Shown: piece after piece, positions 1 to 64,000 of the stretch | Numbering within the stretch: position 1 is the stretch's first letter | Layout of the letters: the number at the start of each line of letters is the position of its first letter | Assembly: GCF_000496835.1 (NCBI RefSeq) | Contig: NZ_KI543236.1 | Location: forward strand, 1,176,589-1,240,588 | Direction: 5' to 3' | Source: Thalassobacillus devorans MSP14 | GTDB lineage: Bacteria; Bacillota; Bacilli; Bacillales; Halobacillaceae | DNA: 64,000 nucleotides | Position numbers and translations under genes: made by a program | Notes under the pieces: model-generated | Database searches by the model: none | The model's input: only the letters and a program-made list of their open reading frames with translations | What the model was told of the DNA's origin: nothing

Positions 1-1130
1 CTGATGGTGTGGTGAAAAACACATTCATCCAAAAACGGGACCGCGTTCATCCTGCCACGTACCTGGGGGAAGGAAAACTCCAGGAAATCAAAGCTTACGC
101 TGCTGATAATGAAATAGATCTGGTTATCTTCAATGAAGAGTTATCGCCAGGTCAGCTGAAAAATATTACCGATAGACTGGAAGTGCGCGTAATTGACCGC
201 AGTCAGCTGATCTTAGATATTTTCGCTCAGCGCGCTAAAACAAAAGAAGGTAAGCTTCAGGTGGAATTGGCACAGCTTCAATACCTGCTGCCGCGGCTTG
301 CGGGTAAGGGGACTGAATTGTCCCGGCTGGGTGGCGGAATTGGGACAAGAGGACCCGGTGAAACAAAACTCGAGAGTGATCGCCGCCATATCAGACGCCG
401 GATAGACGATATCAAGAAGCGCCTGTCTGCAGTCGTGAAACAGCGGGAACAGTACCGGAAAAGGCGGAAGGAAAACAAAGCATTCCAGGTCGCGATCGTC
501 GGTTATACGAATGCCGGTAAATCCACTTTTTTTAACCGTGCGACAGAGAGTGAGTCCTTTGAGGAAAACCTGTTATTCGCTACGCTGGATCCGTTGACCC
601 GTCAGCTGCAGCTGCCTTCTGGATTGCAAGTGCTGTTGACGGACACTGTAGGTTTCATCCAGGACTTGCCGACAACCTTGATTGCCGCTTTCCGGTCGAC
701 TTTAGAAGAGGTTACCGAAGCCGATTTCATCCTTCATATGGTTGACGCTTCACACCCGGATCATGAGCAGCATGAAAAAACGGTCTTGAAGCTGTTAGGT
801 GAATTAAAAGCAGACCATTTACCAATGCTTACGGTGTATAATAAAATAGATCTGTTATCTGGTGATTTCATCCCGAATGCTTTCCCGTCGATTACGGTCA
901 GCGTTCATGATCCTATTGATATCAAACGGATCCTGGATAAAATGGAAGAAACATTAAAAAAAGAATGGGATAACTACCATACTTTCATTCCGGCAGGGGA
1001 AGGGAAACAACTGCAGCGTTTGAAGGAAGAAAGCATCGTTTCCTCGTTTCATTTTGATGAGGAAAGAGAAGGGTATGTGTTGGCAGGTGCCATTCACCCG
1101 GATCATCCAATGAAACATCAACTATTATAA
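1..1130 (+). CDS. hflX: GTPase HflX (5' partial)
   Basis: HflX is a ribosome-associated GTPase that binds 50S/70S particles and helps rescue or split stalled ribosomes. The reading frame is already open at the window edge (Asp-Gly-Val-Val-Lys), so the true start lies upstream and roughly the first 40-50 residues are missing. The visible part has the HflX N-terminal domain (HPATYLGEGK), the glycine-rich linker (GGGIGTRGPGE), then the G domain with G1 GYTNAGKST, G3 DTVGF and G4 NKID. It is followed 18 bp later by ynbB on the same strand, as in B. subtilis (ynbA-ynbB). Assignment is firm; only the start is unknown. Confidence 0.95.
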   Translation, partial: DGVVKNTFIQKRDRVHPATYLGEGKLQEIKAYAADNEIDLVIFNEELSPGQLKNITDRLEVRVIDRSQLILDIFAQRAKTKEGKLQVELAQLQYLLPRLAGKGTELSRLGGGIGTRGPGETKLESDRRHIRRRIDDIKKRLSAVVKQREQYRKRRKENKAFQVAIVGYTNAGKSTFFNRATESESFEENLLFATLDPLTRQLQLPSGLQVLLTDTVGFIQDLPTTLIAAFRSTLEEVTEADFILHMVDASHPDHEQHEKTVLKLLGELKADHLPMLTVYNKIDLLSGDFIPNAFPSITVSVHDPIDIKRILDKMEETLKKEWDNYHTFIPAGEGKQLQRLKEESIVSSFHFDEEREGYVLAGAIHPDHPMKHQLL

Positions 1131-1148
1131 AAAGGAAGTACAACTACT

Positions 1149-2405
1149 ATGAATATCGAACAACTTGCAGCCAAATCAGAACAGGAAATCGGCCCATTAC
1201 ACAACGCTATACAAGCCATTGTGGAGACGAATCAACATAGGGTATTGGAGGCGTTCCGCCATTTGAGAATATCTGACAGCCATTTCAACCCAACGACTGG
1301 GTATGGCTACGACGATTATGGACGAGATACTCTGGAGGAACTTTATGCTGAAATATTCGGTGGGGAAGATGCATTAGTGCGGCCGCAGATCATTTCAGGC
1401 ACCCATGCGATTACAACGGCTCTGTTAGGAGTGTTGAGACCCGGGGATGAATTATTATATATCACCGGAAAGCCCTACGACACACTTGAGCAGGTAGTCG
1501 GCGGTTCTGACGGAAATGATGTAGGTTCATTGAAAGACTACGACATAACCTACCGAGCCATTCCGCTTAGTGAGAATGGCGAAGTGGATATGGAACAGGT
1601 AAAGTCATCGATTCATAAAAAGACAAAGGTGGTTGCCATCCAGCGCTCGAAAGGGTACGCGGACAGACCGTCTTTTTCAATCGCTGACATCGCCGAAATG
1701 ATTCGGGAAGTCCGAACTATTCAGCCGGAAGCAATCATTTTTGTAGATAATTGCTACGGAGAGTTCGTAGAAACAGAAGAACCTCCCCATGTTGGCGCGG
1801 ATTTGATTGCAGGATCATTAATTAAAAATCCTGGCGGGGGGATCGTCCGTACCGGGGGATACATAGCCGGTCGAAAAGATTTGATTGAATTATGCAGCTA
1901 TCGTCTGACGGCGCCAGGTCTCGGTAAGGAAGCCGGTGCCAGTTTGAACAGCCTCCAGGAAATGTACCAGGGGATATTTTTGGCACCTCACATGGTTGGT
2001 GAAGCCTTAAAAGGTGCAGTATTCACTGCCAATTTGTTAGAAAATGCAGGATTTACGACCACGCCTGCGTTTGATGCAGTGCGCTCAGACTTAATTCAGG
2101 CCGTTTCTTTCGATACAGCAGAGCAGATGATAGCGTTTTGCCAGGCTATCCAACGGTACTCACCAGTCAATTCACACGTCACTCCACACCCAAGTGCTAT
2201 GCCGGGATACGAAAGTGATGTCATCATGGCAGCAGGTACTTTCATCCAGGGGGCCAGCCTGGAATTGACAGCAGATGGACCTATTCGACCACCATATATG
2301 GCATTTGTACAAGGCGGCCTTACATACGAACATGTAAAGATAGCCGTAAAACTTGCTCTTAACGAAATTATCGAAGCGGGTTTCCATCATATCGAAATAG
2401 GGTAA
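1149..2405 (+). CDS. ynbB: PLP-dependent YnbB, methionine gamma-lyase family protein
   Basis: A 418-residue fold-type I PLP enzyme of the YnbB/aluminium-resistance family (Cys/Met metabolism-like). The probable PLP lysine is Lys226 in SLIKNPGGG, preceded by an Asp-containing VDNCYGEF segment typical of the cofactor aspartate. It lies just behind hflX and before glnR, the conserved Bacillaceae order. Its substrate has not been settled in the family, and sequence alone does not decide it. Start ATG 1149 follows the ribosome site AAAAGGAAG with normal spacing. Confidence 0.9.
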   Translation: MNIEQLAAKSEQEIGPLHNAIQAIVETNQHRVLEAFRHLRISDSHFNPTTGYGYDDYGRDTLEELYAEIFGGEDALVRPQIISGTHAITTALLGVLRPGDELLYITGKPYDTLEQVVGGSDGNDVGSLKDYDITYRAIPLSENGEVDMEQVKSSIHKKTKVVAIQRSKGYADRPSFSIADIAEMIREVRTIQPEAIIFVDNCYGEFVETEEPPHVGADLIAGSLIKNPGGGIVRTGGYIAGRKDLIELCSYRLTAPGLGKEAGASLNSLQEMYQGIFLAPHMVGEALKGAVFTANLLENAGFTTTPAFDAVRSDLIQAVSFDTAEQMIAFCQAIQRYSPVNSHVTPHPSAMPGYESDVIMAAGTFIQGASLELTADGPIRPPYMAFVQGGLTYEHVKIAVKLALNEIIEAGFHHIEIG

Positions 2406-2447
2406 AAACAGAGATGGAGAAGTTATCTCAGTTTTTTTAATTTTTTA

Positions 2448-2496
2448 TGTAAGATTTCTTAACATCCCTTGACACATGTTGTTTCATTGGTATAAT
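2448..2496 (+). promoter_or_regulatory. glnRA promoter with two GlnR/TnrA boxes
   Basis: A perfect GlnR/TnrA site TGTAAGATTTCTTAACA (TGTNA-N7-TNACA) lies at 2448-2464. A second, weaker site at 2470-2486 (TGACACATGTTGTTTCA) overlaps the -35. The sigma-A promoter is TTGACA (2469-2474), a 16-bp spacer and TATAAT (2491-2496). This matches the two-operator layout of B. subtilis glnRA, where GlnR represses the operon when feedback-inhibited glutamine synthetase signals nitrogen excess. Confidence 0.9.
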
Positions 2497-2528
2497 TAAG
2501 ATATCACATTAAAGGGAGGTAGCGATCG

Positions 2529-2933
2529 ATGAGTGATGAAATTAGACGTTCGATGCCGTTATTCCCGATTAGTATAGTCAAATCCTTGACAGACCTGTCA
2601 GCCAGGCAGATCCGATATTATGAAGAACACGATCTGGTCCATCCAGCGAGATCAGAAGGAAACCGCAGATTATTTTCCTTCAATGATGTTGATCGTCTGC
2701 TTGAAATAAAAGCATTGATTGAAAAAGGCATCAATCTGGCAGGAATCAAACAGGTTCTGTCGATGCAGGAAGCACCTGAAAATGAACCGATGAATCAAGA
2801 GCAAGTCGAAGAAATCCATAATGACCTTTCCGAGAAAGAGCTTCGCCGTATGCTCCAGCAAGAATTACTGACAGCTGGAAGGCACGGTAAATCATCGTTA
2901 AGACAGGGAGAATTATCACGATTCTTCCATTAA
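2529..2933 (+). CDS. glnR: MerR-family glutamine-synthetase repressor GlnR
   Basis: GlnR represses glnRA and other nitrogen genes under nitrogen excess. The 134-residue protein has an N-terminal MerR winged helix ([20 protein letters not shown], residues about 23-42; [18 protein letters not shown] next) and a short C-terminal tail of the kind that contacts glutamine synthetase. It starts at ATG 2529 behind AAAGGGAGGTAG and is 21 bp from glnA, so the two form an operon under the upstream GlnR boxes. Confidence 0.96.
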
Positions 2934-2954
2934 AAAATAGGAGGAAAATTATAA

Positions 2955-4286
2955 ATGGGATTAACCAGGAAAGAAATTTACAAAAAAATTGAAGAAGAAA
3001 ACGTAAAATTCATTCGACTACAATTCACAGACATGCTTGGAACAATTAAAAACGTCGAAATTCCTTTGAGTCAACTTGATAAAGCATTGGATAATGAAAT
3101 GATGTTTGATGGCTCCTCAATCGAAGGGTTTGTACGAATTGAAGAATCTGATATGTACTTAATTCCTGACCTTGAGACATTTGTTGTCTTCCCTTGGACT
3201 TCCGAAAAAGGTAAAGTGGCGCGTTTTATCTGTGATATCTACAATCCGGATATGACACCTTTTGAAGGAGATCCACGCTACATTTTGAAAAAGAACCTGC
3301 AAAAGATGGAAGAACTCGGTTTTTCCGCTTTCAATATTGGTACTGAGCCGGAATTCTTCTTATTCAAACTTGATGAACGCGGTGAACCATCCATGGAGTT
3401 GAATGACAAAGGTGGCTATTTTGACCTTGCCCCAACTGACTTAGGTGAAAATTGCCGTCGTGATATCGTTCTGGAACTTGAAGAAATGGGCTTCGAAATT
3501 GAAGCATCACACCATGAAGTAGCACCAGGACAGCACGAAATCGACTTTAAATATTCAGATGCAGTCAAGCACTGTGATGATATCCAAACGTTTAAATTGG
3601 TTGTAAAAACAATTGCCCGTAAGCACGGCCTGCATGCTACGTTTATGCCTAAACCATTATTCGGTGTCAACGGTTCCGGAATGCACGCCAATATGTCCTT
3701 GTTCAAAGGAAAGCAAAATGCATTTTACGATACAGAAGGCGAGCTTGAACTATCAGAGGTGGCTTACCAGTTCACAGCGGGTATCATCAAGCACGCAACA
3801 AACTTTACAGCTATTACGAACCCGACCGTAAACTCATACAAGCGTCTCGTACCTGGGTATGAAGCACCTTGTTATGTTGCCTGGTCCGGACAAAACCGCA
3901 GTCCGTTGGTTCGTGTACCAACATCCCGCGGCCTAAGTACCCGTATCGAAGTACGCAGTGTCGATCCTGCAGCCAACCCTTACCTGGCAATGGCTGTACT
4001 GTTGGCAGCCGGGTTAGACGGTGTGGAAAACAAGATGGAAGCACCAAAACCGGTCGATCGCAACATCTATGTCATGAACAAAACAGAACGCGAAAAGAAC
4101 GGCGTACAAGATCTGCCAGCTACTCTATATGATGCGTTAGAGCTGCTTAAGCAGGATGAAATCTTAGTAAACGCTCTTGGCGAACACTGTTTTGAGCACT
4201 TTATCGAAGCGAAAGAAATCGAATGGGATATGTTCCGTACACAAGTCCACCCTTGGGAACGCGAACAGTATCTATCCGTATATTAA
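2955..4286 (+). CDS. glnA: Glutamine synthetase, type I-alpha
   Basis: Makes glutamine from glutamate, ammonia and ATP; a cytoplasmic dodecamer. The 443-residue length fits the feedback-regulated I-alpha class, which lacks the adenylylation insert of I-beta enzymes. Visible signatures are the beta-grasp start ([12 protein letters not shown]), metal-site glutamates in the EPEFFLF region, the ATP-binding [12 protein letters not shown] and the flap [10 protein letters not shown]. The stop at 4286 is only 10 bp before the left end of the inserted IS element, so its normal terminator may have been interrupted; the IS-borne hairpin at 4298-4346 can serve instead. Confidence 0.97.
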
Positions 4287-4297
4287 TCATGAAAGAG

Positions 4298-4346
4298 GGG
4301 CTGTCCCAAAAGTCGGTAATAGACTAATTGGGGCAGCCCTTTTTTT
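4298..4346 (+). terminator. Terminator hairpin at left IS end
   Basis: GGGCTGTCCC pairs over 10 bp with GGGGCAGCCC, followed by a T7 run. Half of the stem is the IS terminal repeat, so the element places a terminator directly behind glnA. This would end glnRA transcription and shield the transposase from read-through. Confidence 0.75.
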
Positions 4347-4365
4347 ATTGTTGATACCGTAACAG

Positions 4366-4484
4366 TAGGGCTGGGAAACGATTCCCTTTCCGCGGGCAGA
4401 CGACAAGTCTCCTCGGGCTTCGCCCTGCGGGGCCTCGTCAGCCTTGCTTCTCCCGCAGGAGTCTCATCGTTTCCCTGCCCAAAC
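4366..4484. repeat. Palindromic intergenic repeat, copy 1 (inside the IS)
   Basis: An imperfect palindrome of about 115 bp whose ends are GGGAAACGATTCCC and ATCGTTTCCCTGCCC, with an internal hairpin CTCGGGCTTCGCCCTGCGGGGC. Near-identical blocks lie at 24221-24340 (same orientation) and 24499-24623 (opposite orientation). Its function is unknown; the structure suggests a small non-autonomous repeat family. Confidence 0.75.
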
Positions 4485-4595
4485 TGGCAATCAACAATAC
4501 AAAAATCTTCTTTTTTACATACAAAAAAATCGCCTCATTCGTTATAATGTAAGCGACCAAACAAACAAAAAAACGAAAAGTGAGGCGATTTTTTT

Positions 4596-6299
4596 ATGAG
4601 TAACTCTTCAGCTACTTTCATTGATTATAACATGGGCCAGTTGGTTCTACCAATGGACTTCAGTGATTTAATTCCTGAGGACCATGTGGTCCGTGTCATT
4701 CATGCCATGGTAGAACAGGTCAACGATGATATCTTTTTCTCCCAATATCAAGGGGGCGGTCGGAGCTCCTATCACCCCAAAATGATGACCAAAGTTATCT
4801 TATACGCCTACACGCAGAAAATTTACTCCTGCCGCGAAATCGCCAAAGCACTTCGGGAACATCTCCCGATGATGTGGCTGGCCGGCCAACAGACGCCGGA
4901 TTTTCGAACCATCAATCGGTTCCGCTCAGAACGAATGAAAGCCATCATTGAACCTTTATTCACGGAGTTGATTAAACTTCTGATTGACCAAGAATACATA
5001 TCCATGGACAACTACTTCCTTGATGGAACCAAAATCGAGGCGAATGCCAATAAATACACATTTGTGTGGAAAAAATCCGTCCAACGTTACGAAGAAAAAC
5101 TACAGGAAAAATTGGATCAAACGTTCGCGGATATTGAAAATGCCATTGAGATGGATGAAAAAATACTTACTGATGAGGGGTCTCTTGCCAAGCGAGTAAC
5201 TTCGGAGCAACTCGAAAAAGTTGTCGAGCAGGTAGAGGCTCAGGTAGAACAGGCGGAAAAAGCCGTCGAAGAAGAAAATGATAAGGAAAAGAAGAAAGAA
5301 AAAAAGGAAGTATTCCGTGCCAAACGACGTATCTATAAAACGTTGAGTCAGGACTACCTTCCTCGTTTGAAAAAGTATGAAACCCAGTTGGCCACCTTTG
5401 GCGACCGGAATAGTTATTCCAAGACAGACACGGATGCCACCTTTATGCGAATGAAAGAAGATCATATGAAGAATGGGCAACTGAAACCTGGTTATAATGT
5501 GCAGGCAGGAACAGAAAACCAATTCATTATTGGCTACTCAATCCATCAGCGTCCTACGGACACACGTTGTTTTGAACCGCATATTCAAAAGCTGCAGACT
5601 GCAGATCTCCCGTTCCCCAATACAATTGTCGCTGATGGAGGTTATGGTGGAGAAACCAATTACAAATACGCAAAGAAGGAAGGGTTTGATACACTCATTC
5701 CCTATAACACGATGCGAAAAGAGCAGTCTCGTTCGTTCAAGAAAGACCCAAGCCAGGTTATGAACTGGGAGTACAAGGCAGATGGAGATTATTACATTTG
5801 TCCGAATGGACGAAAGGTTCCTTTTCAATTCCATTCTCACCGTACCGACCGGTACGGATATACGCGAAAATTTAAGGTCTATGAATGTGAAGCGTGTACC
5901 GGGTGCCCTATAAAAGAAAAATGCACGAAAGCAAAAGGGAACCGGCGTGTTTACTATAACCCGGCATATGAACAACTAAAGAAGGAAGCAATGGAAAGCC
6001 TTTGGTCACGCATTTACGCCCAACGAAAAGTGGAGGTGGAAAGTGTGTTCGGTCATATCAAAGGCAATCGGTCGTTCCGGAAGTTTTCTCTCCGGGGCAT
6101 CGATAAAGTGAATATAGAGTTTGGGCTGGTCGCCATCGCCCACAACTTCCTGAAACAGGCGGAGAGGAACCGCCTGTTTCACCGGGGAAATAAGCTCACA
6201 ACGAAAAAAACCACGAAGAAAAGTCAATTTCTTCGTGGTTTTTTCATTTTAAAGGGGCTTTTGGGACAGCCCCTTTTTCCTATTTATAGATTGAAATAA
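4596..6299 (+). CDS. IS1182-family transposase
   Basis: A DDE transposase. The N-terminal DUF772-type domain begins in NMGQLVLPMDFSDLIPEDH. The catalytic carboxylates probably lie in FLDGTKIEANANKYTF (D), VADGGYGGETNYKYAKKEG (D) and RKVEVESVFGHIKGNRSF (E). A Cys cluster (YECEACTGCPIKEKC) and a charged, coiled-coil-like segment at about residues 190-245 are present. It starts at ATG 4596 after a GTGAGGCG stretch. The frame runs through the right terminal repeat and stops 26 bp outside it, so the last residues (FPIYRLK region) come from flanking DNA. Otherwise it appears intact. Confidence 0.93.
   Translation: MSNSSATFIDYNMGQLVLPMDFSDLIPEDHVVRVIHAMVEQVNDDIFFSQYQGGGRSSYHPKMMTKVILYAYTQKIYSCREIAKALREHLPMMWLAGQQTPDFRTINRFRSERMKAIIEPLFTELIKLLIDQEYISMDNYFLDGTKIEANANKYTFVWKKSVQRYEEKLQEKLDQTFADIENAIEMDEKILTDEGSLAKRVTSEQLEKVVEQVEAQVEQAEKAVEEENDKEKKKEKKEVFRAKRRIYKTLSQDYLPRLKKYETQLATFGDRNSYSKTDTDATFMRMKEDHMKNGQLKPGYNVQAGTENQFIIGYSIHQRPTDTRCFEPHIQKLQTADLPFPNTIVADGGYGGETNYKYAKKEGFDTLIPYNTMRKEQSRSFKKDPSQVMNWEYKADGDYYICPNGRKVPFQFHSHRTDRYGYTRKFKVYECEACTGCPIKEKCTKAKGNRRVYYNPAYEQLKKEAMESLWSRIYAQRKVEVESVFGHIKGNRSFRKFSLRGIDKVNIEFGLVAIAHNFLKQAERNRLFHRGNKLTTKKTTKKSQFLRGFFILKGLLGQPLFPIYRLK
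6209..6244 (+). terminator. Terminator inside the transposase 3' end
   Basis: The 13-bp stem AACCACGAAGAAA/TTTCTTCGTGGTT with loop AGTCAA is followed by a T run. It lies within the coding frame, about 55 bp before the stop, and suggests that the ancestral transposase stop was nearer. Confidence 0.65.
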
Positions 6300-6307
6300 A
6301 ACTTAAT

Positions 6308-6547
6308 TCAACACCAGCCGAGGTCGCAATCACTAACATATTGTTTGATATCACTTATTTTGTGCATGCGATAAATTTTTCCCTTATGATACTTAAACCC
6401 CTCTGACATTTCGTAGCGATTCTCCTGACCAGACATGAGAATCCGCCCAATTTTTTCTTTGTAGAGATAGAGATTCATATTCCCTTGTTCTAACTTTCCA
6501 TTGATACTTTCCGTAATGTCCACCATCTGAAATTCTTCTTTTCTCAT
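6308..6547 (-). CDS. Small DUF2553/YusG-like protein
   Basis: A 79-residue soluble protein starting at ATG 6547 behind a strong AAAGGAGGT site. The core reads VDITESINGKLEQGNMNLYL, then EKIGRI, a Tyr-Glu-Met segment and a YVSDCDLGWC tail. The pattern (DVT-x-GK, LYL-x-x-E-x-IG, DCD-x-GWC) resembles the YusG/DUF2553 family as I recall it, and that resemblance is the only basis for the name. No function is known. It points towards the IS, whose right end is 34 bp past its stop. Confidence 0.6.
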   Translation of the reverse strand: MRKEEFQMVDITESINGKLEQGNMNLYLYKEKIGRILMSGQENRYEMSEGFKYHKGKIYRMHKISDIKQYVSDCDLGWC

Positions 6548-6822
6548 CCCATACCTCCTTTAAAAATTCTGATTCAAAGAACTTATATAAATATATGAAT
6601 GTTATTATAATAAGGTTTTGAGGTAAAATCAACCTATAATTCAGAATTTATAGATTTTTCAGTTAATTGTGCCTGCATACTTATTAATATATGATTTTAA
6701 GTTTTTAACAAGGGAAGGATTAAATGGTTGTAAATTCATTGTTAAAGAATGTAAAGAAGTCATTGTCATGCAGGACTAATAGACTCTCCTGTCAAAATTG
6801 TCTTCGAAAGGAGATGACATGC
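6548..6822. other. AT-rich divergent intergenic region
   Basis: About 275 bp between two divergent small genes. It is strongly AT-rich. I see no RNA gene or clear operator in it. A GAAAGGAG ribosome site at its right end serves the 6823 start. Confidence 0.5.
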
Positions 6823-7149
6823 ATGCGTTTTACTCGCCATTCTATATCAACTGCAGGAATATTAGAATCGATCATGAAAGGCAGAAGAGGAGAAAGTGTT
6901 CGTACCTATATTACAAACTTTGGATTTGTCCAGGGCAGACCGGGTGATTTAGAAGAAAATGACCACAGCAATTTAAAACCTTGGTCTGGTGAGCCGGCAT
7001 GTTGCTGTGAACCTTCCAACTTTATATATTTAAAGGAAGTTATCATTCATACTTTTGAAGGTGAGTTAATAAAAGTAGATCATTTGGTTATCTATGATGA
7101 GCAGCTTATTGGTGTTATGCCTGGTAAACTGTTTGAGGAAGGGGAATAA
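6823..7149 (+). CDS. Hypothetical protein with a Cys-Cys-Cys motif
   Basis: I do not recognise this 108-residue protein. ATG 6823 was chosen because GAAAGGAG ends 9 bp upstream; an in-frame ATG at 6814 abuts the site, and the frame stays open further upstream without a ribosome site. Features are a basic, Ser/Thr-rich N-terminus, a Gly-rich middle (NFGFVQGRPGD), a PACCCEPSN motif that could bind a metal or form disulfides, and an acidic beta-strand-rich C-terminus. It has no signal peptide or membrane segment. It lies between the IS region and lexA, with a shared bidirectional terminator after it. Confidence 0.55.
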   Translation: MRFTRHSISTAGILESIMKGRRGESVRTYITNFGFVQGRPGDLEENDHSNLKPWSGEPACCCEPSNFIYLKEVIIHTFEGELIKVDHLVIYDEQLIGVMPGKLFEEGE

Positions 7150-7191
7150 GAAGAGCCCGATATTCCGGGGAGGGAGTATTGGGCTCTTCTT
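7148..7191. terminator. Bidirectional terminator between 6823 gene and lexA
   Basis: The 11-bp stem AAGAAGAGCCC/GGGCTCTTCTT works for the plus-strand gene (T-rich sequence after it) and for lexA on the minus strand. Confidence 0.8.
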
Positions 7192-7209
7192 ATTTCTATA
7201 AAGATAGGA

Positions 7210-7830
7210 TCAATGAATAGCTCTATATAAACCTACCACCTTACCCAGAATCGAAACATCGTGCAGGATGATCGGATCCATGGTAGCATTTTCCGGCTGC
7301 AGCCGTATGTGGCTTTTTTCTTTAAAAAATCGTTTGACTGTCGCTTCTTCATCTTCTGTCATGGCAACGACAATTTCTCCATTTTGAGCGGTTGGTGTCT
7401 GTTTAACAATAACCATATCCCCATCCAGTATACCTGCTTCTATCATACTTTCACCTTCGACCACTAGTACAAACGTGTTTTCTTCCCCTGCTAAGTTTTG
7501 AGGTAAGGGTACATATTCTTCTATATTTTCAATAGCGGTTATCGGCGTACCAGCAGTTACCTTACCAATAACTGGAGCATAAGACGCTTCGCTCCTTGGA
7601 ATGTTTTGTTCTTCCTCTAACTCTAATACCTCGATGGCTCTCGGTTTTGTAGGGTCACGACGGATGAACCCCTTTTTTTCCAACCTTGCAAGGTGTCCGT
7701 GGACAGTAGAACTGGAGGCTAATCCCACAGCCTGGCCAATCTCACGGACGGATGGCGGATAACCCTTGGCGAGCACTTCTTCTTTAATAAATTGTAATAT
7801 TTCCTGTTGCCGTTTCGATAATTTACTCAT
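7210..7830 (-). CDS. lexA: SOS repressor LexA
   Basis: Represses SOS genes and self-cleaves with RecA after DNA damage. The start is set at ATG 7830 ([12 protein letters not shown]), giving 206 residues, the usual length; the longer open frame upstream runs through its own operator. The winged HTH spans residues 1-65 ([25 protein letters not shown]). The autocleavage bond is Ala93-Gly94 in KVTAGTP, and the catalytic pair is Ser128 (GESM) and Lys166 (TVKRF). It diverges from the SOS unit at 7989 and shares a 158-bp control region with three LexA boxes. Confidence 0.97.
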
Positions 7831-7893
7831 ATAAGCACACCTCGTACATATGTTTTTATTAACCACATTGTACCATGATGATTTCGACAATAC

Positions 7894-7971
7894 AAACATT
7901 CGTTCGAATATCCGCTTGACAAGAACGAATGTTCGTATATAATAAAAATTAACAAAGGCGAACAAAAGTTC
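7894..7971. promoter_or_regulatory. Divergent SOS control region with three LexA boxes
   Basis: Two perfect GAAC-N4-GTTC boxes lie at 7923-7934 and 7960-7971, and a near match (GAACGAATGTTT on the minus strand) at 7894-7905. The rightward promoter is TTGACA (7916-7921), a 16-bp spacer and TATAAT (7938-7943), so the central box lies inside the promoter spacer. This should give tight LexA repression of the 7989 peptide and yneB and autoregulation of lexA. Confidence 0.92.
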
Positions 7972-7988
7972 TGTATGGAGGGGTTAAA

Positions 7989-8084
7989 ATGTTTGATAAA
8001 CTATCTAAATTGGACATGACATACATTATTCTTTTTATTTTGAGTCTGGTGTTTTTATATGCTGCGATGTCAATAAGCAGCTGA
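7989..8084 (+). CDS. 31-residue SOS-controlled single-span membrane peptide
   Basis: The peptide begins MFDKLSKLDM and continues with one hydrophobic helix (TYIILFILSLVFLYAAMSI, residues 11-29), ending in Ser-Ser. It has a good GGAGG site 7-8 bp before ATG 7989 and follows a LexA-controlled promoter. It occupies the place of B. subtilis yneA (an SOS cell-division inhibitor with a membrane span and LysM domain of about 100 residues), but no LysM can be encoded: only 52 bp separate its stop from yneB. By position and size it may be a minimal division inhibitor, analogous to Caulobacter SidA. That role is inference. Confidence 0.75.
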   Translation: MFDKLSKLDMTYIILFILSLVFLYAAMSISS

Positions 8085-8115
8085 CATGGTCTATGTAGTT
8101 TATTGTTCGTATTAA

Positions 8116-8796
<681 letters not shown>

Positions 8797-8805
8797 TATA
8801 TAATG

Positions 8806-8836
8806 AAGACAAGGGTCGTAGGCCACTTGTCTTTTT
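8806..8836 (+). terminator. yneB terminator
   Basis: Stem AAGACAAG/CTTGTCTT with a 12-nt loop, followed by TTT. It separates yneB from ynzC. Confidence 0.7.
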
Positions 8837-8867
8837 AGTTCAGGGCTCATAAAAGGAGTGTGTCAAT

Positions 8868-9101
8868 ATGTTATCAAAAGAAAAACTTGATCGTATTAAC
8901 GAATTAGCCAATAAATCGAAAAAAGAATCATTGACAGCATCGGAAAAAGATGAACAGCAAAAACTTCGTAAAGAATATCTGGGTAACGTACGTAAGTCCT
9001 TCAAGAACCAGCTGAAGAGTATGAAGGTCGTAGACCCGGAAGGTAACGATGTAACACCGGAAAAAGTAAAGCGGATGCAGCGTAACGAAAAGAAACATTG
9101 A
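8868..9101 (+). CDS. ynzC: YnzC, DUF896 family protein
   Basis: A 77-residue highly charged helical protein (MLSKEKLDRINELANKSKKE...). DUF896 signatures are the N-terminal helix pair and LRKEYLGNVRKSFKNQL. It starts at ATG 8868 behind AAAAGGAGTG. The order after yneB matches B. subtilis yneA-yneB-ynzC, where it belongs to the SOS unit. The terminator before it here suggests partly separate transcription. Its molecular function is unknown. Confidence 0.93.
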   Translation: MLSKEKLDRINELANKSKKESLTASEKDEQQKLRKEYLGNVRKSFKNQLKSMKVVDPEGNDVTPEKVKRMQRNEKKH

Positions 9102-9113
9102 TTCTATTCATAA

Positions 9114-9143
9114 AGCCGTACCTGGATGTACGGCTATTTTTTT
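9114..9143 (+). terminator. ynzC terminator
   Basis: Stem AGCCGTAC/GTACGGCT with a 6-nt loop, then a T-rich tract. Confidence 0.88.
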
Positions 9144-9276
9144 GTTTAATTTTCCAATTCCAGGGAAAACTTCAAAAGTAAAATCTTAAAATCGGGTGAC
9201 AATGCTTGTCTATATCCTTTTTTCATTATAGGATTATAGATGGTACATAATAGAGAGCGAGAAAGGGGATTATTCC

Positions 9277-11280
9277 ATGTCAAACACAATCGAACAGAGA
9301 TCTATCAACACGATACGGACATTGACAATCGATGCCGTAGAAAAAGCTAATTCCGGCCACCCAGGTATGCCGATGGGTGCAGCTCCAATGGCTTATACGC
9401 TATGGACAGAGTATATGAACCACAACCCTAAGAATTCGAATTGGTTCAATCGTGACCGTTTTGTTTTATCAGCAGGTCATGGTTCTATGTTGATATACAG
9501 CTTGCTTCATCTGTCTGGTTATAACGTTACTATTGAGGACTTGAAGAATTTCCGTCAATGGGGATCCAAGACACCAGGTCATCCAGAGTTCGGCCATACA
9601 GATGGTGTAGAAGCAACAACTGGTCCTTTAGGGCAAGGCATTTCCATGTCAACTGGTATGGCAATGGCTGAAGCTCATCTAGCGGCCAAGTATAATACAG
9701 AAGACCATAAAGTAGTCGACCACTATACGTATTGTATCTGTAGTGATGGAGACTTGATGGAAGGTGTTTCCCAGGAATCTGCATCACTGGCAGGTCATCT
9801 TGGACTTGGAAAACTAATCGTTTTATATGATTCCAATGATATTTCTCTTGATGGAGACTTGAACCGTGCTTTTTCTGAAAGTGTAGAGGATCGTTATAAG
9901 GCATATGGCTGGCAAGTGATCCGTGTAGAAGATGGCAATGATACAAAAGCTATCAGTGAAGCACTTAAAGAAGCCAAGGCTAACACCGATCAGCCGACCA
10001 TGATTGAAGTAAAAACGGTTATCGGTTACGGCTCTCCAAACAAGTCAGGTAAAGCTGATTCCCATGGTGCACCATTAGGAGAAGAGGAAGCTAATGCAGC
10101 AAAACAACATTATAAGTGGGAACATGAAGAGGCATTCCACGTACCTGACGAAGTATATGAGGACTTCAAAGAAAAAATCCAAGAGAACGGGGAACAAAAA
10201 GAGTCCGAATGGAAAGCTTTGCTTGATGAATATAAAAAGGCAAACCCTGAATTAGCTGCCGAACTTGAGAAGGCGATGAATGGTGAGCTACCGGAAGGAT
10301 GGGAAAAATTTCTTCCTGCTTATACAGAAGAAGATAAGTTAGCTACACGTGCTTCTTCAGGAGAAGCAATCAACGCATTATCGGAAACCATCCCGTATTT
10401 CTTTGGTGGTAGTGCCGATTTGGCCGGTTCTAACAAGACAGCTGTAAAAGGTGAAGATGATTTTTCCAAGAACAACTATGCCGGCAGAAATATCTGGTTC
10501 GGAGTGCGTGAATTTGCTATGGCAACAGCATTGAATGGTATGGCTTTACATGGCGGTTTAAAAGTATATGCTGGTACATTCTTTGTATTCAGCGATTACA
10601 TGCGTCCGGCTATTCGTCTTTCCGCGTTGATGAATTTACCTGTAAACTATGTCTTTACCCACGATTCGATTGCTGTCGGTGAAGATGGTCCAACGCATGA
10701 ACCAATTGAACAACTGGCTTCGCTTCGTGCAATGCCGAACCTTTCTGTCATCCGTCCAGCCGATGGTAATGAATCCAGTGCTGCTTGGCGTGTCGCTTTA
10801 GAGTCCAATACAACTCCAAATGCACTTGTACTTACGCGCCAGGGTCTGCCTACTTTACCAGGTACAGAAGAGAACGCGTATGAAGGTGTAAAAAAAGGTG
10901 CTTATGTACTGAGTCCATCCGCCAAAGAAACACCAGATGCATTGTTATTAGCTACTGGATCTGAAGTTCAGCTTGCTGTAGCTGCTCAACAAGAATTGAA
11001 GGAAAAAGGCTATGATGTGAGTGTCGTCAGCATGCCATCTTTCGACCGTTTCAACGTACAGTCGGATGAATACAAAGAGAGTGTGCTTCCTAAAGCGGTG
11101 ACCAAGCGACTGGCCATCGAAATGGCTTCTCCTTTCGGTTGGGAGCGTTATGTAGGACTGGAAGGCTCTGTGCTTGGTATTGATACTTTCGGAGCTTCTG
11201 CTCCAGGGGAAACCGTTATGAAAGAATACGGTTTTACCGTAGAAAATGTAGTCAAAGAAACTGAAAAACTGTTCAAGTGA
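9277..11280 (+). CDS. tkt: Transketolase
   Basis: Transfers two-carbon units between ketose and aldose phosphates in the pentose phosphate pathway, using thiamine diphosphate. The 667 residues have the usual three domains: N-terminal ThDP pyrophosphate domain with the GDLMEG motif at about residue 155, the middle pyrimidine-binding domain ([19 protein letters not shown], with the active-site glutamate) and the C-terminal domain. Histidines in the HPGMP and THEPIEQL segments fit the substrate site. It has its own ribosome site (GAAAGGGG) and a strong terminator, so it is monocistronic. Confidence 0.97.
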
Positions 11281-11310
11281 TAAAATAATAAGCGTGCAGT
11301 CGACATGCTC

Positions 11311-11346
11311 AAAAGGCTGTCTCTCCGGTTAGAGACAGCCTTTTTA
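11311..11346 (+). terminator. tkt terminator
   Basis: Stem AAAAGGCTGTCTCT/AGAGACAGCCTTTTT with loop CCGGTT and a T run. Confidence 0.9.
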
Positions 11347-11349
11347 TTC

Positions 11350-11416
11350 ATTCGACAAAACTCGATGGAATCTTTTTCAGCTTTTGACAGATTTATCGGT
11401 GTACAACCGATATAAT
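11350..11416 (+). promoter_or_regulatory. Spo0A-type promoter of sirA
   Basis: A perfect 0A box (TTTTGTCGAAT on the minus strand) lies at 11350-11360. A -35 TTGACA (11384-11389) and a -10 TATAAT (11411-11416) are 21 bp apart. This unusual spacing is the hallmark of Spo0A-activated sigma-A promoters such as spoIIG and spoIIE. A second, weaker 0A-like TTTTGACAGA overlaps the -35. A 7-bp dyad TATCGGT-GTACA-ACCGATA (11394-11412) fills the spacer. Confidence 0.75.
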
Positions 11417-11442
11417 ATCCCTCAAACAGGAGGGATTGCTGG

Positions 11443-11868
11443 ATGCATCTTTACTATGTCTATGCTGTCAAAGAGGAAATTTCCAAAGAATATTATTATA
11501 AAACCGAATTATTATTCCGTTTTTTTCAGGAATACCATAATCAATCTCATAAAGATTTATATAAATTGCAATTCAGCTTTATCACTAAGCCGTTTCCCGA
11601 AAACTCCCTGGTGTGTTTATTGAAAAAGAGTCCGAAATATAATCAGAGGAAACTGGTAGAAGGTGAAAAGGTAACGAAATGGGTTGAAACCCGTGGTATA
11701 ATAGAGATAACAAAAGAAATGTGTCTTATACAGTGTAATAGTTTCATGGAAGCGGAACAGATCCTATTTCAAAAACTCCGTATGATTGACCGCTGCTTTT
11801 TCATTGCAGAATATCATTTTAAGCAATATGGGTGGATTTCCCCTCAAAGGAAAGAAATGCTATTATAG
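11443..11868 (+). CDS. sirA: Sporulation inhibitor of replication SirA (YneE)
   Basis: SirA binds DnaA domain I and blocks new rounds of replication once cells commit to sporulation. The 141-residue length and the segments YYVYAVKEEISKEYYYK, LFRFFQEY and RCFFIAEYHFKQYGW fit YneE/SirA, as does the tkt-sirA-yneF order. The start follows AGGAGGGATTGCTGG. The promoter carries Spo0A features, in line with the known Spo0A control of sirA. Confidence 0.9.
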   Translation: MHLYYVYAVKEEISKEYYYKTELLFRFFQEYHNQSHKDLYKLQFSFITKPFPENSLVCLLKKSPKYNQRKLVEGEKVTKWVETRGIIEITKEMCLIQCNSFMEAEQILFQKLRMIDRCFFIAEYHFKQYGWISPQRKEMLL

Positions 11869-11992
11869 GTACGTATGTAAAAAAGACAGGTAAGTAAAAT
11901 AGCACACGTTTCTTACAGGAGACATGCTATTGTATTCTTGTGTCCATTTTACTATACTGTATAAGAGACAACATGAAGGAGGAAGACGGAGA

Positions 11993-12220
11993 ATGAGCTT
12001 GGGTATTGTATGGGTAATCATCATTGCCATCCTGGCGCTTATCGGTGGTGTAGCCCTTGGGTTTTTCATTGCGAGAAAGTATATGATGAACTATTTGAAG
12101 AAAAACCCTCCTATCAATGAACAAATGTTACGTACGTTGATGATGCAAATGGGGCAGAAACCATCACAGAAGAAAATCAATCAAATGATGCGTTCCATGA
12201 ATAATCAACAAACCAAATAA
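11993..12220 (+). CDS. yneF: UPF0154 membrane protein YneF
   Basis: A 75-residue protein with one N-terminal membrane span ([22 protein letters not shown]) followed by a basic tail ([22 protein letters not shown]). ATG 11993 was chosen because GGAGGAAG lies just upstream; the longer frame starts in the leader. Length and sequence match YneF, a conserved protein of unknown function. Confidence 0.95.
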
Positions 12221-12224
12221 CATC

Positions 12225-12260
12225 AAAAACCTTCTTTCTGCTGGAGAAAGAAGGTTTTTT
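12225..12260 (+). terminator. yneF terminator
   Basis: Stem AAAACCTTCTTTCT/AGAAAGAAGGTTTT with loop GCTGGAG-type bases, followed by T6. Confidence 0.92.
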
Positions 12261-12318
12261 TACTGTCCAGGAAATTTTATGTTTTCTTTAAGTAGATAAC
12301 TTTAAGTGGTGGGTCACA

Positions 12319-12419
12319 TCCAGCTCCAGCGACTGCTCCACCTCGAGGTCTTAAGCTTTTGGGATGAGCAAGGCGCTTGCACTTTTGTTCCTGGCTGCTA
12401 TTCGATAGGAGAGCTGGAC
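12319..12419. repeat. Candidate intergenic repeat (CAGCTCCAGC...GAGCTGG)
   Basis: A block of about 100 bp bounded by CCAGCTCCAGC and GAGAGCTGGAC, with an internal CCTCGAGGTCTTAAG. The style resembles dispersed intergenic repeats that I recall from Bacillaceae genomes; only one copy lies in this window, so the repeat status is inference. It overlaps the last residues of the small gene at 12398. Confidence 0.4.
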
Positions 12420-12619
12420 TTTTCGTAGCGGCCGTTGAGCCAATATTTGATATTAGTCAATATGGAGAAACTTAAAAAGAAGTTTACAGCCAAGACAGAA
12501 GCAAGCAAGGAATAATTGTCAAAATAAATCATCTCGTAACCTTTGATTTCCATAATAACCAACGTTTGAATAATCAAGAAAACAAAGCTCATCACCAGGG
12601 AAACAGCTGTCCGAACCAT
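12398..12619 (-). CDS. Small two-span membrane protein, unknown
   Basis: I do not recognise this 73-residue protein. It has two clear hydrophobic helices (residues about 4-24 and 37-56) and a short polar C-terminus (GRYEKSSSPIE) whose codons lie in the repeat-like block at 12319-12419. The ribosome site GGGGG lies 6-7 bp before ATG 12619. It is transcribed against its neighbours, between yneF and mrpB. Confidence 0.6.
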   Translation of the reverse strand: MVRTAVSLVMSFVFLIIQTLVIMEIKGYEMIYFDNYSLLASVLAVNFFLSFSILTNIKYWLNGRYEKSSSPIE

Positions 12620-12873
12620 AACGCACCCCCAACTTTTATTTTCAATTCTTCCTGTGGTTACTTTAACTATAGAATAATTTCACAAAATGTTCAATTTTTA
12701 AGTTTCGTATTTCTTAGGATTCTAAGCATAAATCATATAAAATAAACAAGCGCATGATGGCTAAATCACAGAGTATGGTATGCTAGTTCCTGGTTGCTCT
12801 GGTACCAAACTATGGATTTTGCCAGGATTCTATATTAAAATTAGGACTATCTACGTCATAAAGGAGTTACTGC
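12620..12873. other. Divergent intergenic region, no gene seen
   Basis: About 250 bp between the small membrane gene and the mrpB-like gene. No RNA gene or convincing operator is visible. An AAAGGAG ribosome site at 12861 serves the mrpB-like start. Confidence 0.5.
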
Positions 12874-13320
12874 ATGATGATAAAAACAAATGATTTAATT
12901 CTTAGGACAGCCACAACTTTGATCGCCTTCATTTTGCTCGCATTTTCTATCTACTTGTTTTTTGCCGGACATAACAAACCAGGCGGCGGTTTTATAGGCG
13001 GATTGATGACCTCCACAGCAATTGTATTGATGTATATGGCATACGGAATGAAAGCTGTATCTAAAATTATTCCGATCAATTTTCGAGTCGTTATCCCTAT
13101 AGGACTTTTGATCGCGATAGCTACCGGAATAGGCTCTTTCCTTTTCGGCCAGCCTTTTTTAAGCCAGACATTCGCTTATTTTCAGCTGCCGATTCTCGGA
13201 AAGACAGAACTTGCAACAGCACTGCTTTTTGACTTGGGGGTATATTTGACAGTCATAGGCGTTACAATGACGATCATTTTAACAATCGCCCAGGATTATG
13301 GAGACGAGGAACTTTCCTGA
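12874..13320 (+). CDS. MnhB/MrpB-family Na+/H+ antiporter subunit, isolated
   Basis: A 148-residue membrane protein with four hydrophobic helices and the MrpB signatures KTNDLILRTAT, GHNKPGGGFIGGL and YFQLPILGKTELATALLFD. It is close to the MrpB subunit of the seven-subunit Mrp cation/proton antiporter. In Mrp operons MrpB lies between A and C; here none of the partners (A, C-G) is adjacent. It may assist an Mrp complex encoded elsewhere or act alone; the role is open. It replaces ccdA/yneI relative to B. subtilis. The start follows AAAGGAGTTACTGC. Confidence 0.85.
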   Translation: MMIKTNDLILRTATTLIAFILLAFSIYLFFAGHNKPGGGFIGGLMTSTAIVLMYMAYGMKAVSKIIPINFRVVIPIGLLIAIATGIGSFLFGQPFLSQTFAYFQLPILGKTELATALLFDLGVYLTVIGVTMTIILTIAQDYGDEELS

Positions 13321-13411
13321 TAGCCTCTGCAGAATGAAACCAGGCTAAATGACGGATACGGGAAAGCTGTATTTTTTGTAAAACGAATGCATGGAAATGA
13401 GTGGATTGAAT

Positions 13412-13915
13412 ATGTTTTGGTTGATAGCGAGTACACTTGTAGCAGCGTTCATGGCCACAGCTATGATTTTTGTCAGGATGAGGGCTTCCCGTCGTCCTGC
13501 CAGTGCTAAAAAGATTATATTACCACCGCTCTTTATGAGTACAGGAGCATTCATGTTTGTTCTTCCTATGTTTCGTGTCGAGTGGATACAGGTTTTGGAA
13601 GCTGTAAGTGTCGGGGCTTTGTTTTCTGTGTTTTTAATAAAAACTTCCAACTTCGAAATAAGAGAAGGGGAGATCTATCTGAAACCTTCCAAAGCCTTTA
13701 TGTTCATTTTATTCGGTTTACTTGCTCTAAGAATAGTATTGAAATTAGTAATCGGACAACATGTATCCTTTGGTGAAACAAGCGGTATGTTTTTCTTGTT
13801 AGCCTTCGGGATGATTGTCACCTGGCGGGTTGCCATGCTGTACCGTTACTTGCAACTGGAAAAATCATTGTCCGAAAATAAAATAACCTGCAAAGAAAGC
13901 CTGTCCAGAACTTAA
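13412..13915 (+). CDS. ccdC: CcdC (YneJ) family membrane protein
   Basis: A membrane protein of the CcdC family, linked in B. subtilis by position to the cytochrome c maturation gene ccdA. Start ATG 13412 (MFWLIAS) was chosen because GAGTGG lies 7 bp upstream; an in-frame ATG at 13391 has no ribosome site. It has about four to five hydrophobic helices and the signature ILPPLFMSTGAFMFV followed by FLIKTSNFEIREG. ccdA itself is absent from the window. The order ccdC then yneK is conserved. Confidence 0.88.
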   Translation: MFWLIASTLVAAFMATAMIFVRMRASRRPASAKKIILPPLFMSTGAFMFVLPMFRVEWIQVLEAVSVGALFSVFLIKTSNFEIREGEIYLKPSKAFMFILFGLLALRIVLKLVIGQHVSFGETSGMFFLLAFGMIVTWRVAMLYRYLQLEKSLSENKITCKESLSRT

Positions 13916-13933
13916 GTAGTCCGGGCAGGCTTT
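13896..13933. terminator. ccdC/yneK convergent terminator
   Basis: The 11-bp stem AAAGCCTGTCC/GGGCAGGCTTT overlaps the end of ccdC and the stop of yneK. It serves both converging genes. Confidence 0.85.
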
Positions 13934-14366
13934 ATGTTTGTTCATGGAACAAATATTGATAAGGGGTCAGATCTATATTCTTTTGTTCCAGTGTTTTGAT
14001 CAGAAACTTGTGGTCCCGCTTCGGTGTTGCAATAATATAACCTTCGATTATAACATCCTGTGTTATTTTCTTTCGGTTTTTTTTCAGGGCTACTTCCCCG
14101 ATTTTACTTGCAATCTTTTGACGTGCGATATCCCGGAATAGTTCTGGTACTGGAGAAACCAGTTCTTCTAATAATTGCTTATCAGTCTCTCTCCACATAT
14201 GTTTGGTTTTTTCTAAGTAATACTCTTCCCAATCCATATCGGATTTTCCATCTTCTTTTGGAAGCCGTTTTAAAAACTTCCGGAACATAAAGAAGCCGCC
14301 GATACTCAGCAGGACAATCATGATGATGACCCAGCCAATTATGAATGCTGCAAATCCTCCTGACAT
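13932..14366 (-). CDS. yneK: YneK, DUF2621 family protein
   Basis: A 144-residue protein with one N-terminal membrane span (IIGWVIIMIVLLSIGGFFMF) and a basic cytoplasmic domain (MDWEEYYLEKTKHMW, IARQKIASKIGEVAL, ATPKRDHKFLIKTLE). It matches the B. subtilis YneK/DUF2621 layout and position behind ccdC. The function is unknown. It is the last syntenic gene before the selenocysteine locus. Confidence 0.9.
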   Translation of the reverse strand: MSGGFAAFIIGWVIIMIVLLSIGGFFMFRKFLKRLPKEDGKSDMDWEEYYLEKTKHMWRETDKQLLEELVSPVPELFRDIARQKIASKIGEVALKKNRKKITQDVIIEGYIIATPKRDHKFLIKTLEQKNIDLTPYQYLFHEQT

Positions 14367-14486
14367 AATACCACCTATTTCATCATATATTCATAACAAT
14401 CAGGTTTTTAGCGCGAATAACCATGACAAATTAGGTCTAAAGTTTTACCTGTTTGTCAGATTATAGTATGATTAAATTGGAATACT

Positions 14487-14583
14487 TGGCGGGACTGTGT
14501 GGGAATCGAACCCACCTGAGACGACACGCGCCTCACAAGCAGTTTTGAAGACTGTGGCCTGCACCAGCATAGCAACCAGCCCC
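14487..14583 (-). tRNA. selC: tRNA-Sec (anticodon TCA)
   Basis: This UGA-decoding selenocysteine tRNA is 97 nt long including encoded CCA. The anticodon loop is CTTCAAA (anticodon TCA) on a CAGT/ACTG stem. The long variable arm is TGAGGCG-CGTGT-CGTCTCA, 7 perfect or wobble pairs. The T arm is GTGGG-TTCGATT-CCCAC. The extended D stem GCT(A)TGC/GCAGGC has six pairs with one bulged A and a TGGT loop. The acceptor is 8 bp long, GGGGCTGG against ACAGTCCC, with a mismatch at the inner pair. Long acceptor, D and variable arms are diagnostic of bacterial tRNA-Sec. It opens the sel locus. Confidence 0.95.
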
Positions 14584-14601
14584 ATTTAGGTAACATAAGA
14601 C

Positions 14602-14630
14602 ATTATAAAAGCTGCGTGCTCAAATGACAA
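14602..14630 (-). promoter_or_regulatory. selC promoter
   Basis: On the minus strand, TTGTCA (14625-14630), an exact 17-bp spacer and TATAAT (14602-14607). The start of transcription would fall a few bases before the tRNA 5' end at 14583. Confidence 0.85.
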
Positions 14631-14738
14631 GCTTTTCATTTCCGTATGTTTTTCTCATTTAAATTACATTCTACAACTTGATGTAGCTTTTCAAAGTAGG
14701 ATACTATATATTTAGATAGAAAGGAAGGGGCGGGTAGA

Positions 14739-15836
14739 ATGGGTAACCATGACCTTGGATCATCTGACCAGCAGGGAGAATTTACTCCTTATACATATGT
14801 TAATTATTCCTCTCTACCCGATTGTTTTCAGTCGTGGATTGAACATAATGCAAATGATCTCGTGACGATTTTTGATTTAGAAGGTAATATCAAATATATT
14901 TCTAAATCGGTGACACGGTGGTTAGGGTTTGAAGTAGATGAAGTCCTGCATTCCAAAGCGGGGGACTATCTTCATATCAAAGATCATCATAAGGTACGGG
15001 ATCTGCTTGGACAAAAGCCGGACCAGACTCATCACACGAATTTATTAGTGAAAGATAAAAAGGGCCGATATTTACTGATGCAAACAATGATAGCCAGAAG
15101 ATTCAATCCAGAGGACGGCAACTCTTATATACTGACCATTGCCCAGCATATAACGGACCATAATATGATGGAAGAACAGATGATGCAATCAGAGAAGATG
15201 ACAGTGGCCGGACAGTTGGCTGCCAGTGTAGCCCATGAAATCAGAAACCCGTTGACTTCATTAAAAGGGTTCCTTCAGTTGCTGCAGGCAGGGATAAGTA
15301 AGGAAGAGGAATATTATAAAATCATGTTAGAAGAAATCGAAAAAATGGAGTCTGTCACTTCTGAATTGCTGTTTGTTTCAAAACCAATGACTGATGAACG
15401 GACTAGTGAATCGCTGAAAGAAATGCTGGAAGACGTAATCACTTTAATGAATACACAGGCCAAAATGCAAAGTATAACGATAAGCACGGATATACCAGCA
15501 GGAATTTTCATATTTTGTGATCGATCACAAATCAAACAAGTCTTCATCAATATTATTAAAAATGCCATTGAGGCCATGCAGGAAGGCGGACTTCTGGAGA
15601 TTAAAGTCAGCCGTAGTGAGAACCGGGCGTATATTGATATCATTGACGAGGGCCCGGGGATTCCAGAAGACCTGGGAGAAAAAATAGCCGAGCCATTTTT
15701 TACAACGAAAAAAAATGGCACCGGCTTAGGGCTGATGATCAGCAATCAAATCCTGGATAAACATAACGGGTACATGGAAATCCACCCGAATGCTGATATC
15801 GGAACAACTTTCCGGCTTGTATTACCGGCTGAATGA
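14739..15836 (+). CDS. PAS-domain sensor histidine kinase (sporulation-kinase type)
   Basis: A 365-residue soluble kinase. An N-terminal PAS domain (about 35-145; LVTIFDLEGNIKYISKS, VTRWLGFEVDEV) is followed by HisKA with phospho-acceptor His166 in VAHEIRNPLTSLKGF, then HATPase_c with N box (QVFINIIKNAIEAM), G1 DEGPGIP and G2 GTGLGLMIS. It has no membrane span and no adjacent response regulator. The layout resembles KinA/KinE-type sporulation kinases that feed Spo0F, so a phosphorelay role is possible. It sits between selC and selB with a terminator after it, so its link to selenium is by position only. Confidence 0.9.
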   Translation: MGNHDLGSSDQQGEFTPYTYVNYSSLPDCFQSWIEHNANDLVTIFDLEGNIKYISKSVTRWLGFEVDEVLHSKAGDYLHIKDHHKVRDLLGQKPDQTHHTNLLVKDKKGRYLLMQTMIARRFNPEDGNSYILTIAQHITDHNMMEEQMMQSEKMTVAGQLAASVAHEIRNPLTSLKGFLQLLQAGISKEEEYYKIMLEEIEKMESVTSELLFVSKPMTDERTSESLKEMLEDVITLMNTQAKMQSITISTDIPAGIFIFCDRSQIKQVFINIIKNAIEAMQEGGLLEIKVSRSENRAYIDIIDEGPGIPEDLGEKIAEPFFTTKKNGTGLGLMISNQILDKHNGYMEIHPNADIGTTFRLVLPAE

Positions 15837-15863
15837 CACGTTTGCCATGCAAGCGTGTTTTTT
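15836..15863 (+). terminator. Histidine kinase terminator
   Basis: The 10-bp stem ACACGTTTGC/GCAAGCGTGT with loop CAT is followed by T6. It is only about 40 bp before selB. Confidence 0.88.
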
Positions 15864-15903
15864 CTTATGGATTGCAACCCAGGTGAAAGAAAAGAGGGAT
15901 ATT

Positions 15904-17838
15904 ATGTTGAAGCGTTATTATACGATTGGTATGGCCGGACATATCGATCACGGGAAAACAGCGTTGACGAAGGCTTTGACAGAAGTGGATACCGATCGTC
16001 TGAAAGAAGAGAAGAGCCGCAATATTTCAATCGAACCAGGTTTTGCCCCTTTGAAATTGCAGAACCTTGCTCTGAATGTATCGATCATAGATGTGCCAGG
16101 ACACGAAAAATTCATCAGACAGATGATAGCAGGGGTTGCTGGTATTGATTTGGTTATCATCGTAGTAGCCGGGGATGAGGGCATAATGCCGCAGACCAGG
16201 GAGCATATGGATATTTTATCCTTCCTCGGCGTGGAAGAGGCAATATTGGTTGTCACAAAAGCTGATTTAATTGATAAGCAAATGAAAGAATTAGTAGCAG
16301 AGGACATTCGCTCGTATATAAATGGGAAAAGTTATCAGCATTCGGAGTTGCTATTTATCGATAGCCTTTCCGGAAAGGGAATTTCCGAGCTGGAACAGTT
16401 GATTGAAAAGAAAGTTGCTGTCCAGCCGTATAGGGACACAGCAGGTTCCTTCCGTATGCCGATCGATCAGTCTTTTACTATCAAGGGACAGGGAACGGTG
16501 GTCAGGGGGACGATTTATGAAGGAAGTCTGATGGCTGACGATCCAATCACTATACTTCCCGAACATAAGAAAGCCAGGATCAGGCAGATCCAAGTTCACC
16601 ATGTACCAGTGGAGCAGGCATTTGCAGGGCAACGTGCGGCCGTTAATATTAGCGGTATTGGGAAAGAGGACGTTAAGCGTGGAGATGTTATGGTGAAAAA
16701 TGATGCTTTCCTGGTTACCCGGACTCTGGATGTACGTATGAAATTGGTTGATGAACTCCGTTATACAATCAAACAGCGAACCCCAATAAACGTGTATATT
16801 GGTACTGCGGAAGCTGCTGGAAGATTAGTGTTTTTCGATCGGAACGAGGTGACGGAGGACACAGAAGAAATATTTTGCCAGCTCCGATTAGATGAACCGA
16901 TTGTTGCGAAAAGAGGAGACAGATTCATTCTTCGCAGGCCGACACCAGTAGAAACAATCGGAGGGGGCGTAGTGATCGACCCAAATGCAGGCAAGCATAA
17001 ATTCAGTCATGAGACGATCGAAATGCTGAAAGAGAAAAGCAGGACTACCCCATCAGAATTATTGGAAAACCTGTTACAGACGTACAAATGGATGAATATC
17101 CAGCAGTTACTAAAAGAGACTTCCATGGATACAGCACAATTAGAGAACCTCTTAGCTTCAGAAATAGACGCGAAACGGATCAGGAATGTTAATAAAGGTT
17201 TTATACTCGTTTCGGAAAGTGAGCGAATGCTTAAGGACGTTATGGAGCGTCTGAAAGAGTATCATCAGCTGTACCCGCTCAGGGCAGGTAAAAATAAACC
17301 TGAGGTAGTAACGCAGCTTCCTGTAAAAAAATCTGTAGGCAGTCCGTTGTTAGATGCCTGGATAGAGAGCGGTGAATTAAAAGCAACAGGACCATTTGTG
17401 GCGCTTCCTGAATTTTCACCATATATACCGGAAAAATGGTCGAAGCGGATGAATTTATTAAAAAGTGATTGGATCACCGATGGACTTCAAGTGAAAGAAT
17501 GGAGCGATTATGGAGCTGAACATGGTATACCGGCAGAATGGATGAAAGAATTACGTATGTTCTTTTTGCAACAGAATGCAGCCTGGGAAATAAATGATAA
17601 CCTTATTGTTCATATAAACCCGATTCGCGATCATTTCCAGCGGCTTTACGAGATGACAGGAGATGAATTTTCTTTAAAAGAAGCCAAAGAGTCTTTCCAG
17701 GTATCGCGTAAATACCTTGTTCCTTTATTGGAGAAAAGTGATGATTATGGAATGACCATCAGGGCGGAAAGTGTCAGAAAATGGTTGAAGCAACCTGAAG
17801 TGTATTTTAATTCCGTACATGAACAAGAGGCTGACTAG
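15904..17838 (+). CDS. selB: Selenocysteine-specific elongation factor SelB
   Basis: SelB delivers Sec-tRNA to UGA codons followed by a SECIS hairpin. The start at ATG 15904 (MLKRYYTIGMAGHIDHGKT) follows AAAGAGGGATATT and gives 644 residues, normal for the family; the frame upstream overlaps the kinase. The EF-Tu-like GTPase has G1 AGHIDHGKT (11-19), G3 DVPGHEKF and G4 TKAD. OB-type domains II and III follow (RGTIYEGSL, RFILRRPTPVETIGGG), then about 270 residues of winged-helix repeats that bind SECIS RNA. It faces selD tail to tail. Confidence 0.97.
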   Translation: MLKRYYTIGMAGHIDHGKTALTKALTEVDTDRLKEEKSRNISIEPGFAPLKLQNLALNVSIIDVPGHEKFIRQMIAGVAGIDLVIIVVAGDEGIMPQTREHMDILSFLGVEEAILVVTKADLIDKQMKELVAEDIRSYINGKSYQHSELLFIDSLSGKGISELEQLIEKKVAVQPYRDTAGSFRMPIDQSFTIKGQGTVVRGTIYEGSLMADDPITILPEHKKARIRQIQVHHVPVEQAFAGQRAAVNISGIGKEDVKRGDVMVKNDAFLVTRTLDVRMKLVDELRYTIKQRTPINVYIGTAEAAGRLVFFDRNEVTEDTEEIFCQLRLDEPIVAKRGDRFILRRPTPVETIGGGVVIDPNAGKHKFSHETIEMLKEKSRTTPSELLENLLQTYKWMNIQQLLKETSMDTAQLENLLASEIDAKRIRNVNKGFILVSESERMLKDVMERLKEYHQLYPLRAGKNKPEVVTQLPVKKSVGSPLLDAWIESGELKATGPFVALPEFSPYIPEKWSKRMNLLKSDWITDGLQVKEWSDYGAEHGIPAEWMKELRMFFLQQNAAWEINDNLIVHINPIRDHFQRLYEMTGDEFSLKEAKESFQVSRKYLVPLLEKSDDYGMTIRAESVRKWLKQPEVYFNSVHEQEAD

Positions 17839-17867
17839 GAAAAGTTTTTCCCTTAGCTCAGCCTCTT
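17825..17867. terminator. Bidirectional terminator between selB and selD
   Basis: Outer stem AAGAGGCTGA/TCAGCCTCTT with an inner hairpin (CTAGGAAAAG/CCCTTAG region). It is shared by the converging selB and selD and overlaps the selB stop. Confidence 0.85.
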
Positions 17868-17869
17868 TA

Positions 17870-18928
17870 TTATGGATGGACCCTGATCATTATTGTTTCT
17901 TGTTCTTTTACGTCACCGATTATAGCAGCGGTTGTATCAGCTATTCGGTTAAATGAATCAACATAGGCTTGAGCTTCATCTTTCGGCATAGAAATCAATA
18001 ATCCACCAGAAGTGATAGCATCACATAAAATGAGCTGTTGCGCTTTTGTCAGCTCTTCGTGGTAATTGATACGCCCTGAAAGCCAGGAGTGATTGGCCTT
18101 TGAGCCACCAGGGACTACTCCATTTTCCGCCAGTTCCACTGTCCTTGCAAGTTGTGGAACCTGGCTGTAAGAAATATCGAAACTAACTCCACTGCCCTCG
18201 GCCATTTCAGACGCGTGACCTAAAAGGCCGAAGCCGGTAACATCGGTCACTGCATTTACCTGATAGTCAGCCAGAAGTTCGGAAGCCTTTTTGTTTAAAG
18301 CGGCCATCGTATCAGTTACAAGCTGCTTTTCGTGGGAATCGAGCAGATCCCTCTTTATAGCAGTGGTGTGGATGCCGACGCCAATGGGCTTGGTAAGGAC
18401 AAGGACGTCACCAGCTTTGGCGGTAGAATTTTGAAAGATTTTTTCCGGATGGGCAATACCTGTAACAGCCATGCCGAATTTTGGTTCCTGGTCATCAATC
18501 GAGTGTCCTCCAATGATGTCACCACCAGCTTCAGCCATTTTATCCTGGGCTCCCTGCAGAATCCGGGCTAATATTTCCGGACCTAATTTTTTAATGGGAT
18601 AACCGACGATGTTAAGACCGGTTTTGACTGTACCGCCCATCGCATATATATCACTCAAAGCATTAGCGGCAGCTATTTGGCCAAAATCGTACGCATCATC
18701 AACGATCGGTGTAAAATAATCGACAGATTGAATCATGGCTATCTCTTCTGTCAGTTTATATACACCTGCATCATCATTCGTGCCGGAACCTACTAAGACA
18801 TTTGCATTTGCTTGAGGTGTGTTGATTTGTCGCAGCACGTGCGACAGGTCTTCAGGACCGATTTTGCATCCTCAGCCAGCTTTCGTCGATAATGTGGTCA
18901 ATCGGATGATTTCTTCTTTACTCATCAT
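17870..18928 (-). CDS. selD: Selenophosphate synthetase SelD, a selenoprotein (Sec19)
   Basis: Makes selenophosphate, the selenium donor, from selenide and ATP. A conventional reading stops at TGA 18874-18872, but the frame continues upstream to ATG 18928 behind TAAGGAGGTGG. The N-terminus then reads STKAGUGCKIGPEDL, the canonical SelD active site with selenocysteine at codon 19. Full length is 352 residues. The AIRS-type ATP domain follows (GSGTNDDAGVY, QSVDYFTPIVDD, NALSDIYAMGG), and later TDVTGFGLLGHASEMA. It diverges from selA. Annotation from GTG 18838 would lose the catalytic residue. Confidence 0.96.
18836..18874 (-). promoter_or_regulatory. selD in-frame Sec TGA and downstream SECIS-like hairpin
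   Basis: The Sec codon TGA is at 18874-18872 (minus strand). About 15-20 nt after it the RNA can form GGTC-CTGAA-GACC, a short apical stem with U and G in the loop, above a weaker TGC/GCA base. Size, distance and loop composition fit a bacterial SECIS, which must lie in the coding sequence just after UGA. The fold was drawn by eye. Confidence 0.7.
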
Positions 18929-18990
18929 TCCACCTCCTTAATCCTAGTATAATATACGGTGATAAGAAGAGAAAATCCAGGCGCATTTCG

Positions 18991-19024
18991 GAACCGCTCT
19001 GCACAATTGAAGAGCGGTCATTTT
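18991..19024 (+). terminator. Hairpin in the selD-selA intergenic region
   Basis: The 8-bp perfect stem ACCGCTCT/AGAGCGGT has a 10-nt loop and is followed on the plus strand by CATTTTAATT. It lies about 60 bp before the selA start. It could be a weak terminator or attenuator, or an RNA element in the selA leader; the sequence does not decide. Confidence 0.5.
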
Positions 19025-19081
19025 AATTATAGCTTAAAAATGGATATACTGATAACTGAATAAGGGAGAGGAGGATACAAA

Positions 19082-20479
19082 ATGAATGAATTGCTGCGGC
19101 AAATACCTCCCGTACATGAACTGCAAAAACAGGCTGCCATAGTTGCTATTCGGAAAAAACACAAAGTGACGGAAAAATTATGGACGCAATGGATACAACA
19201 AGCCGCTGCCTCTGTCCGACAAGACATACTAAATGGTGAGCAGATACAAGCGGACAAATTTACAGATATCATCACCAGGAAAGTAAAACAGGCTGCAGAG
19301 CTATGGGAACGGCCTATGTTACATAAAGTAATCAATGCTACAGGGACTGTGCTCCATACCAATCTCGGCAGAGCGAGATTAAGTGAAAAAGCGATTGCCC
19401 GTGTATCAGAAGTGGCTGGAAATTATTCCAATTTAGAGTACGATGTTGAAAAAGGGAAGCGAGGGTCACGCCATACGATATTGGAAGAACGTTTAAAACA
19501 TATAACCGGAGCAGAAGCAGCGATGGTAGTCAATAATAATGCCGGGGCAGTCTACCTTGTGTTAAGAGCATTGGCTAAAGGAAAGAAAGTTATCGTATCA
19601 CGGGGAGAACTGGTAGAAATAGGCGGAAGCTTTCGTGTGTCGAAAGTGATGGAGGAAAGTGATGCAGTCCTGACTGAAGTCGGAACTACCAATAAAACAC
19701 ATCTTTTTGATTATGAGGAAGCTATCGATGAACATGCTGCCATGATCATGAAAGTGCACACGAGTAACTTTTATATGGAAGGGTTTACGGAATCACAACC
19801 GAGCTCAAGCCTCGTACCGTTAGCAAAAGAAAATCATTTGATTTTTTATGAAGATTTAGGCAGCGGCTCGATTGTGGATTATCAGTCCAGACATATTGGC
19901 AAAGAACCAGTAGTAAGCGATGTGCTGGCCACAGGAGCAGATATCGTATCATTCAGTGGGGACAAATTATTAGGAGGACCGCAGGCTGGTATCATAGCGG
20001 GAAAAAAGAAATATATCGACGTATTGAAAAAACATCAGCTGGCACGAGTGCTTCGGGTAGATAAAATGACACTGGCAGCCCTGGAAAGTACGTTGCTGGA
20101 ATACGACCGGGAGGATCTTTCAGAAGGAAATTCCGTTTATCGGGATATTATAAAAACAGCAGAGGAAATAAATACAATTACCGAAGTCTTTGTAAGAGAT
20201 TTGGGATCTTTACAAAAACTGAATGTTGAAACTCAGGTACATCCTTCCAAAGTTGGAGGGGGGACCATGCCGAAAGTCGAACTTCCAAGCTGCGGTATCC
20301 GTGTTACATCGCCTGAAATGGCTGCTCATGAGATTGAAAAGTTTTTACGTATGTACCATCCTGCGATTATTGGACGCTTCGTTGATCATGCTTATTTTCT
20401 CGATTTCCGTACCGTGGGAGAAACGGAAATCGAGATATTAAAACAAGCTATGCAAGAGCTGGACAATTACATGTCATGA
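19082..20479 (+). CDS. selA: L-seryl-tRNA(Sec) selenium transferase SelA
   Basis: Converts Ser-tRNA(Sec) to Sec-tRNA(Sec) with selenophosphate. The 465-residue PLP enzyme has the family N-terminus (LLRQIPPVHEL), the cofactor region (GAEAAMVVNNNAGAVYLVL) and the PLP lysine Lys295 in SFSGDKLLGGPQAG, the same position as in E. coli SelA. It starts at ATG 19082 behind GGGAGAGGAGG. Its last 13 bp overlap the antisense end of sspP. Confidence 0.97.
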   Translation: MNELLRQIPPVHELQKQAAIVAIRKKHKVTEKLWTQWIQQAAASVRQDILNGEQIQADKFTDIITRKVKQAAELWERPMLHKVINATGTVLHTNLGRARLSEKAIARVSEVAGNYSNLEYDVEKGKRGSRHTILEERLKHITGAEAAMVVNNNAGAVYLVLRALAKGKKVIVSRGELVEIGGSFRVSKVMEESDAVLTEVGTTNKTHLFDYEEAIDEHAAMIMKVHTSNFYMEGFTESQPSSSLVPLAKENHLIFYEDLGSGSIVDYQSRHIGKEPVVSDVLATGADIVSFSGDKLLGGPQAGIIAGKKKYIDVLKKHQLARVLRVDKMTLAALESTLLEYDREDLSEGNSVYRDIIKTAEEINTITEVFVRDLGSLQKLNVETQVHPSKVGGGTMPKVELPSCGIRVTSPEMAAHEIEKFLRMYHPAIIGRFVDHAYFLDFRTVGETEIEILKQAMQELDNYMS

Positions 20480-20577
20480 GAAGCGTGCTTTTTTTGACGG
20501 GAATGGTTGCGGTTTTTCACTTTTTTTGAACCTTTTAAGGGTTGGTTTGGTTGTTTGTCTTTTCTTGAGTGTGTCAA
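20467..20577 (-). CDS. sspP: Small acid-soluble spore protein P
   Basis: A 36-residue basic spore protein. The C-terminus GSKKVKNRNHSRQKKHASHD matches SspP of B. subtilis. The start is a TTG at 20577 (THSRKDKQPNQPL after the initiator), set by AAAGGAG 7 bp upstream. Its stop lies inside the 3' end of selA on the other strand. sspP next to sspO and citB is the B. subtilis order. It should be made in the forespore; I could not fix a sigma-G promoter. Confidence 0.9.
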   Translation of the reverse strand: MTHSRKDKQPNQPLKGSKKVKNRNHSRQKKHASHDM

Positions 20578-20750
20578 AGTTATCGCTCCTTTCTTACTTA
20601 GGATTTGAAATTTTGTATAGGGATATGTATGGAAAACTTTTGGCTGGTGCAAGCTATTCAATACAACCTGGTTTATCCCCTGATTTTTATTGCCTTGGTT
20701 TTCCATAATGCTGTTTTCCTTTAATAAAGTTCAAAAAAAGAGGTGTCTTT
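20578..20750. other. Divergent promoter region of sspP and the 20751 gene
   Basis: The region is T-rich. sspP would be read leftward and the small helical protein rightward. I see no operator that I can name. Confidence 0.4.
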
Positions 20751-21008
20751 GTGAGTTATTACCAAAACAAACAAGAAGCATTTCAACATGCATCCAATAA
20801 AGTCCATGAAGCAGAACGTACTGCTGACGATGTGATGATGACCATTCATGAAGCAGATTACGGCACAGAGCTGGCTCATTTAAAAGAAGAAGTGAACCAG
20901 GCCTACCAGCAAGTTGAAAAAGCATTGACAGTTGCAAGTGAGCATCAGGAAACGCAATTGAAGTCCTATAAAGAACAGCTGGACAAAATAAGAAATCAAC
21001 TGCTTTAA
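20751..21008 (+). CDS. Small helical protein, DUF2524/YtzC-like
   Basis: An 85-residue, almost entirely helical, Gln/Glu-rich protein (NKQEAFQHASNKVHEAERTA, DKIRNQLL end). GTG 20751 follows AAGAGGTGTCTTT. The repeating heptad-like charge pattern suggests a coiled coil. The resemblance to YtzC/DUF2524 is in size and style only, so the name is tentative. It lies among spore genes, between sspP and sspO. Confidence 0.6.
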   Translation: MSYYQNKQEAFQHASNKVHEAERTADDVMMTIHEADYGTELAHLKEEVNQAYQQVEKALTVASEHQETQLKSYKEQLDKIRNQLL

Positions 21009-21037
21009 AAAACAGACGCTTACGGCGTCTGTTTTTT
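21006..21037. terminator. Bidirectional terminator before sspO
   Basis: Stem AAAAAACAGACGC/GCGTCTGTTTTTT with loop TTACG, symmetrical, shared with sspO on the other strand. Confidence 0.93.
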
Positions 21038-21051
21038 AAGTCTAAGAATAT

Positions 21052-21201
21052 TTACTGGTTTTTCTTTTTCTTTTTATTGAACATTCTTTCTTCCGCGGTC
21101 AATGGTTCACGCGGGGTTTCTTCTTGATATCCTGCACCGCCACCTTGTGCTTTTGCGTCATTCATTCCTGGTCGTACATGGTTCGCTTTTCTAGTTGTCA
21201 C
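21052..21201 (-). CDS. sspO: Small acid-soluble spore protein O
   Basis: A 49-residue basic spore protein. [20 protein letters not shown], then a [16 protein letters not shown] end, matches SspO (CotK). GTG 21201 was chosen because AAGGAGGTGGCGACG precedes it; the longer frame upstream has no ribosome site. It diverges from citB, as in B. subtilis (sspO-citB). Confidence 0.93.
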
Positions 21202-21396
21202 CGTCGCCACCTCCTTCCCATATCTATAGTGTGACAAAAATTGACCAATTTAATTTACTTCTAAATCGTTTTCATTTACAATGATAGATGCATATTTGTG
21301 AACTTTTTCTGAAAAAAGTAACAAATCGAATTTATCGAATAGTGTAATCCATTGATTGAGCACTATTCAATTCCATCTGAGGGGGTAAGAGGAAAA

Positions 21397-24105
21397 TTGG
21401 CAAACAATAATGCTTACAATGCAAAAAAACAATTTGAACTCAATGGTAAGTCCTACAACTACTACCAACTGAAAGCATTAGAAGATGCTGGATTAGGCAA
21501 AGTTTCACGGTTGCCTTTCTCCATCCGTATCTTGCTGGAATCATTGCTTCGTCAACATGATGGCCGTGTCATCAAAGATGAGCATGTGGAAAGCCTTGCA
21601 AAATGGGGTACGAAAGATGCAAAAGGGGAAGACGTACCTTTCAAACCGTCTCGTGTAATCCTGCAGGACTTTACAGGGGTACCTGCTGTGGTTGACCTTG
21701 CTTCATTACGAAAAGCAATGGTTGATATGGGAGGAAGCCCGGAAAAAATCAATCCTGAAGTTCCTGTCGACCTTGTAATCGACCACTCTGTCCAGGTGGA
21801 TGCTTATGGTACAGAAAAAGCATTACAAGTAAATATGGAGCTGGAATTTGAACGGAATGCAGAGCGCTATGAGTTCCTTCATTGGGCTCAAAAAGCCTTT
21901 GATAACTACCGTGCGGTTCCACCAGCGACTGGTATCGTCCACCAGGTAAACCTCGAATACCTGGCTAATGTTGTACACGCTGTTGAGAATGAAGACGGCG
22001 AAACTGATACTTATCCTGATACACTTGTCGGTACTGACTCCCATACAACCATGATCAATGGTCTAGGTATCCTTGGCTGGGGTGTCGGCGGTATCGAAGC
22101 GGAAGCAGGAATGCTTGGTCAGCCTTCTTACTTCCCTGCACCTGAAGTTGTAGGTGTCAAGCTGAAAGGAAGCTTCCCGAATGGAACGACTGCTACTGAC
22201 TTAGCTTTGAAAGTAACCCAAGTGTTACGTGAAAAGAAAGTTGTCGGTAAGTTTGTTGAATTCTTCGGCCCTGGTCTTCAGGAAATGCCGCTTGCAGACC
22301 GTGCAACCATTTCTAACATGGCTCCTGAATATGGTGCAACTTGCGGTTTCTTCCCGGTAGATGGGGAATCCCTTGATTACCTGCGCCTGACAGGACGCAG
22401 TGAAGAGCAGATCGAACTTGTAGAAAAATACTGCAAAGAGAATGATCTATGGTATTCTCCAGAACTTCCAGATCCGGAATTTACAGAGCTTGTTGAAATC
22501 GATCTTTCCGAGCTGGAACCGAACTTGTCTGGTCCTAAGCGTCCGCAGGACTTGATTCCACTTTCTAAAATGAAGGAATCCTTTAACCAGGCGTTGACAG
22601 CTCCGACTGGCCCTCAAGGCTTCGGCTTAGATAAAGACGAGATCGAAAAAGAAGTTACTTTCGACCTGGATAACGGAAAGACTACCACAATGAAGACAGG
22701 TGCGCTGGCTATCGCAGCGATCACTTCCTGTACCAATACCTCCAATCCGCACGTCATGCTGGGAGCAGGATTGGTAGCTAAAAAAGCGGTCGAAAAAGGC
22801 TTGGAAGTTCCTGAGTATGTCAAAACTTCCCTTGCACCAGGTTCTAAAGTGGTTACACGCTACCTGGAAGATTCAAACCTGATGGAATACTTGAACCAGC
22901 TAGGTTTCAACCTGGTCGGTTACGGTTGTACTACATGTATCGGTAACTCCGGTCCATTGAAGCCGGAAATCGAAGAAGCGATTGCAAGCAGCGACTTGAC
23001 TGTCTCTTCCGTACTATCCGGTAACCGTAACTTCGAAGGACGTATCCACCCGCTTGTAAAAGCGAACTATCTTGCTTCACCACCATTGGTCGTCGCTTAT
23101 GCGTTAGCTGGTACTGTGGATATCGATCTGAAAAACGAACCGATCGGAAAAGATAAGGATGGCAACGATGTATTCTTCCAGGACATCTGGCCATCCCAGG
23201 AAGAAGTCAAAAAAGAAGTTGCACGTGCTGTAACTCCAGAAATCTTCCGCAAAGAATACGAAAATGTATTTAACTCCAACGAAAAATGGAATGAAATCGA
23301 TACAACCGATGAGCCATTGTACGATTGGGACAGTGAGTCTACTTACATCCAGAACCCTCCATTCTTCGAAGGACTGTCTGCAGAACCGGATACAGTTAAG
23401 CCATTGAATAATCTCAGAGCTATCGGTAAATTCGGTGATTCTGTAACGACTGACCATATTTCACCAGCTGGTGCGATCCCGAAAGATATGCCTGCCGGTG
23501 AATACTTACAGGAAAAAGGCGTTTCACCACGTAACTTCAACTCATATGGTTCCCGTCGTGGTAACCATGAAGTCATGATGCGTGGTACGTTTGCCAACAT
23601 CCGTATCCGAAACGAACTGGCTCCAGGTACAGAAGGCGGCTATACTACTTACTGGCCAACAGAAGAAGTTATGCCGATCTATACTGCTGCTATGAAATAT
23701 CAGCAGGATGATACAGGGTTACTTGTCATTGCTGGTAAAGACTATGGTATGGGAAGCTCTCGTGACTGGGCTGCCAAAGGTACTGACCTTCTTGGCATCA
23801 AAACAGTCATTGCAGAAAGCTTTGAACGGATCCATCGTTCCAACCTTGTGATGATGGGTGTACTGCCATTACAATTCCAGGATGGCGACACAATTGATTC
23901 TCTAGGTTTAACCGGCCGTGAGACATTCAACGTCGAAGTTGGAGAAAACGTCAAGCCTCATGATCTTCTAGATGTGACTGCAGTTGACGAAGAAGGCAAC
24001 AAAAAAGAATTCCAGGTTGTCGCACGCTTTGATAGTGAAGTGGAAATCGATTACTACCGCCATGGTGGTATCCTGCAAATGGTACTCCGCAATAAGTTGA
24101 AGTAA
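21397..24105 (+). CDS. citB: Aconitate hydratase (AcnA/CitB type)
   Basis: Interconverts citrate and isocitrate in the TCA cycle; in Bacillus the apo-form also binds RNA. The start is placed at TTG 21397 ([13 protein letters not shown]), which aligns with the family N-terminus and follows GAGGGGGTAAGAGG, giving 902 residues. The Fe-S cluster ligands are the Cys of [11 protein letters not shown] and the two in [10 protein letters not shown]. The C-terminal swivel domain has [15 protein letters not shown] and [11 protein letters not shown]. It is monocistronic, with a strong terminator. I found no convincing CcpC box. Confidence 0.95.
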
Positions 24106-24107
24106 TT

Positions 24108-24144
24108 AAAAATCCGCATAGCCCATTGGCTATGCGGATTTTTA
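24108..24144 (+). terminator. citB terminator
   Basis: Stem AAAAATCCGCATAGCC/GGCTATGCGGATTTTT with loop CATT. Confidence 0.95.
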
Positions 24145-24220
24145 TTGCAACTCTCTGTTAAACATTATTTATTTTTCAACGAAAAGTCGAAGACTTGATT
24201 TCGAGATATTGTTGGAGTTG

Positions 24221-24340
24221 AGGGGCTTCGGGAAACGATTCGCTTTCCGTGGGCGTGTGCTGAGTCTCCTCAGGCTCCGCCTTGCGGGGCCTCATCTATC
24301 ACTCAGCTCCCACAGGAGTCTCACCGTTTCCCTACGCCCT
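24221..24340. repeat. Palindromic intergenic repeat, copy 2
   Basis: Shares GGGAAACGATTC, CTTTCCGTGGGC, GAGTCTCCTC, GCGGGGCCTC and CAGGAGTCTCACCGTTTCCC with copy 1 in the IS. It is embedded in a larger dyad: GATTTCGAG just upstream (about 24198) matches CTCGAAATC just downstream (about 24356). It lies in the long gap between citB and yneN, where no gene is visible. Confidence 0.8.
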
Positions 24341-24498
24341 TTGCCATAGGAAACTCTCGAAATCACCCTTATGGAAAATCAGCAATAATAATAAAGAAGA
24401 TTTTGGGACCTCTATATTCTTTAAAAATGCGACAACATGAAGGATTTAGTATGCATTCTTTCTCTTTTTTTAGGGTCCGTTTGTTACGAATCTGTCTG

Positions 24499-24623
24499 GA
24501 TGGGAAGGGAAACGGCGAGACTCCCGCGGGAGAAGGGGCTAGGCGAGATCCCGCAGGGCTTTAGCCCGAGGAAGCTTGCCAGGTCCCCCGCAGGAAAGCG
24601 AGTTGTTTCCCGTACCATCCCAT
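24499..24623. repeat. Palindromic intergenic repeat, copy 3 (inverted)
   Basis: In inverse orientation to copies 1 and 2: GGGAAGGGAAACGGCGAGACTC, CGCGGGAGAAG, CCCGCAGGGC, GCCCGAGGA, then GTTTCCCGTACC. Its own outer dyad is GGGTCCGTTTGTTAC (about 24473) against GGTAACGGACCC (24631-24642). Copies 2 and 3 face each other 160 bp apart. The G+C is clearly higher than in the flanks. Confidence 0.8.
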
Positions 24624-24824
24624 CCTTTCATGGTAACGGACCCACTATCTCGAAACTGAGTCTTCCATAAAAGGGAGCTTAAGTGTAACAATGAGAGTTA
24701 ACGGGCCATTACGAAAACGAAAGTGACAATTATTTAAAGCGTAAACAATCTTCTTTACTTTTGCAGCCTGCAATCTTATCATCATTATGGAAGCAAGGTT
24801 ATATTCATAAAGGAAGTGAACACC

Positions 24825-25421
24825 ATGGTTAAGCGCTTGGGAATAAGTATCCTGGTATTAGGTTTGGTCGGTTATGCCATCTACAGTTTTACGGATAACG
24901 CAAATGAAGAAACAAGCGGGCCAAATGAATATAATGTATCAGGAGATACAAGTCAGGAAGGCACTGGAATAATGCCTCCCAACACTCCAAAAGGTATACA
25001 AGAGGGTGAGCATGCTCCGGACTTTAAATTGGAAACCGTAGAAGGCGACACACTCCGTTTGTCTGATTTACAAGGAAAAAAAGTTTTTCTTAATTTTTGG
25101 GCCACTTGGTGTCCTCCTTGTAAAAAAGAAATGCCTGAAATGCAAAAATTTCATGAAAAATTTGGAGATGAAGTCGAAATCGTTGCGGTGAATGCCACTA
25201 CAACAGAGACGAGCACAGAGGATGTAAGAAAATACCTGGAACAAGAAGGCTATACTTTCCAGGTTCCACTTGATAAAGAGAACAAGGTCAGTTCGGACTA
25301 TCAGGCGATAACCATTCCGACTACTTATTTCATAGGAACGGATGGCGTCGTCCAGCAACCACGGCAGGTTGGTCCAATGAGCTATGACTTCATGGTAAAG
25401 ATGAAAGAAAAATTAGAATAA
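24825..25421 (+). CDS. yneN: Membrane-anchored thiol-disulfide oxidoreductase (YneN/ResA-like)
   Basis: A 198-residue TlpA-type thioredoxin-fold protein facing outward from the membrane. It has an N-terminal anchor (LGISILVLGLVGYAIYSF), an acidic linker, then the fold with active site Cys96-Pro-Pro-Cys99 (WATWCPPCKKEMP) and the cis-Pro segment ITIPTTYFI. ATG 24825 was chosen over the upstream in-frame GTG 24816, which overlaps the AAAGGAAG ribosome site. Its position after citB matches yneN. A partner such as CcdA is absent nearby. Confidence 0.92.
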   Translation: MVKRLGISILVLGLVGYAIYSFTDNANEETSGPNEYNVSGDTSQEGTGIMPPNTPKGIQEGEHAPDFKLETVEGDTLRLSDLQGKKVFLNFWATWCPPCKKEMPEMQKFHEKFGDEVEIVAVNATTTETSTEDVRKYLEQEGYTFQVPLDKENKVSSDYQAITIPTTYFIGTDGVVQQPRQVGPMSYDFMVKMKEKLE

Positions 25422-25473
25422 GGTATATTATTTTCACAATAGGGAATCCTTGCTAATAAAAGGAGAGATTCCC

Positions 25474-25611
25474 ATGGCTAAAAGGCGTAAACCTAATTTT
25501 CAGGACCTCGTCAAAGAAAACCGGAAACAAATTTTATCTGATCACGAACTGATTACGAAAATTGAAACAAAGATTGATGAACGACATAACCAAAAATTAC
25601 GTTCTTCCTAA
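25474..25611 (+). CDS. FbpB-family small basic protein
   Basis: A 45-residue basic peptide whose start MAKRRKPNFQDLVKENRKQ is followed by ILSDHELITKIETKIDERH and a short tail. The pattern (basic start, x-FxxLVxxNKxxxL) fits the FbpB small basic protein family; B. subtilis FbpB works with the FsrA RNA in iron sparing. I see no clear Fur box, so iron control is unproven. A strong AAAGGAGAG site precedes ATG 25474. It sits between yneN and sspN. Confidence 0.75.
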   Translation: MAKRRKPNFQDLVKENRKQILSDHELITKIETKIDERHNQKLRSS

Positions 25612-25616
25612 GGAAG

Positions 25617-25657
25617 AAAAAAGCAAATCATCCAAAAGGATCGGATTTGCTTTTTTT
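25617..25657 (+). terminator. Terminator after the FbpB-like gene
   Basis: Stem AAAAAGCAAATC/GATTTGCTTTTTTT with an inner ATCC..GGAT pair. Confidence 0.92.
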
Positions 25658-25724
25658 ATTTTTCAGCATAAAAGCATGATCGAATGCAAATATTATTCGT
25701 GACAGATAGAAGGAGGTTCTAGTG

Positions 25725-25871
25725 ATGAGCAATCCGAAAAAACACGCTCAAGCTTTCACACCAAGCCACTTAGGCACACAGCCGCGGGAGTCTGAAGTTA
25801 ATAATGGTAAGAAAATGGAAGTTAAAACAGATAAAGAACCTAAAGTTATCCAGACAAAAGGAAAGAAATAG
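25725..25871 (+). CDS. sspN: Small acid-soluble spore protein N
   Basis: A 48-residue Lys-rich spore protein whose start MSNPKKHAQAFTPSHLGTQP matches SspN. ATG 25725 follows AGGAGGTTCTAGTG. It is 11 bp before tlp, the conserved sspN-tlp operon, expected to be forespore-expressed. Confidence 0.92.
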   Translation: MSNPKKHAQAFTPSHLGTQPRESEVNNGKKMEVKTDKEPKVIQTKGKK

Positions 25872-25882
25872 GAGGAATTCTT

Positions 25883-26113
25883 ATGTCTCATCAACATCGT
25901 CATCCGAATCCAGATGACCGTAGTGATAATTTAGAAAAATTACAGCATATGGTGCAGGATACCATTGAAAATATCGAAGATTCTCATGATGCTTATCCGA
26001 TGGCAAATGAACAAGAAAAACAGGCAATCGAAGCAAAGAACAAACGCCGGGAAGAGTCCATCAATGCAATGCGCAGCGAAATCAAAGATGAAGCACGTAA
26101 TAGTAAGCAGTAA
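25883..26113 (+). CDS. tlp: Thioredoxin-like spore protein Tlp
   Basis: A 76-residue small acid-soluble spore protein of the Tlp family (PNPDDRSDNLEKLQHMVQDT, EAKNKRREESINAMR). ATG 25883 follows AGGAGGAATTCTT. It is the second gene of the sspN-tlp operon. The name is historic; there is no thioredoxin active site. Confidence 0.94.
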   Translation: MSHQHRHPNPDDRSDNLEKLQHMVQDTIENIEDSHDAYPMANEQEKQAIEAKNKRREESINAMRSEIKDEARNSKQ

Positions 26114-26119
26114 AATAGT

Positions 26120-26149
26120 AACGTCCTTTCCATCCGGAAAGGGCGTTTT
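26120..26149 (+). terminator. sspN-tlp terminator
   Basis: Stem AACGTCCTTTCC/GGAAAGGGCGTT with loop ATCC, then TTT. Confidence 0.85.
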
Positions 26150-26224
26150 GTGTTAAGTGCACGATCGTCTACATAGTCGTCCAGTTATGATAAAATAAAC
26201 CAATGAATCAAAAGGAGGGGTGTT

Positions 26225-28501
26225 ATGGATACAGCATTGATTAAATCCAATTTGCAGCACTGGAACACAATAGATGAACAACCTCCAATATCAGAAACGG
26301 CAGCTTTAAAACTGATGGATGATGAAGGAGGAAGTGAAAAAGATTTTAAAGCCCTCCTTTACGTGGTCTTAGCGTATCATCGGATCAGACGACGTCCGCA
26401 CGAGGATCGGCTGGCTGACTATTTCATCGATCAGGCAAAAGCGATGAAACATCACCATCCGTTATTAACCCAATTGAGCGAAGCAAAGAAAGTGATTAAG
26501 GTTTACCATCAACTTAGCAGAGTTCGTTTCGAAGAGTGGACGTTGCATGAAACCGACCACCAGACTGCAAAAACGAAAAAAGCGAATAATATCCATGAAC
26601 AAGTCAGCCAGCTTTTAGAGGCCTGGGATTCTGAGCTGGTGGAGAAAGACATTGTCGATGCGGCCAGTGGTCGTTTAAAACTATATCAGGAAAGCTATCA
26701 TCATCTCACAGAATTGAAAACGATTCTTGAAGAAGCGATTGAAACGATCGAGAATAGAAGGATTCGCCTGCCGGTAAGTGCGATCAATGAAAAAACCAGG
26801 ATCATCAATGATTATCGAGATGAGCTTTACAAGCGTCTACCGGTATTTCTGACAGGTGATGAACAACAGAATGCGTTAGTTGAATTGGATAGTATGATTG
26901 GATTAAAAGATGTAAAGAGTTATATTCACCGGTATTATCATTATTTGAAATATCAGCAACAAAGGAAAAACCTGGGCTTCAGCATGGTGGACGAGCCTGG
27001 TCTTCATATGATTATGACAGGCAACCCGGGAACGGGAAAAACCACCCTGGCCAGATTATTGGCAAATATTTATTATGAACTAGGTATTCTGGATACCAAA
27101 GAAGTAGTAGAAGTCAATCGTTCTCACCTCGTAGGGGCCTATATCGGCCAAAGTGAAGAAAACACCATGAATTATGTAAAGCAAGCAATCGGCGGTGTTT
27201 TATTCATCGATGAGGCATACAGCTTAAGCAGAGAAGGGCAGACAGGCAACGATTATGGCCAGGCTGTCATTGATACGTTGGTGTCTGCGATGACCAGTAA
27301 AGAATATGGTGGAAAGTTCGCTGTGATCCTGGCAGGTTACCCGGAAGAAATGAGACAGTTTTTATGGTCAAATCCTGGTCTCAGGAGCCGTTTTCCAGAA
27401 CAAAACCATATCGAGCTTCCTGACTACCAGATGTGCGAACTTCTCGAAATAGCGGAAATCAGCGCGATTGAAAACGACTACTTTTTTACCGTGAGTGGTT
27501 TAAAACAACTAGAAACTCTTATCGATCGACACCGGGTCGATGATTCTTTTGGAAATGCTCGAACCGTCAAAAATCTTGTATTGAAAATTATTTTTAATAA
27601 GAGTGCCTACTTATCAGAGGAAGACCATCACGAATGGATTGACCATATGCGCCTTACCAAAGAAGATGTACAGCTTGAAGATGACGAAAAAACGGATAGA
27701 GAAGAACCTCTCCAACAGCTGGAGGAATTGATTGGTTTAGGGAACATAAAAGATGAAGTGAAAAAGCTCTCTGCTTTTGTGAAGATCCAGCAAGAGAGAA
27801 AAGATCAAGACCTGCCTCACGTACCTATTCAATTGCATTCTGTTTTTACAGGAAATCCTGGAACGGGGAAGACGACAGTCGCTGCTATTTACGCGAATAT
27901 ATTAAAACAATGTGGTTTGTTAAAACGCGGTCATATGATAGTTATCTCACGAAGTGACCTTGTTGCCGGTTATGTAGGGCAGACTGCTATGAAGACTAAG
28001 AAGAAGATTCGCGAAGCACTGGGTGGTGTCCTGTTCATTGATGAAGCTTACTCTCTATATAACGGCGGCCGGGATGACTTTGGAAAAGAAGCAATCGAAA
28101 CACTTGTTGATGAAATGACACGCCATCATGAAAATTTAGTGGTCATCTTAGCAGGGTATCAAAATGAAATGAGACAATTAGTGAACAGTAATCCAGGACT
28201 TACTACAAGATTTAAGAAATATTTCCACTTCCCGGATTATAATCCGGAAGAACTGTTAGCGATGACCAAGTATCAGTCATCTTCCTACCAGTATCATTTA
28301 GACAGGGAAGCGGAAGCGTTCCTGTTTACACGTTTTCAAGAAGAAGAAGTGAAAGGCAATGGCCGGTTTGTTAATAATCTGATCAACGAAGCAATTCAGT
28401 TCCAGGCACTGCGGATTGAAGACAATAACAAATCTTCCATGGATCTTTTAGTTAAAAACGACTTTGAGCAGGCGTGGAACACAGTTAAGGGGGAATTTTG
28501 A
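26225..28501 (+). CDS. Tandem AAA+ ATPase, SpoVK/CbxX-CfxQ family
   Basis: A 758-residue ATPase with two complete CbxX/CfxQ AAA+ modules behind a helical N-terminal domain (about 1-210). Module 1 has Walker A GNPGTGKTTLA (about 266-276), Walker B VLFIDEAYSL and sensor ILAGYPEEM. Module 2 has GNPGTGKTTVA (about 543), VLFIDEAYSL and ILAGYQNEM. Arg fingers appear in NPGLRSRF and NPGLTTRF. B. subtilis SpoVK has one such module in about 320 residues. Placed right after tlp and before yneP, it suggests a sporulation role by family and context. The start follows AAAGGAGGGGTGTT. Confidence 0.9.
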   Translation: MDTALIKSNLQHWNTIDEQPPISETAALKLMDDEGGSEKDFKALLYVVLAYHRIRRRPHEDRLADYFIDQAKAMKHHHPLLTQLSEAKKVIKVYHQLSRVRFEEWTLHETDHQTAKTKKANNIHEQVSQLLEAWDSELVEKDIVDAASGRLKLYQESYHHLTELKTILEEAIETIENRRIRLPVSAINEKTRIINDYRDELYKRLPVFLTGDEQQNALVELDSMIGLKDVKSYIHRYYHYLKYQQQRKNLGFSMVDEPGLHMIMTGNPGTGKTTLARLLANIYYELGILDTKEVVEVNRSHLVGAYIGQSEENTMNYVKQAIGGVLFIDEAYSLSREGQTGNDYGQAVIDTLVSAMTSKEYGGKFAVILAGYPEEMRQFLWSNPGLRSRFPEQNHIELPDYQMCELLEIAEISAIENDYFFTVSGLKQLETLIDRHRVDDSFGNARTVKNLVLKIIFNKSAYLSEEDHHEWIDHMRLTKEDVQLEDDEKTDREEPLQQLEELIGLGNIKDEVKKLSAFVKIQQERKDQDLPHVPIQLHSVFTGNPGTGKTTVAAIYANILKQCGLLKRGHMIVISRSDLVAGYVGQTAMKTKKKIREALGGVLFIDEAYSLYNGGRDDFGKEAIETLVDEMTRHHENLVVILAGYQNEMRQLVNSNPGLTTRFKKYFHFPDYNPEELLAMTKYQSSSYQYHLDREAEAFLFTRFQEEEVKGNGRFVNNLINEAIQFQALRIEDNNKSSMDLLVKNDFEQAWNTVKGEF

Positions 28502-28502
28502 T

Positions 28503-28922
28503 ATGAAGAAGACAGAAACACCGATCCGTGTAAGATACCAGGAAACAGACCAGATGGGGGTCGTTTATCATGCTAATTATCTGGTTTGGTTCGAACTTGG
28601 ACGAACAGATTTTATTGAAGCACTGGGTTTCAAATATCATCAGATAGAAAAACAAGGCGTTGTTTCCCCCGTTGTGGATGCCAATATACAATTTAAAAAA
28701 CCGATAAGGTATGGGGAATCTGCTTATGTTGAAACCTGGCTGGAGGAGTACGATGGTCTGCGTATTACGTACGGTTACAAAATTTTCAACGAGCAGCAGG
28801 ACCTTGCTGTAGCTGGTACAACAAAACACGTTATAGTTAAAGAAGGAAGCTTTCGGCCTGTATCGATTCGCCGTTCATTCCCGGAATGGCATGAAGCCTA
28901 CATGGATGCATTGGAGCGCTGA
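28503..28922 (+). CDS. yneP: YneP, YbgC/4HBT-family acyl-CoA thioesterase
   Basis: A 139-residue hot-dog fold thioesterase. ATG 28503 was chosen because GGGGG lies upstream in the end of the AAA gene. The signature YQETDQMGVVYHANYLVWFE carries the catalytic Asp, and NIQFKKPIRYGE follows. It hydrolyses acyl-CoA; the exact chain is unknown. The stop of the ATPase gene is 1 bp before it, so the two are translationally coupled. yneP-yneQ-yneR order is conserved. Confidence 0.93.
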   Translation: MKKTETPIRVRYQETDQMGVVYHANYLVWFELGRTDFIEALGFKYHQIEKQGVVSPVVDANIQFKKPIRYGESAYVETWLEEYDGLRITYGYKIFNEQQDLAVAGTTKHVIVKEGSFRPVSIRRSFPEWHEAYMDALER

Positions 28923-28924
28923 AT

Positions 28925-29227
28925 ATGGCATTCGGTGTGAATCGAAATGAAGTAAGGCAATGGAAGGAAAAGGTGAGCAAAGGAGAAATTGCTTTTCTCA
29001 CTCACTTTTGGCTGGATGATCGTTTTCCAGGCTGTGACACGGTGACCAAAGTAGGTTGCAGTGACCTTGGGAAGCTTGAACAATGGGGCTTCCAATATGG
29101 ATTGAAACCACAATGGATACATCAGGACGAACGATTCCCTCATTATGATTTGTTTGGTGATGTCCAGGCAAGAATTCTTAAAGCAGAAGGTATTTGGGCA
29201 CAATTAAAACGATTCAACATCGAGTAA
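28925..29227 (+). CDS. yneQ: YneQ family protein
   Basis: A 100-residue protein matching YneQ by sequence style (HFWLDDRFPGCDTVTKVGC, LEQWGFQYGLKPQWIHQ) and by place between yneP and yneR. It is soluble, Trp-rich and of unknown function. It starts 2 bp after yneP. Confidence 0.88.
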   Translation: MAFGVNRNEVRQWKEKVSKGEIAFLTHFWLDDRFPGCDTVTKVGCSDLGKLEQWGFQYGLKPQWIHQDERFPHYDLFGDVQARILKAEGIWAQLKRFNIE

Positions 29228-29353
29228 ACGGGTATTATAAATTCGTTCCTGCACTCTTCGTGTATTGGACCAACGGAGAGCAGGCAAGTCTATTTAGGAG
29301 ACAGTAGATTCCTTCCTGTTTCAAGTATTAATTAAATAACGGAAGAATACATG

Positions 29354-29393
29354 AAAAAAAGCATTAAATTGCAGGGCAATTTAATGCTTTTTT
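29354..29393 (+). terminator. yneP-yneQ terminator
   Basis: The long stem AAAAAAGCATTAAATTGC/GCAATTTAATGCTTTTTT with loop AGG is symmetrical and may also serve yneR. Confidence 0.92.
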
Positions 29394-29432
29394 AATGGGA
29401 GACTGGCAACAAGGCTGAAAATAATCTTGCAT

Positions 29433-29720
29433 TCAGACATAATGGAATTCAGGTTCTTCCCAGGTAGAATTGTAATCTACCTTCAATGATTTATCATCAA
29501 AATACCATGCGTCTGACTCTTCGACAAAGAAGGTAATTCCATTAACTTCTGTGGAGGTATGCGGTTCAGCAGGTTCCTCCAGTTGAATAGCTAAAGAGAA
29601 CCCTGGCTGCAGACCACCTGAACCACCGTAACGCACTAAAAAGCGTAGTGCTGCATCTTTTTCAATATCGAGTTCATCTTGATACCATTTTGCTGCTTCT
29701 TCTGTTACTTCAATATTCAT
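29433..29720 (-). CDS. yneR: HesB/YneR-like protein
   Basis: A 95-residue protein of the HesB-like fold (YGGSGGLQPGFSLAI, ITFFVEESDAWYFDD). It has no cysteines, so it cannot be a classic IscA/SufA Fe-S carrier; this matches the YneR subgroup. ATG 29720 (MNIEVTEEAAKWY) follows GGGGTTG; the longer frame is leader. Confidence 0.9.
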   Translation of the reverse strand: MNIEVTEEAAKWYQDELDIEKDAALRFLVRYGGSGGLQPGFSLAIQLEEPAEPHTSTEVNGITFFVEESDAWYFDDKSLKVDYNSTWEEPEFHYV

Positions 29721-29770
29721 AAATTCAACCCCTATCCTGTAAATTTTCTCCGACTCTGGTGAGACATTGT

Positions 29771-29810
29771 ACAAAAATAAGGAAAGACGGAATACGCTTC
29801 CTTATTTTTC
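29771..29810. terminator. yidD terminator region
   Basis: AATAAGGAA/TCCTTATTT hairpin with flanking A/T runs, at the yidD 3' end and upstream of yneR. Confidence 0.65.
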
Positions 29811-30026
29811 CTGTTTATCTGGTACAGGGTCGAATCCTCCGGGATGAAATGGCTGACATTTGGCAATCCTGACCACTGTCAAATACAGTCCTTTGAAGAA
29901 ACCGAACCGTTGAAAAGCTTCCAAACCATATTGTGAACAGGTAGGGTAGAAACGGCACGTCGGAGGCTTGATGGGACTGATTACTTTTTGGTAGAAACGG
30001 ATCACACCAATGAAAATATATTTCAT
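29802..30026 (-). CDS. yidD: Membrane protein insertion efficiency factor YidD
   Basis: A 74-residue YidD-family protein whose signature [20 protein letters not shown] is followed by [13 protein letters not shown] and [11 protein letters not shown]. YidD aids YidC-dependent membrane insertion. It follows folE2 by 12 bp on the same strand. Confidence 0.95.
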
Positions 30027-30038
30027 TTTCCTCCCGCC

Positions 30039-30971
30039 CTAATTGCCTTCATCATTTTTATCATAAGAAAGGCTCGCGATGGCATCATGAAGGTGAATCG
30101 ATTCTTCATTCCGGCACGAAACTTTAAAGTTCTCTACAAAGTCATATTCATACAGGTCCGCGGCGACAAGGCGGACGATATCCTCTACAAAGCGAGGATT
30201 TTCGTAGGCCTGCTCTGTTACCATCTTTTCATCAGGCCGCTTCAGCACGGGGTGTATTCTTGCACTGGCATTACTCTCTGCCGCTTCTAATAAAGCTGCT
30301 TTCCAATCGATTTCCTGTTCGTTGAAGTCTTCTTTCAGCTTTACTGCCATGGATACATTTCCACGTTGATTATGGGCGCTATATTCACTGATTTCTTTGG
30401 AACAAGGGCAAAGGGTAGTAATGGTTGCTGTTAATCCTACTTCAATATCATGGCCGGTTTCCTGATGATAGCTTACTTTCATAAAAGCATCGGCGTGATT
30501 CATCCCTGCCAGGTCAGAAGCAGGACCCCTTCGTTCAAAGAACCACGGAAAAGTGACTTCCACTTTCGCATCCTTCTGCTTCAAACGGTCAGCCAATTCT
30601 TTAGTGAATTTTTTCAGGGTCGTCAGATCGATGGCAAAACCTTCCTGGTGATATTCATCCAGTTGTTGAGTAAACCGGCTCATATTTGTTCCTTTGCTAT
30701 CCTGAGAAATGGAAGATCCAAAGGTAAACGTCCCTATCGTGGTTTGTATTTCCGGCGTCAATTGACTAGGGATACGTATAGGATGTTTTACATTAGAAAT
30801 TCCGACCGTATCAATATTAAACAGGAAGTCCTGTTTTGAATTCTGCAAATCAGCCATCTGTTCTTTTTCAACAGGTTTCGTTCTAGGTCCAGGGTCGCTG
30901 GAACCAAATAATTTATGGCGTTCCTTTTTCGTAGGTAGAAGTTTTTTATTCCGGATATTAATTTGAGACAT
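30039..30971 (-). CDS. folE2: GTP cyclohydrolase FolE2 (type IB)
   Basis: Converts GTP to 7,8-dihydroneopterin triphosphate, the first step of folate and also of queuosine precursor synthesis. The 310 residues carry the GCYH-IB signature TTLCPCSKEISEYSAHNQRG with the catalytic Cys and metal residues. Type IB enzymes tolerate non-zinc metals and are often induced by zinc starvation. A likely sigma-A promoter (TTGTAT-18 bp-TATACT) lies upstream on the minus strand. I see no Zur box. Confidence 0.96.
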   Translation of the reverse strand: MSQINIRNKKLLPTKKERHKLFGSSDPGPRTKPVEKEQMADLQNSKQDFLFNIDTVGISNVKHPIRIPSQLTPEIQTTIGTFTFGSSISQDSKGTNMSRFTQQLDEYHQEGFAIDLTTLKKFTKELADRLKQKDAKVEVTFPWFFERRGPASDLAGMNHADAFMKVSYHQETGHDIEVGLTATITTLCPCSKEISEYSAHNQRGNVSMAVKLKEDFNEQEIDWKAALLEAAESNASARIHPVLKRPDEKMVTEQAYENPRFVEDIVRLVAADLYEYDFVENFKVSCRNEESIHLHDAIASLSYDKNDEGN

Positions 30972-31261
30972 AACGTTGACTCCTTTCAGGCCATAGCGGT
31001 GTTTCCTTTAATTCAAAGTATACATGATGTGAAAATTATTATACAACTACTTGCTTAGAACTATGTGGGATATAAGGTGATTGAGTTGATCAGTTTAGTT
31101 GGAATAATACGTTTACGATCATATCATATTTAATTCTATCTATAATACTTTTCTATAATTACTGATGAAAATCTGACATATCTGTGAATTGATTCACAAA
31201 GATATATATTTCTGTATAACTTAATATTATAATTAAGACAAACATTAAAGGAGTGGTTGAT
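30972..31261. other. Intergenic region between folE2 and the 31262 gene
   Basis: About 290 bp, AT-rich. It holds the folE2 promoter on the minus strand (around 31010-31045) and an AAAGGAG ribosome site at the right end. No RNA gene is seen. Confidence 0.5.
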
Positions 31262-31456
31262 GTGACAGGGACAGCTGTATTATTAGACCATGAAAATAAA
31301 TATATTGTTTTAGAAGATGTCGATCGAAGCAATTTTGAGTCTACCTTAAATTCAGATGCTTATCCTGCAGAAGACTTTCAAAAAGAGGACCGGCATAATG
31401 CGATTTCGTTGGTCGGATTTAAAGAAGAAGAAATAGATTGGGAATACGGATACTAA
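31262..31456 (+). CDS. Small acidic hypothetical protein
   Basis: I do not recognise this 64-residue acidic protein. GTG 31262 was chosen because AAAGGAG ends 9 bp upstream. It has TGTAVLLDHENKYIVLEDVD at the start and an EEEIDWEYGY tail. There is no membrane span. It shares a bidirectional terminator with plsY. Confidence 0.55.
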   Translation: MTGTAVLLDHENKYIVLEDVDRSNFESTLNSDAYPAEDFQKEDRHNAISLVGFKEEEIDWEYGY

Positions 31457-31464
31457 GTATAATA

Positions 31465-31505
31465 AAAGAAGCAGCTTCAGCCTTTTTCAGGCAAGCTGCT
31501 TCTCT
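31465..31505. terminator. Bidirectional terminator before plsY
   Basis: AGAAGCAGCTT/AAGCTGCTTCT with a pyrimidine-rich loop and T run. Confidence 0.88.
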
Positions 31506-31506
31506 T

Positions 31507-32088
31507 TTACATCCAGGTTATTTTAGGTTCAGTTTTATTTAAGATGCGCTTGATGTTTGCACGATGTCTGTATATCACAAACAGGGTAAGGAGGGTAATG
31601 ACAATGAATAATCCCATGTCCCCTAAGAAAAAGCTGACTGCCATAGACACGACACCTGTTATCATGGAGGATAATGACACATATTTCGTTAAGTAAAGCA
31701 TCACGAAAAAGGTTGCGATCATGATACCGAATACGAGCGGATTGACACCGAGAATGACTCCTCCCGAAGTTGCGACTGCTTTCCCGCCACGAAATCCGGC
31801 AAATACAGGGTACATGTGCCCGATAACGGCTGCTATACCGATAATCAATGGGTTGATATCCGGAGTGAAAATAACAGCAAGCACAGTTGCCAGCGTCCCT
31901 TTGAGAATGTCAGCAATAGTGACGAACAATCCGGCTTTTTTCCCCAGGACGCGGAAGGTATTCGTTCCGCCGAGATTGCCACTTCCATGCTCACGAATGT
32001 CAATACCATAGCCGAGTTTTCCTACTAGCAAACCAGAAGGAATTGAACCTAAAAGATAAGCGATGATAGAAAAAATGATGTATTCCAT
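31507..32088 (-). CDS. plsY: Acyl-phosphate glycerol-3-phosphate acyltransferase PlsY
   Basis: Transfers the acyl group from acyl-phosphate to glycerol-3-phosphate, the first membrane step of phospholipid synthesis. The 193 residues have five or more membrane spans and the family motifs [30 protein letters not shown] and [20 protein letters not shown]. It is YneS of B. subtilis. Confidence 0.97.
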
Positions 32089-32532
32089 TATAAAACTCCT
32101 TTGTTTGCCTGATACACTTTTATTTTAGCATGCCGGATGCTACATAAGAACTATCTTTTCAAAAAATAATGCTTTCCTTTCTAGCTTTATTCAATAGAAT
32201 GCCAGAAGCGGGTTACACATACAGCTATTAAATTATAAGAAAAGTTCATCTGCATAAGTGCAATTATACTGCTTATAATAAGGGTTCTTTTATTATATCT
32301 TATGCCTGCAGACAAACAAATAGAATCCGGGAAGGTCGATTACCAGCTGTATATGGATCATTAAAAATAGAACAGGCAGCAGCTAGCCGTCACCGGAAGA
32401 AGCTATCAATTCCTTTTCTTTCATTAAACTCACCTGGATGTACTGATTTTAGTGGATCAAGTGGGAAAGGTGATTGACGACAATCTTAAAGGTCCAAATC
32501 AGGATTGAAATCGACTTCGGTTAAATAGGGAT
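32089..32532. other. Gene-free region upstream of the OpuF-like operon
   Basis: About 440 bp with no intact frame of note on either strand. The first 50 bp hold the plsY leader; the rest is mixed sequence that might be gene remnants, but nothing recognisable remains. Confidence 0.45.
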
Positions 32533-32558
32533 GTTTTCTCCTGCGGATAAATGGGTAT
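32533..32558 (+). promoter_or_regulatory. Sigma-B-type promoter of the OpuF-like operon
   Basis: GTTTTC (32533-32538), a 14-bp spacer and GGGTAT (32553-32558) match the Bacillus sigma-B consensus closely. It lies 36 bp before the ATPase start. General-stress control is known for osmoprotectant uptake genes such as opuE and opuD. Confidence 0.75.
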
Positions 32559-32593
32559 AACTATGTCAACATGTGTCAAATGGGGGTAAAAGG

Positions 32594-33661
32594 ATGATTG
32601 AGTTTAAGGAAGTGACCAAAACCTATCCCGATGGCACGACTGCATTGAAAGGTTTGACATTCTCCGTAGGCGAAGGGGAATTGTTAACTGTAGTCGGGCC
32701 AAGTGGGTGCGGTAAAACGACTACGATGAAGATGGTCAACCGATTGATCAGCCCGACAGAGGGTGCTATCTTCATACATAATAAAGACATCAAGGAGTTC
32801 AACATACATGAGCTTCGCTGGAATATCGGCTATGTGTTACAGCAGATCGCTTTATTTCCGCATATGACGATCGAAGAGAATATAGCTATCGTTCCAGAAA
32901 TGAAAAAGTGGAAAAAGGGAGATATTTCTTCACGAATTGATGAGCTGATGGAAATGGTGGGTCTGGATCCGGCCACCTATCGCAAACGCAAACCGGATGA
33001 ACTATCAGGGGGAGAACAGCAACGTGTAGGTGTGATCCGCGCCCTTGCCGCTGACCCTGATATCATTTTGATGGATGAGCCGTTCAGTGCACTCGATCCG
33101 ATCAGCAGAGAGAAATTACAGCAGGACATCCGTGAGCTGCAGCAAAAAATACAAAAAACGATTGTATTTGTCACCCACGATATGGATGAAGCTTTAGCTC
33201 TTGGGGATCGAGTATGCCTGATGAAAGAAGGGGAAATCGTACAGCTCGATACACCACAGAATTTGGTTCTTCATCCGAAAAATGAATTCGTTAAAGAATT
33301 CATCGGAAATCGGAAATCTCCATGGCAGACGGCCGTCGATGTCATTGCAGACCAAACGGGCAGCCGGGTGATTTCACAGAAAGACTTTGAAAATCGGAAA
33401 TTCGAGTCAAATAAAACATATATCATACAAGATGATGCCGGCAAGTACGCCGGGGCTGTCAAGTTTGCCGAGAAAATCGAGCTGCCTATACTCATGAACG
33501 ACATGCCGTTAAAAAAAGCTGCGGATATTTTTGAAGAGAACGAAGAAGAGCTTTTACCTGTTGTCAAAGGACAACAATTAATCGGCACATTATCTTATCG
33601 TGACATCGTGCTGCACCTGAAAGAGAAAGTTTCTACAGAAAACGGGGTGGTGCGATCATGA
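32594..33661 (+). CDS. OpuF/OpuC-type ABC transporter ATPase
   Basis: A 355-residue ATPase of the glycine-betaine/carnitine/choline (OAT) family. Walker A is GPSGCGKTTT (about 36-45), the Q-loop LQQIALFPHM, the signature LSGGEQQR, Walker B IILMDEPFSALD and the switch His THD. The C-terminus has one or two CBS-like segments (GTLSYRDIVLHLKEK). ATG 32594 follows GGGGGTAAAAGG. It overlaps the next gene by 4 bp (ATGA), so coupling is tight. Confidence 0.9.
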   Translation: MIEFKEVTKTYPDGTTALKGLTFSVGEGELLTVVGPSGCGKTTTMKMVNRLISPTEGAIFIHNKDIKEFNIHELRWNIGYVLQQIALFPHMTIEENIAIVPEMKKWKKGDISSRIDELMEMVGLDPATYRKRKPDELSGGEQQRVGVIRALAADPDIILMDEPFSALDPISREKLQQDIRELQQKIQKTIVFVTHDMDEALALGDRVCLMKEGEIVQLDTPQNLVLHPKNEFVKEFIGNRKSPWQTAVDVIADQTGSRVISQKDFENRKFESNKTYIIQDDAGKYAGAVKFAEKIELPILMNDMPLKKAADIFEENEEELLPVVKGQQLIGTLSYRDIVLHLKEKVSTENGVVRS

Positions 33662-35178
33662 ACGGGTTCATCAATGTTTTTCAGCAGCGTCAGGATGTTT
33701 TATGGCCAACCATCTGGGAGCATTTACAGATATCTATTATCGCACTGGTAATAGCAACGTTAATTTCTTTGCCTTTAGGCCTGATTTTAACAAGAAACCA
33801 AAAGATTGCTGAACCGATTATCGGCTTGACTGCCATATTGCAAACCATTCCAAGCCTTGCGGTACTGGCATTCTTAATCCCTTTTTTCGGAATAGGCCAG
33901 ACACCTGCCATTATCGCTTTAACAGCATATGGTTTATTACCTATTTTGCGAAACACGTATACCGGGATCAAAGAAGTTGACCCAGCTTTGAAAGAAGCTG
34001 CTACTGGAATGGGTATGAGTTCTTTCCGCCGCTTATCACGAGTCGAACTTCCTCTGGCTATGCCGGTCATTATGGCCGGTATTCGTACTTCAATGGTACT
34101 GATCGTTGGTACTACTACGATTGCGGCACTGATCGGGGCTGGGGGATTAGGAGAAATCATCCTGCTTGGCTTAGACCGTGGAGGAGATTTAAACTTAATC
34201 TTGTTAGGTGCAATACCTGCCGCTCTATTGGCTATCCTATTGGATTTGATTTTACGCCTGTTCGAACGGACATCAGCTAAATCAGGTTTCCGTTCTTTGG
34301 TCAGTCTATTAGTGATTGCTGCTTTAATCGCTGTCGGACCACTTGCCTTCGGGGGAGGTGCCAAACCGGATATCAAAATCGGTGCAAAACTGGGAGCAGA
34401 ACCTACGATACTGATCAATATGTATAAATTGATGATCGAAGAAGAAACCGACCTGAAAGTCGAACTTGTGCCGAACTTAGGAAAAACCGATGTCGTCTTT
34501 TCTGCACTACAGGAAGGAAGCATTGATATCTATCCTGAATATACAGGTACAGCGTTAGTCAGCCTGTTAGAACAACAGGCTGAGAGCAATGATTCAAAAG
34601 ACGTCTATCAGAAAGCTGCCAAAGGGCTGGCGCAGGAATATAATATGGCGTATCTCCAACCGATGCAATTCAATAACACCTATGCCCTTGCAACTACGGA
34701 GGAATTTGCAAAACAATATAACTTAAAGGCCATCAGTGACTTAAAGCCGATTGCAGAGCAAATCACCGCAGGATTCACACTGGAATTTAAAGACCGGGAA
34801 GATGGTTATCAGGGTATTAAGAAACTCTATAATCTGGAATTCGGACAAGTAAAAACGATGGACCCGGGATTAAGACAGGGAGCATTGAAAAAAGGAGAGG
34901 TGGATGTCATCGACGCCTATTCAACCGCAAGCTATATCGCAGGTATGAACTTGCGGGTACTGGAAGATGATAAAAACCTGTTCCCTCCATATCAGGGAGC
35001 TCCGTTATTAAGACAGGAAACGATCGATAAATATCCGGAACTAAAAGAAATATTGAACCAGCTGGGTGGAAAGATTACCGGTGATCAAATGAGGGAAATG
35101 AATTATAAAGTGGAAGAAAAAGATATGGCTCCTGAAGAAGTAGCCCGCGAGTTTTTAGAGAAGGAAGGAATCTTGTAA
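33658..35178 (+). CDS. Fused permease/substrate-binding protein, OpuF-like
   Basis: A 506-residue fusion. Residues 1-210 are the permease, with the EAA loop (KEAATGMGMSSFRRL); a last helix (SLLVIAALIAVGPLAFG, about 217-233) leads to an extracellular binding domain of about 270 residues (IGAKLGAEPTILINM, IDIYPEYTGTALVSLL). Fused permease-binding proteins are known for OpuF (compatible solutes) in some Bacillus and for EgtU (ergothioneine) elsewhere. Substrate therefore could be betaine-like osmolytes or another amine; the sigma-B promoter favours an osmoprotectant. Confidence 0.88.
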   Translation: MNGFINVFQQRQDVLWPTIWEHLQISIIALVIATLISLPLGLILTRNQKIAEPIIGLTAILQTIPSLAVLAFLIPFFGIGQTPAIIALTAYGLLPILRNTYTGIKEVDPALKEAATGMGMSSFRRLSRVELPLAMPVIMAGIRTSMVLIVGTTTIAALIGAGGLGEIILLGLDRGGDLNLILLGAIPAALLAILLDLILRLFERTSAKSGFRSLVSLLVIAALIAVGPLAFGGGAKPDIKIGAKLGAEPTILINMYKLMIEEETDLKVELVPNLGKTDVVFSALQEGSIDIYPEYTGTALVSLLEQQAESNDSKDVYQKAAKGLAQEYNMAYLQPMQFNNTYALATTEEFAKQYNLKAISDLKPIAEQITAGFTLEFKDREDGYQGIKKLYNLEFGQVKTMDPGLRQGALKKGEVDVIDAYSTASYIAGMNLRVLEDDKNLFPPYQGAPLLRQETIDKYPELKEILNQLGGKITGDQMREMNYKVEEKDMAPEEVAREFLEKEGIL

Positions 35179-35192
35179 AGGAGGAAAGCATC

Positions 35193-35606
35193 ATGGCTTA
35201 CCAGCACCCGGATAATGAAACAATCAGGCAGGCCCTTACGGATACCAGAACGATTGCAGTTGTAGGTCTCTCCGATAAAGAGTTTCGTACATCTTATCAG
35301 ATTGCTAAAGAGATGCAGGATGCAGGCTATCGCATCATTCCTGTCAATCCCATGGTTGATAGCGTATTAGGGGAAAAAGCCTACGCTTCCCTGCTGGATG
35401 TGGAAGAACCATTTGAGATGGTCAATGTCTTCCGACGTTCCGAACATTTGCCTGCTTTGGCAAAGGAAGCGGTCCAGACTGATGCGAAAATCTTTTGGGC
35501 ACAGCAGGGAGTCATGGATGATGAAGCCTATCATTACTTGAAAGACCATGATTTTACCGTCATGATGGATATGTGTCTGAAAGTCGCTCATGCTGTACTG
35601 ATGTAG
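35193..35606 (+). CDS. yneT: YneT, CoA-binding Rossmann protein (YccU type)
   Basis: A 137-residue CoA-binding domain protein (IAVVGLSDKEFRTSYQIA, PVNPMVDSVLGE, FWAQQGVMDDEAY, MDMCLKVAHA). Its role is unknown. It is read 15 bp after the transporter and precedes parE, as in B. subtilis (yneT-parE). The start follows AAGGAGGAAAGC. Confidence 0.94.
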   Translation: MAYQHPDNETIRQALTDTRTIAVVGLSDKEFRTSYQIAKEMQDAGYRIIPVNPMVDSVLGEKAYASLLDVEEPFEMVNVFRRSEHLPALAKEAVQTDAKIFWAQQGVMDDEAYHYLKDHDFTVMMDMCLKVAHAVLM

Positions 35607-35628
35607 AATACAGCTTGAAACCGTTCAA

Positions 35629-35655
35629 AATCCCTGTCTATACAGGGATTTTTTA
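35629..35655 (+). terminator. yneT terminator
   Basis: Stem AAATCCCTGT/ACAGGGATTTTTT with loop CTAT. Confidence 0.93.
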
Positions 35656-35737
35656 CTGTCAAAGGAAAACGTTACTTGCGTCTTTCGTCAAAAAGGCTAA
35701 AATAGAACAAGCAGATAGTATATCCGTTTACACTTAC

Positions 35738-35749
35738 GAACGTTTGTTC
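35738..35749. promoter_or_regulatory. LexA box upstream of parE-parC
   Basis: A perfect GAACGTTTGTTC (GAAC-N4-GTTC) lies 46 bp before the parE start, just after TTTACA (35727-35732) and before a TATTAT at 35753. SOS control of topoisomerase IV is indicated. Confidence 0.85.
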
Positions 35750-35767
35750 TATTATTATAACAGATAG

Positions 35768-37747
<1,980 letters not shown>

Positions 37748-37761
37748 AGGAGGATATTCTT

Positions 37762-40218
37762 TTGGCGGAAGTGGAGAATTACTTAGATTTACCTTTAGAA
37801 GAGGTCATCGGCGACCGTTTCGGAAGGTATAGTAAATACATCATACAGGAACGAGCGCTTCCGGATGCCCGTGATGGCTTAAAGCCAGTTCAGAGGAGGA
37901 TTCTGTATGCGATGCATCAGGAGAAGAACACGCATGACAAAGCTTTTCGTAAGTCAGCGAAGACAGTCGGTACGGTAATTGGTAACTACCACCCCCATGG
38001 TGATACCTCTGTCTATGATGCGATGGTGCGGCTCAGCCAGGATTGGAAGGTACGGAAGAACTTAGTTGAAATGCACGGAAATAACGGGAGTGTCGACGGA
38101 GATCCTCCTGCAGCGATGCGTTATACAGAAGCGCGTTTATCGAGCATCTCATCCGAACTGCTTCGGGATATTGAAAAAGAAACAGTCGATTTTATTCCGA
38201 ACTTTGATGATACGATTGAGGAACCTGTCGTCTTACCTGCTAAGTTCCCAAACCTGCTGGTTAACGGTTCCACTGGGATCTCAGCCGGATACGCTACCGA
38301 TATCCCTCCTCACAACATTGGTGAGGTGATTGATGCTGTCATCATGAAAATTGAAAAGTCGCAGGTTACAACAAGTGAACTGATGACAAAACTGAAGGGA
38401 CCTGACTTTCCAACGGGAGGTATCATACAGGGAGAAGACGGCATTCGAAAGGCTTACGAGACAGGTAAAGGGAAGGTCATTTTACGGGGGAGAGCGAAAA
38501 TTGAGGATATCAAAGGGAACAGGCAGCAAATCGTAATTGATGAAATTCCTTTTGAAGTCAATAAAGCAACCCTTGTCAAACGGATGGATGAACTTCGTAT
38601 CGATCGTAAAGTCGAAGGAATCGCTGAAGTCCGTGATGAAACTGATCGGACGGGGCTTCGTATTGTCATAGAGCTGAAAAAAGAGGCTAATAGTGAAGGT
38701 GTTTTGAATTATTTCTATAAAAACACCGATTTACAGATCACGTACCACTTCAATATGGTAGCCATCAAGGATAAGACCCCCCAATTATTGAGTTTACATC
38801 AGATTCTGGATTCCTATATTGCTCATCAAAAAGAAGTGGTGACCAGACAATCCAGGTATGACCTAAAGAAAGCAAAAGCACGCGCCCATATTGTAGAAGG
38901 CCTGATCAAAGCCATTTCGATATTGGATGAAGTAATCGCGACCATTCGTGCTTCAAAAGATAAACAAGATGCCAAAAAGCGTTTGATTCAGGCGTATGAT
39001 TTTACGGATGAACAGGCAGAAGCGATTGTCAATTTACAACTGTACCGGCTGACGAATACGGATATCACAGCTTTAGAAAAAGAAGCCGGTGAACTGAGGG
39101 ACCGGATTGCCTACTTAGAAGAGATTCTTGCTGATGAAAAGAAATTGCTGAAGGTAATCAAAGCTGATCTGAAAAAATTGAAAAAACAATATAACGATGA
39201 TCGACGTACTGAGATTCAGGCAGAAATTGAGGAATTGAAAATCAATCTGGAAGTCATGGTAGCCAGTGAAGATATCATCTTGTCAGTAACGAGGGATGGA
39301 TACGTGAAGCGGACAAGCCTTCGTTCTTACGCTGCATCCAATGGAGAGGATTTGGCGATCAAGGATGGTGACCACCTCCTCCGGTTGATCGAAATCAATA
39401 CGACTGACAAGCTGCTGTTATTTACCAATAAGGGCAACTACTTATATCTTCCTGTCCATGAAATCCCTGATATCCGGTGGAAGGATCTTGGGCAGCATAT
39501 TGCCAATCTGGTTCCGATAAACAAAGATGAAAAAATTGTAGCTGCCTACCCTGTTAGGGACTTCAAAGAAGAAAGTTGCCTGTTATTCTTTACGAAAAAT
39601 GGCATGATAAAGAAGAGTGACCTGTCGCTTTACGAAGCTCAGCGTTATTCAAAGCCGCTGGTAGCTATCAACCTGAAAGGTGATGATGAAGTAACGAACG
39701 TCCATATCACCAATGGGCATTCAGATATTTTCATTGCTTCTGATAAAGGTTACGCTCTGTGGTACCATGAAAGCGAAGTGAAAGCAGTCGGACAGCGGGC
39801 TGCAGGGGTAAAGGCCATCACCTTAAAAGAAGGTGAGCAAGTCGTCTCCGGCCAGGTCTTCGATGATTTATCTGACCCATCGATTGTCATAGTGACTCAC
39901 CGGGGAGCACTGAAACGGATGCGTCTCAAGGAATTTGAACAGAGCTCCCGTGCCAAACGGGGGGTAATCATGCTAAGGGAACTGAAAAAGAATCCCCACC
40001 GCATCATTAATATGCACTTGATGGCATCTGGTCAGGAACTGCAAGTGAAAAGTGAGAACGGAGAAGTATTGACGGTCAATCCCATGCAATATAAAGCTAA
40101 TGACCGTTATAGCAATGGCTCTTACATCGTGGACACCGACCAAAGCGGGAATGTGATTGATTCCTGGGTCAAAAATGAATATGAAAAACCATTCGATACT
40201 GAAAATGAGAGTTCCTAA
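37762..40218 (+). CDS. parC: DNA topoisomerase IV subunit A
   Basis: Breakage-reunion subunit of topoisomerase IV, 818 residues, from TTG 37762 behind GAGGAGGATATTC. The catalytic tyrosine is Tyr121 in AAMRYTEARLS. The quinolone-determining region is HPHGDTSVYDAM, with Thr82 and Asp86 at the sites equivalent to S. aureus Ser80 and Glu84. The C-terminal beta-pinwheel begins near residue 500. A terminator follows. Confidence 0.97.
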   Translation: MAEVENYLDLPLEEVIGDRFGRYSKYIIQERALPDARDGLKPVQRRILYAMHQEKNTHDKAFRKSAKTVGTVIGNYHPHGDTSVYDAMVRLSQDWKVRKNLVEMHGNNGSVDGDPPAAMRYTEARLSSISSELLRDIEKETVDFIPNFDDTIEEPVVLPAKFPNLLVNGSTGISAGYATDIPPHNIGEVIDAVIMKIEKSQVTTSELMTKLKGPDFPTGGIIQGEDGIRKAYETGKGKVILRGRAKIEDIKGNRQQIVIDEIPFEVNKATLVKRMDELRIDRKVEGIAEVRDETDRTGLRIVIELKKEANSEGVLNYFYKNTDLQITYHFNMVAIKDKTPQLLSLHQILDSYIAHQKEVVTRQSRYDLKKAKARAHIVEGLIKAISILDEVIATIRASKDKQDAKKRLIQAYDFTDEQAEAIVNLQLYRLTNTDITALEKEAGELRDRIAYLEEILADEKKLLKVIKADLKKLKKQYNDDRRTEIQAEIEELKINLEVMVASEDIILSVTRDGYVKRTSLRSYAASNGEDLAIKDGDHLLRLIEINTTDKLLLFTNKGNYLYLPVHEIPDIRWKDLGQHIANLVPINKDEKIVAAYPVRDFKEESCLLFFTKNGMIKKSDLSLYEAQRYSKPLVAINLKGDDEVTNVHITNGHSDIFIASDKGYALWYHESEVKAVGQRAAGVKAITLKEGEQVVSGQVFDDLSDPSIVIVTHRGALKRMRLKEFEQSSRAKRGVIMLRELKKNPHRIINMHLMASGQELQVKSENGEVLTVNPMQYKANDRYSNGSYIVDTDQSGNVIDSWVKNEYEKPFDTENESS

Positions 40219-40267
40219 CAAGCTTTAAGGCCAGCGAAACTGTTTTAACTCGATGAATGGATCCTTC

Positions 40268-40300
40268 AAGCCATCCAGGGAGCTGCCTGGATGGCTTTCT
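40268..40300 (+). terminator. parEC terminator
   Basis: The 10-bp stem GCCATCCAGG/CCTGGATGGC with loop GAGCTG is followed by TTTCT. Confidence 0.88.
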
Positions 40301-40383
40301 ATGTAAATATTCAAAAAGTCTTTGTGATTTTTGAAAAATGTGATAAAATTGTGACAAATGTCTAGTGGGAAAGGGGATGGTGT

Positions 40384-41022
40384 ATGGCCGAGTTAAGAGA
40401 GACAATCCTTAAAACCTCGCTTGAACTATTTGAGCAAAAAGGGTTTCATGGAGTGACAGTCAACCAGATCGTAGCAGCCTCAAATACTTCAAAAGGTGGA
40501 TTTTATCATCACTTCCAATCAAAGGATGAGCTATTATTCGTGATTCACGATACTTTCATTACATATGTTTTGAAGGAAGCAAAAGCAGCCAATGAAATCC
40601 ACAGATCTCCCATCAAGAAAATCCAATCGATCATCAAAGCATTTGTTAAAGTTTTTGACTTGTACAAACCACACATCTCAGTATTTTACCAGGAAAGCAA
40701 TTATCTGAAACCTGAATATGAAGAACAAATCAAACGTAAGCGTGATGCATTCAAGCAAATGGTTTTTCATGTGATCGAAGAAGGTCAGGAAACCGGTGAC
40801 TTCAGAAAAGAACTGCCCATGGAAATCACAGGCATGGCAATTCTCGGAATGGTCAACTGGATTTACAAATGGTATAGCCGGGACGGCAAATATTCGATCG
40901 ATGAAATCGCCGATGTCTATGTCGATATTATCCTGCATGCCGTGCTGGCAACCAATTCGGTTCATGAAGAAAGCCTCCAGTCTCAGATGCTTGAACGTCC
41001 TTTTTTTACTAATGAAAAGTAA
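40384..41022 (+). CDS. TetR-family regulator of the acyl-CoA/leucine operon
   Basis: A 212-residue TetR repressor: HTH at about 10-60 (GFHGVTVNQIVAASNTSKGG, then FYHHFQSKDELL) and a ligand domain rich in aromatic residues. A promoter TTGTGA-16 bp-TAAAAT precedes it (about 40322-40349). It is directly upstream of the catabolic operon, and an 18-bp dyad separates them, so it probably controls the operon in response to an acyl-CoA. The ligand is inference. Confidence 0.88.
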   Translation: MAELRETILKTSLELFEQKGFHGVTVNQIVAASNTSKGGFYHHFQSKDELLFVIHDTFITYVLKEAKAANEIHRSPIKKIQSIIKAFVKVFDLYKPHISVFYQESNYLKPEYEEQIKRKRDAFKQMVFHVIEEGQETGDFRKELPMEITGMAILGMVNWIYKWYSRDGKYSIDEIADVYVDIILHAVLATNSVHEESLQSQMLERPFFTNEK

Positions 41023-41049
41023 ACGCTTACATTATATTTTGAGCAAAAC

Positions 41050-41067
41050 AGACCAACCAGTCGGTCT
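41050..41067. promoter_or_regulatory. Probable TetR operator
   Basis: AGACCAACCAGTCGGTCT is an 18-bp near-perfect dyad (AGACC-R-AC/GT-Y-GGTCT), placed between the regulator and the first catabolic gene, 32 bp before the start. The shape and position fit a TetR site. Confidence 0.75.
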
Positions 41068-41098
41068 CTAAAAAAAGGATCATTAAAGGGGGAGCACT

Positions 41099-42241
41099 AT
41101 GAATTTTGAATTGACGAAAGAACAGGACATGACCCGTAAGATGGTAAGGGATTTTGCCCAGGATGTTATTCAGCCGAGAGCTATTGACATCGATGTGAAT
41201 GCAAAGTTTCCAGAAGATATATTTAAGGAAATGGGGAAGCTCGGCCTCCTGGGTATTCCGTTCCCGGAAGAATATGGGGGAGCTGGCGGGGATACCATCA
41301 CATACGCTCTAGCAGTTGAAGAAATCGGCCGGGTCTGTGGTGGAACCGGACTTAGCTATGCAGCAGCTGTGTCACTCGGTTCGAGCCCGATTTATTATTT
41401 TGGAACAGAGGAGCAAAAACAGGAATATCTTGTACCGCTTGCAAAAGGGGAAGGTCTGGCATCATTCGGACTTACAGAACCGAATGCAGGTTCGGATGCA
41501 GGAGGAACACAGACAAAAGCAGTGCTGGAAGGTGATGAATATGTGATCAATGGAGAAAAGAGCTGGATCACAAACGCTGGTTATGCCCGCTCCATTACCG
41601 TCACAGCCGTCTCTGGAAAACGTGACGATGGTAAAAATATCATCTCTGCATTTATCGTCCCGACCGACACTCCTGGTCTTACAATCAATAGTAACTATGA
41701 CAAAATGGGGGTTCGGGGATCCAATACTTCTGAAATCATTTTAGAGGATGTGCGGGTACCAAAAGAGAATATATTAGGAGACCCGAAAAAAGGATTTGGT
41801 CAATTCTTATATACTCTTGACGGTGGGCGGATATCAATTGCTGCGCTTGCTGTCGGAATAGCACAGGCTTCACTCGACCGGGCACTTGCTTATGCCAAAG
41901 AACGAAAGCAGTTCGGCCAGTCGATTTCAAACTTCCAGGCGATTCAATTCAAATTAGCTGATATGGCAATGGAAGTGGAACTGGCAAGGAATATCACCTT
42001 GAAAGCTGCATGGCTGAAAGACCAGGGCAAGCCGTTTACCAAGGAATCCGCTTATGCGAAACTGTTCGCATCTGAAACCGCTTTCCGGTCTGCCAACCAG
42101 GCAATTCAAATTCACGGGGGTTACGGCTATATGCGTGAATACGAAGTGGAACGGTACCTTCGTGATGCTAAACTTCTGGAAATCGGAGAAGGAACGTCAG
42201 AAATCCAGCGTTTGGTCATCGCCCGGCAGCTGGGATGCTAA
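41099..42241 (+). CDS. Acyl-CoA dehydrogenase (YngJ type)
   Basis: A 380-residue FAD enzyme that introduces a 2,3-double bond into short or branched acyl-CoA. Signatures are [27 protein letters not shown] and [20 protein letters not shown]. The catalytic base position holds Glu364 ([12 protein letters not shown]), as in short-chain enzymes, whereas isovaleryl-CoA dehydrogenases usually have Ala/Gly there. The operon suggests isovaleryl-CoA or a related branched substrate. It is the first gene after the operator. Confidence 0.92.
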
Positions 42242-42262
42242 ATTATTGCGAGGAGGAACTGT

Positions 42263-43903
42263 ATGACTTTATTAAAACAGACTGTTGGTGACATTTTAGA
42301 AGAACAGGCAAAAACACTTCCAGACCATGAAGCTTTCGTCTATCCCGAGTTGAACCTTCGAAAAACCTATAAAGAACTTGATGAAATAACGGATGAAGCT
42401 GCCAAAGGTTTCATGGCGATGGGAATTGAAAAAGGGGAGCATGTTGCCATATGGGCAGATAACAAACCGGAATGGCTGATTTCCCAATTCGCAACAGGGA
42501 AAATGGGAGCCGTTTTGGTTACTGTCAATACGAATTACCGTGCTCAGGAGCTTGAATATCTGCTGAAACAATCTGATTCCACGACTTTGATTTTGGCAGA
42601 GACTTTCCGGGGAGCATCTTACATCGATATTTTAAAAGAGGTATGTCCGGAACTGGAAATCTCAGAAAAAGGGGATATCCATTGTGAAAAACTGCCAAAC
42701 CTGAAGCGGGTCATCGTATTGAGTGATAAGGAATACAAAGGCTGCTACAAGTGGCAGGATCTGATGGATATGGGCAAGGAAACGGAAGACGAGGCGTTGA
42801 AACAACGGAAAGCAATGTTATCTTATGATGAAGTCATTAATATGCAGTACACTTCTGGTACGACCGGGTTTCCGAAAGGTGTCATGCTGACGCATTACAA
42901 CATTGTCAATAACGGTAAACAAGTAGCGGAAGCGATGAAAATGACGAAAGATGACCGCCTCTGTATCCCGGTTCCGTTTTTCCACTGTTTCGGCTGCGTC
43001 ATGAGTACGATTGCCTGTGTAACCCAGGGAGCGACAATGGTAATTTTAGAGCAGTTCGATCCTGAAAAGGTGCTCAACGCAGTAGAAAGTGAACAGTGTA
43101 CGGCTCTTCATGGAGTGCCGACGATGTTCATTGCAGAGCTGAACCACCCTAAATTTGAAAGTATTAATACTGCCTCTCTCAGAACAGGTATCATGGCGGG
43201 TTCCTCCTGTCCGATGGAAGTGATGAAGGATGTCATCAATAAAATGGGAGCAGAAGAAATCACGATTGCTTATGGACAGACAGAATCCTCTCCGGTTATC
43301 ACTCAGACACGTACCGATGATACGATTGAACGCCGTGTCAGCACAGTGGGGAAAGCCCATCCGAATGTGGAAGTGAAAATTGTCGATCCAAGTACCAACA
43401 AGGAAGTAGAACCAGGCGTTCCCGGAGAGCTTTGCACGCGTGGATACCTGGTTATGGAAGGCTATTATAAGAACGATGAAGCAACTCAAATGGCGATCGA
43501 TACAGAAGGGTGGCTGCACACCGGCGATATTGGGGTCATGGATGAAGATGGTTATGTAGAGATCACAGGCCGTATCAAAGATATGATCATTCGCGGCGGG
43601 GAAAATGTCTACCCTCGGGAAATCGAAGAATTCCTATACCAATACCCGGAAGTCCTTGATGTTCAGGTGGTCGGTATACCAGATAGTAAATATGGGGAAG
43701 AAATCATGGCCTGGATTATCCCGAAAGAAGGTAAAACCATCTCAGAAAAAGAAATCCGTGAATTTTGCGAAGGGAAAATTTCCAAGCATAAAATCCCGCG
43801 TTATATCGAATTTACGGATGAATATCCAATGACCGCCAGTGGAAAAATCCAAAAGTTCAAACTTCGTGAAACAGCGTTGGAAAAATTACAATCGAAATCG
43901 TAA
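42263..43903 (+). CDS. yngI: Acyl-CoA synthetase (YngI type)
   Basis: A 546-residue AMP-forming ligase. The AMP motif is MQYTSGTTGFPKGVMLTH; later motifs are YGQTESSPV, EGWLHTGDIG and the final Lys segment TASGKIQKFKLRE. It activates a short or medium carboxylate, possibly feeding the operon. The start follows AGGAGGAACTGT, 21 bp after the dehydrogenase. Confidence 0.92.
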   Translation: MTLLKQTVGDILEEQAKTLPDHEAFVYPELNLRKTYKELDEITDEAAKGFMAMGIEKGEHVAIWADNKPEWLISQFATGKMGAVLVTVNTNYRAQELEYLLKQSDSTTLILAETFRGASYIDILKEVCPELEISEKGDIHCEKLPNLKRVIVLSDKEYKGCYKWQDLMDMGKETEDEALKQRKAMLSYDEVINMQYTSGTTGFPKGVMLTHYNIVNNGKQVAEAMKMTKDDRLCIPVPFFHCFGCVMSTIACVTQGATMVILEQFDPEKVLNAVESEQCTALHGVPTMFIAELNHPKFESINTASLRTGIMAGSSCPMEVMKDVINKMGAEEITIAYGQTESSPVITQTRTDDTIERRVSTVGKAHPNVEVKIVDPSTNKEVEPGVPGELCTRGYLVMEGYYKNDEATQMAIDTEGWLHTGDIGVMDEDGYVEITGRIKDMIIRGGENVYPREIEEFLYQYPEVLDVQVVGIPDSKYGEEIMAWIIPKEGKTISEKEIREFCEGKISKHKIPRYIEFTDEYPMTASGKIQKFKLRETALEKLQSKS

Positions 43904-43914
43904 TCAAAGGAGGA

Positions 43915-45276
43915 GTGTCCATGTTCCAAAAAATATTGATTGCTAATCGTGGAGAAATAGCTGCCCGAATCATCCGAACATGTAAAAAAATGAATATAGC
44001 AACGGTCGCTGTCTATTCAGAAGCGGATCAGTATGCTCCTTTTGTAAAACAGGTAGATGAAAGTTACCTGATAGGCAAACCACGTGTAAATGAATCTTAC
44101 TTGAATATCGACAATATACTGGAGGCAGCCGAAAAGTCAGGATCTGAAGCTATTCATCCAGGATATGGATTGTTAAGCGAAAACGCAGAATTCGCAAGAA
44201 GATGCCGGAAAGCCGGACTTACGTTCATCGGCCCCTCTGAAGAAGTAATGGCAAAGATGGGAGATAAAGTTGCTGCCAGGCAAGCGATGAAAGAAGCAGG
44301 CGTTCCAATCGTTCCAGGTACCGACCAGGCGGTCTCAGATGTGGAAGAAGCAAAGGCATATGCCAATGAATTCGGTTATCCGATCATGCTGAAGGCAGCT
44401 GCTGGCGGCGGTGGCATCGGCATGCAGGCTGTCAATAATGATGCGGAGTTAGAAAAAGCGTTCGAAGGTAATTCCAAGCGTGCGGAAACCTTCTTTGGTG
44501 ATGGGACGATGTTTTTAGAGAAGCAAATCCTGCGCCCGCGACATATCGAGATCCAGGTACTTGCTGATGAACATGGAAATGCCGTCCATTTATTCGAAAG
44601 AGAATGTTCCATTCAGCGGAGGCATCAAAAAGTGGTCGAAGAAGCACCTTCGCCATTTTTGTCCGAAAAAACCAGGAAGGAAATGGGCGATACCGCTATT
44701 CAGGCCGTGAAAGTGCTGCGTTATAAAAACGCGGGTACCATCGAATTTTTAGTCGATAAAGATGAGAATTTCTACTTTTTAGAAATGAACACAAGACTAC
44801 AGGTAGAACATCCCGTCACTGAAGAAATCACAGGCATTGATTTGGTGGAACAGCAGCTTCGGGTTGCTAATGGTGAACCGCTTCCTTTCGAGCAACAGGA
44901 TCTTAAACGGAACGGCCATGCCATCGAAGTTCGAATTTATGCAGAGGATCCTGTCCGTTTCTTCCCTTCTCCGGGTCAATTGACCAAATTCAACGTCCCG
45001 GAAGGGGAAGGAATCCGACATGAATTAGCGGTAGCGGAAGACTCAAAGGTGACCCCATTCTATGATCCTATGATCGCAAAACTGATTGCTTACGGGAATG
45101 ACCGCAAGGAAGCGATCGCCCGTCTCCGAGGAGCACTGGAGAACTATCAGGTAGAAGGAATAAAAACGAACATCCCGATGCTGAAGGATGTAATCGCTCA
45201 TGAAAAGTTCAAAGCAGGAGCGACAGAAACATCATTTGTAGAAGAATACTATTTACCACTTGTAACTGAAAAATAG
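43915..45276 (+). CDS. yngH: Biotin carboxylase subunit (YngH type)
   Basis: A 453-residue AccC-like enzyme: ATP-grasp with AAAGGGGIGMQAV, FLEKQILRPRHIEIQVLAD, RECSIQRRHQKVVEEAPSP, NAGTIEFLVD and EMNTRLQVEHPVTE. It carboxylates biotin on the small carrier encoded next. With the carboxyltransferase at 47237 it forms a methylcrotonyl- or related acyl-CoA carboxylase. The start is 11 bp after yngI behind AAAGGAGGAG. Confidence 0.95.
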   Translation: MSMFQKILIANRGEIAARIIRTCKKMNIATVAVYSEADQYAPFVKQVDESYLIGKPRVNESYLNIDNILEAAEKSGSEAIHPGYGLLSENAEFARRCRKAGLTFIGPSEEVMAKMGDKVAARQAMKEAGVPIVPGTDQAVSDVEEAKAYANEFGYPIMLKAAAGGGGIGMQAVNNDAELEKAFEGNSKRAETFFGDGTMFLEKQILRPRHIEIQVLADEHGNAVHLFERECSIQRRHQKVVEEAPSPFLSEKTRKEMGDTAIQAVKVLRYKNAGTIEFLVDKDENFYFLEMNTRLQVEHPVTEEITGIDLVEQQLRVANGEPLPFEQQDLKRNGHAIEVRIYAEDPVRFFPSPGQLTKFNVPEGEGIRHELAVAEDSKVTPFYDPMIAKLIAYGNDRKEAIARLRGALENYQVEGIKTNIPMLKDVIAHEKFKAGATETSFVEEYYLPLVTEK

Positions 45277-45289
45277 GGAGGAATCAGAC

Positions 45290-45502
45290 ATGACAGAAGT
45301 AAAAGCATCAATGGCAGGAAGTGTATGGAAAGTAGTAGCAGCAGAAGGAGACAGTATCACAAGCGGCCAGGATCTTGTTATTTTGGAATCTATGAAAATG
45401 GAGATTCCTGTTCCGGCTGAAGCGGACGGGACTGTTAAAGAGCTGAAAGTGAACGAAGGAGACTTCGTCAATGAAGGCGACGTCATTGCAATCATCGAAT
45501 AA
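45290..45502 (+). CDS. Biotin carrier protein (YngHB type)
   Basis: A 70-residue single biotinyl domain with the attachment motif ESMKMEIPV (Lys of MKM) and a MAGSVWKV start. It is the mobile arm between biotin carboxylase and carboxyltransferase. It lies 13 bp after yngH. Confidence 0.95.
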   Translation: MTEVKASMAGSVWKVVAAEGDSITSGQDLVILESMKMEIPVPAEADGTVKELKVNEGDFVNEGDVIAIIE

Positions 45503-45517
45503 TTAGGAGCGGTTTTT

Positions 45518-46423
45518 ATGTTGCAATTACCGGAACAAGTAACCATCAAGGAGGTCGGCCCACGGGACGGTCTTCAAAATGAAAAAAAACGGATCGAAAC
45601 GGAAGATAAAGTAGCCTGGATCGATCACTTATCTGCATCCGGGTTGTCCTATATCGAAATTTCATCATTTGTCCATCCGAAATGGATTCCACAGCTTGCC
45701 GACGCCAGAGAAGTGGCAGAAGCAATTAAGCGTCATCCGGAAATTACCTACGCTGCATTAGTCCCTAACATGAAGGGATTGGAGCGGGCGATAGAAACAG
45801 AGATAGATGAAGTTTCCATCTTCATGTCTAGCAGTGAGGCGCATAACAAGAAGAATATTAATAAATCCATCGAAGAAACTTATCCTGTGTTGAAGGAGGT
45901 CGTGGATGGAGCCCAACAGGCAGGTAAAAGTGTCAGAGGCTACGTATCTACGGTGTTTGGGTGCCCGTATGATGGCCATGTACCTGTCGACCAGGTTCTC
46001 CGTGTCTGCGACCGGTTATTTGAAATGGGGATCGATGAACTATCACTCGGAGATACCATTGGTGTAGCTGATCCAAAGCAAGTGGACCAGGTACTGGCAG
46101 AGGTTAAAGAGCGTTTTTCCTTCGACAGGATCGCTATGCATTTTCACAACACGAGGGGGATGGCACTAGCAAACGTGCTTGTATCCCTTCAGCATGGTGT
46201 AACTACTTTCGATGGAGCTTTAGGAGGACTTGGCGGATGCCCATATGCCAAGGGGGCTTCTGGTAATCTGGCAACGGATGATCTCGTCCATATGCTGAAC
46301 CAGATGGGTATCGACACCGGGATCCGTCAAGACAAACTGCTCGAAGCTGCGACATACATTCAAAGTAAACTGGATAAAGAATTACCTAGTCACCAAATGC
46401 AAGTGACAAACCGTTCTTCCTGA
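45518..46423 (+). CDS. yngG: Hydroxymethylglutaryl-CoA lyase (YngG type)
   Basis: Cleaves HMG-CoA to acetoacetate and acetyl-CoA, the last step of leucine breakdown. The 301-residue TIM barrel has EVGPRDGLQNEKK, the catalytic Arg and metal residues, HFHNTRGMALANVL and the active-site loop GGLGGCPYAKGASGN with the catalytic Cys. Confidence 0.95.
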   Translation: MLQLPEQVTIKEVGPRDGLQNEKKRIETEDKVAWIDHLSASGLSYIEISSFVHPKWIPQLADAREVAEAIKRHPEITYAALVPNMKGLERAIETEIDEVSIFMSSSEAHNKKNINKSIEETYPVLKEVVDGAQQAGKSVRGYVSTVFGCPYDGHVPVDQVLRVCDRLFEMGIDELSLGDTIGVADPKQVDQVLAEVKERFSFDRIAMHFHNTRGMALANVLVSLQHGVTTFDGALGGLGGCPYAKGASGNLATDDLVHMLNQMGIDTGIRQDKLLEAATYIQSKLDKELPSHQMQVTNRSS

Positions 46424-46435
46424 GGAGGATACATT

Positions 46436-47218
46436 ATGTTGGAATTAGTGAAACTTGAAGAACCGGCAGAACACGTCAAGAAATTGACCTTGAATCGCCC
46501 TGAAGCTGCCAATGCCCTATCCAAACAGTTGCTTGCTGAAATTAATGAAGCCTTGGGAGAAGTTGAAAAAAATAAAAATACCCGCTGCCTGATCATTACT
46601 GGAAGTGGTGGAAAAGCGTTTTGTGCCGGGGCAGATTTAAAAGAACGTAGAGGCATGACAGAACAAGAGGTCGTTGAGACGGTAACCCTGATTGGTGATA
46701 CCATTCATCGGGTGGAGCAAATAGAGATCCCTACGATAGCAGTTTTAAATGGCGTTGCCTTCGGCGGAGGATTGGAACTTGCCCTGGCCTGTGATCTACG
46801 GTTAAGTTCCAATGCAGCTAAGATGGGATTGACTGAAACTTCGCTTGGAATCATTCCAGGGGCAGGCGGCACCCAAAGACTTTCACGTCTGGTCGGACTT
46901 GGAAAAGCGAAAGAATTGATTTTTACAGCAAAGCCGATCACCTGTGAGACAGCCCGGTCAATAGGTCTTATCGAATATGCTTATGACCAGACGATCGTTC
47001 AGGAAGAAGCCTTAGCTTTAGCTGAGAGGATCGCTAATAATGCTCCTATTGCTCTAAGGCAGGCAAAAAAAGCAATCCACCAGGGGTTTCAGACAGACAT
47101 AGAAACAGGACTGCAAATCGAGAAAATGTGCTACCAGACAACTATTCCTACGAAGGACCGCTTAGAAGGTCTCCAGGCATTCAAAGAAAAGAGGAAGCCC
47201 ATTTACCGTGGTGAATAG
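46436..47218 (+). CDS. yngF: Enoyl-CoA hydratase family (methylglutaconyl-CoA hydratase, YngF type)
   Basis: A 260-residue crotonase-fold enzyme: NRPEAANALS, AFCAGADLKERRGM, AVLNGVAFGGGLELALACD and the oxyanion/catalytic segment LGIIPGAGGTQRLSRLVG. In this operon it should hydrate 3-methylglutaconyl-CoA to HMG-CoA. Confidence 0.94.
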   Translation: MLELVKLEEPAEHVKKLTLNRPEAANALSKQLLAEINEALGEVEKNKNTRCLIITGSGGKAFCAGADLKERRGMTEQEVVETVTLIGDTIHRVEQIEIPTIAVLNGVAFGGGLELALACDLRLSSNAAKMGLTETSLGIIPGAGGTQRLSRLVGLGKAKELIFTAKPITCETARSIGLIEYAYDQTIVQEEALALAERIANNAPIALRQAKKAIHQGFQTDIETGLQIEKMCYQTTIPTKDRLEGLQAFKEKRKPIYRGE

Positions 47219-47236
47219 AACAGGAGGGAAAGCTTC

Positions 47237-48766
47237 ATGTCATTTGATCAAACATTACAAGAGCGAGTAGAAAAAATCTCCCAGGGTGGAGCTGAAAAAT
47301 ATCACACTAAAAATAAAGAAAAAGGTAAGATGTTTGTACGGGAACGTCTTGCCCTGCTTTTTGACAATGGAATGGACATAGAGGATGCTTTTTTCGCCAA
47401 CTGTATGGATGACTCCCTGCCTTCTGATGGGGTGGTCACCGGAATTGGTGAAATAAACGGGCAAAAAGTTTGTGTGATGGCCAATGACTCCACAGTCAAA
47501 GCAGGTTCCTGGGGAGCAAGGACGGTAGAGAAAATCATTCGTATCCAGGAAACAGCATTAAAGCTTCAAATTCCGATGCTTTATCTGGTTGATTCAGCGG
47601 GTGCAAGGATTACCGATCAAGTAGAAATGTTCCCGGGCAGAAGGGGAGCAGGAAGGATATTTAACAATCAAATCAAATTATCCGGCAGGGTTCCACAGGT
47701 CTGTTTATTATTCGGTCCTTCCGCTGCCGGAGGCGCGTACATACCTGCGTTTTGTGATATTGTCGTCATGGTAGACGGAAATGCTTCCATGTATTTAGGT
47801 TCACCAAGGATGGCGGAAAAAGTGATCGGCGAGAAGGTCACACTCGAAGAAATGGGTGGGGCGAAAATGCATTGTTCTGTTTCCGGATGTGGAGATGTAC
47901 TGGCAAAATCTGAAGAAGAAGCAATTGCTTATGCAAGAGACTATATGAGCTACTTCCCTGCCAATTATACTGCTGCTCCAAAAGTTGCAGAAGCAAGGGA
48001 ACCTGCAGAAAGCGACAAGTCTATTCATGATTTGATTCCGGAAAACCAAAATGCACCATTTGATATGTATCAATTCATCGATCGGTTGATTGATGAGGAT
48101 TCCTTCTGTGAAATCAAAAAATTATTCGCTCCGGAACTCGTGACGGGCCTTGGCCGGATTGATGGCCGTACCGTCGGCATCATCGCCAACCAGCCAAGAG
48201 CAAAAGGCGGGGTGTTATTCCCGGATTCCGCTGATAAAGCGGCTAAATTCATTCAACTATGCGACGCCTTCAACATACCGCTGCTATTCCTTGCTGATAT
48301 CCCAGGCTTTATGATCGGTACAAGGGTGGAGCGGGCAGGTATCATCAGACATGGTGCGAAAATGTTGTCAGCTATGAGTGAGGCGACCGTGCCAAAAATT
48401 TCCGTAATTGTACGAAAGGCGTACGGCGCTGGATTATATGCCATGGCCGGTCCGGCATTTGAGCCGGATTGCTGCCTGGCTTTACCAAGCGCACAAATAG
48501 CTGTTATGGGACCGGAAGCGGCGGTCAACGCTGTCTATGCAAATAAGATAGCAGAATTACCAGAAGAAGAACGTCCGGCATTCATCAAAGAAAAACACGA
48601 AGAGTATAAAGAAAACATCGACATCTACCGGTTAGCTTCGGAAATGGTGATTGATGCCATCGTACAGCCAGATGAACTGAGAAAGGAACTGATCAAGCGT
48701 TATGACACATATGCCTCCAAAGAGGTAACCTTCACGGAGCGGAAACATGGCGTGTACCCAGTATAA
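47237..48766 (+). CDS. yngE: Acyl-CoA carboxylase carboxyltransferase subunit (YngE type)
   Basis: The 509-residue beta subunit of a biotin-dependent acyl-CoA carboxylase: KGKMFVRERLALLFDNG, VDSAGARITDQVEMFPG, GPSAAGGAYIPAFCD, DIPGFMIGTRVERAGIIRHG and KAYGAGLYAMAG. With the biotin carboxylase and carrier it should convert methylcrotonyl-CoA to methylglutaconyl-CoA. It is the last gene of the operon. Confidence 0.95.
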   Translation: MSFDQTLQERVEKISQGGAEKYHTKNKEKGKMFVRERLALLFDNGMDIEDAFFANCMDDSLPSDGVVTGIGEINGQKVCVMANDSTVKAGSWGARTVEKIIRIQETALKLQIPMLYLVDSAGARITDQVEMFPGRRGAGRIFNNQIKLSGRVPQVCLLFGPSAAGGAYIPAFCDIVVMVDGNASMYLGSPRMAEKVIGEKVTLEEMGGAKMHCSVSGCGDVLAKSEEEAIAYARDYMSYFPANYTAAPKVAEAREPAESDKSIHDLIPENQNAPFDMYQFIDRLIDEDSFCEIKKLFAPELVTGLGRIDGRTVGIIANQPRAKGGVLFPDSADKAAKFIQLCDAFNIPLLFLADIPGFMIGTRVERAGIIRHGAKMLSAMSEATVPKISVIVRKAYGAGLYAMAGPAFEPDCCLALPSAQIAVMGPEAAVNAVYANKIAELPEEERPAFIKEKHEEYKENIDIYRLASEMVIDAIVQPDELRKELIKRYDTYASKEVTFTERKHGVYPV

Positions 48767-48784
48767 TAGACTCCAATAAATCAA

Positions 48785-48824
48785 AAAACCCCGGACTTCT
48801 ATGACAGGAAATCCGGGGTTTTCG
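48785..48824. terminator. Bidirectional terminator after yngE
   Basis: AAAACCCCGGA/TCCGGGGTTTT with a 16-nt loop. It also closes the minus-strand operon that ends at 48826. Confidence 0.92.
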
Positions 48825-48825
48825 T

Positions 48826-49131
48826 TTAGCCGCTTTGTGTTTCTTTATGAAGTGTCGCTTCTTTTATTGCGCGTTTGCGCGCTTCACTTTGCAGCCTGTT
48901 TTTTTGTCGTTGGATTCTTTCGTCTCGCTTTAATCCAGCAAGGTAAAGTTCGTCCTTTTTCAACTTATATTTTTGCTTTGCACTGGAGAGTACCCGGGGT
49001 GACTTTTGCTTAGAATGGGATCCTCCCACTTTTTTCTTATCGGCAAGCAGAGTCCCGACTATGAAACTGCCGAGAATGACAGAACCGATTGCCCCGGCGC
49101 CACCTGAAGATTTGGTTTCTGCTTTGCTCAT
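48826..49131 (-). CDS. Small basic protein, unknown, third gene of the DUF948 operon
   Basis: A 101-residue basic protein. It has a Gly-rich hydrophobic stretch (GAGAIGSVILGSFIVGTLLA, about 11-30) that may be a weak membrane anchor, and a long Lys/Arg-rich helical tail. It overlaps the upstream DUF948 gene by 4 bp, so it belongs to the same transcript. I do not recognise the family. Confidence 0.75.
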   Translation of the reverse strand: MSKAETKSSGGAGAIGSVILGSFIVGTLLADKKKVGGSHSKQKSPRVLSSAKQKYKLKKDELYLAGLKRDERIQRQKNRLQSEARKRAIKEATLHKETQSG

Positions 49132-49577
49132 GCTGAAATTTCATCCTTATTGATATCTTTTAAAGCTTTACGTTTTTCTTTAAAGTAATATCCTAATGCA
49201 ATAGCTCCATATAAGCCGCCAAGATCCTGTCGTGTTGTCGTATCTTTACCTTCCTTTGTGTCTTTTTTCATTGCCATCGTGACATCTACCAGGGAAGAGG
49301 TCAGTTTACGAGAAGATTCACCGATATCCCCGACAATATAGAAAAGCGGACTTAACGCTTCAATCTTTTTATTGACATCTGCCAGGGTAGCATTACTGTT
49401 GTTTAGTAATTGCCCGGTTTCCTTCATGACCTCATCCAATTGATCCGGTAGTCTATCCACTGTCTTATCCACGCTATTCAGGACACTTGATAAATTGTTC
49501 AAGGTACGTGCTAAAAAGATAGAACCGATTAAAACTCCAATGCCTATAATTAATACTCCGATACCTACTAAATCCAC
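49128..49577 (-). CDS. DUF948 family protein (YtxG-like), copy 2
   Basis: A 149-residue protein with an N-terminal membrane span (IGVLIIGIGVLIGSIFLA) and a long helical region (NLSSVLNSVDKTVDRLPDQL) with the DUF948 spacing of Asn/Asp heptads. B. subtilis YtxG of this family is a sigma-B general-stress protein. It lies 17 bp after copy 1 (49595). Confidence 0.88.
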   Translation of the reverse strand: MDLVGIGVLIIGIGVLIGSIFLARTLNNLSSVLNSVDKTVDRLPDQLDEVMKETGQLLNNSNATLADVNKKIEALSPLFYIVGDIGESSRKLTSSLVDVTMAMKKDTKEGKDTTTRQDLGGLYGAIALGYYFKEKRKALKDINKDEISA

Positions 49578-49594
49578 TGTTCATCCCTCATTTC

Positions 49595-50032
49595 TTAATG
49601 ATTGTACTGGTGCCTGTCACCTGATTTGTCTGATCTTTTCCATTTTGCGTATGTGTTTGTAATAGCTTCTCCCCATCTTACCGCCTTGATAATCTTGTCA
49701 TTATGCTTGTTGGTATGATAGGTGAAGTTATCCGTGGCCTTATTTAACCCATGATTCAGATTGTCGACAGAGTCACCAACATTTTGAAGTGATTCAAATA
49801 ATCCGTTGGTAGAGTCGATCTTATGGTTGATGTCTTCAGCTAAGTAATTGGACTTGTTGATCAGGTGTTCTGATTCCTTCGTAATTCCATTCATTTGGGT
49901 TACCAGATTATCAACTGTCCCATCCAGGCTTTTCATAGATTTATTGACACTGACCAATGTTTTTACAATGAAAGCGACAACCAGGGCAAAAGACAGGGCC
50001 ATGATAAAAATACCAATATAAACTAATTCCAT
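49595..50032 (-). CDS. DUF948 family protein (YtxG-like), copy 1
   Basis: A 145-residue DUF948 protein: N-terminal span (IGIFIMALSFALVVAFIV) and a helical domain (SMKSLDGTVDNLVTQMNGIT, NSTNGLFES-type repeats). The start follows AGGAGGTGAAGAGAACCG. It opens a three-gene operon behind a sigma-B-type promoter. Confidence 0.88.
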   Translation of the reverse strand: MELVYIGIFIMALSFALVVAFIVKTLVSVNKSMKSLDGTVDNLVTQMNGITKESEHLINKSNYLAEDINHKIDSTNGLFESLQNVGDSVDNLNHGLNKATDNFTYHTNKHNDKIIKAVRWGEAITNTYAKWKRSDKSGDRHQYNH

Positions 50033-50059
50033 CGGTTCTCTTCACCTCCTAAGTTACCA

Positions 50060-50085
50060 CTTCCCTAATCTATGAGCGTCAAAAC
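50060..50085 (-). promoter_or_regulatory. Sigma-B-type promoter of the DUF948 operon
   Basis: On the minus strand, GTTTTG (50080-50085), a 14-bp spacer and GGGAAG (50060-50065). It lies 28 bp before the first gene and matches the general-stress consensus, in line with sigma-B control of ytxG in B. subtilis. Confidence 0.72.
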
Positions 50086-50195
50086 TGCTTTCGACGTAAA
50101 AGGACAACTATGTTTCCTTCTTATTATATGATGGTTAACAAGCAGGTGAAAGGGGGTAGATAAATATAAGAGACTCAGTTTAAAGGAGGAAAACT

Positions 50196-51029
50196 ATGAT
50201 GTCATATATGAAACAACTAATTAAAGAGTTTCAGAATGATGATGTACCTGTTCTGGCAGCAGCACAGGCCTACCATTACTTACTTGCAATTGTACCGATG
50301 CTGATCCTGTTATTTTCTATTATCCCATTTCTCGGAATCGAACCTAACCAGGCAGTCAGCTTTATGAAAAATGTGCTGCCTCAGGAAACTGCCTCTGCTT
50401 TACAAGAGAATATCATCAGTGTGGTATCTAAACCGAATGGAGGATTATTGACGATTGGTATCATAGGTACGATATGGTCAGCCTCCAACGGGATCAACGC
50501 TTTCATCAAAGCTTCAAATACAGCTTATAATGTCGAGGAAACCCGTTCATTCATAGTGGTCAGATTGCTTTCCATCGCACTGACCTTCGGCATGATCCTT
50601 GCTATTGTAGTAGCATTAGTGCTTCCGGTTTTCGGACAAGTCATTCTTGATTTCATTAAAAGAATATTATTCATACCGGATCAGCTCATGATACTTTTGG
50701 AGGTAGCGCGCTGGGTAGTCAGTATTTTGGTCATGAGTGTAATACTGATGTTGTTATACCGTTTTGCCCCTAATCGCGAGTTACCATTTAAAGAAATCAT
50801 GCCTGGAGCAATTATCACTTCTGTTTTATGGATGTTGATCTCGCTGGCATTTTCTTTTTATGTAAGTAATTTCGGCAGCTATTCTGCAACATATGGAAGC
50901 CTGGGCGGGTTGATCATTCTAATGATATGGTTCTTCCTAACCGGCTTGATTCTTGTGGTAGGAGCGGAAATAAATGTTGTCTATCATCGTAAAAAACACG
51001 GGTTAACACAAAAATCAGAAGCCATTTAA
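50196..51029 (+). CDS. YihY/BrkB-family membrane protein
   Basis: A 277-residue membrane protein with six hydrophobic helices. The YihY signatures are VLAAAQAYHYLLAIVPMLIL, WSASNGINAFIKASNTAYN and LGGLIILMIWFFLTGLILVVG with the GAEINVVYH end. It is related to YfkH of B. subtilis. The old ribonuclease BN name is wrong for this family; the function is unknown. The start follows AAAGGAGGAAAACT. Confidence 0.92.
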   Translation: MMSYMKQLIKEFQNDDVPVLAAAQAYHYLLAIVPMLILLFSIIPFLGIEPNQAVSFMKNVLPQETASALQENIISVVSKPNGGLLTIGIIGTIWSASNGINAFIKASNTAYNVEETRSFIVVRLLSIALTFGMILAIVVALVLPVFGQVILDFIKRILFIPDQLMILLEVARWVVSILVMSVILMLLYRFAPNRELPFKEIMPGAIITSVLWMLISLAFSFYVSNFGSYSATYGSLGGLIILMIWFFLTGLILVVGAEINVVYHRKKHGLTQKSEAI

Positions 51030-51035
51030 GTTTTA

Positions 51036-51073
51036 AAAAAAAGCCATTGCAGCAGCTGCAATGGCTTTTTTCA
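51036..51073. terminator. Bidirectional terminator between yihY-type gene and queE
   Basis: AAAAAGCCATTGCAGC/GCTGCAATGGCTTTTTT, a near-perfect palindrome. Confidence 0.93.
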
Positions 51074-51079
51074 TCGGCT

Positions 51080-51808
51080 TCAAACCCCTCTTTTATTGCC
51101 CCATACCAAAGCATGGAGCTGGGGGAGGACGCGGACACGGTTCAATTTGGATGATGCCATCACCTGAGCGACCAGCCACTCATATTTTTGTAATAACTTA
51201 AGAGCGATTTGGCTATCATCGGTTTCTTCCAAATCATCATTACCGACCTGAAGGTAAAAGGGCACCTCCTGATAACGGGCATGAACGGAAGCGGCATAAT
51301 CCAGATCCTGCTGGTTAAAAATCACCACTTTTAGACTGGTGTGATTCAACCGGTCATTTTCTGTCAGCTGATTAATGATACCATCAAGTTCGTCCCAATC
51401 TGTATTCATACCAGAGCTTGGGGGTTTCGGGGAGATGGTGAGGTCATCTATTGCCAGGAACCATTCCTGCCAGCGGCTGCCCTGGGTTTCCAGAGCAACC
51501 TCGATTTGCTTCGCTTTCAGCTTACCGATCAATTCGTCCAGGTAAGGGAACAGCGCGGGGTTGCCGCCTGAAATAGTGACATGATCAAAGTTTTCTCCAC
51601 CGGCCTTTTGCAGTTCATTTAGAACCTCATCGGCATCCATCCGAGTTATTTCCTCTTTGGCACTCCCGTCCCAGGTGAAAGCCGAATCACACCACAAACA
51701 GCTATAATCACACCCCGCTGTACGAATGAACATTGTTTTTCTACCGACTACCATGCCTTCTCCCTGAATGGTGGGACCGAAAATTTCCAAAACGGGAAGC
51801 TTAGGCAT
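51080..51808 (-). CDS. queE: 7-carboxy-7-deazaguanine synthase QueE
   Basis: A radical-SAM enzyme making 7-carboxy-7-deazaguanine from carboxytetrahydropterin, on the route to preQ0 and queuosine. The 242 residues start [19 protein letters not shown]. The Fe-S motif is Cys33-x3-Cys37-x2-Cys40 (AGCDYSCLWCDS), and ISGGNPAL contacts SAM. It overlaps queD by 8 bp. Confidence 0.95.
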   Translation of the reverse strand: MPKLPVLEIFGPTIQGEGMVVGRKTMFIRTAGCDYSCLWCDSAFTWDGSAKEEITRMDADEVLNELQKAGGENFDHVTISGGNPALFPYLDELIGKLKAKQIEVALETQGSRWQEWFLAIDDLTISPKPPSSGMNTDWDELDGIINQLTENDRLNHTSLKVVIFNQQDLDYAASVHARYQEVPFYLQVGNDDLEETDDSQIALKLLQKYEWLVAQVMASSKLNRVRVLPQLHALVWGNKRGV

Positions 51809-52280
51809 TTTGCATCCACTCCCGTTTTACTTCTGCATAACTTGTCGGTGTTTCAAATAATTTCACAAATTCCACTCGTGTACCATCGCTTTCCTCCTGG
51901 AGTGCTGTTTCCATCTGCTCATAAATCCAGACCACCATGTTTTCAGCGGTTGTGTTCATAGCCGGTAGTGTGTCATTAAGGTAGCGATGGTCGAGATGGA
52001 TTTCTATTTGTTCTTTCCATATCTTCTTAATGTCCCCAAAATCGATGACGATTCCAATGTCATCCACATAACCGCTGATACCGAAGATCACTTTATAGGT
52101 GTGACCGTGAAGATTTTTGCATTTTCCCTCATAACAATGGAGGTGATGTGCAGCATCGAAAGTGAATTCCTTGCTGACCATGACCCTTTTGTTGTGGTAT
52201 TTCAATTGATGGCGTTTAATGTCTTCATCGATTTTTTGCAGGTTTTCTACGATGGTAAAACCATAATTGGACAGACTCAT
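51801..52280 (-). CDS. queD: 6-carboxytetrahydropterin synthase QueD
   Basis: Converts dihydroneopterin triphosphate to 6-carboxytetrahydropterin. The 159 residues contain [20 protein letters not shown] (zinc histidines and the catalytic Cys) and the next His of HGHTYKV, plus LDHRYLND and [10 protein letters not shown]. The N-terminal extension resembles that of Bacillus QueD. It overlaps queC by 4 bp. Confidence 0.95.
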
Positions 52281-52945
52281 CTGATATCCGCTCCTTCACG
52301 CTCTTGTAGATACTTCCTCAGTCCCTGGTTACGAAGCTTACATGCCGGACATTCGCCGCACCCGCTGCCGATTACGCCATGATAGCAAGTCAGTGTATGG
52401 TCACGTACGAATTCGAAAGCACCGAGTTCATCAGCAAGCTTCCAGGTTTGTGCTTTATCAAGCCACATCAATGGCGTATGAATGACGAAAGATTCGTCCA
52501 TCGATAGATTCAATGTGACATTCAGCGATTTAATAAACACATCACGGCAATCAGGATAGCCGCTGAAGTCTGTTTCACAAACTCCGGTGATGATATGTTT
52601 CGCTCCAGTTTGTTGTGCTACAATTCCTGCGAATGATAAAAATAATAGATTTCTTCCTGGTACGAAAGTGGAAGGAAGGCTGCCATCTTTTCCATCCTCG
52701 ACATCCAACTCTTTATGTGTCAATGCATTAGGGGAAAGCTGGCTCAACAGGGACATATCAAGGACCCGATGGTTGACATTCAGTCTATCTGTGATCGCTT
52801 TAGCAACTTCCACTTCCTCTTCGTGACGCTGGTTATAATGAAAGGTTACTGCTTCAACTTCGTCAAAATGCTCCAGCGCCCAGAATAAACATGTTGTGCT
52901 ATCCTGGCCACCACTGAATACGACGACCGCTTTGTTATTTTCCAT
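52277..52945 (-). CDS. queC: 7-cyano-7-deazaguanine synthase QueC
   Basis: ATP-dependent ligase that makes preQ0. The PP-loop motif SGGQDS lies at residues 11-16. The zinc cysteines lie in [13 protein letters not shown] near the C-terminus. It is the first gene of queC-queD-queE, directly behind the preQ1 riboswitch. Confidence 0.96.
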
Positions 52946-53007
52946 AAAAAAATTCTCCTTTCCATTGAAAGAGAATTCTACTCACCCGGTTTTTGAATAA
53001 GATAAAC

Positions 53008-53079
53008 TAAAAAACCGCACCTAAGGGATAGGTACAGCTCCATCCTTAGTTTTTTATAGAGGGTGTAGCTAGAACCTCT
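53008..53079 (-). promoter_or_regulatory. preQ1-I riboswitch with transcription terminator
   Basis: The aptamer at 53079-53046 (minus strand) has the class I hallmarks: stem AGAGG/CCTCT, loop TTCTAGCTACA, an A-rich tail and the final CTAA that forms the pseudoknot. After it, CTAAGG can pair with CCTTAG (antiterminator), or GTACCTA with TAGGTGC to give a terminator followed by T6 (53014-53008). Ligand binding takes the CTAA, frees the terminator and shuts off queCDE. Confidence 0.95.
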
Positions 53080-53261
53080 CCTGCGGAAATAATTGCCCGC
53101 AGACTTTTATTAATTTTTGTTCGACCCTAGTATAACAGACGTATCCTGTGATGTCATTGTCAATATCTCTAATAGTATTGGAATCAGGGCTGACTTCTTA
53201 TATACTATAGGGGGGTTAGCCGCCAGGGGAATATACGAGAGAAAGAGGCAGAATAGAGAAT
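53080..53261. other. Divergent region between the riboswitch and the HExxH gene
   Basis: Holds the queC promoter (minus strand) and the leader of the HExxH gene. A TTGTCA (about 53157) and a run of six G (53212) are visible. No small RNA or operator can be named. Confidence 0.4.
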
Positions 53262-53825
53262 ATGAACAACCGGCTGCAAAAGAAAAAGATAAAAGAAATC
53301 GTTTATAGGACACTGGAGAAAATTGATATTTCACTTGATATACATATACAGACAACTCAAGTGAACATGATTTATGATTTTATTAAAAACCAATTGATTA
53401 TTGATGTAGACAGAATCAGAGAAGCACGTAATGAAATGATCACCCCTGTGCCATTGGAAGATTATATCAAAGCCTTAGTCCTGCATGAAGTGGGGCATTA
53501 TTTGGATCGGGATGCCTTATGGGCTTCAATTCCACGTGCCCTGGAGATTAGAAAGAAAAAAAGAGAGACCCCATATTTTGAACGTACAAAAGACCTCGAG
53601 TTATTCCAGGTGGATATAGAAGAACATGAAGTGGAATATACATTTGAAGAAACCGCATGGAATAATGCCGCTGTTTTAAACGAAAAATTTAACGTGGTGG
53701 GTCGGGATAGCTTTGAAAAGGTCAGATTCGAAAGCCTGTTGAGCTATACTGCAGTATATAACCGTGATTTATTGATTTACCAGGCATTACTGAAGCAAAA
53801 AACAGGCAAGCAATTGGCTGTATAA
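53262..53825 (+). CDS. Putative HExxH zinc metallopeptidase, unknown
   Basis: A 187-residue protein, not recognised by name. LHEVGHYLDRD carries His75-Glu76-x2-His79, the zinc and catalytic residues of gluzincins. A later Glu-rich helix (TFEETAWNNAAVLNEKF) resembles the third-ligand helix of ImmA/IrrE-type proteases. No signal peptide or membrane span, so cytoplasmic. The ribosome site before ATG 53262 is weak. It stands alone, with a terminator after it. Confidence 0.75.
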   Translation: MNNRLQKKKIKEIVYRTLEKIDISLDIHIQTTQVNMIYDFIKNQLIIDVDRIREARNEMITPVPLEDYIKALVLHEVGHYLDRDALWASIPRALEIRKKKRETPYFERTKDLELFQVDIEEHEVEYTFEETAWNNAAVLNEKFNVVGRDSFEKVRFESLLSYTAVYNRDLLIYQALLKQKTGKQLAV

Positions 53826-53840
53826 GCTGTATAAGAGGAA

Positions 53841-53875
53841 AGGTCCTGAACCAGTAATGTGTTCAGGACCTTTTT
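53841..53875 (+). terminator. Terminator after the HExxH gene
   Basis: Stem AGGTCCTGAAC/GTTCAGGACCTTTTT with loop CAGTAATGT. Confidence 0.92.
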
Positions 53876-53928
53876 GTGAGGTTATCCCGTTAACTTTAAT
53901 TCAATCTCCAGATTTTTCTCTGTATTGG

Positions 53929-55893
53929 TTAAGATAACGAAGCGGATTTGCCTAAAGCACGGATTTCATCCACAGCGTGCAGATTCTCTAAGGCGCTCAA
54001 ATCTCCAGAATCTTTATTTAAATAAGCGGATTTAATCGCTCTCCTCATCACTTTGGCATTCCTGGTCTTCGGCAAGTCGGATACGACATGGACGATCTTA
54101 GGGGCCAATGCCTTACCTAATTTATCATTAAGGTGTTGGCATATATCTTTAATTAATTCTTCCGATTTTTCATAATCAGGACGCAAAACGACGAAACCGA
54201 TAGCTTCCTGTCCCTTGACTTCATGGGGGATACCGATAACCCCAGCTTCTATAACAGCATCATGCTCAACGAGTACAGACTCGACTTCCGAAGGGCCAAG
54301 CCTTTTTCCTGCAACGTTCAGCACATCATCAGAGCGGCCTGTTATCGTATAAAAACCCTCCTCATCATGAATGACCCAGTCTCCATGAACCCATGTATCC
54401 TTGAAGCGGCTCCAGTATGCCTTTTCATAACGGTCATTTTCTTTATAAAAGCCGTTGGTCATGCCGACCCATGGCTGACGGAGAACCAGTTCACCGACAT
54501 CGTTTTTGACAGAGTTACCATTTTCATCATATACACCGACATCCATTCCTGGCAGAGCAGCATTGAATGAAACGGGATTAATCGGTTTCACCAGAACATT
54601 ACCGAATATACCACCGGAAATTTCCGTACCGCCTGAATAGTTGAAAATAGGGACTTTGGATTTCCCTGCGTGTTCGAATAACCATCGCCATGGTTCAGGG
54701 TTCCATGGCTCTCCGGTTGAACCGATCATTTTTAAAGAAGATAGGTTATGTTTTGCTATCCAGCTTTCTCCATGCTTCATCAATGAGCGGACCAGGGTAG
54801 GAGAGATACCAAGATGCGTGACGGTATACCGGTCGACTAGTTCCCACAAACGATCCGGCTCAGGATAATCCGGCGTTCCTTCGAAAATGACGATCGAAGC
54901 ACCGTTCACTAATCCTCCATAGACAAGGAATGGTCCCATCATCCAGCCCATATCTGTATACCAGAATAAAGTATCCTTGTGATTAACATCCATACATATC
55001 CCGGCATCGAATGCAGCCTTTATCGGAAAACCGCCATGGGTGTGCAGGGCTCCTTTCGGTTTACCTGTGGTTCCTGACGTATAGATGATCATAAATGGAT
55101 CATGCGCATAAGTTTCCTTTGCATTGTAATCGTTTTCATTTTTGAGCAAATCGTTCCAATCGACGTCGCGTGTATCATTCCATTCTATATCGCGACCGGC
55201 CCGGTCAACCACAATAATATTTTCCAAAGTTGAACATTGTTCAGCAGCGCGATCTGCTTCTTCCTTCATCGGTACTACTTTCCCCCGGCGATAAAAACCA
55301 TCTGCTGTAATGATTGCTTTCGATTCAGAAGCATTTACCCTGGTAGCGATCGCTTCTGATTTATAGCCTGAGAAAGCAGGGGAGAAGACGGCACCAATCT
55401 TTGAGACAGCAAGCATGGCGATCAAAGTTTCAGGGAGCATCGGCATATAGATGGTAACGACATCTTTTTCTTTGATGCCTAATTTCTCTAAACCGTGAGC
55501 ACATGCATTTACTTTTTTATATAAGCGATCAAATGTAAAAGTTTCTGTATCTCCGTTATCTCCTTCCCAATGAAGGGCCGCTTTATTTTTGGTTGCAGGG
55601 TTCATTGCCCACTTATCAAGGGCATTATGGACAACATTTATCTTTCCTCCGACAAACCAGTGGGGATATTTGATTCCTTGTGATAGGTCGAGGGTTTCTG
55701 TGTATGGCTCATACCACTCCACGTCAAGCTCGTTGACTGCTTCCTCCCAAAACCAGGAGATATCCTCGATCGATTGCTGATAAAATTCATCATAGGATTC
55801 AAACCCATGTTTTTTCATCCATTGATAAAGTCTTGTGGCTTGCTTTTGTTCTTCTGTAGGTGTCCAGGCAGGCTGTTGTGTAGTCAAAATCAT
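53929..55893 (-). CDS. Acyl-CoA synthetase (acetyl/acetoacetyl-CoA synthetase family)
   Basis: A 654-residue AMP-forming ligase with the Acs layout: YPHWFVGGKINVVHN, AMP motif MIIYTSGTTGKPKGALHTHG, TDMGWMMGP, FNYSGGTEISGG, HGDWVIHDEEGFYTITGR, DDVLNVAGKRLGPSEVE and the lysine segment LPKTRNAKVMRR. It activates acetate, acetoacetate or a related short acid. The yng-type operon in this window makes acetoacetate, which would suit it; there is no direct link. Confidence 0.88.
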   Translation of the reverse strand: MILTTQQPAWTPTEEQKQATRLYQWMKKHGFESYDEFYQQSIEDISWFWEEAVNELDVEWYEPYTETLDLSQGIKYPHWFVGGKINVVHNALDKWAMNPATKNKAALHWEGDNGDTETFTFDRLYKKVNACAHGLEKLGIKEKDVVTIYMPMLPETLIAMLAVSKIGAVFSPAFSGYKSEAIATRVNASESKAIITADGFYRRGKVVPMKEEADRAAEQCSTLENIIVVDRAGRDIEWNDTRDVDWNDLLKNENDYNAKETYAHDPFMIIYTSGTTGKPKGALHTHGGFPIKAAFDAGICMDVNHKDTLFWYTDMGWMMGPFLVYGGLVNGASIVIFEGTPDYPEPDRLWELVDRYTVTHLGISPTLVRSLMKHGESWIAKHNLSSLKMIGSTGEPWNPEPWRWLFEHAGKSKVPIFNYSGGTEISGGIFGNVLVKPINPVSFNAALPGMDVGVYDENGNSVKNDVGELVLRQPWVGMTNGFYKENDRYEKAYWSRFKDTWVHGDWVIHDEEGFYTITGRSDDVLNVAGKRLGPSEVESVLVEHDAVIEAGVIGIPHEVKGQEAIGFVVLRPDYEKSEELIKDICQHLNDKLGKALAPKIVHVVSDLPKTRNAKVMRRAIKSAYLNKDSGDLSALENLHAVDEIRALGKSASLS

Positions 55894-56011
55894 TTCCTCC
55901 TTTAAACCAAGAATATTCTGAATGTTCCACTTTCAATTATACCTGATTTGACACCTTTATTGAAATGGAATAGGCTAATTCCTGCTGGAGGGGGAATTAT
56001 AAGTAGAACAG

Positions 56012-56038
56012 GTTTGAATAATTAATTTAATAGGGTAT
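56012..56038 (+). promoter_or_regulatory. Sigma-B-type promoter upstream of sqdB
   Basis: GTTTGA (56012-56017), a 15-bp spacer and GGGTAT (56033-56038). The spacer is at the upper limit of the sigma-B range, and the distance to sqdB is about 130 bp. A second promoter-like TTGTCT-16 bp-TAATAT lies nearer the gene (56103-56131). Confidence 0.55.
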
Positions 56039-56150
56039 TGGGTTAATCGGTAAAGGAGTTGAAAAATTCCTTAACAAATTTTAAATATAATATCATTACC
56101 ATTTTGTCTCGAAAGAATGTTATTCTAATATGGAGTAATGATAAGGATGA

Positions 56151-57317
<1,167 letters not shown>

Positions 57318-57329
57318 GGAGCCGCCGTT

Positions 57330-58493
57330 TTGAAAATCGCAATCATAACTGAAACATTCCTGCCATCCACCGACGGAGTGGTGACTAGACTGAAAGAAGC
57401 AATCAAACATCTACAAAAAGAAAATAATGAAGTCATAGTTATCGCCCCTGACCTTGGCGTGAAGGAATATGAAGGTGCGATTGTGGAAGGTGTTAAAACG
57501 ACAAGGATGCCTTTCTACAAGTCCAAAGAGTTTTCGATGCCTCAAAAAAAGGTGAAGGACTTACTGGTGAAGCATGAGCCGGACCTCGTCCATGTGGTAA
57601 ATCCTGCGCTGGTCGGTGTATCAGGCGTATACTATGCCAGTAAATTAGGTTATCCACTGATTGCTTCTTATCACACCCATGTACCGAAATATCTTGATTA
57701 CTACCGTCTTTACCCGTTCAAACCAGCGGTATGGTGGTATTTCAAGAAGCTGCACAGCTACGCAGACTTGAATTTATGTACGTCAAAAGCAATCCAGAAA
57801 GAATTAATTGAAAAAAAGATTCCAAACGTCCATGTATGGGATCGTGGTGTTGCAATTGACAAGTACCATCCGAGTTATTATAACCAGAAAATGCGTGAGC
57901 GTTTGTCAGGTGGAAAACCTGATAACAAACTTTTAGTATTTGTAGGCAGATTGGCCCCTGAGAAGGAAATCCATAAGCTAAAGCCAATGTTAGAAAGAAG
58001 AAATGATATTTCCTTAGCTATTGTAGGAGATGGGCCTGTCCGGCATCAGCTGGAGAAAACATTCGAAGGAACGAATACCACATTTACTGGATTCCTTTAT
58101 GGCGAAGAGTTATCACAGGCTTTCGCTTCAGGAGACGCCTTCATCTTTCCATCCGTGACAGAGACTTTAGGATTAGTTATTTTAGAGGCAATGGCATCAG
58201 GGCTGCCAGTCATCGCTGCCAAAAGTGGACCGACAATGGAACAAGTGGAAGATGGCCGTACTGGTCTGCTATTTGAAAATGAGGATACGGATAGTCTGAT
58301 CCGTGCCATTGAAAAAATAGAAGACCCTGAATTACACGAACAGCTGAGCGTTAATGCTAGAAACGAAGCAGAAAAGTTCAGCTGGCAAAAGCCATCCGAA
58401 CAAATCCTTGATTTTTATTACCAAACGTTGAAAGTCTTTCAAAAAAATCAGGTAAAGGCCCCAAAAGAGGGAAAAGTGAAAGTGACTGAATAG
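57330..58493 (+). CDS. sqdX: Sulfoquinovosyltransferase-like glycosyltransferase SqdX
   Basis: A 387-residue GT4 glycosyltransferase with the SqdX/SQD2 pattern: ITETFLPSTDGVVTRLKEAI, PDLVHVVNPALVG, SYHTHVPKYLDYY, the donor site VGRLAPEKEI and the GT4 Glu motif FPSVTETLGLVILEAMASG. It should move sulfoquinovose to diacylglycerol at the membrane. The pairing with sqdB 12 bp upstream is the main argument for SQDG synthesis; by itself it could be another GT4 lipid glycosyltransferase. Confidence 0.88.
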   Translation: MKIAIITETFLPSTDGVVTRLKEAIKHLQKENNEVIVIAPDLGVKEYEGAIVEGVKTTRMPFYKSKEFSMPQKKVKDLLVKHEPDLVHVVNPALVGVSGVYYASKLGYPLIASYHTHVPKYLDYYRLYPFKPAVWWYFKKLHSYADLNLCTSKAIQKELIEKKIPNVHVWDRGVAIDKYHPSYYNQKMRERLSGGKPDNKLLVFVGRLAPEKEIHKLKPMLERRNDISLAIVGDGPVRHQLEKTFEGTNTTFTGFLYGEELSQAFASGDAFIFPSVTETLGLVILEAMASGLPVIAAKSGPTMEQVEDGRTGLLFENEDTDSLIRAIEKIEDPELHEQLSVNARNEAEKFSWQKPSEQILDFYYQTLKVFQKNQVKAPKEGKVKVTE

Positions 58494-58508
58494 ATCAGGT
58501 TAATCCTG

Positions 58509-58543
58509 CTGACCGGATGAAAAACTCCGGTCAGCTTTCTTTT
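58509..58543 (+). terminator. sqdBX terminator
   Basis: Stem GCTGACCGGA/TCCGGTCAGC with loop TGAAAAAC, then TTTCTTTT. Confidence 0.92.
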
Positions 58544-58549
58544 GTAAAA

Positions 58550-59470
58550 GCTTTGTCGAAATATGGAGTATACATAGTGCAAAAAGAAACAAAGGCAGTT
58601 CACATTGCAGTATTCCCAGGGAGTCAGCAACCCTATAAGGACAGCGTGAAGTAACTGGACTGAGCAATACCGCGATGCAGTTTATCTAAGGAAAACGGTT
58701 TTTTAAAAATGCTAGCAAAAATCAACCATCAACACCTTTTCAAACAAATCGCTCTTCATACTTAGTAGCAACTCCGAAAATCAAAAACAAAAAAATTATC
58801 ATTAACGCAAGTTAAAAGCCTTGACAGAAGAGGTTTATGAGAAATTCATTCGCTGAATTATCATGCAGATTTAAAAAAGGGGAAGAAGAATAAAAAATTT
58901 AATATAGCTGACGCAAAGAAGCACCAGAACACCATCATACAATAATAATCGTATAGGAGCACTGTAATATTAGGATATAACCAGTCTAAGGTAAATGAAT
59001 CAGTTAATAGCAAGCATTAATAAACGTTATCAGAAACTGATGATAAAGAAAATCTATATCATAGAAGAGCATATAGAATATATTATAAGAAAGATAACAA
59101 ATTATTTAGCATTTTATAGTGATATTAATTAGCAACAGCAAGTCGAATTATAAAACTAAATTTCCAATGATATTATAGCAGAAATAATTTGGAGATTTTC
59201 ACTTAATTTTAAATTTCATCTCACTATCTTAAGTATACTTAGCTATTGAGACAAAATTACGGTTTTTGGATTAACTTCCGATAATAAGTATTATGTAAAC
59301 TAAGAAATAAAAGCGTGAACCATAAGTTCCAATCCCCTGGTTCCTATAATATTTCATATCAGGAATTTCTTCCTCTGAGATGCTGATAATTATTAGTGAT
59401 GTACCTGTAAGTCTTCCAGAAGTCCGATAATTTCCGATGACGTCTTATAGTTACACGCAGCGAATGAGTT
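58550..59470. other. AT-rich stretch of about 0.9 kb without recognisable genes
   Basis: No credible frame on either strand and no tRNA or known RNA. The base composition is clearly more AT-rich than the genes around it. It may be decayed sequence, as it adjoins a frameshifted gene. A short GTG frame at 58577 (25 codons) was not accepted. Confidence 0.5.
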
Positions 59471-59478
59471 ACTGTTTT

Positions 59479-60598
59479 TTACTTATCCAATGCATTAGAT
59501 ACATCATAATCATTCATATTCAAATCTGTAGGTTTGCCAAGTGCTAAATTAGCAAGCTCCGCACCTAAGTACGGACCGCTCGTCAAACCTGAAGCCCCAA
59601 GTCCATTAGCTACGAACAATCCTTCTATTTCAGGAATCCGCCCTATAACAGGAAGGCTTCCAGGTGTAAAAGGACGAAAACCCACTTTAGTTCCTAAGTA
59701 GGTTGCTGAAGCAAATCCAGGTGCAACACGTAAAGCTTTTATCGATAACTCTATGGACTCCCCCTGCTGTAACCCTTGGATCTTTTCCGACGTTATCTTC
59801 CTGGGTTGCACCGATAACAATTCTCCCGTTTCCGAACGTGAGGAAATACTGTCCAAATGGAGGCATGACCACTGGCCAATTGCTGGTATCCGTGTCAGGC
59901 ATTTGTAAGTGGACGATCTGAGCCTTTTGTGTATGCATGTTAAAGTCAAGTCCTAATGGCTTAAGTACTTCTTCCGTCCACGTTCCTCCAGTAATAATAA
60001 CCTCATCGGCTTCAAATTTTTCCGGCCCTACAGTTACACATTTGACATGATTATCTTCCAGCTGAATCCCTGCATCACCCTTGATGTAAGTTGCCCCATT
60101 CATTTCGGCGCCTCGGATAAGTGCATCTCGTAAAGCACTCCCATTCACTCTCCCCCCGCCACTGATATGGACTGCTCCATATTCATCTTTCAAAGGTGGG
60201 AAAAGTGATTTGGTTTCCTTTCTCGAAAGCTTGGTGACTTCGCCCATTTCGGGTGTATCACGCCTGCGCTCTATGGCTAGCTCTAACTTGCGGTCCAGCA
60301 TATCTTCTTTATTAAAAATATTGATTGCACCTACTCTTAAGTATGCAGTTTCTGTTCCCCCATACTTTTCAAGTTCTTTAATAAGTGATGGATAGTATTT
60401 GGCACCACCTATCACTAATCGATACCATTCATTATTTTTACGGTGAGTTAGCCAGGGACATACGATTCCTGCCGCAGCTGCTGTCGCTTGTCCATAATCT
60501 TCCCGATCAACTAATATTACCTCAGCTTGCTGCTTCGCCAAATGGTATGCAGTTGATGCTCCAAGTATGCCAGCTCCTATTATGATATACTTCTTCAA
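59479..60598 (-). pseudogene. FAD-dependent DAO-family oxidoreductase, frameshifted
   Basis: A glycine/D-amino-acid-oxidase-type flavoprotein. It starts at ATG 60598 (IIIGAGILGASTAYHLA, FAD-binding GxGxxG). The first frame runs to about VTAGGVHRVIDK, then ends at 59687 in unrelated residues. The second frame continues ALRVAPGFASATYLGTKVGF, FRPFTPGSLPVIG and GASGLTSGPYLGAELA to the stop at 59479. The two join at a TTTT run (59737-59740), where removing one base restores a full protein of about 373 residues. This may be a recent mutation or a sequencing error. Confidence 0.85.
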
Positions 60599-60691
60599 AT
60601 TAACACCTTTTCTTATTCTGACTTCATCTAATGGACATTCTACAAGATAACGTTACCTCACTCAATCAATCCTCCTCACCTTTGTCTTTCC

Positions 60692-60720
60692 TAAAAAACC
60701 ACCAGCATCCCTGGTGGTTT
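60692..60720 (-). terminator. Terminator of the CBS-ACT gene
   Basis: AAACCACCAG/CTGGTGGTTT with loop GGATG, T run on the minus strand. Confidence 0.9.
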
Positions 60721-60723
60721 GAA

Positions 60724-61407
60724 TCAATCTTCCAATATAGTTCTTGTAATTTGGTCGTTCTTTTCAGTCTGTTCTGAGCGAAGTACGCGGTAACCTTTCT
60801 TTTCCAATTTAGCGAACAGTTCGCTTAGCTGCGCTTTGGTGACATTGGATACGGCGATACAGAGACGTCTTACAACTCTACTGCCATCATCATCAAACGT
60901 CATTAATCCCTCGATGTTAATGCCTCGTTTATTCAGCATTTTGGAAAGCTGGGCAACTGCACCGTGTTTTTCTGGTGATGCGATAGTGAAGATATAATCT
61001 CCCGCATGAAGCCCAAACGATTGCTCCAGTAGGTCGAATACTTTGTTATGTGTGAGAATCCCGACAAACTTTTCTCTTTTATCCAGTACAGCGATAAATG
61101 GAAGAGCTTTTACTCGTAACATCGCTTGTGGGAATGAAGTTTCTTCATATACATAAGTTTCAGGGTAGGCAAGAACATTTGTAATATGCTCATTTTCATC
61201 CGGAGTATCCCCGTTTCTGAAACATTCGTTCTCGTAACGTTCGATTCTGGAGCGAAATATCATTCCCCGGTACTCCCCATTACTATTGACGGCAGGAATG
61301 CAGCGATATTCACTTTTATCCAGCACCCGTTTTGCTTCACTCATTGTGGCATCTTCATAAATCGAGACTACCCTATGTTTTGGTATAATATTATTCTTAA
61401 CTAACAC
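60724..61407 (-). CDS. CBS-ACT domain protein, CbpA-like
   Basis: A 227-residue regulatory protein: two CBS motifs (about 1-125; YRCIPAVNSNGEYRGMIF, PFIAVLDKREKFVGILTHNK) and a C-terminal ACT domain (about 136-212; HGAVAQLSKMLNKRGINIEG). The domain order is that of Listeria CbpA, a cyclic-di-AMP-binding protein, and also of some AcuB-like proteins. The ligand here is inference. It has no ABC or channel domain. Confidence 0.8.
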   Translation of the reverse strand: MLVKNNIIPKHRVVSIYEDATMSEAKRVLDKSEYRCIPAVNSNGEYRGMIFRSRIERYENECFRNGDTPDENEHITNVLAYPETYVYEETSFPQAMLRVKALPFIAVLDKREKFVGILTHNKVFDLLEQSFGLHAGDYIFTIASPEKHGAVAQLSKMLNKRGINIEGLMTFDDDGSRVVRRLCIAVSNVTKAQLSELFAKLEKKGYRVLRSEQTEKNDQITRTILED

Positions 61408-61491
61408 CTCAATCCCCCCTATAATCCAGCCTCCTATCCATAATATTCAGAAAGGGTATTTTCATGCCTTATACATACACACAAAAAAAGC

Positions 61492-61512
61492 ACACCGGCT
61501 ATCGGTGTGCTC
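61492..61512 (-). terminator. rlmN terminator
   Basis: AGCACACCG/CGGTGTGCT hairpin with a T7 run on the minus strand. Confidence 0.92.
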
Positions 61513-61518
61513 ATCGTA

Positions 61519-62592
61519 TTACTTTGCTGCCTGCTTCTTTTTTTCCTTTTTGACTTGCTTACTGCGTAACTGACCACATGCTGCATCAATATCTGTTCCA
61601 TTTTCATGGCGAATAACGCAGTTAATGCCATTTTTCTTCAACGTGTCATAAAATCCTAAGATCGCTTCTTTCTCACTACGCTGATAGGAATGGTCGTCAA
61701 CCGGATTATACGGAATCAAGTTGACATAAGATAAATGCCGTTTATCTTTCAACAGTTCTGCAAGTTCTCTCGCTTCTTTTTGATGATCATTGACATCTCT
61801 TAGCATAATATACTCAAAGGTAATCCGGCGATTGGTTTTCTCCAGATAATAATCAATCGCTGGCATCAATTTATCTAACGGATATGCTTTATTGATCTTC
61901 ATAATTCTTGTACGAAGTTCATCATTCGGTGCGTGTAATGATAAAGCAAGGTTTACCTGCAAGTCTTCATCAGCAAACTGATAAATTTGATCAGCTAGTC
62001 CACTAGTAGATACAGTAATCTTTCTTGCACCAATAGCCAGCCCTTTCTGAGAGTTGACGATACGAATGAAATCCAACGTATTATCGTAGTTATCGAACGG
62101 TTCTCCAATACCCATCACAACGATATGGCTCACACGGTCCCCTTCTCCTTTATCGTCCAGTGCATGCTGGACATTCATAATCTGCTCAACAATTTCACCG
62201 CTCGATAGATCTCGGCTTTTTTTCAATAGTCCACTTGCACAGAATGAACAACCGATGTTACAGCCGACTTGTGTTGTCACACAAACGGATAACCCATAAT
62301 GGAACCGCATCAATACGGTTTCAATTACATTCCCATCCTGCAGTTTAAATAGAAATTTGATTGTACCATCTGAAGATTCCTGTTTGATCTCTTGTTGCAG
62401 CGTCTGGATCACAAAATTTTCTTCCAGCAGTTGGATACAATCTTTATTGACATTATTCATTTCTGAAAAGCTTTTGACTCGTTTGTTATACAGCCAGTCC
62501 CAAACTTGTGATGCACGGAATTTTTTATGTCCGCGTTCCATCAGCCAGTCAGTCAACTGGTCGAACGTCATTCCATATATAGATTGTTTCAT
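61519..62592 (-). CDS. rlmN: Dual-specificity 23S rRNA/tRNA methyltransferase RlmN
   Basis: A radical-SAM enzyme that makes 2-methyladenosine at A2503 of 23S rRNA and A37 of some tRNAs. The 357 residues carry the Fe-S motif Cys111-x3-Cys115-x2-Cys118 ([11 protein letters not shown]), the [13 protein letters not shown] segment and the C-terminal catalytic Cys of [10 protein letters not shown]. The gene is monocistronic. Confidence 0.96.
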
Positions 62593-62699
62593 TTATAACC
62601 CTCTTTTCAATTTTAACCATTCATTCCTACAATACTAGAAGTGTTGCCATTTCGCAACAGTTTAATCAGCTTCCTGATATATCAGCAGCCTGTTATTAA

Positions 62700-62741
62700 A
62701 AATGAAAGAGACAGGGTTCGTCTCCCTATCTCTTTCATCAT
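62700..62741 (-). terminator. Terminator of the double-psi beta-barrel gene
   Basis: ATGAAAGAGATAGGG/CCCTGTCTCTTTCAT with loop AGACGAA, T run on the minus strand. Confidence 0.9.
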
Positions 62742-62746
62742 ACTGC

Positions 62747-63403
62747 TTACACTTCCTTTAAATCAATGGAAATAATTCGATCGGTATTTGGGTTATAGGC
62801 GACAGTTCCTTCAATATTGATTGTTTCTTGTGGAGAACGCAGTACATATTTATAGGTTTCTGTCATTTGGTTAGCATTCTGCTGAGTTTTACTTATTCTA
62901 TTATAATCTGTTACATTATAGTTCGAGTACGCTGATTGTACGATTTCAAGCAGGTACTTTCCCCATTTTTCCTCTTCCAGCTCAATACCTGTAGTTATCT
63001 CTACATTGATAACCCCTAAATCGACATTGGCTCCTAATGCTTCAAAAGCTCTCTTGTGTAAATTCACTTTGTTTGCACCATAACCGGCAACCTGATCTAC
63101 TACAGTTACTAATACTTCTCTACCGTTAGCTAAGTTTTTGATTTTTAAGGTATCCCCACATTTGTATGGTGTGTTCTGACCAACTGCTACTGTCATATAG
63201 AGATTAGCCGACCACGGAATCCCGCATTGGGTCACTGCTCCCCCCTCAGTCCATGTCGCCTGGCCACGGACCGGCTGCCTGACATCCTGATAGGATTGGT
63301 AACTACCATAATAATGGCTGTAAGGATAGCGGACATATGGTGCCTGGTATGGATTCGTCACATATGGATATACATAGGGCATGTGAAAATAGTTAGAATT
63401 CAT
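62747..63403 (-). CDS. Double-psi beta-barrel (RlpA/expansin-like) protein
   Basis: A 218-residue protein with a Tyr/Pro-rich N-terminus (MPYVYPYVTNPYQAP), a double-psi beta-barrel core (GIPWSANLYMTVAVGQNTPY, CGDTLKIKNLANGREVLVTV, LHKRAFEALG) and a C-terminal domain resembling DUF3889. ATG 63403 was chosen because AGGAGGAAGATTC precedes it. No signal peptide is seen, so a spore-coat or cytoplasmic place is as likely as secretion. Confidence 0.75.
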   Translation of the reverse strand: MNSNYFHMPYVYPYVTNPYQAPYVRYPYSHYYGSYQSYQDVRQPVRGQATWTEGGAVTQCGIPWSANLYMTVAVGQNTPYKCGDTLKIKNLANGREVLVTVVDQVAGYGANKVNLHKRAFEALGANVDLGVINVEITTGIELEEEKWGKYLLEIVQSAYSNYNVTDYNRISKTQQNANQMTETYKYVLRSPQETINIEGTVAYNPNTDRIISIDLKEV

Positions 63404-63482
63404 GAATCTTCCTCCTGTATTTTCATAACTGTCTTTCATAGCCTATGCCCTGTATAGGTTGACCTGTGACAAGTGCAATATA

Positions 63483-63512
63483 AAAGACAGATAGCTTCAG
63501 CTACCTGTCTTC
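63483..63512 (-). terminator. Terminator of the GDSL esterase gene
   Basis: AAGACAGGTAGC/GCTATCTGTCTT with loop TGAA, T-rich end on the minus strand. Confidence 0.9.
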
Positions 63513-63520
63513 ATATATGG

Positions 63521-64000
63521 TTATTCTCCGTATTTTCGCGGGGTCATCTTTTTCCAAAATTCCTTGGCAACCGCCTGATAGCCCTCTTCACTTAAATGGA
63601 CATCAGCATAAGGAAGATACGTATCGTAATCCTTGGCTATCACTTTAAATGTCGGTACATACACCGAATCAGCCGATTCTGTTACTTTTTTTATCTCATC
63701 GTTGAATTGTTGTAAAAGTGGCAGTATTTCAGGCTGTAAATCCTTATAACTCTCATAAGGCTCGATTGCATTATAATAGCCCATCACATAGATATCTACA
63801 TTTGCGTTCAACTCCCTGATGTCTTTCAAAATCTTCGAAATGTTACCCACAGCTATAGTCGAAGCACTTTCCAATCCTGCTAAATTACCATTAAATAAAT
63901 GACCAAGTAAATCGTTGGCTCCGATATCAAGTGTTAATAAATCTGCTTCTTTAATATTTTTTTGAACATTTTTATCCTTTAAATCCATCAATACATCTGA
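63521..64000 (-). CDS. SGNH/GDSL-type lipase or esterase (N-terminus outside the window)
   Basis: The C-terminal part of an SGNH hydrolase. The frame is open at the right edge (Ser-Asp-Val-Leu-Met), so the GDS block with the nucleophile lies outside. Seen are block III GANDLLG, VYVMGYYNAIEPY-like strands and the block V Asp-x-His (YADVHLSEEGYQAVA). It is probably secreted, though the signal peptide is not visible. Confidence 0.88.
   Translation of the reverse strand, partial: SDVLMDLKDKNVQKNIKEADLLTLDIGANDLLGHLFNGNLAGLESASTIAVGNISKILKDIRELNANVDIYVMGYYNAIEPYESYKDLQPEILPLLQQFNDEIKKVTESADSVYVPTFKVIAKDYDTYLPYADVHLSEEGYQAVAKEFWKKMTPRKYGE

Follow-up and report, generated by a model that had tools for sequence, protein, structure and literature searches.

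Why does a complete selenocysteine (Sec) locus sit in a spore-gene block of Thalassobacillus devorans MSP14, was it retained or gained there, and what keeps it? The interest lies in close genomes where selenoprotein clients drop out while the Sec machinery stays intact. The window, that is the whole stretch of DNA analysed, comprises 64,000 nucleotides of contig NZ_KI543236.1 (positions 1,176,589 to 1,240,588). Profile searches and ARAGORN recovered the selC, selB, selD and selA set at 14487-20479, between yneK and sspP/citB, under the coordinates and names given in an earlier note on this DNA. The set is best explained, with a probability of roughly 0.8, as an ancestral, vertically inherited Bacillaceae locus that is under purifying selection, most likely works, and is relied upon by the tRNA-modifying protein SelU. 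The features of the region are as follows.

13932..14366, minus strand: DUF2621 gene, left flank (PF11084), taken to be yneK after the earlier note
14487..14583, minus strand: selC, tRNA-Sec with anticodon TCA (ARAGORN; Rfam RF01852, 61.9 bits, gathering score 47)
14739..15836, plus strand: PAS/HisKA/HATPase sensor kinase between selC and selB (Pfam)
15907..17838, plus strand: selB, Sec-specific elongation factor (TIGR00475, 331.9 bits, cut-off 242.25)
17870..18925, minus strand: selD, selenophosphate synthetase, a predicted selenoprotein (TIGR00476, 367.6 bits, cut-off 125; read-through translation)
18828..18846, minus strand: SECIS-type hairpin, loop CGUGC containing GU (fold and covariation count)
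18872..18874, minus strand: in-frame TGA in selD, read as selenocysteine (read-through translation)
19082..20479, plus strand: selA, selenocysteine synthase (TIGR00474, 525.6 bits, cut-off 267.9; PF03841)
20467..20706, minus strand: sspP, right flank (PF08179; its NCBIfam match is under that family's cut-off)
21052..21237, minus strand: sspO (TIGR02864, 73.7 bits)
21352..24105, plus strand: long open reading frame (ORF list), presumably citB, encoding aconitase

The components of the Sec-decoding trait, namely tRNA-Sec, SelA, SelD and SelB with its C-terminal winged helices (two domains and a beta-barrel; PF25461, PF09106, PF09107), were all found above their thresholds. A TGA followed by a hairpin, with coding constraint past the TGA, is present in selD and in a peroxiredoxin gene (prx) elsewhere in the genome. 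On the right flank, the ends of sspP and selA share 13 bases and a small ORF sits between sspP and sspO; citB is the gene by which the usual Bacillaceae site of the Sec locus is recognised. According to the earlier note, Bacillus subtilis has cotM in this place. The sensor kinase was set aside as a part of the Sec system and is regarded as a resident neighbour: in G001, a genome with neither SelA nor SelD above cut-off, the yneK-citB interval contains a homologue 41% identical to it.

The selD gene is longer than its plain open frame. Upstream of the GTG chosen by the ORF finder (18838), and interrupted by one TGA, the same frame reaches back to a start near 18925 that has AAGGAGG ahead of it. 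The read-through translation is MSKEEIIRLTTLSTKAG-TGA-GCKIGPEDL, giving the site KAG-U-GCKIGPEDL. The earlier note, which overlooked this TGA, described the genes as intact; this holds for selA and selB, which have no stops, and for selD solely on condition that its TGA encodes Sec. Of 72 selD genes compared, 71 have TGA here and the remaining one (L116) is truncated and unreadable; exactly one TGA is present in each of the nine SelD genes above cut-off among 44 genomes of the family. A seven-pair hairpin begins 28 bases past the T of the TGA. Across 68 distinct sequences (leaving out L116, and L070, which is from the same genome as L082), 94.5% of cells are paired, 22 cells in three of the seven pairs are compensatory, and the loop GU is present in 68/68, as counted by an in-house script in which related sequences each count. 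Controls in which the 3' side was moved by 1-3 columns gave 19-59% paired and 0-8 compensatory cells, with values of 7 and 8 in two of the six. The covariation count is the stronger evidence for the hairpin, because single-sequence folds are weak (z -2.24 for a 53-nt stretch of selD, -1.21 in an earlier framing, and +0.30 for a SelW stretch of Thalassobacillus pellis). These sequence features predict that SelD is itself a selenoprotein; Sec-containing SelD ranks as the second most widespread selenoprotein in Table 3 of PMC5029168.

The Sec locus occupies the same site, in the identical order yneK, selC, kinase, selB, selD, selA, citB, in all five genomes of the genus examined (G000, to which the window belongs, G040, G041, G042 and T. 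pellis). It had been called unusual unless close relatives carried it in the same place, and all five do. Nor is such machinery rare, as had been supposed: of 397 genomes sampled from the order, 179 have SelB above cut-off. The gene order does differ from the selAB operon, as the earlier note observed, but it recurs in other Bacillaceae genera. Within the family, SelA is above cut-off in 9/44 genomes (5/5 of the window's genus, g1; 4/11 of a second genus, g4; 0/28 of the rest), and sub-cut-off matches occur in most of the 44. In 67 of 88 loci, selA is followed on its own strand by a citB homologue, at a distance of 161-4911 bases (median 1154); the 88 are an uneven sample made up of eight family relatives and the best 80 of a SelA-similarity-ranked search. 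Eight other yneK-citB intervals were examined, five of them in genomes lacking SelA above cut-off and three in g4 genomes whose SelA lies at another site, and no sel gene was present in any. In a SelA tree of 87 rows, built by a quick method with SH-aLRT support only and weak at its deepest forks, the window is placed among citB-linked loci, grouping with T. pellis and sisters (98) and adjoining Pontibacillus marinus and Salirhabdus (88). Two loci were left off the tree (L070, from the same genome as L082, and L071, with a selA match in two pieces).

A second type of Sec locus, here termed the island type, is ordered selD-selC-selB-selA without citB and was found 13 times, in four g4 genomes of the window's family, Terrihalobacillus, Sediminibacillus and Planococcaceae. 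Glycosyltransferase-like and PhnD/E/C-like transporter genes are common to all 13 (54-100% identity), and a TGA thioredoxin lies within the stretch examined in nine. The island type groups apart from the citB type on the SelA tree, with the g4 loci beside Planococcaceae; the two types are separated by one change when eight rows of other layouts are left out, and by three changes for the island type and six for the citB type when these are included. From these relationships we infer that the island type spread laterally. The window locus differs from it in order and in its linkage to citB. The island neighbours (glycosyltransferase-like, PhnDEC-like and TGA thioredoxin genes) were not seen in the window, where the PhnC-like ATPase match is only 27%. 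The presence of two locus types in one family makes their inheritance comparable.

Coding constraint is evident throughout the genus. In all five genomes selA, selB and the kinase gene are free of stops and selD has its single TGA. For the two closest pairs (G000-G040 and G041-G042), dN/dS of selA, selB and selD is 0.097-0.141, and that of selD downstream of the TGA is 0.094 and 0.102; several saturated pairs gave no value. The Sec genes nevertheless change faster than their neighbours (G000-G040: selA 82% identical, dN/dS 0.141, against 97% and 0.029 for citB), which could reflect weakening constraint.

The earlier note expected selenoproteins elsewhere in the genome. One TGA peroxiredoxin was found, but formate dehydrogenase (FDH), glycine reductase (GrdB) and the other families searched are not Sec-encoded in G000. 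The search covered seven families besides SelD (FDH, GrdB, SelW, HesB, thioredoxin, DsbA and AhpC-TSA). TGA scans gave many antisense or off-frame stretches; two scans were screened for stretches overlapping long ORFs, and one of these in addition for how often U, C or S occupies the site. Among the matches listed, conserved TGA genes beside Bacillaceae sel loci are SelW-, thioredoxin-, GrdB- and HesB-like genes and FdhA; SelW with TGA is present in 72 of 89 loci, a set that includes the window's, some of the 17 others being incomplete. FDH was rejected as a client in G000, where four long FDH-like genes have no internal stop and Cys at the apparent active site, and four weaker matches belong to one 1230-residue frame without stops; two orthologues at syntenic sites in G041 also have Cys. 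GrdB has no match in G000, and a GrdB-like selenoprotein was discarded as a client, being present only in G024, outside the genus. SelW has no match in G000 and was not found in four of the five genus genomes; T. pellis carries it with TGA. Three HesB matches, 13 thioredoxin matches at E up to 1 and four DsbA matches in G000 contain no stop. The HesB-like protein of the window (29466-29720, minus strand) was likewise dismissed, having no TGA and a site that reads RYGGSGG. Thioredoxin-profile matches with one TGA in 53-residue frames of G041 (E 0.35) and G042 (E 0.48) were treated as chance. Of 15 AhpC-TSA matches in G000, one contains a single TGA.

This last match is the prx gene (G000:C2:952367-952960), and its presence refutes SelD as the sole client of G000. 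Syntenic copies occur in G040 and G042, giving three of the five genus genomes. The TGA lies at the peroxidatic position, FTFV-U-PTE (only TFV-U-PTE in G000), aligned to the Cys of 4k1f, and is followed by a hairpin (G000 fold z -2.99) in which one stem pair is A-T in G000, G-T in G040 and G-C in G042. Past the TGA, over 139 codons in each case, dN/dS is 0.143 for G000-G040, and 0.032 and 0.044 for G000-G042 and G040-G042, the latter two computed at high synonymous divergence. The best NCBIfam match is PrxU (NF040737), which has the same TGA/Sec at the peroxidatic position; its cut-off of 270 bits is not reached by G040 (163.2) or by G000 (148.1), whose copy is the shorter one, and the protein is therefore named only PrxU-like. 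The G000 protein has lost FYASDF, six residues immediately ahead of the Sec, where 4k1f, the best-matching solved relative, has FYPLDF, and it may be failing. In G041 all that remains of the gene is the final 19 codons, next to a shortened neighbour.

A use for selenophosphate besides Sec synthesis is provided by the selenouridine synthase SelU (TIGR03167), which is above cut-off in eight of the nine Sec-bearing family genomes, the exception being T. pellis. In G000 it scores 316.2 bits (cut-off 219.75) and, together with SelD, makes up the selenouridine trait. Within the families searched, G000, G040 and G042 thus carry SelD, Prx and SelU; T. pellis carries SelD and SelW; and G041 carries SelD and SelU. 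For these protein families the route of Sec synthesis is well known. If each enzyme is active, as is inferred here, SelD would produce selenophosphate, SelA would convert Ser-tRNA-Sec to Sec-tRNA-Sec, and SelB would deliver the latter to those UGA codons that precede a short GU-loop hairpin, the recoded genes found in G000 being selD itself and the PrxU-like peroxiredoxin. Selenophosphate would also supply SelU for the formation of 2-selenouridine in tRNA. As no SelD other than the UGA-encoded one was found, SelU would rely on the Sec machinery, and loss of SelA, SelB or selC would therefore abolish selenouridine too. SelA, SelB and tRNA-Sec would then be kept, in effect as hostages, largely since SelD is needed for selenouridine and is UGA-encoded, a dependence that can explain purifying selection on the machinery during client loss. 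SelU is not the sole reason for the locus in the genus, because T. pellis has no SelU above cut-off; there, SelW is the likely reason for keeping the machinery.

How do other explanations fare? Lateral gain of the locus into the spore-gene block might be suspected, given that most of the family is without it (nine of 44 genomes by SelA) and that a movable-looking type exists in g4, grouping with Planococcaceae. The window locus, however, is linked to citB, a position it shares with the loci of many Bacillaceae genera, and its SelA groups with those genera and away from the island type, deep branches being weak. A gain is thus very improbable, and of the two origins entertained in the earlier note it is retention that the shared site in five of five genomes, the Bacillaceae neighbourhood and the SelA tree favour. 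The locus itself is ordinary for Bacillaceae, intact and inherited.

The Sec genes could instead be decaying leftovers that ceased to be required once SelW was lost and the peroxiredoxin damaged, as the absence of SelW from four of five genus genomes, the shortened Prx of G000, its deletion except for 19 codons in G041 and the faster change of Sec proteins than of their neighbours would suggest. Such decay is unlikely: selA and selB are stop-free, selD has one TGA and tRNA-Sec is present in both G000 and G041, and dN/dS of selA, selB and selD in G041-G042 is 0.097-0.129 despite the loss of Prx in G041. It is quite possible, if short of probable, that selenoproteins of other families keep the machinery and that the SelD dependence is incidental. 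One of the seven families searched in G000 besides SelD did yield a client; against this, the five families met near Bacillaceae sel loci (SelW, thioredoxin, GrdB, HesB and FdhA) were searched without a TGA copy being found in G000.

The preferred reading of an inherited, selected locus on which SelU relies leads to a narrower proposal. In G041, on sequence grounds, SelD is the only credible selenoprotein found in the families searched. It is tempting to speculate that in some Thalassobacillus, most clearly G041, SelD is the sole selenoprotein, so that the entire apparatus translates one UGA and is kept through the need for SelU; this is offered tentatively and is open to considerable doubt. 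If true, one recoded codon would link genetic-code expansion to tRNA modification, and the Sec apparatus would become dispensable after no more than one Sec-to-Cys replacement in SelD. In the sections drawn on here, Zhang et al. 2006 report FdhA or SelD in every selenoproteome and propose that the Sec trait may owe its persistence largely to one of them or to both, and list three selenoprotein families with three selenoproteins for Bacillales (PMC1794560). The SelD part of this idea is directly testable in Thalassobacillus, because the FDHs looked at have Cys, SelW is missing in four of five genomes and Prx is shortened or deleted. Sec organisms without known selenoproteins are also on record (PMC5029168, in the part cited). 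In the openly licensed literature, no paper was found on selenocysteine in Thalassobacillus or on a selenoprotein in Halobacillus; nor, judged by title and the start of the abstract, one treating SelD as the only selenoprotein or horizontal selenoprotein transfer in Bacillaceae for this case.

Compared with the bacterial Sec-decoding trait, the system described here has the same four components, the same SelB winged helices and a TGA with a nearby downstream hairpin; no mechanistic difference was seen, and the gene order is yneK-selC-kinase-selB-selD-selA-citB. It shares with known Sec-containing SelD proteins the UGCK motif and the hairpin past the TGA, and differs in that the Sec form is present in 71/71 readable SelD of the compared loci. 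Caenorhabditis elegans has a single-client Sec system (PMC4561486, in the part cited), in which, as here, a whole pathway is kept for very few proteins. In contrast to that case, SelD itself would be the one client left among those found in G041, an arrangement that is understandable only through the additional need of SelU for selenophosphate.

Genes for a PhnD/PhnE/PhnC-like ABC transporter lie close to selD in all 13 island-type loci (order selD-selC-selB-selA, without citB). PhnD-like genes also occur in six loci with citB downstream of selA (L088, L109, L112, L134, L149, and L152), at 45–64% identity. The transporter is a candidate selenium importer. It is listed here with further features of the compared loci and the window:

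L064:14321-16862 and the corresponding stretches of other loci, genes of the PhnD/PhnE/PhnC-like transporter
L064:17589-17966 and its counterparts in other loci, thioredoxin gene whose active-site codons include a TGA (motif DWUPGC, DWUPSC, or NGUGPC; U, TGA-encoded)
L071:12076-12879 (genome G024), GrdB-family protein gene, UPIU motif with two in-frame TGAs
L238:12791-13106 (Thalassobacillus genome G041), deletion reducing the PrxU-like peroxiredoxin gene to 19 codons and shortening the neighboring gene
Window 53040-53084, minus strand, PreQ1 riboswitch (44.2 bits)

The TGA-containing thioredoxin is carried by four genomes of another genus in the family (g4), Sediminibacillus, and part of the Planococcaceae. 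GrdB, encoded in the region adjoining the Sec locus of G024, was present in one of 44 genomes in a family-wide search. A second GrdB-like gene, also TGA-containing (PGUPVC), lies nearby in L081.

Two sel genes are each split into two frames, selA of G024 (L071:9029-10401) and selB of G030 (L065:10665-12565), which may reflect a frameshift, decay, or an assembly error.

Alignment of the SECIS-type hairpins that follow the in-frame TGA of selD revealed that LAQVLR is replaced by LAQVLC in a few SelD proteins, at sites where the stem is altered; the RNA fold seems to shape the SelD protein sequence.
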